Source: Methanobacteriota archaeon (lineage in GTDB: Archaea > Thermoplasmatota > Thermoplasmata > Methanomassiliicoccales > Methanomassiliicoccaceae). From it: a stretch of 37,289 nt of DNA. Below, in pieces: positions 1 to 37,289 of the stretch (position 1 is the stretch's first letter; each line of letters starts with the position of its first letter). The stretch covers positions 1 to 37,289 of the forward strand of contig JAAYTA010000035.1 in assembly GCA_012518185.1 (NCBI GenBank), in the 5' to 3' direction. The notes under the pieces are model-generated. The model was not told where the DNA came from, did not search any database, and saw only the letters and a list, made by a program, of their open reading frames with translations. The translations under genes were made by a program, and so were the position numbers.

Positions 1-511
1 CGGGCAGACCCACCACTACTTTTCAAAAATCACTTATCATTAATAACAGTAATTTGGTCATTCATTATCTGAACATATCCTGAGCATCCTTGAATCATCT
101 ACTAGCTAGGGATTTATTAGTAACATGTAGGAGTGTTCAGAGACGACGATCGAATATGGCAGCTGTGTAGCTATACGGATCAGTCAACTCTGTTCTTTCT
201 ATTATAATCCAAACAGACCATATGCTAAGGAGAAAATGTAATGAAGAATTTACTATTGATATAGAATAATAATTCTAAATGAAGAAACTCATTTTAATTC
301 TTGATTAGGATATTGTTATTTCCCAACATACCTGATAGAAGTACTATATTCATCACAACAAATCTATTAGATTTAATAGATATTTTCTAACTGAGAATGA
401 CATTATTAATTCTTAGTATGTTTTGCTCGCTCTTCCAGTAAAGTTAGATCGAGAAGGTAAGATAACGATTTTATAAGAAAATAAAAAATAGAGTTTTCAA
501 AAAAGAAGAGA
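1..511. other. AT-rich intergenic stretch, no gene seen
   Basis: I find no convincing coding frame on either strand. The right end holds the U-rich tail of the DUF4352-like gene, annotated separately. A weak AT-only hairpin, TCTATTA-GATT-TAATAGA at 363-380, is the only other structure and may be chance. The first bases could belong to the promoter of a gene to the left of the window, but nothing shows this. Confidence 0.6.
481..511 (-). terminator. U-rich terminator after the DUF4352-like gene
   Basis: On the minus strand, just past the TAA stop, there are two runs of six T (plus-strand A-runs at 499-504 and 483-488) within a pyrimidine-rich stretch. Archaeal RNA polymerase commonly terminates at such oligo-T tracts without a hairpin. 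Confidence 0.5.
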
Positions 512-1000
512 TTAGAGGGCGATCTCCAAATGATTTAAGAATCCATCATAAACAAGCTTAGTAGGTGTTGCCCCATCAGTAACTTCAAATGGAATAATAA
601 ATGAGGCAGATGACTTGCCTTGGACACCATCCGGCACAATATCACTTGCATTGAATGAAACAGTGCTTATCTGTCCATCTGAAGTATAGAGCTTCCAAAA
701 TAATGCAGGAGCGCTTGTATCTTTGCTCATTTTATTAGTCAGTGTGAATTTGACAACTACAAAATGCTTTCCATCATCTAGCGGCAGATATGTATCGATT
801 CCCTGAGCCTCAGTATTGCTACCGACGAGTACATCTGTAACAACAACTTTTATCTTACTATTTTCTGCTACTCTTGTGGCTGAGCCCCCGTCGTCACCAC
901 CTTTATTGATATCATCTGCGTCCACGCTCCCGCCCCCGCCACTCAATGTCGCGATAGCAATTGCCACGACTACTAGAGCAAGTAGGGCAAGTATAGACAA
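512..1000 (-). CDS. secreted or membrane-anchored DUF4352-like protein, start probably frameshifted
   Basis: The frame encodes about 162 residues: a hydrophobic N-terminal segment (about residues 3-20), then a Gly/Asp/Ser-rich linker (about 20-45), then a beta-rich domain of about 115 residues. The domain pattern (long hydrophobic strand, 'VVVKFTLTNK', then 'PFEV' near the end) resembles the DUF4352/telokin-like fold of lipoproteins and exported proteins; no function is known. The only start in this frame is a TTG at 1000, far from the GGAGGAG at 1025-1031. An ATG at 1014 lies well placed behind that ribosome binding site but is in another frame; one extra A in the A6 run (1003-1008) would join them and give a classical signal peptide beginning MSKKRLSILALL. 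I think the true start is 1014 with an assembly error, a real mutation or slippage between. The gene is monocistronic. Confidence 0.6.
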   Translation of the reverse strand: MSILALLALVVVAIAIATLSGGGGSVDADDINKGGDDGGSATRVAENSKIKVVVTDVLVGSNTEAQGIDTYLPLDDGKHFVVVKFTLTNKMSKDTSAPALFWKLYTSDGQISTVSFNASDIVPDGVQGKSSASFIIPFEVTDGATPTKLVYDGFLNHLEIAL

Positions 1001-1014
1001 CCTTTTTTCGACAT

Positions 1015-1639
1015 ATTCAAGTTACTCCTCCTGATGCCTATGAATTTATTATCACTACCTCCTAATAACACTATTTTTTAGTCCATGAGTAAAATATTAA
1101 TCCGATAGTATAGAGATAATGTTAGAATGTTTTAATAAAACTTTTATTTTTTAAATAATAAAATTTTATAAATCATGTATGATGAAGATCCGATCGCAGT
1201 TTTAGTTTAATATAATAGTATTCTAAAAAATTAAATTTATGATCAACGTCGGAGTGCGATCTACTCTTGATATTGTCATCCACCCATTCAATATAGCGAA
1301 CATTTTTGCATAAAAGGTCGCACCTAGTAGTAATGGATCTGTCATTAACGCCATAATAGATTGATGAGAAGATCAACCAAAAACGAGAATGTGATTATTA
1401 ATCAGCCTAGAGCTCGTTCATTCTGGAGAGCATTTTTCATGTCCCCATAAGAATTAAATCTTAGAAAAGTCAGGTGGGAGCAAGAGTTAGTTAGAAGGGA
1501 GAAGGATCATTTTACCAAAGACTGTATTATTCTACACAATCTTTTAGACTTCCATACATGCATTCAGTATTTGTGGTTTGACTCATTCCATACCTATTTC
1601 ATTTGTTTTAATATCATTGCGTATTAAACGTCAAGAGAT
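1015..1639. other. intergenic region, about 620 bases without a convincing gene
   Basis: It contains the ribosome binding site of the DUF4352-like gene (GGAGGAG, minus strand, 1025-1031) and the 3' flank of the YhaN-like gene. A 67-codon frame at 1173-1376 (minus) starts with TTG, lacks a ribosome binding site and has the low-complexity composition expected by chance. Nothing else is recognised. Confidence 0.5.
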
Positions 1640-4600
1640 TTACCCTTCAGACAGATTAATCACTACGGTATCAGGTATTGATTCATTAAAATCTTCTACT
1701 GTATTAGGATGGCATGTGAAGTAGATGACCTGACATGCTTTTGTGAGCTCAGCTATAGCCCTACATGCATTCTTCCGACGTTCTGGATCAAAATTGACGA
1801 GTATATCATCGAATATTATGGGTACAGGCGTATGCGAATTAACGTAGTCTTTGATATATCCAAATCGAAGTGCTAAATATAGCTGTTCAGCCGTCCCTCG
1901 AGATAATTCATCGACTTTTCTCTGAGCGCCCATGACTTCTTCTACGTAAATGTCCGATCCATCATATGGCCTTATGATCTTGCCATATTTCTCCCCAGTG
2001 ATTTGTGTGAAAAAATACTGAGCCTCTTGAAGTATCTTAGGCTGACGTTCTCGTTCAAAGATCTCTATTGATGAATTTAATAGACTTAGCGCCGCAGTAT
2101 ATACTGCCCATTGACGAGCTGAGTAGGCAATTTCATCCCTCAAGGTAATTTCACGAGATAATAAATGACTCAGCTTGTCATCACTTTCAATTCCAGATTG
2201 ACGTGATTCTAAGTTCCCAATCTCCCTGTGTGACTCATTAATTGCTTCATTAATCTCCTTAAGCTTATTCTTTTTTTCCTCAAGACGAAGTTGTGATTTG
2301 ATAGGATCATAGACTTGAAGTGCTTCCAAGAAATCGAGATACCTCTCTTCACCACTTATCCTCATAATTGATGATTCTTCTTTTCGAATACTTTCCTCTA
2401 GATCCTTCTTCTTTCTCCACAATTTTTCATATTCACGATACTCTTCGATAGATTCCACTTCACGGTCTTTTAAAATAATGTCGAGATTTTTTGTTAGAGC
2501 GTTTAATTTATCCGAACTCTCTTTCAATTTGCTCTTGTGACTTATCAGTTGGTTGTGAAGGACATCGTACTCTTTCTTTCGTTTCTTTTCTTCACCATAT
2601 ATGCTTATTAATTTTTCTGCTTTGACGTCATAAGGGCCAGTGAGGGATTCACTACAGGCATCAATGATGTGATCAATTTCTTCTTCGAATGAGCGAGTGG
2701 CTTTGAATAAGCCTTCTATTTTTTCATTCATTATTCTAATTTGTCGAGATAAATCAACAGCTCGCTCAATACGGGCGAATAAGTCGGGTATTTGATCAGG
2801 GGCGATGGTTCTAGGAAGGTTCCGATCCCGGAGCCAGCATTCCCACTCAGAATAGACATTTTCATACTTATAGTGGAGATTATTTAGAGTTTCTTTCACA
2901 TCGCTTAATTCATCATTCGCTCTTGTACAATAACTATTAGCCTCGCTAATTCTTGAATCGATCCTAGATGCCTCTTTTGCTTTCTCGACTTTTTCTTTAA
3001 GCACACGTATATCTTCCTCAACAACATCAGATGAGGGTATGCTGTCTAATCCAAGAGATCTGGCTAAAGATAAAGCGTCTTTATTCACTTCATAATAATT
3101 GGCCTCAATTTCCTTCCTCTGGGCAGATAATGTCTTCGCATCTACTCCTTGTTGAGAAATATGATACGCATATCCTCCCCTAGTAGCACCTCTCCGAGAC
3201 ATTAGTATGCCACCTATGGAGATGAATAATATTAGAGCAATTATTCCAGCTATCTGAAGTGCTGAATTAAGTGCGCCCCATGCGAGAATCAGAATGGCAG
3301 AGAGCCCTATCAAAAAGCTTGGCCATGATGGTATTGACTTATCAGGCTGCATCGCTGCCCTGACGTCGATGGCTCTTCCTTCTTCCAGTAAGATAGATTG
3401 CAGACGTTCTTCAGACTTCTGCATACTTTGAATCATACTTTGCATCTCATAATATTTTCTGAGACCTTTCTGTGCTACTTCTAAAGATAGAGTATGGCTT
3501 AAATTCTCTCTTTCAGCTCTCAAATCGGATAGTATACGCTCCCTTTCTGTTACTTTATCCTTACTTTTTTCTAGCTCGGCTTGCTGATCCTTAACTTTCT
3601 CTGAGATACTAGCTAGACGATTTCGAATCTCATCGACATGATTACGAGCAAAATCAGAAGTGTCAAATTCATTGACACGTTCTTCATCCCAGTCTTTTCC
3701 AAGAGAACTTAGAGTTGAGTCTAGCTTGTTTTGTATATCTGAAATTCTTAAATTAGTATCATTAGCTTCCTCTAACTGTAGCCTATATTTCTCCAGATTC
3801 CTCTCTAGAATATGTATATTATCAGCCTGCTCCAATATCTCCGCCCTAATTGCAAAATGATTGAGCTCTTCCTCCAGGTGCCTACAAACACCAGATGAAT
3901 TCCTACATTCATCTTTATGATGTTGCAGATCAGCCTCTATCCGATTAATATCCTCAATAGCATTTTCAGAGAAGGGTTCGATCTGAGGTATGTTTTGAAA
4001 TTCCTTACGATACTCAACTAAGTCGCGGTGCATTTCCCAAGCTTGTTCAAGAGCCTTCAGGTAGGAAATTTCTTCATTAATCCCTCTCTGCTTATCTCCT
4101 AGGGATTTGACTCGTTCGTTTTCCTTGAATATCTTTCTATTTACCTCATCATACTCCATCTGCCTATCCATAAGAGCACGTGTCTCATTTTCCACCTCTT
4201 TCAATTCAGATAATAATACATTGATCTTTCTCTCTCTTCCTCTCCTGGTGTAAATATTTCCTGCAAAATTTTCCAGACGCAATTTAACATCACGGATGGG
4301 GAAGTTTCCTGCACCTGCAGCAGCTAAGCGATCTCGTATCTCATCTTTTTGAAGTGTAGATAGTGCTTGTAATTCATCAAGACCTACAGCGCACACGTTC
4401 TCATAAAATACCTTATCGCAAGGACCCAGTAATTCCTGAAGAGTGCATCCTGTTTTAGAATCATGATCATTGCGGACTATGGATGGCTTACTTCGTACTC
4501 TAGAATCTCGAGTTATAGTATAATACTGGCCATCTGCTCCAGTAATTTCTAATCGCCCACCGAGCTCTCCGCCATTGAGCGGAGGATAATGATTCAATCT

Positions 4601-4771
4601 ACTCCTTCTATCTGGAAAGCCATAGATCATCCTACGTATAAAATGAAGTAATGTAGATTTGCCCGCTTCATTTGATCCTACGATCACTGTGAGTCTTTCG
4701 CCAAATTCCACAGGCGGCTTCCAATTGTGAAATTTCCCGAAACCATCGATAAATAGGGATCTTATTTTCAC
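1640..4771 (-). CDS. YhaN-type SMC-like ATPase (Rad50-related)
   Basis: This 1043-residue ABC/SMC-type ATPase should act with the nuclease encoded just upstream, in DNA end processing or repair. The N-terminal half-ATPase (AAA_27/YhaN type) has Walker A GSNEAGKST at residues 32-40. Coiled coil fills most of 180-930. The C-terminal half has the ABC signature ELSRGTAEQLYLAL starting near 955, Walker B IIFDDILV near 985-992 and an H-loop histidine near 1021. The 'LSRGT-EQLYLAL' form is typical of COG4717 (YhaN), not of canonical Rad50. At residues about 478-525 two hydrophobic, membrane-like segments lie where Rad50 has its zinc hook, and no CxxC hook is seen there. Translation starts at GTG, whose GTGA overlaps the stop of the nuclease gene, so the two are coupled. 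Known bacterial YhaN proteins have the same layout; the role here is inferred from them. Confidence 0.85.
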   Translation of the reverse strand: MKIRSLFIDGFGKFHNWKPPVEFGERLTVIVGSNEAGKSTLLHFIRRMIYGFPDRRSRLNHYPPLNGGELGGRLEITGADGQYYTITRDSRVRSKPSIVRNDHDSKTGCTLQELLGPCDKVFYENVCAVGLDELQALSTLQKDEIRDRLAAAGAGNFPIRDVKLRLENFAGNIYTRRGRERKINVLLSELKEVENETRALMDRQMEYDEVNRKIFKENERVKSLGDKQRGINEEISYLKALEQAWEMHRDLVEYRKEFQNIPQIEPFSENAIEDINRIEADLQHHKDECRNSSGVCRHLEEELNHFAIRAEILEQADNIHILERNLEKYRLQLEEANDTNLRISDIQNKLDSTLSSLGKDWDEERVNEFDTSDFARNHVDEIRNRLASISEKVKDQQAELEKSKDKVTERERILSDLRAERENLSHTLSLEVAQKGLRKYYEMQSMIQSMQKSEERLQSILLEEGRAIDVRAAMQPDKSIPSWPSFLIGLSAILILAWGALNSALQIAGIIALILFISIGGILMSRRGATRGGYAYHISQQGVDAKTLSAQRKEIEANYYEVNKDALSLARSLGLDSIPSSDVVEEDIRVLKEKVEKAKEASRIDSRISEANSYCTRANDELSDVKETLNNLHYKYENVYSEWECWLRDRNLPRTIAPDQIPDLFARIERAVDLSRQIRIMNEKIEGLFKATRSFEEEIDHIIDACSESLTGPYDVKAEKLISIYGEEKKRKKEYDVLHNQLISHKSKLKESSDKLNALTKNLDIILKDREVESIEEYREYEKLWRKKKDLEESIRKEESSIMRISGEERYLDFLEALQVYDPIKSQLRLEEKKNKLKEINEAINESHREIGNLESRQSGIESDDKLSHLLSREITLRDEIAYSARQWAVYTAALSLLNSSIEIFERERQPKILQEAQYFFTQITGEKYGKIIRPYDGSDIYVEEVMGAQRKVDELSRGTAEQLYLALRFGYIKDYVNSHTPVPIIFDDILVNFDPERRKNACRAIAELTKACQVIYFTCHPNTVEDFNESIPDTVVINLSEG

Positions 4772-6063
4772 TCTAAATCCTCCCTAGATAGTTGGGACAA
4801 GAGTAAGGATTCAGCTTCACGAATGATAATATCTAATTCGTCATCACATAATTCATCAATGTATGGCCGATACGCCATGCCTCGATATAGGATAGATATG
4901 TCTCCCTTAAGTCGCTCACGTATTGTTTCATCAATCGTGGCTAAATCACATTGTTTACAGATTTCACCTAAAATATCATCGCGAGAAAGTACTGCCTCTC
5001 GATCTATAACAGGTAATGTTTGGCAAATTATTTGATCAAGGTAGAATGGGTATGGTTCAGTCAGCGGATCTTCGATGAATCTATCTCTAAGTGCAACTAC
5101 TCCTTCTTCTACCATTAATTCACGATGGAGTGGCGTACTGCCTGTCAGAGTTATGCGACCAATAACAGGAGTTCCCTCTTTTTCGATTAAAGCAGAGAGT
5201 TCTCTTCGGAGATCTTCTTCGAGTCCTCCCAAGTCTTCAGAGTCGCCGACGTTAATTGAAATTTCTTTCCAAACATATCTGCTAGTCGAAATAACTCTTA
5301 CATCCGTATTACCATATTCATCTACAGAAATAAAGCGGCATCCACGCTTATCAGTCTCCCCTATATTTCGCCCCTGAGGATTACCCGCATATGCAATATG
5401 AGGATGTTCAGGATTGAGTACATCGGGACAGTGAATATGGCCAAGTGCCCAATAGTCATAATGGCATTGCTTGAGATCCTGAACACTGCAAGGAGCATAT
5501 GGCTCGTGTCCTTGAGAACCTCCAACGCTGCAATGGAGTAGGCCAATTGTATATGGCCACTCTGGATCGCGCTGAGGAAAACGTTCAGCAAGATTGTCGC
5601 GGATATGCGCCGTTTCGAAGCTCATCCCTACTATAGTTGCAATGGGAGTGCCATCTGAATCATGATGGATCACATAATGAGGATGTTTAGATGAGAATAT
5701 GGCAGTATTCTTTGGCATGGGTATCGAATCCGACCATGCGACGTCGGGATCATGATTACCACGAACAACATACGCAGCTATGCCACTCTCATCAAGACGC
5801 CTTAGTCCATCTCTGAATTGTAATTGCGCTCGTATGTTCCGATCAGCGCTATCATAAACGTCTCCCGCTATTAGTATGAAATCTACTGATTCACAAATGC
5901 AGAGATCAATTATATCTCTCCAGACATCATATGTCGAATTTACTAGCTTAGTAGAAGCTCCCTGATCCATCCCTTTGGGAATCGCAATTCTACTTCCGAG
6001 GTGCAAATCGGCAGTATGCACGAATCGAAATGGCCTGAATATACGGTTAGGAGATAGGAGCAT
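4768..6063 (-). CDS. YhaO-type DNA repair exonuclease (Mre11-like metallophosphoesterase)
   Basis: This 431-residue calcineurin-like phosphoesterase is of the SbcD/Mre11/YhaO class. The metal-binding motifs appear in order: D19-x-H21, GDVYD (67-71), GNHD (102-105), H177 and GHIH (208-211). Domain and length fit COG0420 partners of YhaN. It is expected to cut DNA ends, gated by the ATPase made from the next gene, which overlaps it by 4 bases. A TATA-like TATTATTATAAT at 6085-6096 (minus strand) is centred about 28 bases before the ATG at 6063, so the message is probably leaderless. Two tandem 11-base repeats lie just upstream of that box. Family assignment is firm; the in vivo substrate is not known. 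Confidence 0.87.
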   Translation of the reverse strand: MLLSPNRIFRPFRFVHTADLHLGSRIAIPKGMDQGASTKLVNSTYDVWRDIIDLCICESVDFILIAGDVYDSADRNIRAQLQFRDGLRRLDESGIAAYVVRGNHDPDVAWSDSIPMPKNTAIFSSKHPHYVIHHDSDGTPIATIVGMSFETAHIRDNLAERFPQRDPEWPYTIGLLHCSVGGSQGHEPYAPCSVQDLKQCHYDYWALGHIHCPDVLNPEHPHIAYAGNPQGRNIGETDKRGCRFISVDEYGNTDVRVISTSRYVWKEISINVGDSEDLGGLEEDLRRELSALIEKEGTPVIGRITLTGSTPLHRELMVEEGVVALRDRFIEDPLTEPYPFYLDQIICQTLPVIDREAVLSRDDILGEICKQCDLATIDETIRERLKGDISILYRGMAYRPYIDELCDDELDIIIREAESLLLSQLSREDLE

Positions 6064-6084
6064 GCGCTTATTATCGACCTAAGT

Positions 6085-6125
6085 TATTATTATAATCATC
6101 TCTTAGAGAATATCTAGAGAATATA
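6085..6125 (-). promoter_or_regulatory. promoter of the yhaO/yhaN-like operon with a tandem repeat
   Basis: The TATA-like stretch at 6085-6096 is spaced for initiation at or next to the ATG at 6063. Immediately upstream (in minus-strand sense), two direct repeats TAGAGAATAT(C/A) lie head to tail at 6104-6114 and 6115-6125. One repeat per helical turn just behind the TATA box suits an activator or regulator site. Predicted from spacing only. Confidence 0.5.
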
Positions 6126-6263
6126 ACTTAATTATGCAAAGTTACACCACGATGATTAATAACGTCCTCTGAAAAGATTATACGCGACTACTCACCAGGT
6201 ATCACTAAAAATAATTACGAAGGCATTAACAGGATTATTTTAAAGAAATAGATCGGAACTGGC

Positions 6264-6275
6264 ATAATATAAAAT
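6264..6275 (+). promoter_or_regulatory. TATA box for the CBS-pair gene at 6300
   Basis: TAATATAAAAT centred near 6270 is followed about 28 bases later by the ATG at 6300, the spacing expected for a leaderless archaeal message. This favours 6300 over the upstream in-frame TTG at 6279. Confidence 0.5.
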
Positions 6276-6299
6276 AAGTTGGAACAGATAGTTATTCTA

Positions 6300-6722
6300 A
6301 TGACAAAAAAGATAATCGGGGAAATTAAAGTCGGAGTTGCTATGAGTCGTAATGTAGTGACTATTAGGCCTGATGCTACTCTAAAAGAAGCCCACGAATT
6401 ATTTCAAAAATATGACTATAACGCATTCCCAGTAGTGAAAGATGGATCGATAATTGGGATTATAACTAAATTCGACATATTGCGCGCCTTTAGTGTTGGA
6501 ACTAGATTCCGAGTAAGTAGTTTCTGGGACACTTTATCTGAAAATGTTTCAGATGTCATGCGTACGGCGATTGTTTCTGTTACACCAGATGATGAATTGC
6601 AGACAGTAGTAGACTACATGGTTGAGTTTGAACTTAGAAGCCTACCTGTTGTCGAAGGTGATAAAGTCGTTGGAATGATTTCAAGAGATGATCTGATGCA
6701 GCATTTGTATTTAGAGGATTGA
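6300..6722 (+). CDS. CBS-pair protein (two CBS motifs, stand-alone)
   Basis: About 140 residues consisting almost wholly of two CBS motifs in tandem: 'MSRNVVTIRPDATLKEA...' and, after an inserted helix with 'SDVMRTAIVSVTPDDELQ', a second copy ending 'LPVVEGDKVVGMISRDDL'. Tandem CBS motifs form a Bateman module that commonly binds adenine nucleotides or S-adenosylmethionine and acts as a regulatory subunit or sensor. No effector domain is attached, so the partner is unknown. I chose the ATG at 6300 because the TATA box fits a leaderless start there. It diverges from the yhaO-like gene; the following small genes are too far (about 125 bases) to be clearly co-transcribed. Confidence 0.8.
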   Translation: MTKKIIGEIKVGVAMSRNVVTIRPDATLKEAHELFQKYDYNAFPVVKDGSIIGIITKFDILRAFSVGTRFRVSSFWDTLSENVSDVMRTAIVSVTPDDELQTVVDYMVEFELRSLPVVEGDKVVGMISRDDLMQHLYLED

Positions 6723-6846
6723 AAATTCTACTTAAGTGGGGGATAAATAGCAGATTCATTGCTAAATCAGTAGTATTAATTTTCATTAGTAGAAGTCAGA
6801 GACAATAATTCATATACTATTCTTAACTGCCAGATCTGGAGATCGC

Positions 6847-7080
6847 ATGTTAACATCTATGCGCTTTGAACCCAGAGAGAAAGGAGGAGAAAGTGGTCGC
6901 CTGGTAATATATCAGAGGCTATCATTCACCTGCCGCGTCCCAATTGGATACATAGAATATGAAAATGCCAAAGAAAAGGAAGCTCTTAGAAAGATATGGA
7001 TATCAAGCCGATCTGATGTAGAAGAGATAGGACCTGAGGTAACTACAGGAATCTTCCATGAGATCTATTTCAAGAGATGA
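6847..7080 (+). CDS. small hypothetical protein, first of a probable duplicated pair
   Basis: 77 residues, not recognised. A GGAG ribosome binding site at 6838-6841 precedes the ATG, which supports a real gene. The protein is charged, with no membrane segment. Its segment 'GESGRLVIYQ...IGYIEYE' matches 'EESGICNIYK...IGEIKYS' in the next gene with a single one-residue gap, so the two look like diverged copies of one short beta-rich unit. The stop is 4 bases before the next ATG. Function unknown. Confidence 0.55.
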   Translation: MLTSMRFEPREKGGESGRLVIYQRLSFTCRVPIGYIEYENAKEKEALRKIWISSRSDVEEIGPEVTTGIFHEIYFKR

Positions 7081-7084
7081 TATT

Positions 7085-7264
7085 ATGAAGTTAAAGTTGA
7101 AGTTCATCGATGATGAGGGAGAAGAGAGTGGCATCTGCAATATATACAAACTAATGGATGATGATTTAAAGAAAATTGGGGAGATAAAGTATAGTGATCA
7201 GAGTGATAAACGTTGGATCATTGATGTTGTAAAATTCCAAACCAATGTCAGTATCATAGATTGA
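7085..7264 (+). CDS. small hypothetical protein, second of a probable duplicated pair
   Basis: 59 residues from the ATG at 7085 (an earlier in-frame start at 7058 would overlap the previous gene by 23 bases and adds little). It begins MKLKLKFIDDEGEESG and is acidic and soluble. It shares the ESG-x3-IY ... IG-x-I-x-Y pattern with the preceding gene. Tight spacing suggests translational coupling. An eight-T tract follows at 7300-7307. Function unknown. Confidence 0.5.
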   Translation: MKLKLKFIDDEGEESGICNIYKLMDDDLKKIGEIKYSDQSDKRWIIDVVKFQTNVSIID

Positions 7265-7290
7265 TACTCTTCTTTTATAACTGAGGACGT

Positions 7291-7311
7291 TGGAGGAGAT
7301 TTTTTTTCCTC
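7291..7311 (+). terminator. oligo-T terminator with short hairpin
   Basis: After the second small gene comes GGAGGA, then eight T (7300-7307), then TCCTC. GAGGA and TCCTC can pair around the T-run, and the T-run alone is enough for archaeal termination. Confidence 0.5.
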
Positions 7312-7393
7312 TTTCTTCTCATATCAGATGATTTCTAAACACGCTGGAAAAATCACATTGTTAATTATTAATGTTATAATTTAATAATATATA

Positions 7394-7421
7394 TTTGCCG
7401 CACCGGCTGCGGTGCGGCAAA
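7394..7421. terminator. perfect GC-rich hairpin between convergent genes
   Basis: TTTGCCGCACCG (7394-7405), loop GCTG, and CGGTGCGGCAAA (7410-7421) form a perfect 12-bp stem with A/T flanks on both sides, so it reads the same way from either strand. It lies between the convergent small-gene pair (ending 7264) and the DRTGG gene (ending 7439), the place for a bidirectional terminator or 3'-end stabiliser. Its high G+C stands out against the AT-rich flanks. Confidence 0.55.
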
Positions 7422-7438
7422 ATATAATGTGTTTAAAT

Positions 7439-8440
7439 CTAGTCTCCCCAGACTGCATTCAGATCGACATGGCGCCTGACGAGCTCTGCAACCATCTCTA
7501 TCTTAGAAGTGTCAAGCGGATCTATACGAGTGATCAATTTATCCACCATATCTGCAGTCACCTGAGTACCATGCCCTACGAGTAGAACAGGGATCTTTTG
7601 CTCCTCGGCCTTTACCAATATGGTCTGATCCGGGTATAGTCCTCCTGTCAAGATTAGACAGGAAGTGTCTGTAGAGAGCGCAGACATTAGCATAGCTGAG
7701 CGATCTCCTCCAGCAATCAATGCTTTCCGAGTAAGTCGGCGCATCTCTTTCTGTGCGGATTCGGCAGTCATACCTCCGACCATAATTTTTTCCACGCTGC
7801 GGTTGAGGCCTTCTTCTCCAGCTAGAACCTCAGCGTTAAGGCCTTCTACGAATTCCTTTACTCTGGGGAAGTTGAGCTCATGAGTCGTGGGTATACATCC
7901 TAAGATGTTTACTCCAGCGCTCTCCATCATCTTGACCACACGAGGATCGTCAGTTCTGTTTAGTATTACTCCTTTGAGATTTTGACCATTTAATTTTGCT
8001 AGACGCTCATGGATCATGATCTTATCAAGTGCATCTGGAGTTCCTGTAGATACCAGTATGACTTCTGCTCCTAATTCAGTTGCAATAGACATACCATCGA
8101 GATTATGTCTAGCTCCAGTGCTGAATAATTGAGCACCTTCTACGAGCATGCAGTCATAATCATCCTTTACTCTTTCGAAGCCTTCCAACACACTCTCCAT
8201 ACTGACTGGATTGAAGATATCATACTTCATTGGAGATAGTAGCTCTTCACTCACGTCAAGATCCAATGCATGTTTCATCATGTGAGCGTCGCGATCGACT
8301 ACTCGACGTTCCACACACATGACTTCTTCACGGAAGGGCTTATAGTATCCCAACCGGCCTTCAAAGTTCTTGGCTAGGCCTAGGGCTATAGTACTCTTAC
8401 CAGAATACTCAAGCATCGAGCTCAAAAATATTGTTTTCAT
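7439..8440 (-). CDS. BioD-like P-loop / DRTGG-domain protein (phosphotransacetylase N-terminal type)
   Basis: 333 residues. Residues 1-210 resemble a dethiobiotin-synthetase-like P-loop domain (AAA_26, 'SSMLEYSGKSTIALGLA' at the start, 'MLVEGAQ' near 100). Residues about 215-320 form a DRTGG domain ('GGMTAESAQKEMRR...ILTGGLYPD...VLLVGHGT'). This is the COG0857 arrangement also found at the N-terminus of long bacterial phosphotransacetylases, but the catalytic Pta domain is absent. It follows the acyl-CoA synthetase gene with a one-base TGATG overlap, so the two are translated together; a regulatory or nucleotide-sensing role for the synthetase is inferred, not shown. I chose the ATG at 8440 over the TTG at 8443. 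It ends with TAG, backed by TAA two codons later. Confidence 0.8.
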   Translation of the reverse strand: MKTIFLSSMLEYSGKSTIALGLAKNFEGRLGYYKPFREEVMCVERRVVDRDAHMMKHALDLDVSEELLSPMKYDIFNPVSMESVLEGFERVKDDYDCMLVEGAQLFSTGARHNLDGMSIATELGAEVILVSTGTPDALDKIMIHERLAKLNGQNLKGVILNRTDDPRVVKMMESAGVNILGCIPTTHELNFPRVKEFVEGLNAEVLAGEEGLNRSVEKIMVGGMTAESAQKEMRRLTRKALIAGGDRSAMLMSALSTDTSCLILTGGLYPDQTILVKAEEQKIPVLLVGHGTQVTADMVDKLITRIDPLDTSKIEMVAELVRRHVDLNAVWGD

Positions 8441-10536
8441 CAATTCTCCCTCCTCAATATTACAAGGGCATCGACCGCATATGTGCCCTTGCCCTCATCT
8501 CCCACCATCACTGGATTGATTTCCAGTTCTGATATCTCAGGGAAGTCGAGTGCAATTTGCGCAATCTTGAAAATCACGTCCTTCAGTGAGTTTATATCTG
8601 CCGCCATCCCTCCGCGTGCACCAGTGAGAATAGCATATGAACGGATAGATTTTATCATAGCATCTACACCGCTTTCGGTTAGAGGGGCGATACTTTGAGT
8701 GACATCTTTCATAATTTCCACAAATACTCCTCCTAATCCAAACGTTATAACTGGGCCAAACTGATCATCTCTAGTCATGCCAATTAGGACTTCTTTTCCC
8801 TTGACCATTTGACATATCGTTACACCATTGATTTGTGCTCCAGGGATACGAGATGCGACCTTAGACATCATTAATTCAAACTCGGATTTGACATCATCCT
8901 TGGATGCTACTCCCACTCTAACGCCTCCGACATCAGACTTATGAGCAATATCAGGAGAATCTATTTTCATGACTACTGGAAGACCTATCCTAACAGCTGC
9001 TGCGGCAGCTTCATCGGCAGTAGTGCAAGTAACCTCTTCCGGGATTGCTATACCGTATGCGCTGAGAATCTCCTTTCCCTCACTCTCACTAAGGTTTGTG
9101 CGACCAGATGATTTCACAGTGTCGATTAGTTTTCTGACTTTTTCCTTATCTCCTTCTATTATAACGGGAGAGTCGTCCTCGGTACCATTTCTCATATTTC
9201 TATATCGTACCATGGCACCAAGGGCTCGTATGGCTCTATCTGGAGAATCGTAGCAGGGTATATTTGCTTCCTGCAACATTCTTATTCCCTCATTAGTTTT
9301 AGTGCCTCCTACAAATGCTCCCACTACAGGCTTATCCACATTACCTGCAAAAGATGCTAGATTCTCAGCTACTGCAGATATATCTACGGTATCTAACGGA
9401 GCAAGGAGTACTGCCACACAAGATACATTGGGATCTTCCATAACGGCTTTAATAGCAAATTCATAACGATCTGCTGATGCGTCTCCTAAAACGTCAACTG
9501 GATTATAGCAATTAGCAGCCTCAGGAAGATGATCTTTCAGCTTATCGATCGTTTCTTTCTCAAATGAAGCTAGCGCAAGTCCATGATCAGAGCAGGCATC
9601 GGCAGCCATAACACCATGCCCTCCTGCATTAGTTACGATAGCGAGACCATCGCCCTTAGGTAATGGCATATATGAGAATACCTGGAGTAAATCAAAGAGT
9701 TCATCAGTTGTTTTGACTCTAATAGCACTGGCTTGGCGGAATGCAGCATCGTATACTTGATCACTGCCAGAGAGTGCCCCTGTGTGAGATGAGGCAGCCT
9801 TGGAACCAGAACTAGTTCGTCCAGATTTCAATATGATGAGTGGTTTTTTCTTACTTGTCTCGCGGGCCTGGTGCATTAGTTCTCTACCACGATCGGCTCC
9901 TTCAATATACATGCCAATGACATTTGTATTAGGGTCATCTTTCAGGTATTCTAGGAGATCAGCTTCATCAACATCAACTTTGTTACCTACAGAAATGAAT
10001 GTAGAGAAGCCGACACCAGTTGCGGTAGACCAATCAAGTAGAGAGCTACATACTGCTCCTGATTGGGACGCAATGGCAACTGAACCAGACACCGGCTGTA
10101 TGTTGGTGAACGTTCCATTCATACAATGAGTTGTATTCATCATGCCCATACAGTTTGGGCCCAGTACTCTCATCCCATACTTCTTTGCAATCACTCCCAC
10201 CTTGTTTTCAAGGATAGCGCCTTCTTTCCCAAGCTCTTTGAAGCCCGCAGTGATCACCACAACAGAGCTGACACCTTTTATCCCAGCCTCCTCCATGACT
10301 GAGGGCACTAATGTGTTGGGTACACAGACGATTGCTTGATCCACCTTACCTGGTATAGCTGTCAAAGAGGTATACACAGGCAATCCCAAGATCTCTTCGG
10401 CCCTAGGATTAATCGGATATAGTTTTCCACGAAACTTCGACTGAATGAGGTTATTCAGAACGATATGACCAATCTTTCGAGAGTCAGTAGAGGCTCCGAC
10501 TACTGCAATAGATTCTGGTTCGAATAGCGACTTCAT
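8440..10536 (-). CDS. ADP-forming acetate/acyl-CoA ligase, fused alpha-beta form
   Basis: 698 residues in the typical fused order. There is a CoA-binding Rossmann domain (about 1-130, 'MKSLFEPESIAVVGAS'), then ligase-CoA domains with the presumed phospho-histidine in SHTGAL near residue 251, then an ATP-grasp domain (about 475-698, 'GLPVVMKIDSPDIAHKSDVGGV'). The family interconverts acyl-CoA, ADP and phosphate with acid, CoA and ATP, and archaea use it to make ATP from acetyl- or other acyl-CoA. The acyl specificity cannot be read from sequence. The ATG at 10536 is preferred to a TTG at 10545. It forms an operon with the DRTGG gene downstream. A 12-base palindrome about 127 bases before the start may be its operator. 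Confidence 0.9.
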   Translation of the reverse strand: MKSLFEPESIAVVGASTDSRKIGHIVLNNLIQSKFRGKLYPINPRAEEILGLPVYTSLTAIPGKVDQAIVCVPNTLVPSVMEEAGIKGVSSVVVITAGFKELGKEGAILENKVGVIAKKYGMRVLGPNCMGMMNTTHCMNGTFTNIQPVSGSVAIASQSGAVCSSLLDWSTATGVGFSTFISVGNKVDVDEADLLEYLKDDPNTNVIGMYIEGADRGRELMHQARETSKKKPLIILKSGRTSSGSKAASSHTGALSGSDQVYDAAFRQASAIRVKTTDELFDLLQVFSYMPLPKGDGLAIVTNAGGHGVMAADACSDHGLALASFEKETIDKLKDHLPEAANCYNPVDVLGDASADRYEFAIKAVMEDPNVSCVAVLLAPLDTVDISAVAENLASFAGNVDKPVVGAFVGGTKTNEGIRMLQEANIPCYDSPDRAIRALGAMVRYRNMRNGTEDDSPVIIEGDKEKVRKLIDTVKSSGRTNLSESEGKEILSAYGIAIPEEVTCTTADEAAAAAVRIGLPVVMKIDSPDIAHKSDVGGVRVGVASKDDVKSEFELMMSKVASRIPGAQINGVTICQMVKGKEVLIGMTRDDQFGPVITFGLGGVFVEIMKDVTQSIAPLTESGVDAMIKSIRSYAILTGARGGMAADINSLKDVIFKIAQIALDFPEISELEINPVMVGDEGKGTYAVDALVILRREN

Positions 10537-10662
10537 TTGAATCAACCAGTAATTGTAGATTTGAGACGGAAAAGCAGGTGTTCGATTTAATGCTATGTGC
10601 TTAGATACGACAATTGACGAGTGCGAGAAACGCTAACATATTTACGATTTATGAAAGAAAGT

Positions 10663-10674
10663 ACGAACGTTCGT
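10663..10674. promoter_or_regulatory. 12-bp perfect palindrome, candidate operator of the acyl-CoA ligase operon
   Basis: ACGAACGTTCGT is its own reverse complement. In minus-strand sense it lies directly after an AT-rich TATA-like box (about 10678-10685) and just before the transcription start that this box would predict. A dimeric regulator bound here would block initiation. The regulator is unknown. Confidence 0.4.
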
Positions 10675-10863
10675 CTACATATAATCATTATAAAAATAAC
10701 TACCAGTCTCATATCACGACATTCGTACTCTAACGCATACTGAAAATTTGCGAAAATGACATCTCTTGATCTACTGATATAATAGGTGATCTTGTAATGA
10801 AAACTAATTTATTTGTAGAAAATAAGAGTAAATTTATGTAAAGCATGAGATATTCTATCAGAT

Positions 10864-10890
10864 GGAAAAAGATAGCCCGTAGGAACGGGC
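10864..10890 (-). terminator. hairpin and T-run terminator after the CBS gene
   Basis: On the minus strand, GCCCGT-TCCT-ACGGGC (plus strand 10875-10890) forms a perfect 6-bp stem with a 4-base loop, followed by TATC and five T (plus-strand A-run 10866-10870). It sits about 60 bases beyond the TAA of the CBS-pair gene. Confidence 0.55.
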
Positions 10891-10951
10891 ATGTGTATAT
10901 CTATATATTTTTGACTTAGTGCTAGATACTTGCTGTGATATATCTATCTAG

Positions 10952-11347
10952 TTACTGAATCCTTTCTACGCAGAACTCATTGAAGACGTCTTTCCAAAAC
11001 AATATGCCTACACACTTACCGCCCTTATCTACTACTGGCAATCTAGCTACATCGTGATCTCTCATCAATCGGACTGCTTCAGATAATGGAGTATCTTTAT
11101 TTACGGTAACTACAGGAGTGGTCATGACTTCGCTTATGGTCATTGTTATGAATCGATTGCGATTAGTCATGAAACGGCGGAGTAGATCCCTCTCAGTGAA
11201 TATTCCTACAACACGGTGATCCTTGTCATCTTCCACGACCACGCTCCCAATATCGTTCTCGATCATTAGCTCAATGGCACTAGAGACAGAGTCCCCTGGA
11301 ACCACTATCTCTTTTTTCTTAATCATATAGTCCTTGACTTCAGGCAT
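10952..11347 (-). CDS. CBS-pair protein (stand-alone)
   Basis: 131 residues, nearly all occupied by two CBS motifs: 'MIKKKEIVVPGDSVSSAI...GIFTERDLLRRF' (about 8-60) and 'VMTTPVVTVNKDTPLSEAV...GILFWKDVF' (about 70-125). It is probably an adenosyl-ligand sensor or an accessory to an unknown enzyme. The sequence differs clearly from the other CBS-pair gene at 6300 (different linker, and a longer first half there), so they are not recent copies. The promoter lies between arms of an 8-bp inverted repeat, which suggests tight control. It is transcribed alone and followed by a hairpin terminator. Confidence 0.83.
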   Translation of the reverse strand: MPEVKDYMIKKKEIVVPGDSVSSAIELMIENDIGSVVVEDDKDHRVVGIFTERDLLRRFMTNRNRFITMTISEVMTTPVVTVNKDTPLSEAVRLMRDHDVARLPVVDKGGKCVGILFWKDVFNEFCVERIQ

Positions 11348-11362
11348 AGTATCTTTCGTCTG

Positions 11363-11411
11363 TATGCAATGGTTTTATATTAAATTTCATTGGAACCATT
11401 GTTATGCAATG
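11363..11411. promoter_or_regulatory. TATA box enclosed by inverted and direct repeats, promoter of the CBS gene
   Basis: CAATGGTT (11367-11374) and AACCATTG (11394-11401) are perfect inverted arms separated by 19 bases. Between them lies the minus-strand TATA element TTTAATATAAAA, about 28 bases before the ATG at 11347. TATGCAATG also occurs twice in direct orientation, at 11363-11371 and 11403-11411. This layout suggests a repressor that covers the TATA box. Confidence 0.5.
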
Positions 11412-11514
11412 ATTTCATGATTTATTGTAATTATTTTCGATCTGGAGCTCTATGATATATCGCTGAATCAGCCGAAAAATGCAGATATCGAAATACTATA
11501 ATTTCTTAAGAGCC

Positions 11515-12066
11515 TCAAGACTTTTTAAATTCTACTTGATAATATTCGGTAAATTCCCAGCGATTAACAACGTGAAATTTATCAAATATTGTAATCACTT
11601 CTTCGATATCTAGTCTCTCTCTAACAGGAGGTCCCATAGATGTTGGCCTCTTTGGGAAATCTATCAGCGACACGTGGCCACCTGGCTTAAGTATTCTTCT
11701 TATGTCGTCTACTACGTAGTCTATATCATCAATTTCATGTAGAACGTTCGTCAGAACGATACGATCGAACGATGAATCGACTAGTGGGATATGAGATGCT
11801 TCAGCAACTACGGTTTCAATATTATTTTTACCGCCCGCATCATCTAATAGCGTTTTGAGCATATCTCTTTGAGCATCTAATGCTATTACTTTAGATACAC
11901 GGAGAGAAAGAGGTATGGCGATGTAGCCTGTACCACTTCCAAGATCCATACATATCTCATTAAAATGTGGCGACATATGATCAATAATCCTTTCAGCCGG
12001 TTGGATTACTCTACGTCTTTCATCCTTAAGTCTATCTCTCTCCGCACTTGGGAATCTATGAGCCAT
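11515..12066 (-). CDS. class I SAM-dependent methyltransferase
   Basis: 183 residues with a Methyltransf_11-like core. Motif I is 'MDLGSGTGYIAI' near residue 39, an acidic residue follows in 'VIALDAQRDM', the post-motif region is 'IVLTNVLHEIDD', and 'ILKPGGHVSLIDF' marks strand 5. Substrate unknown. The start overlaps the 3' end of dph6 by 11 bases, so it is translated from the same message. Pairing with diphthamide synthesis is suggestive, but Dph5 belongs to a different methyltransferase fold, so I do not call it Dph5. Confidence 0.8.
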   Translation of the reverse strand: MAHRFPSAERDRLKDERRRVIQPAERIIDHMSPHFNEICMDLGSGTGYIAIPLSLRVSKVIALDAQRDMLKTLLDDAGGKNNIETVVAEASHIPLVDSSFDRIVLTNVLHEIDDIDYVVDDIRRILKPGGHVSLIDFPKRPTSMGPPVRERLDIEEVITIFDKFHVVNRWEFTEYYQVEFKKS

Positions 12067-12736
12067 TCTTTCCCTCCAGTATCATTTTCCCTATAATCAG
12101 ATTTCCTTCATCCCGAGATATATCTTTCTTAAGATCGGATATGCAAAGGCTTTGATTATGAAGAGGCGAGTCCAACACAAGGGTTTCATATTCTCCACCT
12201 TCTCCAGACAGATTAAATCTGTATTTGTTGGATAGTGTTGCCATATTCTCCAATGTATGGCCATTAATCTCCCTGCCTAGCCATGAATCATCCATCCCTT
12301 CACAAGACACTCGTACCAATAATGAGCGTATTCCTGACATAACTATGTCTTCCATCAGAATACTCTGATCTTTTCGCCACAGTGGGCTAAACGTCTTGAG
12401 GCCAAGCTCCTCACATACCTGATTAATCCTGTCCCACTGATAGTCAGATGCTATAGCACCCATTACCACTCCATCTATATCTAGACCTCTGAGGGCTTTA
12501 TAAAGGGCCTTCAGATCACTTTTTTCTTCACCAGTACTTGCCTCAGTTACTAACGGAAGCCCCATAGCATTGGCCATAGTGGGAAGAAATTCTAAATTTG
12601 GTGTGTGAAATACCCAGGAATGATCGTCAGATGGCACTATGCTGACTAAGGTAGTAAGTTGGTGTCCCATTTGTACCATCGTGTATGCAGCGTGCACACT
12701 ATCTTTACCTCCGGAGAAAAGTACAGCCAAGCGCAT
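12056..12736 (-). CDS. dph6: diphthine--ammonia ligase (Dph6, PP-loop ATPase)
   Basis: 226 residues from the ATG at 12736, giving the usual N-terminus MRLAVLFSGGKDS. SGGKDS is the PP-loop ATP-pyrophosphatase motif. The conserved 'GEGGEYETLVLDSP' near residues 196-209 is typical of the Dph6/COG2102 family. The enzyme amidates diphthine on elongation factor 2, the last step of diphthamide synthesis. A longer frame starts at 12826 but adds 30 residues of no family similarity. A TATA-like element at 12770-12780 fits a start just before the ATG. It ends with TAG and overlaps the methyltransferase. Confidence 0.85.
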   Translation of the reverse strand: MRLAVLFSGGKDSVHAAYTMVQMGHQLTTLVSIVPSDDHSWVFHTPNLEFLPTMANAMGLPLVTEASTGEEKSDLKALYKALRGLDIDGVVMGAIASDYQWDRINQVCEELGLKTFSPLWRKDQSILMEDIVMSGIRSLLVRVSCEGMDDSWLGREINGHTLENMATLSNKYRFNLSGEGGEYETLVLDSPLHNQSLCISDLKKDISRDEGNLIIGKMILEGKNGS

Positions 12737-12966
12737 AATCTGATATTCTAGTACATGACTTAAGAGTTGAGTATAATACTTCAAAACGCATTTACTAACT
12801 TGATAAGAATTCTTGAATTCATACAATATATTAGTTCTGGCTCATAAAAAATGGAATCGTATAGTACATTATAGCATATTATATTCAAAATCATATTCAG
12901 AGTTAAAATTGCATAAGATGAAAATATAATATTAATCTTAGATTGTTATTAAAATATCCCTTTACT

Positions 12967-12987
12967 CGCCAATTTTAATTATTGGCG
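12967..12987. promoter_or_regulatory. operator-like inverted repeat around the TATA box of the zinc-ribbon operon
   Basis: Perfect 7-base arms CGCCAAT (12967-12973) and ATTGGCG (12981-12987) flank the spacer TTTAATT, which with its neighbours forms the TATA element. The box centre is about 27 bases before the ATG at 13004, so the transcript is probably leaderless. A protein bound to the arms would exclude TBP. A single half-site CGCCAAT also occurs at 19553-19559, at the start of the amidohydrolase gene. Confidence 0.55.
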
Positions 12988-13003
12988 TGTCAGTAGCGGG
13001 ACT

Positions 13004-13156
13004 ATGTATTGTCCACGCTGCGATCGAACTATAAACAAAGAGAGATTAAAGGACCTCGACCAAGAGCTTAAGAGAAAGTTCAATAAAGATTCATTAGAGC
13101 ATGGAAAATGTCCAGTGTGTGATACTCTTTTGATCAAGACGGAACAGGAGGAATAA
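13004..13156 (+). CDS. 50-residue zinc-ribbon mini protein
   Basis: The frame begins MYCPRCDRTI and ends near KCPVCDTLLIKTEQEE. Two CPxC knuckles (residues 3-6 and 36-39) about 30 residues apart make a zinc ribbon with a charged helix between them. The ATG coincides with the transcription start predicted from the TATA box at about 12977. The gene ends 2 bases before the next start, whose AGGAGG (13146-13151) lies inside this coding sequence. The role is unknown; a regulator or zinc-dependent adaptor for the operon is possible. Confidence 0.65.
   Translation: MYCPRCDRTINKERLKDLDQELKRKFNKDSLEHGKCPVCDTLLIKTEQEE
13146..13151 (+). promoter_or_regulatory. ribosome binding site of the creatininase-family gene
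   Basis: AGGAGG, 7 bases before the ATG at 13159, fixes that start. It is one of the strongest Shine-Dalgarno sites in the window and suits an internal operon gene, unlike the leaderless first gene. Confidence 0.7.
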
Positions 13157-13158
13157 TA

Positions 13159-13866
13159 ATGCGCCTTGATGAGTTAAGTTCGGTAGAATTTGAAAAATAT
13201 ATGAAAAATAAACCAGTAGTAATTTTCCCCATTGGTGCTACTGAAGCCCATGGTGCACACCTGCCACTATGTACTGATTCAGTACAGCCTGAAAGAATAG
13301 CAGATGATGTGGCAGAACGCATAGGCGGATTGGTCGCTCCACCCCTCAGGTATGCATTTCATAGCTCTACTCGCAATATGCCTGGGACATTGACACTAAA
13401 TCTAGACACTACTAAGATGGTAGTTCAAGACATCCTTGAATCGTTAATCCAGAACGGCGCAGATAAGTTGGTCGTGCTTAGCGGTCATGCTGGATCATCA
13501 CATCTTGTAGCATTAAAACAAGCCTGTGCGGCAGTTGTGAAAAAATACCCTGAAATAAAGATAATGGTACTCAGTGATTACGATCTAGTTAGAGACTATC
13601 CTATTGATCAAGCTGGGGACGGGCATGGCGGAAAGATAGAGACCTCCAGATTGATGCATATAGCTCCCACGCTAAGTAGAAGGGCTGAGGCCAAAGGACA
13701 CTATGTCAGTCATGGATACATGGTTATTCCTAATCCCGAAACTTCCATGCCTAGCGGATACGTGGGTGCAGCTCATGAAGCCGATGCTGAGTTGGGGAAA
13801 AAATTGAATGATTTCATCACAGAACGACTGGTCGAGGAGATTAAGCAATCTTTTGGAGAGATATGA
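13159..13866 (+). CDS. creatininase-family metal hydrolase (ArfB-like possible)
   Basis: 235 residues of the creatininase/creatinine amidohydrolase fold. Metal-ligand motifs are visible: 'PIGATEAHGAHLPLCTD' (E29, H31, D39 region), 'LSGHAGSSH' near 113 and 'DGHGGKIETS' near 153-162 with the conserved Glu. In methanogens a member of this family, ArfB, is the formamide hydrolase that follows ArfA in F420 and riboflavin synthesis; other members act on different amides. Without phylogeny I cannot choose. It shares an operon with rpiA (ATGA overlap). RpiA supplies pentose phosphate, which is compatible with, but does not prove, a role in making ribityl compounds. Confidence 0.8.
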   Translation: MRLDELSSVEFEKYMKNKPVVIFPIGATEAHGAHLPLCTDSVQPERIADDVAERIGGLVAPPLRYAFHSSTRNMPGTLTLNLDTTKMVVQDILESLIQNGADKLVVLSGHAGSSHLVALKQACAAVVKKYPEIKIMVLSDYDLVRDYPIDQAGDGHGGKIETSRLMHIAPTLSRRAEAKGHYVSHGYMVIPNPETSMPSGYVGAAHEADAELGKKLNDFITERLVEEIKQSFGEI

Positions 13867-14549
13867 TGGACGAAATGAAGAAACGAGCCGCACATAAAGC
13901 GGTGGAATATGTAAAGGATGGTATGGTGCTAGGGCTCGGCACTGGCTCTACTACTAAATATGCTATAGAAGAGATAGGTCGATTAGTATCAGAAGGTTAT
14001 GAACTGATAGGAGTACCTACTTCATTAGAGACCGAACGCCAAGCAAGATCTCTAAACATTCCTATTTCCACTCTAGAAAAGGTAAAGCGCTTGGATCTTA
14101 CTATTGATGGAGCAGATGAAGTCGATCCTCAATTTCAACTAATAAAGGGTCTAGGAGGCGCACTGTTGCGTGAAAAAATTATTGCATATCATTCAGATCT
14201 GGAAATAATTATTGTAGATCATTCGAAGATTGTAGATAAGTTAGGAATAAAAACGCCTCTACCTGTAGAGGTCGTTCCTTTTTCACATGGTCGAACTAAA
14301 GAAGCTATTGAAGAGTTGGGATGTAAGGCTACCTTGCGTGGGGAGAGTGGTCCCTTCATAACTGATAATGGTAATTATATATATGATTGTAAATTTGATG
14401 GCATCGACAATGCAAAGATGCTAGAATTAAAACTTGACTCTATACCTGGAGTGGTAGAGAATGGACTGTTTCTAGAGATGTCCTCACATATAGTGATAGG
14501 GACTAAAGATGGTGTTGAAATTAGAGAGAGAACAGATCAAGACTGTTGA
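13863..14549 (+). CDS. rpiA: ribose-5-phosphate isomerase A
   Basis: About 228 residues. Family motifs are 'GLGTGSTT' near 22-29, 'DGADEVD' near 83 and 'KGLGGALLREKI' near 95-106; these include the phosphate loop and catalytic Asp/Lys regions of RpiA. It interconverts ribose 5-phosphate and ribulose 5-phosphate. Two ATGs lie in tandem (13863, 13866); the first overlaps the preceding stop as ATGA. The end overlaps the convergent HTH gene by 13 bases. Confidence 0.92.
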   Translation: MMDEMKKRAAHKAVEYVKDGMVLGLGTGSTTKYAIEEIGRLVSEGYELIGVPTSLETERQARSLNIPISTLEKVKRLDLTIDGADEVDPQFQLIKGLGGALLREKIIAYHSDLEIIIVDHSKIVDKLGIKTPLPVEVVPFSHGRTKEAIEELGCKATLRGESGPFITDNGNYIYDCKFDGIDNAKMLELKLDSIPGVVENGLFLEMSSHIVIGTKDGVEIRERTDQDC

Positions 14550-14908
14550 GCAGCTTGCTTAAGCATCTTGATATTGTTCTCAATCTCATCAATTTTCTTT
14601 CTTTCTTCTTTCTCTATCGTCTCGATGATCTTCTCGAATGGGATGGCTAATCTATATGAATGGACTGGCCTGCCCTTTCCTTCTTTCTTTATGTCCCGCT
14701 TGGCGACCCACTTACGGCGTCGAAGATCTTGCATTGCAATAGATACTTCAGGCTGCCTTAATGCAGTAGATACTTCTATCTCTACTGAAGTAGTTTCATC
14801 TTTCTTTCGTAAGAATATTAGTGTCTTTGCCACGTTCTTAGGCATATCAGTACTCATGAGGAGCCTCACCAGAGTCTCATCTTTCTTGGTAAATCCTCTT
14901 TCATTCAT
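14537..14908 (-). CDS. winged-helix transcription regulator
   Basis: 123 residues. A helix-turn-helix is plausible at about 20-65 ('PKNVAKTLIFLRKKDETTSVEIEVSTALRQPEVSIAMQDL' contains three helices), followed by a basic wing 'RDIKKEGKGRP' and a C-terminal coiled-coil helix rich in Lys/Glu, probably for dimerisation. The arrangement resembles the ArsR/TrmB-like archaeal regulators. It is convergent with rpiA and read alone. The target is unknown. Confidence 0.7.
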   Translation of the reverse strand: MNERGFTKKDETLVRLLMSTDMPKNVAKTLIFLRKKDETTSVEIEVSTALRQPEVSIAMQDLRRRKWVAKRDIKKEGKGRPVHSYRLAIPFEKIIETIEKEERKKIDEIENNIKMLKQAAQQS

Positions 14909-15296
14909 AATTTATCTTAATCAATTATTAATCAAGTCATATATATGCTTATCGATTCGAGATAAAATATACATATATTCAGAGTAGCCAGTAATCATTT
15001 TTAAATTTATATGATAAATATCCATTAAAACTTACAAACATGGCTTTTAATGAGGAATTATTTTACATTTACTCATGTTCTAAAGACATATTTTATCTGA
15101 ATTTACATACTAATTTTCCAGATACTCTGAAATGGTAATGAATAAGTATCAGTAGCGAATAGTGTAACACAGTTCATAACATATTGATGATGAGTATGAA
15201 CTTTGTTATCTGGCTCATCATTAAGTAAGAGTAGGAGTCAGTAATAGTTTAAATATTAAATGCGTATTAGGACATTCCACTCCATTAGGTGTTAGT
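14909..15296. other. intergenic region between the HTH gene and the L44e operon
   Basis: About 390 bases, no gene. It holds two divergent promoters. On the left, AT-rich TATA-like DNA lies near 14920-14935 for the HTH gene. On the right, the L44e TATA box lies at 15248-15255. An 8-base inverted repeat ATGATGAG (15187-15194) / CTCATCAT (15214-15221) with a 19-base spacer lies upstream of the L44e box. Confidence 0.5.
15248..15291 (+). promoter_or_regulatory. promoter and ribosome binding site of the L44e-S27e operon
   Basis: TTTAAATA at 15248-15255 would place initiation near 15278. AGGTG at 15287-15291, 5 bases before the ATG at 15297, serves as ribosome binding site, so this message has a short leader. 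Confidence 0.5.
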
Positions 15297-15575
15297 ATGA
15301 AGATGCCTCACAATATCAAGACTTACTGTCCAACATGCCAGGTTCACACTCTACATGAAGTAGAGAGAGTAAGGAAAAGAAAAGCCAGTGAGCTCAAGTG
15401 GGGGCAAAGGAGATTCAGGCGTGTAACTTCTGGTTATGGAGGATTTCCTAGGCCGAAGCCTGAGGGCAGAGAAAAGCCTACTAAGCGAATCCCTTTGCGC
15501 TACCGATGTAGAACCTGTAAGAAAGCACATCAGAAACCCTGTTTTAGGGCAAAGAAATTCGAACTTGAGGAGTGA
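15297..15575 (+). CDS. rpl44e: 50S ribosomal protein L44e
   Basis: 92 residues, the normal length. Two zinc knuckles, CPTC near residue 11 and CRTC near 73, frame a very basic middle ('[16 protein letters not shown]'). L44e sits near the E site of the large subunit. It is the first gene of the conserved archaeal cluster L44e-S27e-eIF2-alpha-Nop10-PAC2; its stop is 5 bases before the next ATG. Confidence 0.96.
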
Positions 15576-15580
15576 TTTTC

Positions 15581-15760
15581 ATGGCTGAACCAAAAACTGG
15601 TAAATTTATTAAAGTAAAATGCTCTGATTGTAGTAATGAGCAAATAGTATTCAAAAATCCTGCTATGAATGTGACATGCAATGTCTGCGGATCTACTCTC
15701 GTAAGATCCAAGGGCGGTACAGGTGACATTCGTGGTGAACTGATCGAGGTTGTTGATTAA
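15581..15760 (+). CDS. rps27e: 30S ribosomal protein S27e
   Basis: 59 residues starting MAEPKTGKFIKVKC. Four cysteines in two CxxC pairs (CSDC and CNVC) form the zinc ribbon. The ATG at 15581 gives the conserved N-terminus, so the nearby GTG at 15572 is not used. It lies between L44e and eIF2-alpha, as in many archaea. Confidence 0.96.
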   Translation: MAEPKTGKFIKVKCSDCSNEQIVFKNPAMNVTCNVCGSTLVRSKGGTGDIRGELIEVVD

Positions 15761-15762
15761 AT

Positions 15763-16542
15763 ATGGTTCGATCCAGCGAGTTCCCTGAAGAAGCTGAACT
15801 TGTAGTCTGCACTGTCCAGAACGTCAGGAACTTCGGGGCCTTCGTCACCCTTGACGAATACGGTGGAAAGGAGGGCTTCATCCATATCCGAGATGTAGCG
15901 ACGGGCTGGGTAAAGTACATAAGAGATTATGTGCGCGAAGGGCAGAAGATCGTGTGCAAGGTGTTAGGTGTCGATTCATCCAAAGGGCATATCGACCTAT
16001 CTCTGAAATCCGTCAATGAGCATCAAAGACGGGAAAAAATCCAGGAATGGAAGAATGAGAACAAGGCCGAGAAGCTTATGGAGATATTGGCAGAGCGATT
16101 AGGTAAGGAACTCATCGCCTTGTACGAAGAATTTGGTTACGATCTTATGAGTACTTATGGTACTCTATTCGGAGCATTTGAACAGGTGGCTGCTCATCCA
16201 GAAACTCTAGAAGAAGAAGAGTTTTCAGGAGAGTGGATGGATGCATTCATCGAGGTAGCAAAAGAGAACGTTACTCCGCCACATGTACAAATTGATGGGT
16301 ACCTAGAATTAATATGTCCAGAACCCGATGGAGTCGATAAGATTCGGGAAGCCTTATTGAAAGGTGAGGCCTCAAGTAATAGGGCTAAGATACAATACAT
16401 AGGTGCTCCAAGATATCGTGTCGTCATCACGGCACCTGATTACAAAACTGCTGAAGAGGATTTGAAAGACGTTACCGCAGCAGTTATTGAGAAAATGGAA
16501 GAGTGCGAAGGAAGTGCAGTATTCCATAGAGAAGGTAGGTAA
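15763..16542 (+). CDS. eif2a: translation initiation factor 2 subunit alpha
   Basis: 259 residues, standard for archaea. There is an S1 OB-fold domain (about 10-85, 'VQNVRNFGAFVTLDEYGGKE'), a helical middle (about 90-170) and an alpha/beta C-terminal domain that binds the gamma subunit. The factor belongs to the heterotrimer that delivers initiator Met-tRNA. It starts 2 bases after the S27e stop. The first third is visibly richer in G+C and G/C-ending codons than the rest (see findings). Confidence 0.95.
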   Translation: MVRSSEFPEEAELVVCTVQNVRNFGAFVTLDEYGGKEGFIHIRDVATGWVKYIRDYVREGQKIVCKVLGVDSSKGHIDLSLKSVNEHQRREKIQEWKNENKAEKLMEILAERLGKELIALYEEFGYDLMSTYGTLFGAFEQVAAHPETLEEEEFSGEWMDAFIEVAKENVTPPHVQIDGYLELICPEPDGVDKIREALLKGEASSNRAKIQYIGAPRYRVVITAPDYKTAEEDLKDVTAAVIEKMEECEGSAVFHREGR

Positions 16543-16601
16543 ACTCACGCCTACTTCTCTCAATCCGAGCATTGCGTCAGATCTTACGGAAGGATTAAGA
16601 G

Positions 16602-16772
16602 ATGCGAACGTCGTTAAGAAAATGTCCTAGATGCATTAGGTATACACTTAAAGAACAATGTATGTCATGCAATATAAGGACCGATGTACCTATCCCGCCC
16701 CGGTATTCTCCGGAGGATAGATATGGAAAATATAGGAGAAGGTTGAGAAAGGAGAGCGAGAGACATGGATAA
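16602..16772 (+). CDS. nop10: Nop10, H/ACA ribonucleoprotein subunit
   Basis: 56 residues. The zinc ribbon is formed by KCPRC (8-11) and QCMSC (20-23), followed by the family's 'PIPPRYSPEDRYGKYRR' segment and a basic tail. Nop10 binds the pseudouridine synthase Cbf5 in H/ACA particles. It is the usual gene after eIF2-alpha. Its end overlaps the PAC2 gene start by 8 bases. Confidence 0.95.
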   Translation: MRTSLRKCPRCIRYTLKEQCMSCNIRTDVPIPPRYSPEDRYGKYRRRLRKESERHG

Positions 16773-17523
16773 AATAATGATCGTATATACCGAGGAGCCG
16801 GTGCTGGATAATCCCATCCTTGTCGAGGGGCTCCCCGGAGTGGGCAACGTAGGTAAATTAGCTGCAGAACACCTTCTCGATCAGATTGATGCTGTTAAAT
16901 TCGCTGATATATATTCGGTGCATTTCCCACCTCAGGTAGTGGTGGATGATGAGGGTGTCGCTAAACTTGTCAATAATGAACTATATTACTCAAAATCTGA
17001 TGGAGATCGTCCTGATCTGATCATAATGGTGGGAGATTACCAGGGCCTCACACCTGAAGGACAATACTACATATCTGATGCAATATTGGGCATTGCTGCT
17101 AAATTCAATGTATCGCTAATATTCACTCTTGGCGGATATGGTATCGGTAAGATGGTAGAGGCTCCGCGGGTGCTTGGTGCTGCCACCTCCATGGAGTTAG
17201 TAGAAGATATGAAAGAAAAAGGAGTTATCTTCTCTAAGGGTGAGCCTGGATCAGGCATTGTAGGAGCTAGTGGGTTACTGCTAGGTCTGGGGAAGATAAA
17301 GGGCCAGAACGCTGTATGCCTGATGGGAGAAACTTCTGGATACTTCGTCGATCCTAAAGGTGCCGAAGCTGTGCTTCGAATCTTAGCTAATATATTGAAA
17401 GTCCAAATAGATTTCTCAGAGCTTGAGACAAAGGCAGAACAGATAGATCTCATCACTTCCAAGCTGAAGGAAGCTGAGACTCCAGTGGAGCCTCAGAGAG
17501 AGGATCTAGGATATATTGGCTGA
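16765..17523 (+). CDS. PAC2-family protein (proteasome assembly chaperone 2-like)
   Basis: 252 residues with the COG2047/PAC2 core: 'PILVEGLPGVGNVGKLAAEHL' at the N-terminus (split: ILVEGLPGVG, then VGKLAAEHL), 'DLIIMVGDYQGLT' near 88, 'TLGGYGIGK' near 124 and 'GASGLLLGLGK' near 167. Archaeal members are linked to proteasome assembly by similarity, but direct evidence is thin. It is the last gene of the ribosomal operon. The 5' end is GC-rich compared with the rest. Confidence 0.88.
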   Translation: MDKIMIVYTEEPVLDNPILVEGLPGVGNVGKLAAEHLLDQIDAVKFADIYSVHFPPQVVVDDEGVAKLVNNELYYSKSDGDRPDLIIMVGDYQGLTPEGQYYISDAILGIAAKFNVSLIFTLGGYGIGKMVEAPRVLGAATSMELVEDMKEKGVIFSKGEPGSGIVGASGLLLGLGKIKGQNAVCLMGETSGYFVDPKGAEAVLRILANILKVQIDFSELETKAEQIDLITSKLKEAETPVEPQREDLGYIG

Positions 17524-17655
17524 TCGTTTTACAAACCCTTTCATTTTTAAATATTTCTAATATATCATATTTACTAGCATTAATTGTACATTGATTGTGA
17601 AAATGCGAGGAGGTTGAACGGGTCTTGAAGTGCACCCCATCCCATTCTAACAGCC

Positions 17656-17952
17656 CTATTTCTTCAAATATTCTTCTCGAAATATCTCCATGGTAGCGAG
17701 GGCTTTTTCAGCCTCCTCTATTTTCTTAACTTTATCCATTACAATGTCGACCCGCTCATAGATGAGATCCCTAACAGCTGCTCTGATGGCCTCAGAGCGA
17801 GACGGGAAGTCATCAAGCTCGACTAAGAAGTCCAGTGCCCGAATATATCGTCTAGGAATACGTATTGTAACCTTTTCTAACTCTGGCCCTTCCATTCTCG
17901 CACCATAGTGACAAGAGAGGTCGTTCCGACCCTTTTTGTCGGACAACATCAT
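17656..17952 (-). CDS. ribbon-helix-helix (CopG-type) transcription regulator
   Basis: Up to 98 residues. The RHH motif is 'EKVTIRIPRRYIRALDFL' (beta strand and first helix) followed by 'FPSRSEAIRAAVRDLIYE' (second helix); a charged helical tail follows. Dimeric RHH proteins bind operators through the strand. The start is uncertain: tandem ATGs at 17952/17949, or an ATG at 17892 behind a GGTG site that would trim a 20-residue leader containing one Cys and one His. It is read alone, between the PAC2 gene (convergent) and tRNA-Tyr. It ends with TAG. Confidence 0.8.
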   Translation of the reverse strand: MMLSDKKGRNDLSCHYGARMEGPELEKVTIRIPRRYIRALDFLVELDDFPSRSEAIRAAVRDLIYERVDIVMDKVKKIEEAEKALATMEIFREEYLKK

Positions 17953-18056
17953 GTTCCCATGAATATATAATAACTAGTAAAAGAGTATTAAGGGTGCTAA
18001 ATAGAATTTTTAGAGTGGTGCAGATCATTAATGTAGGGCATGCAATAGGTAAGGTC

Positions 18057-18063
18057 TAAATAC
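18057..18063 (+). promoter_or_regulatory. TATA box of tRNA-Tyr
   Basis: TAAATAC about 27 bases before the first tRNA base at 18088, the archaeal spacing for initiation at or close to the mature 5' end. Confidence 0.45.
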
Positions 18064-18087
18064 ACTATCCACATTACAAGGGTCGCC

Positions 18088-18200
18088 CCCACCTTAGCTC
18101 AGTCTGGCTAGAGCGGCTGACTGTAGTGGGTTACCGGTCATTCCGGTTCTCAGCCGCCGATATCAGCAGGCCCCCGGTTCAAATCCGGGAGGTGGGACCA
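18088..18200 (+). tRNA. tRNA-Tyr (GTA) with a 35-nt intron
   Basis: The acceptor CCCACCT (18088-18094) pairs fully with AGGTGGG (18190-18196), then A73 and an encoded CCA (18198-18200). The D stem is GCTC/GAGC, the anticodon stem GCTGA (18116-18120)/TCAGC (18163-18167), the variable loop AGGCC, and the T arm CCCGG-TTCAAAT-CCGGG (18173-18189). The mature anticodon loop CTGTAGA has anticodon GTA at 18123-18125. The C1-G72 pair is the archaeal tyrosine identity element. The intron at 18127-18161 interrupts positions 37/38, the usual archaeal site, and contains the hairpin ACCGG-TCATT-CCGGT. The exact splice sites could shift slightly because a textbook bulge-helix-bulge is not obvious. Confidence 0.93.
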
Positions 18201-18262
18201 TTATATTTTAAAATACAATATTTAGCTATATCAGTGTGTGATTGATATGCATCAATGGATGA

Positions 18263-19546
18263 TTAGCTTAGCAATTTTCGAACTGCTTCCTCACTATCGG
18301 CTAATATTTTCTCCTCATCAACAGTTGTCATGCGACGATCTTTAACTACAATTTTTCCATCACATAATACTGTCTTAACATCGGCTCCACAAGCTGAATA
18401 AATTATATTGGAGACAATATTCTCAATTCGCATAGGCCTAAGGTTAGGAGATTTGCCATTCATTATGACTACATCGGCCCGTTTACCTGCCTCAATCGAG
18501 CCTAATTGATCATCCATTCGAATAGCTTTGGCACCACCAATTGTAGCCATATCTAGAGTCTGCTGAGCAGGGAGGATGGTAGGATCCCATCTATTAGATT
18601 TTTGCAGAAGAGACAGTAATCTCATCTCCCTGAACATATCTAAGCAATTGTTAGTGGTTGATCCATCAGTGCCTATAGATACAGTGACATTGTGTTGGAG
18701 CATTTCTGGTATAGGAGCCACTCCTCCAGTGGCAAGCTTCATATTAGATGCTGGACAAGTCGATACTTTAACTCCATTTTGAGCAAGCTGCTTGATTTCA
18801 TTGATAGTTAGCCAAGCAGAATGTGCAGCTAAACAGTGATCATTTAAGAAATCAATGCTAGCTAAATAATCAGCAGGTCTTCTGCCTTCCTTCTTCTTGC
18901 AATCCGCTACTTCTTTTCTAGTCTCAGATAAATGAAATGTCATTAACAGATCATTCTCCAACGCATATTCTTTCGCGCCAAGGAACGTTTCAGTTGAGCA
19001 TACATAAACTCCCTGTAATCCTAAAGCGGGCATAATACGCGCATGCTTCTTGTAATCACGATGGAATCTCTTAGCATTGTCTAAAGGAGTTCCTGATTGC
19101 GTAGTATATTGAGTATCTAAAATGGCCCATCCAAGGACACCTCGTATACCTGTCTCCTCCACAGATCTAGCAATCACATCTTGAGAATAATACAAGTCAA
19201 CAAAAGTAGTAGTTCCAGTTAGAAGCATTTCCATGCAGCCTTGCCGTGCTCCGGCTAAGATGTCTACTTTAGTGCGCTTTGCATCAATGTCAAAGCTCTT
19301 ATCTAGAAACTTATCAAATGTTAAGTCATCTATCTGCCCTTTTAACAAGGACATGGATACATGCGAATGCGTATTAATTAAGCCGGGAATAATGACGTCA
19401 CCAGTAGCATCTATCTCTATATCTCCAGATTCTCTGACATTTCCTACATGGATAATGCGTCCATTATCTATCAGTATATCTCCCTTAATAATGTCACGTG
19501 ATTTATTCTGAGTAACTACATAGGCATTTCTGATGACGATACTCAT
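18263..19546 (-). CDS. amidohydrolase of the MTA/SAH / 5'-deoxyadenosine deaminase family
   Basis: 427 residues. It has the metal site of the TRZ/ATZ amidohydrolases: 'NTHSHVSMSLLKG' near 60-70, 'TFHLSE' near 200, 'AAHSAW' near 237 and 'IGTDGSTTNN' near 285. In methanogens this group includes DadD and deaminates 5'-deoxyadenosine, S-adenosylhomocysteine or methylthioadenosine to recycle radical-SAM and methylation by-products. Which of these is the main substrate cannot be told. I chose the ATG at 19546 over the TTG at 19558 because the TATATAAT box at 19572-19579 predicts a leaderless start there. It diverges from the metallo-hydrolase gene. Confidence 0.85.
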   Translation of the reverse strand: MSIVIRNAYVVTQNKSRDIIKGDILIDNGRIIHVGNVRESGDIEIDATGDVIIPGLINTHSHVSMSLLKGQIDDLTFDKFLDKSFDIDAKRTKVDILAGARQGCMEMLLTGTTTFVDLYYSQDVIARSVEETGIRGVLGWAILDTQYTTQSGTPLDNAKRFHRDYKKHARIMPALGLQGVYVCSTETFLGAKEYALENDLLMTFHLSETRKEVADCKKKEGRRPADYLASIDFLNDHCLAAHSAWLTINEIKQLAQNGVKVSTCPASNMKLATGGVAPIPEMLQHNVTVSIGTDGSTTNNCLDMFREMRLLSLLQKSNRWDPTILPAQQTLDMATIGGAKAIRMDDQLGSIEAGKRADVVIMNGKSPNLRPMRIENIVSNIIYSACGADVKTVLCDGKIVVKDRRMTTVDEEKILADSEEAVRKLLS

Positions 19547-19571
19547 ATTCTTCGCCAATGCTTATGATCCG

Positions 19572-19579
19572 TATATAAT
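19572..19579 (-). promoter_or_regulatory. TATA box of the amidohydrolase gene
   Basis: In minus-strand sense ATTATATA is centred about 28 bases before the ATG at 19546, pointing to a leaderless message. The half-site CGCCAAT (19553-19559), identical to the arm of the operator at 12967-12987, lies between box and start. Confidence 0.45.
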
Positions 19580-19668
19580 TCTACCATCGCGAAAATTTTG
19601 AAAAGTTACACTTAATTGATCATGTTATGTAATTGGAAATATATCAAATATCGAATTGGATGAGTGAT

Positions 19669-19710
19669 ATGTGCAGTAAATGTAGAGTAGTGGCCAGATT
19701 ATTAGGTTGA
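19669..19710 (+). CDS. possible 13-residue leader peptide with a CxxC motif
   Basis: ATG at 19669 opens MCSKCRVVARLLG and stops with TGA 4 bases before the metallo-hydrolase start. A TATA-like AAATATAT at 19637-19644 would begin transcription at about this ATG, so the peptide would be the first thing translated. An in-frame ATG at 19660 adds three residues. It may be a regulatory uORF or chance; no family is recognised. Confidence 0.25.
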   Translation: MCSKCRVVARLLG

Positions 19711-19714
19711 AGCG

Positions 19715-20506
19715 ATGAGTGATATTACATTTCTAGGGACAGGAGGTGGTCGCTATGCTACTATATACCAAATGCGAGCCACCGGCGGAATATATATCAA
19801 AGATCTAGGGCGCTTACATCTTGATCCCGGTCCATCAGCTCTTTACGGTATGAAGGCATTATCTATTGATCCCGCTCTTACAGATTGCATATTAGTATCA
19901 CATTGCCACCCTGATCATTATGCCGATGCAGAGATGTTGGTGGAGGGCATGACACGAGGAGGTTATCGTCGAAATGGTAAGTTGATAAGTACATGCTCAG
20001 TTCTGAGAGGAAATGACAAGTTTTCACAAGCCATCTCTAATTATCACCAATCATTACCTGAGGAAGTTATCAGCGTAATCCCAGGAGATAAACTGAATGC
20101 ATCTGGAATGACAATAAAAGTTACACCTACCATACATTCTGATCCAGACGGTGTGGGATTTAGATTCGAAACTAGATCAGGATCAATATCTTATGTAAGC
20201 GATAGTGAATTCGATGAGTCTCTAGTTCATTCACACAGGGATGCTAGAGTGCTCATTATCAACTTGACATGTAGTACTCAAACTAAGATACCAAGGCATA
20301 TGCATACTGAGGATGCTGCCAGACTCATAGCTGATATAGATCCAGAAGTTGCAGTTCTAACGCATTTTGGAGTTGGAGTGCTTGAGGAAGGAGTAGAAAA
20401 ACAGGTACGAATTATAGAGAATGAATCAAAAGTTCATACAATAGCAGCTAATGATTTCATGACCATAAGTGTCGATGAAGATATTACTTTACAGCGCGCT
20501 GAATAG
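19715..20506 (+). CDS. metallo-beta-lactamase-fold hydrolase
   Basis: 263 residues. The zinc motif HCHPDH ('VSHCHPDHYADAE') lies near residues 62-69, with later His/Asp ligands in 'TPTIHSDPDGVGF', 'SYVSDSEF' and 'VAVLTHFG'. The size and sequence fit the RNase Z/PhnP-like branch without extra domains, and related genes are common in methanogens. Substrate unknown. It is about 80 bases upstream of the GTPase-RamA operon on the same strand, but the GTPase gene has its own TATA box, so the functional link is only positional. It ends with TAG. Confidence 0.78.
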   Translation: MSDITFLGTGGGRYATIYQMRATGGIYIKDLGRLHLDPGPSALYGMKALSIDPALTDCILVSHCHPDHYADAEMLVEGMTRGGYRRNGKLISTCSVLRGNDKFSQAISNYHQSLPEEVISVIPGDKLNASGMTIKVTPTIHSDPDGVGFRFETRSGSISYVSDSEFDESLVHSHRDARVLIINLTCSTQTKIPRHMHTEDAARLIADIDPEVAVLTHFGVGVLEEGVEKQVRIIENESKVHTIAANDFMTISVDEDITLQRAE

Positions 20507-20554
20507 TACCTACTTATCTATCAGTATGTGATGTATTCTACTATTAGACAAAGG

Positions 20555-20564
20555 TATTATATTT
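20555..20564 (+). promoter_or_regulatory. TATA box of the GTPase-RamA operon
   Basis: TATTATATTT is centred about 27 bases before the ATG at 20587, which marks a promoter separate from the metallo-hydrolase gene and a leaderless first gene. Confidence 0.5.
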
Positions 20565-20586
20565 TTCCCGATGTCTCAAAAGATTG

Positions 20587-21183
20587 ATGATAGTATGTCA
20601 GTTGGCTGGTTTCCTAGGAAGTGGTAAGACTACTTTGTTAATCCGCCTAGGCACCTTCCTTGGCAATGCTGGAAGAAGAGTTGCCATAATTGTTAATGAA
20701 ATTGGGGAGATCGGAGTAGATGGAGCAGTGATTGAATCAGATGGAATGAAAAGTATTGAGTTGACTGAGGGGTGCATATGTTGTACACTATCAGGAAGTC
20801 TCCAAAATACACTTAGGCAGATTGCCAGAGAGTTTGCTCCCGATATTATTATGATAGAGCCGACTGGACTCGCCCTCCCTACTAAGATCAAACAGATTGT
20901 GCGTACGTCGATGATTGGAGAGGATCGGACATTTACTATCTGTCTTATCGATGCTTTTCGTGCGAGAAAACTCTTTGATGAAGCTGGTACATTTTTAACC
21001 CGACAGATGGAGGGATCAGATATAATTGTGGTCAATAAGGTAGATCTAGTATCTCATGATGACAAGGAATATGTAAAGAATCTTGTTAGGTACATTTCTC
21101 CATCCACACCCTTAGTATTCATTTCTGCACGTGATGGACAAGGAATCGATGAAGTGGTTAGTCTATTGGAGGAAGCTCTGTGA
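20587..21183 (+). CDS. G3E-family (CobW/HypB-like, COG0523) GTPase without C-terminal domain
   Basis: 198 residues. Walker A is GFLGSGKTT (8-16), the metal-binding GCICC motif of the COG0523 branch lies at 62-66, 'EPTG' (91-94) is the switch/Walker B region and NKVD (150-153) the guanine-specificity motif. G3E GTPases are metallochaperones or gatekeepers for metal and cobalamin enzymes (CobW, HypB, UreG, MeaB). COG0523 proteins normally carry a further CobW_C domain; here the protein ends after the G domain. It is the first gene of a tight operon with an unknown protein (GTGA overlap) and RamA, so a role in loading or activating corrinoid proteins is a reasonable inference. The ATG at 20587 is preferred over the TTG at 20584. 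Confidence 0.88.
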   Translation: MIVCQLAGFLGSGKTTLLIRLGTFLGNAGRRVAIIVNEIGEIGVDGAVIESDGMKSIELTEGCICCTLSGSLQNTLRQIAREFAPDIIMIEPTGLALPTKIKQIVRTSMIGEDRTFTICLIDAFRARKLFDEAGTFLTRQMEGSDIIVVNKVDLVSHDDKEYVKNLVRYISPSTPLVFISARDGQGIDEVVSLLEEAL

Positions 21184-21578
21184 ATGACGATACTAAGGAA
21201 GAAGCGCATGCTGGTTCCTTTGGATTGAGACTCGCATTCAAGTCAACAGGTATTGAACGTAAAGAGCTCAATAATCTGATGACTGGAACTATTCTTTCAT
21301 TGGGAAAAGATATTGATGATTATGGGAAAACTTTAATTGGACATATAAAGGCCTTCATTTCAGTACCAGGCGGATCTTTGCGAATAAATATGGTTGATTT
21401 GAAGATTGGTCCAGAGACAGACGATCGTTTACCCGAGGGGAATATATCTGAGGGAGAAATTAGACTCATGGTTGCTGCAATTGGCATAAGCGATAAGGAA
21501 TTGAAGAGATTGTCTCAAAAAAGCTTGGAACCCATGAGCCGCATGTTAAGATTAGAAGTTCAAACACATGAGCACTGA
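21180..21578 (+). CDS. unknown 132-residue protein between the GTPase and RamA
   Basis: I do not recognise the family. It starts with GTG overlapping the GTPase stop and ends 9 bases before the RamA start, so it is firmly part of the operon. Soluble, acidic, no cysteine, no membrane segment. It has an alternating pattern compatible with alpha/beta folding: 'SFGLRLAFKSTGI', a helix with 'LNNLMTGTILSLGKDI', strands 'LIGHIKAFISVPGGSLRINMVDL', then two helices 'SEGEIRLMVAAIGI' and 'ELKRLSQKSLEPM'. It might supply what the short GTPase lacks, or bridge it to RamA. Confidence 0.75.
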   Translation: MNDDTKEEAHAGSFGLRLAFKSTGIERKELNNLMTGTILSLGKDIDDYGKTLIGHIKAFISVPGGSLRINMVDLKIGPETDDRLPEGNISEGEIRLMVAAIGISDKELKRLSQKSLEPMSRMLRLEVQTHEH

Positions 21579-21587
21579 TGTGGTACA

Positions 21588-23222
21588 ATGTATGGGATTG
21601 CAATAGATGTGGGAACGAGTGGCATGAGGATGCATGCGGTTGATCTTAATAATAAGCAGATAATCTCAACTGCTATCACTGTCCGCCATCCGGTTCCAGG
21701 AGCAAATGTAATGGACCATCTCACCTTTTGCATTGAAGTTGAGCAAGATCTAGCAAATAGGCTCTTGATAGATACTGCAAATAAGCTTACTAAATTATTA
21801 GATATTGATACATCAAAAGTAGAGAGAGTAGCAGTATGTGGGAACCCCATACAGTTATCTATATTCCAGAATATTGAAACTCGTGATCTAGCTTTTGCGG
21901 GTGAGACGGCACGTAGAGTGAGAGGTGTTGAAGTACAGAAAAGGGATGCTAGAGTCATAGATGCTATTGACTTAGGTCTAAATCTTCCTGAAAAGTGTCA
22001 ATTGTACGTGCCACCTGCCATTAAACATGAGATAGGGGCAGATGCACTGGCCATGATGTATAAGACGGGCCTATTAGATATGAAAGAGAATGCATTAGTC
22101 ACTGATTATGGCACAAATGCTGAAATGGCTCTTAAAGTAGGTGATAATATAATCACTGGCTCCGCTTCCGCAGGTCCAGCGATTGAGGGGCAGCATATTA
22201 AATCAGGAATGCTTGCATCTCCGGGCGCTATAAGTGACATCAATGGAAAGGATGAGTGGAGATGCACTGTACTTAATGATGATATTTTACCAATGCCTGG
22301 TGACACTGTTAGTCCTGATACTGGGACAATCATAGATGAGGGAGATATGCATGGTCGAGCATTAGGTATCACAGGCACAGGAGTTATCGCAGCTATAGCT
22401 GAAGGTTTGGACTCTGGACTTATTAAGATGCCTAGAGTTACTACATTCGATAAGAAACTTCATCTCCAAGATGGTGTCGTTCTTGAAGAGCATGATGTAG
22501 TAGAAGCAGCCAAGACATTCGGTGCAATGAGAGCTGGACATTTCACATTATTAGAGCATGCTGGATTAATGTTTGAAGAACTCGATATAATGTATATGAG
22601 TGGGGCATCCGGTACTTACGTGGATGCTCTGAAAGCTCGACGAGTGGGATTATTGCCCCCTACTTGCGATCAGATATATCAATTCGGTAACACCTCATTG
22701 GCGATGGCGCTAGATCTAATAAGGGATCCAGAATTACTGGATGAATTGCAAGTACTAGCTCAGAATATTAGAGCAAGTCATGTTATGTTTGCCTCGGATG
22801 AAGTCTTCGAGAAAGTGTTTATTCAAGAGCTAGCCTTTTGGACCGAGGGCATGCCTATGGAGGCATATAATATGATGTTGGAAGTCTCAGACCTGCAGCC
22901 TTTGCCACCTATTACTAAAGAGGCAAAAGTAACGCGAACTGTCATGAGAGATATACCAGATCTAGGTTATAAAGGTCTTAAAGTCCTTAGAGATATTGGA
23001 TTATATATCAGAGGAAGTTTCGAAGGATGCACTGGATGTGAAAAATGCGTCCAAGAATGTCCTGAAAATGCAATTAGGATCAGGCAGGGAGGAGTTCATG
23101 GCTTTGAATTAGAAGTCGCATCAGATCTGTGTAGCGGCACTGCCTGCATGCGCTGCCAGAGAGCTTGTCCACAAAAATGTTTCAAATTTCATGAGCTACA
23201 AAAGGGATTATTGAAAAGTTAA
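21588..23222 (+). CDS. ramA: methylamine methyltransferase corrinoid protein reductive activase (RamA-type)
   Basis: 544 residues, the length of Methanosarcina RamA (about 540). The body is an ASKHA-like ATPase of the RACo/RamA family ('IAIDVGTSGMRM' at the start, 'TDYGTNAEMAL' near 170, 'GITGTGVIAA' near 262, 'YMSGASGTYVDA' near 335). The C-terminus holds two [4Fe-4S] motifs: C481-C484-C487-C491-P and C515-C520-C523-C527-P. RamA uses ATP and low-potential electrons to return oxidised Co(II) corrinoid of methylamine methyltransferase systems to Co(I). Bacterial RACo proteins differ by having the iron-sulfur domain at the N-terminus. No methyltransferase or corrinoid protein gene lies in the window, so the partner must be elsewhere. 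Confidence 0.92.
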   Translation: MYGIAIDVGTSGMRMHAVDLNNKQIISTAITVRHPVPGANVMDHLTFCIEVEQDLANRLLIDTANKLTKLLDIDTSKVERVAVCGNPIQLSIFQNIETRDLAFAGETARRVRGVEVQKRDARVIDAIDLGLNLPEKCQLYVPPAIKHEIGADALAMMYKTGLLDMKENALVTDYGTNAEMALKVGDNIITGSASAGPAIEGQHIKSGMLASPGAISDINGKDEWRCTVLNDDILPMPGDTVSPDTGTIIDEGDMHGRALGITGTGVIAAIAEGLDSGLIKMPRVTTFDKKLHLQDGVVLEEHDVVEAAKTFGAMRAGHFTLLEHAGLMFEELDIMYMSGASGTYVDALKARRVGLLPPTCDQIYQFGNTSLAMALDLIRDPELLDELQVLAQNIRASHVMFASDEVFEKVFIQELAFWTEGMPMEAYNMMLEVSDLQPLPPITKEAKVTRTVMRDIPDLGYKGLKVLRDIGLYIRGSFEGCTGCEKCVQECPENAIRIRQGGVHGFELEVASDLCSGTACMRCQRACPQKCFKFHELQKGLLKS

Positions 23223-23413
23223 TGCATTAATCTTATATTGATGAGATGGTCAGATATAATATTCCATAATAGTAATGTTTTGATTGTCAAGAGATGGCAT
23301 GAGCTTGAATACCCTGAACAAATATCTTATTTAATAACATTTATGTTATATTCCAGAGAGCGCCATATAGTCGAAATAACACTATAGAAGACGCTTAAAG
23401 GCATAATAATGAG

Positions 23414-23421
23414 TTTATAAT
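23414..23421 (+). promoter_or_regulatory. TATA box directing transcription into the structured element
   Basis: TTTATAAT is centred near 23417, so transcription should begin near 23443-23446, exactly where the GTCCAGGGA arm starts. Confidence 0.5.
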
Positions 23422-23445
23422 TTGCGATTGCTGACTTATTTTGGT

Positions 23446-23512
23446 GTCCAGGGAGAGTGGCTCTACTTTCCTCCTGAGAGTTTTTCGAATCCCCACCACA
23501 CCTTCCCTGGAC
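23446..23512 (+). ncRNA. candidate structured RNA or structured 5' leader of the CCA-enzyme gene
   Basis: Perfect 9-bp arms GTCCAGGGA (23446-23454) and TCCCTGGAC (23504-23512) enclose 49 bases with further pairing: GTGG (23457-23460) with CCAC (23493-23496), and CTCT (23461-23464) with AGAG (23477-23480). By my count 37 of 67 bases are G or C, against roughly 30% G+C in the flanks. The TATA box fits a transcript that begins at the stem. It has tRNA-like touches (length, acceptor-like stem, a TTCGAAT stretch, ACTTT-CCTCCTG-AGAGT as a 5-bp stem with 7-base loop) but no T stem can be formed, so it is not a tRNA. It may be a small RNA or the start of the cca mRNA leader; strand is assigned from the TATA box. 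Confidence 0.45.
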
Positions 23513-23581
23513 GCCCACTGTATCATGCCTATAGATCACTCTAATGGAAAGTGTTATCGGCTGATTGCCATATGCTTGATT

Positions 23582-24907
23582 ATGGATATAGAGGAAGAGG
23601 TATTGAGGAAGATCAGTCCAAGCATAGAGCAAAGAGAATATGTTAATAGCGCAGTCAGAGATATCATAAGTGCGGTTCGTGAGGAATTTAAGAAAACATC
23701 GCTCAATCTCGATGTTATGTTAGTGGGCTCTGTGGCAAAGGACACATACATTGGAAGTCCTGACCTCGATGTATTCATATTATTTCCTACTACAGTAGGA
23801 AGGAGAGAATTGCAAGACATTGGTCTCCATATTGGAAGGAGTATTCTGTCAGATGGCAGGGAGCATTATGCTGAACATCCTTACGTTCGTGGGACATGGC
23901 GGAATCTGGACGTTGACCTTGTTCCTTGCTATGCTGTTAGAGATGTTTCGAAAATTCAAACATCCGTAGATCGCACTCCTTTCCACACAAAATACATTAA
24001 TTCGCATCTAAAGAATGGGCAGCATGAGCAGGTCCGCCTGTTAAAACAATTTATGAAAGGTATTGGTATATATGGTGCTGAGGCCAGCATCCAGGGGTTC
24101 TCTGGCTATCTTGTAGAACTCTTAATTCTAAAATACGGCGGAATGAGGAACGTATTAGAGGCATCAGCTACTTGGAAAAAAGGGGAGACTATATCATTAG
24201 GAGAAAGGGGCAGGCATTTTGAAGATCCTTTCATATTCTATGATCCAGTCGATAAAGATCGTAATGTCTCCTCTGCTCTATCATTGAACAATTTTGCATT
24301 ATTCATATACGCTGCTAGAGAATATCTTGCAAACCCCTCATTGAGATTCTTCTTCCCTAATGAGCGAAGATCATTTGAACTTTCAGATATCAGAAATATG
24401 TTAGATGAGCGCGGAACCGAGCTACTAGTAGTTCAGATAGATCGTCCGGATTTGATAGATGATGATTTATTTCCTCAGGCGAGGCGGACTTTGAAGGGAT
24501 TGACAGATCTATTAGAAGATGCAGGCTTCGCTATATATGATAAAATATTTTATATATCTAATAATATATATTTAGTAGTCGAATTAGAGTATACAACTCT
24601 ACCTAATTCAATTCGACATTATGGTCCACCTGCTTGGATTGATAATGCACAATCATTTCTCGACAAGTGGAGTAACAAAGGACTAAGTGAGCCATTCCTA
24701 GAAGATGGTCGATGGTCGGTAATGATCAAGCGAGACTTTTCTGAAGCTAGCATATTAGTTAGGGAGCGTTTCCAACAAACTTCATTAGGAAGCGCTTTCC
24801 GTAACCTAAAGGGGCTTGTAATTACGAGTGGGAAGAGAGCCCTTATAGAGGAGAACCGAGCAGCTATATCGGCCCTCTTAGACAAACGAAAGAATTGGGA
24901 AATATGA
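23582..24907 (+). CDS. cca: CCA tRNA nucleotidyltransferase, archaeal class I
   Basis: 441 residues from the ATG at 23582, the normal size for archaeal CCA enzymes. The nucleotidyltransferase motif is GS at 49-50 with 'SPDLDVFILFP', placing the two metal-binding aspartates at 61 and 63. 'YVRGTWRNLDVDLVPCY' follows, with a third acidic site, then the tRNA-binding C-terminal domains. It adds or repairs CCA at tRNA 3' ends, although tRNA-Tyr here already encodes CCA. A longer frame from 23441 only reads through the structured leader. The stop is 2 bases from the convergent membrane-protein gene. Confidence 0.93.
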   Translation: MDIEEEVLRKISPSIEQREYVNSAVRDIISAVREEFKKTSLNLDVMLVGSVAKDTYIGSPDLDVFILFPTTVGRRELQDIGLHIGRSILSDGREHYAEHPYVRGTWRNLDVDLVPCYAVRDVSKIQTSVDRTPFHTKYINSHLKNGQHEQVRLLKQFMKGIGIYGAEASIQGFSGYLVELLILKYGGMRNVLEASATWKKGETISLGERGRHFEDPFIFYDPVDKDRNVSSALSLNNFALFIYAAREYLANPSLRFFFPNERRSFELSDIRNMLDERGTELLVVQIDRPDLIDDDLFPQARRTLKGLTDLLEDAGFAIYDKIFYISNNIYLVVELEYTTLPNSIRHYGPPAWIDNAQSFLDKWSNKGLSEPFLEDGRWSVMIKRDFSEASILVRERFQQTSLGSAFRNLKGLVITSGKRALIEENRAAISALLDKRKNWEI

Positions 24908-24909
24908 AT

Positions 24910-25272
24910 TCATGCAAAGAAGGGCTTATTCATTAGCATGATCCATACGCCAAGAGATAAGAAGATAAATATGGCAATGTTGCCTACAAGTGCTTTATTA
25001 TCTACATCTGATTCTTTTATTCCAAGAAGTGGATATATCTTTTTCAATGAGGCGGCAACAGCAAACAATATAATAACGCCCATTGCCCTAAGATCTCCGA
25101 GTATTGTCCCGATACCAAAGACCAATATACCGAATAGAATGGCAATACCGGCTGTAACTATCAAAGATTTGGTGCTTCTAAGGTCCTTCATGAGGAATTC
25201 TACCTCATCAAATTCAGGAGGCACCCACTCATAAGTTTCCACCTTCTTTCCTTTCCTTCGCTTCTTGGCCAT
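24910..25272 (-). CDS. small three-helix membrane protein
   Basis: 120 residues, family not recognised by name. A very basic start (MAKKRRKGKK) and an acidic amphipathic stretch to about residue 35 precede three likely membrane segments: about 37-60 ('LIVTAGIAILFGILVFGIG'), 62-80 ('MGVIILFAVAAS') and 97-115 ('IAIFIFLSLGVWIMLM'). The basic start suggests the N-terminus is cytoplasmic. It is convergent with cca and divergent from radA. No function can be inferred. Confidence 0.7.
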   Translation of the reverse strand: MAKKRRKGKKVETYEWVPPEFDEVEFLMKDLRSTKSLIVTAGIAILFGILVFGIGTILGDLRAMGVIILFAVAASLKKIYPLLGIKESDVDNKALVGNIAIFIFLSLGVWIMLMNKPFFA

Positions 25273-25456
25273 TGAGAGACCCTAACTACAATTGCATTAT
25301 AAATCTTTGCGAAATCCATCTTAACTATATTTTATGCTCATTTAGCTAAATATTATTGATACCTGTATGATTGATATTTATGTAGAATATTATTATTTTT
25401 TTAAGATTATCACTGATAATAAGGCATCTCGACTCGTATAAGTAAGTAGTTTCAGC

Positions 25457-25478
25457 CACCCGAGGGGTGCCTTTTATA
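25457..25478 (+). promoter_or_regulatory. radA promoter with adjacent inverted repeat
   Basis: TTTTATA at 25472-25478 predicts initiation near 25500, just before the GAAGGTG ribosome binding site (25501-25507). Touching the box on its upstream side, at the BRE position, is CACCC-GAG-GGGTG (25457-25469), a 5-bp inverted repeat that could be an operator. Confidence 0.5.
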
Positions 25479-25512
25479 CCCTGAAGCGATTGGCCATATG
25501 GAAGGTGCAAAA

Positions 25513-26454
25513 ATGCCCGCAACCAGCCTAGAAGAGTTGCCTGGTGTTGGACCCGCAACTGCAGAGAAGCTGCGTGATGCCGGCTATTCTGACCTGATGG
25601 CCATCGCAGTAGAGTCACCAAAGGTGCTCGCCGAGTTGGCAGAGATTGGGGAGAACACGGCTATCAAGATAATTGCAGCAGCCAAGCAAGCTGCAGATGT
25701 CGGTGGGTTCGAGACCGGAGACATAATCCTCGAACGACGCAAGAACATCCGTAAATTAACTACTAGTTCTAAAGCACTTGATGAACTCATGGGAGGAGGC
25801 ATGGAAAGCCAATCCATCATAGAACTCTATGGGGAATTCGGGAGTGGAAAAACACAGATCTGCTTCCAGTTAGCAGTAAATGCGACTCGTCCCTTAGAAG
25901 ATGGAGGACTAGATGGAGAAGTGTTTGTAATCGATACAGAGAATACATTCAGGCCAGAAAGAATTGTGCAGATGTCTTTAGCTCATGATCTTGACCCAGA
26001 GGAAGTATTGAAGAAAATCCATGTAGCTAGAGCATTTAATTCTCACCATCAAATGCTATTAGTAGAGAAGGCTCAGGAACTAGCTTCTGACATAAATGTC
26101 CGCCTGCTCATAGTTGACTCTCTAACTGCTCATTTCCGCGCTGAGTATGTTGGACGTGGAGCTCTTGCAGAAAGACAGCAGAGCTTGAACAAGCACATGC
26201 ACGATCTGCTACGATTTGGCGATTTGAACAATGCCGTAGTCGCAGTCACAAATCAAGTATCAGCGAAACCTGATGCTTTCTTCGGAGATCCTACTCGACC
26301 AATTGGAGGACATATAGTTGGTCATGCTGCCACATATCGCGTTTACCTCAGAAAGAGTAAAGGAGGAAAACGCATAGCCAGGCTTGTGGACTCTCCAAGT
26401 CTCCCGGAAGCTGAGGCGGTAATAAGTGTCAGTGAGGACGGAATTAGAGACTGA
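25513..26454 (+). CDS. radA: DNA repair and recombination protein RadA
   Basis: 313 residues. The N-terminal helix-hairpin-helix domain (about 4-60) contains '[15 protein letters not shown]'. The RecA core has Walker A GEFGSGKT (107-114) and Walker B LLIVDS (198-203), followed by DNA-binding loop regions. It forms filaments on single-stranded DNA and promotes strand exchange. GAAGGTG (25501-25507) at 5-base spacing selects the ATG at 25513 over the one at 25498. The first ~240 bases are clearly GC-richer than the rest. The Trm-G10 gene follows immediately. Confidence 0.96.
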
Positions 26455-26455
26455 T

Positions 26456-27484
26456 GTGGCCACTCCTTACAAAGAGAGTGTCCATCAAACACCTTATCTT
26501 TTCGAACTATCAGGAGAGCATCCTCTCCTTCCATCAGCTGAAGTTATGGGATGCTGCTATGCAGAGTGTGAGTCTCATTCTATTCTGAGCTCTGGTCCAG
26601 GATATATCATAATTGACATGCCTGAGGGAGCTGTTCAACCAATCGGGAGCCGCATCGCATTAACACACCGTATCGGAGAATATTTGCTATCATGCGAACC
26701 TACTGAAGCCATTAAAGCAGTTGCTGACTTGAAATTGCCAGATGGTACGTTCGCAGTAAGAGTCGGACGGAAGGGTTCTAATTTTCCTGAAATAGATTGT
26801 AATCAATTTGCATCAGATATTGGCCATGTACTTGCCAAAGATCGTAAGGTTGATTTATTTGAGCCAGAAACAGAACTGAGAGTGATGTTGTCCGATCGCA
26901 TTCATTTTTATATTATTCGACATGAGGTAGATCGAAGCGGATTCGAGGAGCGTAAGGTGGCCAAACGACCATTCTTTTCACCAATATCGTTGCATCCGAG
27001 ATACGCAAGGGCACTGGTTAATCTTACAGGCGTTAAAAGGGGTGAGAGATTACTAGATCCTTTTTGCGGTACTGGAGGCATACTCATTGAGGCAGGAATG
27101 ATAGGAGTAAGGCCGGTAGGATCCGATATATCTGAAACAATGATTGAGGGCTGCAAAGAAAATATGGATTACTTTGGTCTAAAATGGGATGAATTAGTTG
27201 AGACTGATATTGATTCCATAGATGATGTGTTTGATAATATTTCTGTTGTCGCCACAGATCCACCATATGGACGCTCTGCAAGTACTAGGAAAGAGCCCAT
27301 CGATGAATTATATTCAAGAGCAATATCTGCAATATATCGAGTTTTGAGATCTGGAGGACGAGCTGGGATAGTTCTTCCTAGACCATGCATTTCAGGATTT
27401 AGTGGAATGAAGCTTAGAGAATCTATTCAGCAGAGAGTACATCGATCTCTTACTCGCCATTATTGTTTGCTGGATCGATTATAA
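26456..27484 (+). CDS. tRNA (guanine10-N2)-dimethyltransferase, Trm-G10 type
   Basis: About 342 residues from the GTG at 26456, one base after the radA stop; an earlier GTG at 26426 would overlap radA. The N-terminal half is THUMP-like and binds tRNA. The C-terminal half is a class I methyltransferase with 'LLDPFCGTGGILIEA' (SAM loop), 'GSDISETM' and the catalytic 'ATDPPYG' motif of N2-guanine enzymes. It methylates G10 of tRNA in archaea. Its last 35 bases overlap the convergent protease gene. Confidence 0.86.
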   Translation: MATPYKESVHQTPYLFELSGEHPLLPSAEVMGCCYAECESHSILSSGPGYIIIDMPEGAVQPIGSRIALTHRIGEYLLSCEPTEAIKAVADLKLPDGTFAVRVGRKGSNFPEIDCNQFASDIGHVLAKDRKVDLFEPETELRVMLSDRIHFYIIRHEVDRSGFEERKVAKRPFFSPISLHPRYARALVNLTGVKRGERLLDPFCGTGGILIEAGMIGVRPVGSDISETMIEGCKENMDYFGLKWDELVETDIDSIDDVFDNISVVATDPPYGRSASTRKEPIDELYSRAISAIYRVLRSGGRAGIVLPRPCISGFSGMKLRESIQQRVHRSLTRHYCLLDRL

Positions 27485-28940
27485 CATATAGAGTTTCCTC
27501 AATTGAATGATCATTGTAAGATGCTATTAGTAACACTTCCTTTGTCACTCCTTTTCCATCGCCTCCAATATCTCTTGGGATTAATGTCACTGTCACTTTG
27601 ACCGATGAGTCTCGCTTTAGATTTAAAGTGGCTTCAGCACCTAAAGGATCATTGTCATCTATTTTGATTGAGCTTCCCCAATATGGGGGAATGTTCTTCA
27701 ATGCTAATTCGATCTTACTATCACTATTGCCTGTATTTTCCAAAATCACGTAGAATTTTGCTCCCTCATCCAATATGGCGTTAACTCTAGATTCTTCTAC
27801 ATTCATCTCAAAGGAATGATCTGATTCAGCAAATATGAATGGAGTAGGCACAAATGTCAGCAAAAATACTACTAGCGTTGCTGCTCCCATCATCTTAGCT
27901 CTCGGACCTGGACTACTGATATCATTAAGTGGCTTTGGATGCCTGAGGCCAAGTAATATCACTAATAATGCAAATATTAGCCAACCAGTGTATAATACAA
28001 AGGATAATATTATCAGCAATCCAGCAGTACCATAACTAAGATATTTTGCTTTATCTCCTAATAATCCTTGAGCAATATGCCCACCATCCAGTTGGCCTGC
28101 CGGCAGTAAATTTATAGCTGTTACAAAAAATCCTACCCAAGCAGCAAATGCAGTAGGATGTATCGCAACGTTTTCGATTGCTGGGAATAGCATTCCTAAT
28201 AAGATGTATAGTGGTTGAAATACAATGTATATGGCTCCTGCCTCATCAATAGGTCCCGATATAGGCTGGCCTTGAGATGTGAGATAGAGTCCTATTAGAG
28301 CTATAGGTAGCGTGGCTATTAATCCTCCAAGCGGTCCAGATGCACCAATCTCGACCAACGCCTTACGATTGGGCATAGGCTCCCTTAGCGATATGAATGC
28401 CCCCATTGTACCTAAGGGCGGTATAAATGGAATGAAATAAGGAAGGGAAGCTTCAACTCCATTCTTCTTAGATGCATAATAATGAGATAATTCGTGAGTC
28501 CCTAGAATGAATAGTAATGGTATAGCAAAGGCTGCTGCTCCGAATAAGAAGTTTTCTAAAGTTAGAATTCCATCGGAGCCAGAATAATCTGACCATAATA
28601 ACATACCAGCTAAGGTAGTTGTTAAGAATGTTATAGCTATCAAAGCGCGATTGATTTGAATGTTGCTCTTGCGCAGGGGAGGTTTCCTGACGATTGAAAT
28701 CGAATGTTCTCCACCTTCATATCGTATGAAGGGGATGTAATTGTTGTCTTTTAAATCGAGGCGCAGATTTTCGAAGTTTTCCTCCATTGTGTCTGCATCG
28801 ACGCTGACCATCATAGTCACCGCTCGATACGAAACGTTGACATCATAAATGGGAAAATATTTTGCCACTGCAGATCGAAGCTGCTCAACTTCCTCTGCAG
28901 GGTCATGAGATAGAATCATACGATACACAATCTCAGCCAT
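27450..28940 (-). CDS. site-2-protease-type membrane metalloprotease (M50) with C-terminal exported domain
   Basis: 496 residues. Residues 1-90 form a soluble N-terminal domain. About six membrane segments follow (about 98-116, 128-147, 200-222, 240-256, 265-282 and 300-325), with the zinc motif HELSH (149-153) and the third ligand in 'QLDGGH' (D285). A last segment near 345-370 leads to an about 120-residue beta-rich tail ('AKFYVILENTGNSDSKIEL...VKVTVTLIPRD') resembling Ig/CARDB-like domains, presumably outside the cell. S2P enzymes cut transmembrane regulators within the membrane. A GGAGG site lies 10 bases before the ATG at 28940. Confidence 0.87.
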   Translation of the reverse strand: MAEIVYRMILSHDPAEEVEQLRSAVAKYFPIYDVNVSYRAVTMMVSVDADTMEENFENLRLDLKDNNYIPFIRYEGGEHSISIVRKPPLRKSNIQINRALIAITFLTTTLAGMLLWSDYSGSDGILTLENFLFGAAAFAIPLLFILGTHELSHYYASKKNGVEASLPYFIPFIPPLGTMGAFISLREPMPNRKALVEIGASGPLGGLIATLPIALIGLYLTSQGQPISGPIDEAGAIYIVFQPLYILLGMLFPAIENVAIHPTAFAAWVGFFVTAINLLPAGQLDGGHIAQGLLGDKAKYLSYGTAGLLIILSFVLYTGWLIFALLVILLGLRHPKPLNDISSPGPRAKMMGAATLVVFLLTFVPTPFIFAESDHSFEMNVEESRVNAILDEGAKFYVILENTGNSDSKIELALKNIPPYWGSSIKIDDNDPLGAEATLNLKRDSSVKVTVTLIPRDIGGDGKGVTKEVLLIASYNDHSIEETLYVIIDPANNNGE

Positions 28941-29032
28941 TGGTATAAATCCTCCGATTCTACCCGACTGAAAATAGAAAGTTATGTAGAAATAGATGAA
29001 AGAGTGCTGGATTCAATATAACGAATGTTTTG

Positions 29033-29668
29033 TTAAATAGGGCTTGAATAAGCTATTGATTTAGCTCTGAGCAATCCATCCTCAAGCCGCTCAAGCGTAC
29101 CAGTTCTACTCTGGTGCTCTAAATTGAGATAATCTGCAAACTCCTTAGAAGAATGCTCACAAAGTGCTTGATCTCCCACTCCCGTATCAATCAGTAAGCA
29201 TCTGGAATAGCCATCGAAGAGTCTATCCATATACCAATCAAAGTCGATGCCTAACTCCTCATAATTAGGCATCCTTCTGCATAGTTCTTCTTTGAACCAT
29301 CTTAGTCCCTTATACTGTGCGAAATAGGGTGTCGCATAAAAAGTACCCGTGCAATTTTTTCGTTCTTCTTCGTACCCGTCAGTAGTAAGAAGTACGCCAA
29401 TACAATCATCTTCCTTTAGAGTGGCTGTAGGTACGCGAAGTTCATTGATCACTCCCTCTAGACTTTGGCATATACCATAAGCTAAGAATACGGAATCCAC
29501 ATCTCCCTCTAATGCATTAACTTTATCAATAACTGTGGAACGAAGTTCTTTTGGATGCTCATGTAAATGAAACTCTAGATATTCCTTGTATATTATATCT
29601 GGATCTTCCGCCATCAAGAATTCTAATTCTTCTTTGAATGCCTCACAGGCTATAACTCCTAGACGCAT
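29033..29668 (-). CDS. DUF1638 protein
   Basis: 211 residues fitting DUF1638 ('LGVIACEAFKEELEFLM' at the start, 'VFLAYGICQSLEGV' near 80, 'CIGVLLTTDGYEEE' near 107, 'CLLIDTGVGD' near 170). Members contain conserved cysteines and are often encoded near corrinoid methyltransferases of methylotrophic methanogens and related bacteria; their biochemical role is not established. It diverges from the lipid genes and is not beside a methyltransferase here. The ATG at 29668 gives the conserved start. Confidence 0.8.
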   Translation of the reverse strand: MRLGVIACEAFKEELEFLMAEDPDIIYKEYLEFHLHEHPKELRSTVIDKVNALEGDVDSVFLAYGICQSLEGVINELRVPTATLKEDDCIGVLLTTDGYEEERKNCTGTFYATPYFAQYKGLRWFKEELCRRMPNYEELGIDFDWYMDRLFDGYSRCLLIDTGVGDQALCEHSSKEFADYLNLEHQSRTGTLERLEDGLLRAKSIAYSSPI

Positions 29669-29750
29669 AGATCTCGAATGGAACTAGATCAATAAGATAA
29701 TTGTGTAATTATATCGAAAGGCATTACTAGAACAATTATAATTGCCCACC

Positions 29751-30566
29751 GTGAACAAATATCTCCAGTTGTTCAGACTAGGCAATTGTATTATGGGTGT
29801 AATAGGGCTTATTTTAGCCACGTTTATTGCAGCAGGTACTGATGTTCAGAACTACATAAATGAATTGTTCCTATCCAGCGGAGTAGTATTCTTGTTCATA
29901 ATAGGTGGAAATGCTCTAAATGACTATCTCGACAGAGAAATTGATCGTACTGCTCATCCAGAGCGACCTATACCATCAGGGAGGATGCTTCCTGGAACAG
30001 TAGCGCGCATCTCAATCGCATCATTTATGGGCTCACTGGCCATAGCTACATTTCTACCACTAAAGGCCTTCTCAATAGTTCTAATAGCATTGATCATTAT
30101 GCTAGCATACGAAGGCATCACCAAAAATATGGGATTAATGGGAAATCTTTCTATTGCATTTCTAACTGCATTATTATTTTTAATGGGTGGAGCTGTTGTT
30201 CAGCAATTAGATGCAGTCATCATTATCTCCATTATGGCGTTTTTGGCCACTCTAGGAAGGGAAATTGTCAAAGATATTCAGGATATGGATGCTGACGTAG
30301 GACGACGTACACTCCCACAGCGGATAGGATCCAAGAATGCAGGCATCATAGCAAGCATCTCATTCCTCCTAGCAGTAACATTAAGCTTTGAACCATACCT
30401 TACTGGAAGATTCGGATTAGTATATCTCATAGCAGTTTTGGTGGCTGATGGAATATTTATATACTGCTCAGGGATTCATTTCCAAAACCCCAAAAGGGGG
30501 CAACGATGGGCCAAGATCGGAATGATCGTAGCTCTAATTGCATTCCTGATGGGAGGAACATTATGA
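29751..30566 (+). CDS. UbiA-family prenyltransferase, likely digeranylgeranylglyceryl phosphate synthase
   Basis: About 271 residues, polytopic (8-9 hydrophobic segments). The two Asp-rich motifs of UbiA enzymes are present: NDYLDREID near residues 57-65 and 'DIQDMDADVGRRTLP' near 180. It should add the second geranylgeranyl chain in archaeal membrane lipid synthesis. The directly following, ATGA-overlapping gene makes the substrate (GGGP), which strongly supports this specificity over a quinone role. Start is either this GTG or a TTG at 29742. Confidence 0.88.
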   Translation: MNKYLQLFRLGNCIMGVIGLILATFIAAGTDVQNYINELFLSSGVVFLFIIGGNALNDYLDREIDRTAHPERPIPSGRMLPGTVARISIASFMGSLAIATFLPLKAFSIVLIALIIMLAYEGITKNMGLMGNLSIAFLTALLFLMGGAVVQQLDAVIIISIMAFLATLGREIVKDIQDMDADVGRRTLPQRIGSKNAGIIASISFLLAVTLSFEPYLTGRFGLVYLIAVLVADGIFIYCSGIHFQNPKRGQRWAKIGMIVALIAFLMGGTL

Positions 30567-31297
30567 CAGTTCAAGCGACCCTGCTAGAGAAGATGAAGGC
30601 TAATACACTTCATATGACTCTTCTCGATCCAAATAAACAATCGCCCGATATGGCTGCTAAGATCACAGGTGAAGCATGTGAATTAGGTACCGATGCAATC
30701 ATGGTCGGAGGCTCAACTGGCGTCACTCAAGAAAACCTTGACGCTACCATATCTGCTATCAAAACTCAGGTCGATATTCCAGTGATATATTTCCCTTCTG
30801 GAGCTCATGCCATTTCTCCCTATGCTGATGCAATTTATTTCATGAGCATGCTGAATTCTCGCACTGTTGAGCTAACTACTAGACAGCAGATGAAAGGGGC
30901 ACCAATTGTTCGGAAATTAGGTATAGAGCCACTATCGATGGGATATATAATCGTAGCACCAGGTATGAAGGTTGGGGAAGTCGGAGAAGCGGATTGTATT
31001 CCTCGAGATCGCGGAGATATTGCTGCCGATTATGCTTTAGCTGCTCAATTTATGGGTATGCAATATGTATACTTGGAAGCTGGAAGTGGTGCGCCTCAGC
31101 ATGTGCCAGAAGATATGATCAGAACGGTGCGCTCAACTATCGATATTCCCTTGTTAGTAGGGGGAGGGATTCGAGATGCGCAAGCAGCATCTAGAGTCAA
31201 GGATGCGGGTGCAAATATTGTAATCACAGGCACTGTAGTGGAGAATGGTAACTACTACGATAGACTGGCTTCGATCATTAAGGTCATTAAGAATTAA
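30563..31297 (+). CDS. geranylgeranylglyceryl phosphate synthase
   Basis: 244 residues from the ATG at 30563, which overlaps the preceding stop (ATGA). A longer frame from 30506 lies inside the prenyltransferase gene and is not used. TIM-barrel motifs of the PcrB/GGGPS family are visible: 'MTLLDPNKQSP' near 18-28, 'GGSTGVT' near 51, 'YLEAGSGAP' near 172 and 'VGGGIRDAQ' with 'ITGTVVENG' near the C-terminus for phosphate binding. It joins geranylgeranyl diphosphate to sn-glycerol-1-phosphate, the first committed archaeal ether-lipid step. Confidence 0.93.
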   Translation: MTVQATLLEKMKANTLHMTLLDPNKQSPDMAAKITGEACELGTDAIMVGGSTGVTQENLDATISAIKTQVDIPVIYFPSGAHAISPYADAIYFMSMLNSRTVELTTRQQMKGAPIVRKLGIEPLSMGYIIVAPGMKVGEVGEADCIPRDRGDIAADYALAAQFMGMQYVYLEAGSGAPQHVPEDMIRTVRSTIDIPLLVGGGIRDAQAASRVKDAGANIVITGTVVENGNYYDRLASIIKVIKN

Positions 31298-31370
31298 TGA
31301 ATTATATCTCCAATCATGTATATAATATATTGATGTAATAATATATCAACATATTTCAGTATTTCAGATA

Positions 31371-32834
31371 TTATACTCTGACCTCATCATAATTCTCCCG
31401 GTTATCAACTATAGTCTTTGACTTAGGAGAGAACTCTACTGAGCCATTAGGTACTAGCTCTACTTCCGGGGGGAAGATTAGATCATTCTTTAACGCTTCC
31501 TGTAGCTCATTAATATCATTTAGAACATCTAGCACCTCTGTCTTAATTGACTCAGGATCGCCTTCGTATTCTATAATAAATAATAACCTATCACGGAAAT
31601 CTTCACGATTCAGTTGTAACGTATAGCTTATGACGCCAGAGATGGGTAGGATGGCTTCATCAAACAATAGCGGATATATCTTCTGCCCATAGCCAATCTT
31701 AGTCTGGGCATCAAGTCGACCTTGTACCTTACCAATTTTTCCTAATGTTTTGAAACCGCATCCGCATGGAGGTTCCATAGTAAATGATAGATCATAACTA
31801 CGATAGCGAAGCAGAGGTGAGCCTTTCATAGACAGTGACGTGAATACGAGTTCTCCTGGTTGCCCATCAGGCACATGCTCTTCAGTCTCTGGATCTATAC
31901 ATTCTACTAGGAAATCGGCGTCATTTAGATGTAATCCATCATATTGATCGCATTCTATACTAGTGGCTAAACCCATCTCAGTCATACCGTACTGAGCAAG
32001 TACTGGGCAGCCCCAGGAAGATATCATCTCCTGACGCATTGCTTCAGAAAGTGGCTCGGCTGAACATATTATAGCCTTCATGCCGAACGAACTAAGATCA
32101 TATCGATCTTTAGCCAGGATGGTGACACGATATAAGAAGGATGTCAGCCCGATCATCATATTAGTCTCATGGGCCTTCATTGTCTGAATCTGCTCATCTA
32201 CATCAGCGGTAGACGATATCACCGATCGCATACCTGCAACCTTACATGCTCCATCTAACATTAGGCCCGGATCCCATGCCGCAACTGCTGGAAACATTAT
32301 TTGTAAAGTATCTTTCTCTGTTAATCCTACCGTCTTGAGAGCAGCGGAGATTGAATCTATTATATTGAGTACATCATCCTGAGTATAAGACAATCTCTTC
32401 CTCATTCCTGTTGTCCCAGAAGTTGAAAAGATTCTCATAACCTTACTCTGGGAAACACATATGAACGTCATTGGTTCAGCAGCTAAGTCAGCTGGCTCAG
32501 TTAGGGGTACTTTCTGTAAATCATCCCATGTTTGAATGTCTTCAGGCCTGATACCAGCGGCCTCAAACTTCTTCTTGTAATAATAGGAATTTTCCATTAC
32601 ATATTTCATCTGTTGTCGGAATCTATGTAATTGGAACTCTCGCATATCTGAGCGACTGATAGTCCCTAACCTCTTACGACCAATAGATTCCCGCAGCTCG
32701 GGAGAGCGTTTGAATTCGGTTCGGATCTTATTCTCAGCCCATACTTCTAAAGCATCTCCTGAGCCGGAGGCAATCTTTTGGGAAGAGAGTTTGCGTCGAG
32801 CTAATGTGAGCTTGACGCGCTGCAGTATCGACAT
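31371..32834 (-). CDS. phenylacetate-CoA ligase / F390-synthetase-like adenylating enzyme (PaaK family)
   Basis: 487 residues, AMP-forming superfamily. The ATP-phosphate loop STSGTTG lies at 137-143, 'QYGMTEMGLA' near 295 and 'GELVFTSLSMKGSPLLRYR' near 340. Cysteines in 'MEPPCGCGFKTLGKI' may bind zinc, as in PaaK relatives. Methanogens carry several such genes; known activities include aryl-CoA ligases and coenzyme F390 synthetase, and the substrate here cannot be assigned. It lies 26 bases downstream of the large sensor gene on the same strand, so it is probably in the same operon. Confidence 0.82.
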   Translation of the reverse strand: MSILQRVKLTLARRKLSSQKIASGSGDALEVWAENKIRTEFKRSPELRESIGRKRLGTISRSDMREFQLHRFRQQMKYVMENSYYYKKKFEAAGIRPEDIQTWDDLQKVPLTEPADLAAEPMTFICVSQSKVMRIFSTSGTTGMRKRLSYTQDDVLNIIDSISAALKTVGLTEKDTLQIMFPAVAAWDPGLMLDGACKVAGMRSVISSTADVDEQIQTMKAHETNMMIGLTSFLYRVTILAKDRYDLSSFGMKAIICSAEPLSEAMRQEMISSWGCPVLAQYGMTEMGLATSIECDQYDGLHLNDADFLVECIDPETEEHVPDGQPGELVFTSLSMKGSPLLRYRSYDLSFTMEPPCGCGFKTLGKIGKVQGRLDAQTKIGYGQKIYPLLFDEAILPISGVISYTLQLNREDFRDRLLFIIEYEGDPESIKTEVLDVLNDINELQEALKNDLIFPPEVELVPNGSVEFSPKSKTIVDNRENYDEVRV

Positions 32835-32860
32835 TGTGGCTGTAAATTACTAGTTGGACT

Positions 32861-35800
32861 TTAAGCTTTACCCTGGATAGTGTTGCCTACTACTCTAGAT
32901 AGCTCCTCTATTGTATATGGTCGTAGTAATGCTCCCTTAAAGCCCCATGCTTCAGGCTCAGCCACAGCTGGGTTAGATCTATATCCACTACTTATGATCA
33001 TAGGGAGATCAGGATTCTCCGACGCTAGGCGAGATATCATAATACTTCCTTCACTCTCTGATGATGATTTTCCTGCGTCGATAATTGCCAATGCAAACGG
33101 TTTGCCTTCTACCGATGCATGATGACATACTGCAAGCGCTTCATCTTTATCTCGAGCTATATCTACATCATATCCTAAATGTCGAAGCATGTGCGTAGTT
33201 GTTTCTAGAAGAGCCTCATTATCATCTATTAAGAGGATTCGTCCGTTTCCTGGAAGCAATCCAGGAGAGGTAGCTATATGTGTATTTTCTATAGGGCCAG
33301 TAGATATTCCCTCCAGTTCAGATATTAATAGTGCTGCCTCCCTGGATGCATGCTCAATCTGAGATAATTGACTATACATGCGACCTTCTGGGATGACATA
33401 TTCCTTAGCCAATGATACGCTGCCCGATATAACAGTTAAAATATCATTGAGGCGATAGGCGATGTCAGATTTATTAATCGACGCGGCAGAGGATTCATAT
33501 GATTGATCGATTGATAGAGGCTCTTCAATCTGATCAAATGCTATAGCTAGGTAATACGGCGAGCTATCCTCTGGATAATTAATCCGTGATAAAGTTAGGG
33601 ATATGGTGTTAATCTCGCCATTCTCCTGCACATATCTTTTCACCATAGATGCTGAATTACATCCCTCCCTGAGTTGCTGATATAGACTATCGCTGCTATC
33701 GAGATCATTTTGATGTGTGCATTCTCTGTAATGGACTCCATCTAGTTCGCCAACCTCTCTTCCTACCATAGAATGGAACTTAGCATTGGCTTCTACTAGC
33801 TCTCCATCTGCACTGATGCGAGCTACGCCTATCTGCTCTTGAAGTAAGAGCGCACGCAGTTGTGCTCGACGTTCATTTAATTCTCGCTGAATGCGTATAA
33901 AAGATTCATGTACGGAAGTCTGTTCATCCCTAGAATTGATCAATTCTGCATTCATAGTACCCAGCTGAATCTTCAAAGATGTAATTTCTTGATCTTTAGA
34001 GTCTATTCCACTGAGTAAACGTGATTTTTCATTGCTCATCGTATCGATGCGCTTTTTAAGCATGCCTATCTCCATATCTCGAGAGGCAAGAGCAGCTCTA
34101 CTATCCTCATCTCTAGATCGTATGGTATCGAGTTCCTCTTCATTAGAAAGAAGATTTGATTCTGCATCAGAGAGGCGAGAATTTAAGATTTCCATTTCAT
34201 TAGACAATTTATCAATATATTCTGTTAACTCCTCCTCTCTGCGACTGAGTCCTATCAATTCTTCATCCTTAGTAGTGAGAGCAATATCTTTTTTATCTAG
34301 CTGCTCGCGAAGGTTCTCCACTTCAGTTGAAAGATCATCTAAAGCATTCTCCAAAGATTCTTTCTTCGCAGTTAAAGTCATGAGCACTTCATCTTTACTA
34401 GAGGCCGCAGAATCCATCTCAGCTAGACGATTCTGAAGATCATCTATCTCAGCGAGAAGTTGCTGTATATGATCCGATGCAGTAGATGCTTTGGCCTTAC
34501 TTTCTCTTAAATCTGACTCTAAATCAGATTTGATCTTCCTGAGAGAAACATTATCCCTATGAGTGTTCTCCACTGTCGAGCTCATAGATCTGAGGTTGTT
34601 TCTAAGATTTCCGATTTCTGATTCTAATGTTGATTTTGCTTCTCTAATATTAGTTATCTCATCAGATTTGGTAGATATTTCCTCGCGTAGAGTTGCCAGT
34701 TCCACTTCATTCTTAGCATCCGCTGCACGTTGCTGGTCGCGATGTGTAGTTATAATAAAATCTATATTGGATTCTAAATTGTCAAGGTTATACTTTAGAA
34801 GTTTTTTCCTAGCGATCTGTATTTCTAACTCTTTCTTATCGGATATCGAAACTTCACGAATGTGTTGAAGTTGATTCGTTAGAGATGTTAATTCAAGAGA
34901 CAAGGATTCTATCTTTTCAGCCATCTGGCTAGATTTTAACTGCTCTTCCATTATGGTTGCATTTAGAGTAGATTGTTCTGCCTCCTTTTCCATAAGAGCT
35001 GTGGATAATGTTGCAATTTTTTTCTCATTCTCATCTATAGTTTTATAGAGAGATGTGATTTTATCATCTCTGTCGCCTAAGGATTCTTTAAGCATCTCAA
35101 GCTCATTCTCTGTATCTTGGGCTCTTAATTTACTAATATCCAATTCATCAGTAAGTTCTTGAATATGATTGAGATGTTCGCGAGCAATCATCTCAGATTC
35201 CTTTCTTTCAGTGATATCTTTACTCATCCCACGATAGCCTATGAGATGACCATCTTGATCTATTATGGGTGTGGCATTCATCTCAAGAAAGATCACGTTG
35301 CCATCTCGAGAGTGATATTTCTTCTCTAATGCAGTTATTGGCGCTTGCTCAGACATAGCATTTGAGAGGAGTAATGAGACTTTTGAAGCGTATTCCTCAT
35401 CAATAAACTCTTCCAGATGATGGCCGAGTATGTCTTCAACATTTAGACCTAAGAAATCTTGTACTCGTGATGAGCTAGATATATAATTCCCATTAGCGTC
35501 TAGCTCCCATATCCATTCTGAAGAATTTTCTAAGAGTGTATGTAAGCGAGACTGGCTTTCCTCAAAGGAAGCTTCTGCTGCCGAGCGATCCTGGCATACT
35601 TGATCAATCTTCTCAAGTAGATCATTAAACTTCTGCTTTAGTGTTGAATATTTAGATTTGGAAAGTGAGATGGCATTTATAGTATCCATCATATTTTCTA
35701 ACTCAATTGTGAATTCATCATCGCTCTCTAATCGTTCTGTTGCTATGAAGAATGGATTGTTATTTATGACTCCATCGGATATCAATCTAGAATGAGTCTT

Positions 35801-36331
35801 TATAGCATGCATTAGTGCCTTGGAAGGGAATGATTCACGATGGTATTGACATATTATTTTTGACCTCAATCCTAAATTCAGAGAGCTTAATTTAGATTCA
35901 TATTCTAACCATCTTTCTACGCCAGTGATATTTTCCTGCGTCCAGCGCATTTCACTTACCACTCTCATAGCTTTAAATCCATACGATATTGCAAGATCAG
36001 CGACGTTCTCAATGACCTGGACCGTCCATTCTGGATCGAATCGTCCCAGTTTAAAGTAGATTTCCTGCTTACTAGTTAGGATTAGTCCTCCTGTACTCAT
36101 TGCCTGATCTACATCTATTTGTTGAGCCTCAAGCGCTTGAACTACTTCTTGGTCGTCTTCTGAGTCTGAAATGTAGAGGCATAGTTCTCCTCTATCTAAG
36201 CCATTCTTCAAAATTGAGACTGTGGATGATACTCTGTCTTCAGTAGAATCATAAATTAGCATGATGTGATCTATAGAATTCTCTTGTCCACTAGCTTTCT
36301 CAATCGGTTCATTTCTGAATGAATTTGTCAT
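32861..36331 (-). CDS. giant MEDS-PAS-coiled coil-PAS-REC sensor protein with degenerate kinase core
   Basis: 1156 residues from the ATG at 36331, chosen because GGAGG lies 9 bases upstream and the TATA box predicts a start near 36354 (the frame itself is open to an ATG at 36367). Order: MEDS domain about 18-190 ('DHIMLIYDSTEDRV...GELCLYI'); PAS/PAC about 255-380; coiled coil about 385-825; second PAS about 828-935; a histidine-kinase dimerisation-like helix pair about 950-1005; REC domain 1031-1156. In the helix region the usual 'H-D-x-N-N-L-L' is 'AYRLNDILTV', with Tyr (about 959) for the phospho-His. No HATPase domain follows. REC keeps Asp36/37-type acidic residues and Asp1085 but has Arg (about 1137) where Lys is normal. 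MEDS domains occur in methanogens and methylotrophs and may sense one-carbon or hydrocarbon compounds. Cytoplasmic, no membrane segment. Confidence 0.85.
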   Translation of the reverse strand: MTNSFRNEPIEKASGQENSIDHIMLIYDSTEDRVSSTVSILKNGLDRGELCLYISDSEDDQEVVQALEAQQIDVDQAMSTGGLILTSKQEIYFKLGRFDPEWTVQVIENVADLAISYGFKAMRVVSEMRWTQENITGVERWLEYESKLSSLNLGLRSKIICQYHRESFPSKALMHAIKTHSRLISDGVINNNPFFIATERLESDDEFTIELENMMDTINAISLSKSKYSTLKQKFNDLLEKIDQVCQDRSAAEASFEESQSRLHTLLENSSEWIWELDANGNYISSSSRVQDFLGLNVEDILGHHLEEFIDEEYASKVSLLLSNAMSEQAPITALEKKYHSRDGNVIFLEMNATPIIDQDGHLIGYRGMSKDITERKESEMIAREHLNHIQELTDELDISKLRAQDTENELEMLKESLGDRDDKITSLYKTIDENEKKIATLSTALMEKEAEQSTLNATIMEEQLKSSQMAEKIESLSLELTSLTNQLQHIREVSISDKKELEIQIARKKLLKYNLDNLESNIDFIITTHRDQQRAADAKNEVELATLREEISTKSDEITNIREAKSTLESEIGNLRNNLRSMSSTVENTHRDNVSLRKIKSDLESDLRESKAKASTASDHIQQLLAEIDDLQNRLAEMDSAASSKDEVLMTLTAKKESLENALDDLSTEVENLREQLDKKDIALTTKDEELIGLSRREEELTEYIDKLSNEMEILNSRLSDAESNLLSNEEELDTIRSRDEDSRAALASRDMEIGMLKKRIDTMSNEKSRLLSGIDSKDQEITSLKIQLGTMNAELINSRDEQTSVHESFIRIQRELNERRAQLRALLLQEQIGVARISADGELVEANAKFHSMVGREVGELDGVHYRECTHQNDLDSSDSLYQQLREGCNSASMVKRYVQENGEINTISLTLSRINYPEDSSPYYLAIAFDQIEEPLSIDQSYESSAASINKSDIAYRLNDILTVISGSVSLAKEYVIPEGRMYSQLSQIEHASREAALLISELEGISTGPIENTHIATSPGLLPGNGRILLIDDNEALLETTTHMLRHLGYDVDIARDKDEALAVCHHASVEGKPFALAIIDAGKSSSESEGSIMISRLASENPDLPMIISSGYRSNPAVAEPEAWGFKGALLRPYTIEELSRVVGNTIQGKA

Positions 36332-36373
36332 GATGTGCATCCTCCACCCGGCTCTAGTGCTGGGCATCCCATT

Positions 36374-36387
36374 GAGTATTTATACTC
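36374..36387. promoter_or_regulatory. palindromic TATA box of the MEDS sensor gene
   Basis: GAGTAT-TT-ATACTC is a perfect inverted repeat whose centre is the TATA box (TATAAATA in minus-strand sense, 36377-36384). It predicts initiation near 36354, between the ATGs at 36367 and 36340, which supports the start at 36331 with a GGAGG site. Confidence 0.5.
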
Positions 36388-36551
36388 CCCACCTGCACCG
36401 CAGTCTTAAATGATAAACTTCTCCATTCGAATACCATATATGTTATTAAATAATTAATTAGTATGGAAATTCATGAACTTAATTCGCATTATATTGGGAT
36501 TTTGATTAATACTGCATAGTTTAATGAACCTTATAATAGATTCAATTAACG

Positions 36552-37289
36552 ATGCTTCCTGAAATTCGTTCACGCACTACTGAGATTGTTAAGAGATTGG
36601 GGCCAACTGTTGTACCAATAGGAGTTAAATTATTGTCTTCTGCTAGAGAGTTGAATGAAATCCCTGGAGTTCGCACACTTACATCCACTATGCCCTGTCA
36701 CATGGCAATGATGGCACGTCATGAACAAAGTGAACCAATTATTGGAGCGCCTTCTCAAGCGACTAAATGCTTATGGGGTGCTGCATGCCTGGGACTTATT
36801 AAGACTCCCAAGAGATTAAGCGAGGGCGATCTCAATTTAATGGTCGTTAAAGATGAGGAGGCGGCCAGAAAGCTGCACGAAGGAATGTGCATGCTTGGTG
36901 ACGATCGTAAATATGCTGGAGTTATATTCGCTCCGTTAGATCACATTCCTGTAACGCCCGATGTTATTATCATGTATCTTAATCCTGCTCAGACTCTGCG
37001 TCTAATTATTGCATTCGCCTATCATCAGGGCGAGGCTATTAATTGCACTATAACTGGGCAAGCATCATTATGCTCAGCTATTGCAAGAGCAGTGAAAGAC
37101 GGTAGCGTAACGTTTGATATTCCTTGTATGGGAGATCGTGTTTATGGCATGGTTAATGAAAATGAACTTATCATGGCATTTCCCATTAATCGATTAGATG
37201 AATTGGTTCAAGGACTACAAGCAACCGATAAGATAGCTCCCTATCCCTTCAGCCCTTTTACTCGTTGGACGTTGGTTGCTCCTCCCCCA
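36552..37289 (+). CDS. DUF169 protein, cut by the window end
   Basis: 246 codons are present from the ATG at 36552 and the frame is still open at the last base, so the C-terminus is missing. The sequence fits DUF169: 'TVVPIGVKLLSSA', 'CHMAMMARHEQSEPIIG', 'TKCLWGAACLGL', 'GVIFAPLDHIPVTPDVIIMY' and 'PAQTLRLIIAFAYHQGE'. Several conserved cysteines are seen (in 'MPCHM', 'TKCLWGAACLG', 'GMCMLGDD'). The family is common in methanogens and other anaerobes and has no established function. It is transcribed divergently from the MEDS sensor gene, sharing about 220 bases of AT-rich upstream DNA. Confidence 0.85.
   Translation, partial: MLPEIRSRTTEIVKRLGPTVVPIGVKLLSSARELNEIPGVRTLTSTMPCHMAMMARHEQSEPIIGAPSQATKCLWGAACLGLIKTPKRLSEGDLNLMVVKDEEAARKLHEGMCMLGDDRKYAGVIFAPLDHIPVTPDVIIMYLNPAQTLRLIIAFAYHQGEAINCTITGQASLCSAIARAVKDGSVTFDIPCMGDRVYGMVNENELIMAFPINRLDELVQGLQATDKIAPYPFSPFTRWTLVAPPP

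What the first reader, a model, noticed from the sequence alone, without database searches (positions are those of the whole stretch)
23414..23581. Undescribed structured RNA or leader in front of the CCA-adding enzyme
A TATA box (23414-23421) would start transcription at the first base of a perfect 9-bp stem (23446-23454 with 23504-23512) that encloses further complementary segments. The 67-base element is about 55% G+C inside DNA of about 30%. In AT-rich archaea, GC-rich islands of this sort are often RNA genes. The position, 70 bases before cca, and partial tRNA likeness (acceptor-like stem, TTCGAAT, one 5-bp/7-base arm, G-CCC-A after the stem) raise the idea of a tRNA-mimic leader by which the enzyme regulates itself. 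That last step is speculation; an H/ACA-type or other small RNA on either strand is also possible.
Basis: partly seen in the sequence, partly recalled or inferred. Interest (0 to 1): 0.72.

Follow-up and report, generated by a model that had tools for sequence, protein, structure and literature searches.

The report
Conserved small RNA beside archaeal cca
The sequence before the CCA-adding enzyme gene is a real, previously uncatalogued small RNA: a long variable stem carrying an almost unchanging C-rich loop, kept in the same two chromosomal places (next to cca and next to hisS) across a group of archaea, probably as a stand-alone regulatory RNA rather than a tRNA mimic.

Summary
A GC-rich hairpin (23443-23515, + strand) with an upstream TATA box lies before cca (ATG 23582). 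Relatives show a conserved RNA family absent from Rfam 15: 62 of 400 genomes of the class match the covariance model. Its stem covaries strongly (15 of 16 pairs changed on both sides; 182 compensatory cells against 56 in shuffles) while the loop is nearly invariant (UCCUCCU, 99-100% per column; then CCCC). Of 85 loci, 54 lie upstream of cca on the same strand. Another 28, a paralogue also present in the window's genome, lie between rnhA and hisS, facing the 3' end of hisS. Only three weak hits fit neither place.

The tRNA-mimic or cca-leader reading is not supported: tRNA models fail, cca has its own promoter-like box near -30 and no Shine-Dalgarno sequence, loop-cca pairing is at chance, and the paralogue leads no gene.

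Best explanation: an independently transcribed small RNA displaying C-rich single-stranded seeds, including the 16S anti-Shine-Dalgarno core, to bind G-rich mRNA sites (or, as rival, a protein). The family is secure (about 0.93); the mechanism is inferred (about 0.35). Linkage to cca and hisS is unexplained. No expression data exist here.

The parts
23414..23421 (+). TATA box (TTTATAAT) of the small RNA gene
23443..23515 (+). Small RNA, stem to stem; predicted start at or next to 23443
   Evidence: Fold; covariance model hit 23442-23518, E = 1e-15
23443..23455 (+). P1 stem, 5' strand
   Evidence: Fold; covariation in 16 and 72 sequences
23503..23515 (+). P1 stem, 3' strand
23467..23475 (+). 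Loop motif 1, UUUCCUCCU (contains the 16S anti-SD core CCUCCU)
   Evidence: UCCUCCU 0.99-1.00 per column in 72 copies; 16S 3' ends GGATCACCTCCT in eight relatives
23487..23497 (+). Loop motif 2, GAAUCCCCACC
   Evidence: CCCC 0.99-1.00 and ACC 0.88-0.89 per column in 72 copies
23551..23558 (+). Promoter-like box of cca itself (GTGTTATC), about 31 nt before the start codon
   Evidence: Box of the type A[TG][TG]ATTAT clusters at -35 to -30 of cca starts in 50 loci
23582..24907 (+). cca, archaeal CCA tRNA nucleotidyltransferase: the conserved downstream neighbour
   Evidence: TIGR03671, 441 bits over cut-off 281; Pfam PF09249 and PF21133

Best explanation
The element is a stand-alone small RNA gene of a new family found in part of the Thermoplasmatota. 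A TATA promoter starts a short RNA (the modelled region is 65-90 nt) whose ends pair in a long stem; the stem holds a 35-45 nt loop with two nearly invariant C-rich single-stranded segments, UCCUCCU and AUCCCCACC. SHOWN by comparison: the covarying stem, the invariant loop, its own promoter, and two fixed genomic homes (before cca; between rnhA and hisS). INFERRED: the loop works in trans by short base pairing with G-rich sequences such as GGAGG and GGUG at ribosome binding sites, copying the anti-Shine-Dalgarno core of 16S rRNA, and so represses or remodels a set of mRNAs. The neighbourhood of cca and hisS may reflect coordination with tRNA metabolism; that is a guess. The confidence given is for the mechanism; for 'real, stand-alone structured RNA family' it is about 0.93.
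For: P1: 15 of 16 pairs with two-sided changes, 182 compensatory cells against 56.5 in shuffles, collapse when slid by one base (independently on a plain MAFFT alignment). Loop motifs invariant while the stem drifts (mean column identity 0.71). TATA box at a fixed distance; T-runs of four or more downstream in 43% against 9% at random. Paralogue beside hisS leads no gene, so the RNA itself must carry the function. CCUCCU is identical to the 16S 3' end. M. mazei sRNA154 and sRNA41 act by masking ribosome binding sites (PMC5867862).
Against: No expression data. Extended complements of the loop are not enriched in 15 genomes: the UCCUCCU-side pattern gave fewer matches than its reversed control, and TGGTGGGGATT matches are largely the RNA genes themselves. 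SD-like sites precede only 24% of first-ATG starts against 13% of random positions, so the number of SD targets may be small. Invariance of the whole loop exceeds what short seeds need. The link to cca is not explained. The window's own copy has a weak TATA score and no downstream T-run.
Confidence: 0.35

Rival explanations
1. RNP scaffold or decoy: the C-rich loop is the binding site of a protein (KH-type poly-C binder, Sm-like protein, a ribosome-maturation factor that reads the 16S 3' end, or the CCA enzyme itself), and the RNA sequesters or guides that protein.
For: The loop sequence is invariant across families and orders while no long complementary target exists; conserved unpaired C-rich segments on a rigid stem fit a protein site; strict adjacency to cca.
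Against: No direct evidence for any protein; the CCUCCU identity with the 16S tail would then be coincidence or 16S mimicry.
Confidence: 0.33
2. Cis-acting leader or dicistronic element that controls cca (including the first reader's tRNA-mimic autoregulation).
For: In all 54 cca-linked loci, in several families and orders, the RNA lies on the same strand just upstream of cca.
Against: cca has its own promoter-like box between RNA and ORF (30 of 50 starts clustered against a shuffled maximum of 17) and few SD-like sites; RNA-cca pairing at chance; cca copy lost in G008, G010 and G012 while the hisS copy stays; no tRNA match; T-runs follow many copies; the hisS paralogue leads nothing.
Confidence: 0.18
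3. Guide RNA (H/ACA or C/D type) or an RNA that pairs with rRNA.
For: Small stem-loop RNA in archaea with conserved unpaired segments.
Against: No conserved 3' ACA, no upper stem, no C/D boxes; no convincing rRNA match: 23S complementarity no better than shuffled loops, 16S matches short and G-U-rich.
Confidence: 0.05

Closest known systems
Methanosarcina mazei sRNA154 and sRNA41 (intergenic sRNAs masking ribosome binding sites; reviewed in PMC5867862)
   Same: Archaeal intergenic small RNA; predicted single-stranded anti-RBS segments exposed by a stem-loop structure.
   Different: Other class of archaea; no homology shown or testable here; single long stem with one large loop; fixed synteny with cca and hisS; targets unknown.
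Bacterial C-rich-loop sRNAs that pair with SD sites (for example RsaE/RoxS, RepG; from memory, a lead only)
   Same: C-rich unpaired seeds able to mask GGAGG.
   Different: Different domain of life, structure and context; no homology.
tRNA / tRNA-like structures
   Same: Short T-arm-like string TTCGAATCCCC in the window copy.
   Different: No cloverleaf, no model hit, no conserved CCA-like tail; the string is not conserved.
H/ACA and C/D guide RNAs
   Same: Small stable archaeal RNA genes.
   Different: No ACA, C or D boxes, no upper stem, no credible rRNA target.

Membership tests
tRNA | Cloverleaf recognised by ARAGORN or the Rfam tRNA model | tested here: not met
   No hit at the locus with either; no hit at relatives
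tRNA mimic for the CCA enzyme | Conserved acceptor-like end with CCA-type tail and T-loop | tested here: not met
   3' flank and TTCGAAT not conserved in 72 copies
Cis-regulatory leader of cca | Lies in the 5' UTR of cca, with no separate cca promoter | tested here: inconclusive
   Always upstream on the same strand, but cca has its own promoter-like box and the paralogue leads no gene; transcripts not measured
Stand-alone structured ncRNA gene | Covarying secondary structure | tested here: met
Stand-alone structured ncRNA gene | Own promoter | tested here: met
   Box at -28 to -32 in 69 of 82 copies; 52 of 82 above the 99th percentile of random positions; predicted, not mapped
Stand-alone structured ncRNA gene | Detected transcript of discrete size | not testable with these tools
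   No RNA data
RBS-masking archaeal sRNA (sRNA154/sRNA41 type) | Unpaired anti-SD segment | tested here: met
   UCCUCCU in the loop of nearly all copies; same core as the 16S 3' end
RBS-masking archaeal sRNA (sRNA154/sRNA41 type) | Identified mRNA targets with pairing at the RBS | tested here: inconclusive
   No extended complement enriched; short-seed targets cannot be resolved here
H/ACA guide RNA | 3' ACA box and upper stem above a pocket | tested here: not met
Any Rfam 15 family | Covariance-model match | tested here: not met
   Window, paralogues and nine diverse loci: none

The most novel reading that the evidence does not exclude
A new class of archaeal RNA whose loop copies the anti-Shine-Dalgarno end of 16S rRNA and binds a partner of the translation or tRNA-maturation machinery (possibly the CCA enzyme), acting as a general RNA component that is neither a guide RNA nor a tRNA in part of the Thermoplasmatota; duplication beside hisS in one order gave a second version.
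Probability: 0.15. Interest if true: 0.88.

Novelty: new variant of a known kind. Interest (0 to 1): 0.62.

Why it matters
Few archaeal small RNAs outside guide RNAs and tRNAs have known targets, and the examples in the review read here come mainly from Methanosarcina, haloarchaea and Sulfolobus (PMC5867862). This is a deeply conserved family with a covariance model, two fixed syntenic homes and an invariant loop, in a group that includes Methanomassiliicoccus. It gives a directly testable RNA linked to tRNA-end formation (cca) and a tRNA synthetase (hisS), and a case where an anti-SD sequence is kept in organisms that seem to use Shine-Dalgarno sites sparingly.

Tried and rejected
tRNA or intron-containing tRNA: no match. 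Known Rfam family: none. Second hairpin enclosing CCUCC: longest helix 4.4 against 4.1 bp in shuffles, and a GCUCA/UAAGC helix shows no covariation; such hairpins appear only in single clades. rRNA guide or rRNA binding: 16S and 23S complementarity short or at chance. Cis pairing with the cca start: score 15.6 against 15.5 in control windows. Extended mRNA or RNA targets: patterns not enriched. Conserved CCA-like 3' tail: absent. Coding sequence: lengths vary in all phases. Hits away from cca or hisS (L091, L097, L160): weak scores (27-31 bits), treated as false positives; L160 differs by eye. Literature searches found no paper describing this RNA, but the library is open-access only.

Full report
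Observation. The stem is in fact 13 bp (23443-23455 with 23503-23515) plus 4 bp inside, folding at -31.8 kcal/mol, z = -4.0. GC is 0.55 inside against 0.30 in the upstream intergenic DNA. In one genome this would not be compelling: five perfect 9-bp inverted repeats of similar spacing occur in the 37-kb window, and the TATA score is only at the 94th percentile of random positions.

Comparative evidence. A DNA search in the family found the element upstream of cca in relatives and a second, paralogous copy elsewhere. An alignment of 16 copies gave 12 of 16 stem pairs with changes on both sides, against 6.9 +/- 1.5 in shuffles, with collapse when slid by one base. A covariance model matched 46 of 147 genomes of the order, best E = 1e-19, usually one or two copies per genome. 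A broader model matched 62 of 400 genomes of the class. In 72 copies P1 has 15 of 16 pairs with two-sided changes and 182 compensatory cells against 56.5 in shuffles (that alignment was fitted to the model, so its counts lean towards it, but one search used a plain MAFFT alignment). A pattern scan of one genome for each of 84,980 species found 35 stretches, all in records titled Methanomassiliicoccus or Methanomassiliicoccales, Thermoplasmata or Thermoplasmatota, Sysuiplasma, DTU008 ('Methanomicrobia archaeon'), or unspecific Euryarchaeota.

Anatomy. The stem sequence drifts (mean column identity 0.71) while the loop is almost fixed: UCCUCCU and CCCC at 0.99-1.00 per column. The consensus is roughly GGUGGCUCAACUYUCCUCCUAAG...AAUCCCCACCACACCGG. 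The loop has no general second hairpin. Lengths fall equally in the three phases, so it is not a reading frame. T-runs of four or more follow 43% of copies within 40 nt, against 9% at random; the window's own copy has none.

Two fixed homes. Of 85 loci, 54 have cca immediately downstream on the same strand and 28 have hisS downstream on the opposite strand, convergent, with rnhA upstream; the three others are weak hits. The window's genome has both: the copy described here and G000:C6:3214-3297 (L066) beside hisS. In three relatives (G008, G010, G012) no copy is seen at cca while the hisS copy stays.

Is it a cca leader? cca starts in 50 loci carry a promoter-like A[TG][TG]ATTAT box clustered at -35 to -30 (30 of 50, shuffled maximum 17), and SD-like 4-mers are rarer than at random positions (5 of 50; random 23%). 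This suggests leaderless cca mRNA from its own promoter. Loop pairing with the cca start is at chance. The hisS paralogue leads no gene. Co-transcription at the cca locus is not excluded, and the strict adjacency remains unexplained.

tRNA likeness. No tRNA model matches, the T-arm-like string is not conserved, and there is no conserved CCA-like tail.

Mechanism. The loop carries CCUCCU, identical to the 3' end of 16S rRNA in eight relatives (GGAUCACCUCCU). Short pairing with G-rich ribosome binding sites is the simplest mechanism and has archaeal precedents, sRNA154 and sRNA41 (PMC5867862). Against it: no extended complement is enriched, and SD-like sites precede only 24% of first-ATG starts against 13% of random positions. 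Protein binding by the C-rich loop is the main rival, and sequence alone does not separate the two. rRNA complementarity shows no convincing match.

Known and unknown. No Rfam 15 family matches the window, the paralogues or nine diverse loci, and the literature searches found no description. It works most like the RBS-masking sRNAs of M. mazei, but membership in any described family is not shown.

Limits. No expression data; 5' and 3' ends are predicted. Searches of more than 40 genomes used strict filters, so presence is a lower bound, especially in family f5. The copies were found with models that include the loop, which favours copies with a conserved loop; the perfect synteny, which the models do not use, argues that they are true homologues. 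The cca start codons were assigned by script.

Noticed in passing
window 18088-18197 (+): A tRNA gene of 110 nt found by the Rfam tRNA model (54.7 bits) but missed by ARAGORN; the length suggests an intron or a long variable arm.
   Followed up: no
window 19715-20506 (+): Metallo-beta-lactamase-fold protein with weak ribonuclease Z similarity (54 bits, far below the RNase Z cut-off of 293). A homologue lies upstream of the RNA in 29 of 54 cca-linked loci, so MBL protein, RNA and cca may form an old neighbourhood of tRNA 3'-end genes.
   Followed up: partly
window 21588-23222 (+): RamA-type corrinoid reductive activase (TIGR04270, 728 bits), preceded by a CobW-like GTPase (20584-21183) and a 132-aa protein without any family match (21180-21578); they sit between the MBL gene and the RNA in this genome.
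   Followed up: no
L028-L032, L042, L045, L067-L069 (hisS-linked copies of the window's family): These paralogues carry an additional CCUCC in the loop (UUUUCCUCCGAAUCCCC), a third C-rich seed that the cca-linked copies lack.
   Followed up: no
L080, L086 (family f6, genus g30): Diverged copies upstream of cca that lost the CCUCC motif but keep the stem and GAAUCCCC; they would test which loop motif matters.
   Followed up: no
window 24910-25272 (-): 120-aa membrane-type protein convergent with cca; only a sub-threshold DUF6524 match. A similar protein lies beside cca in relatives (L009, L012).
   Followed up: no
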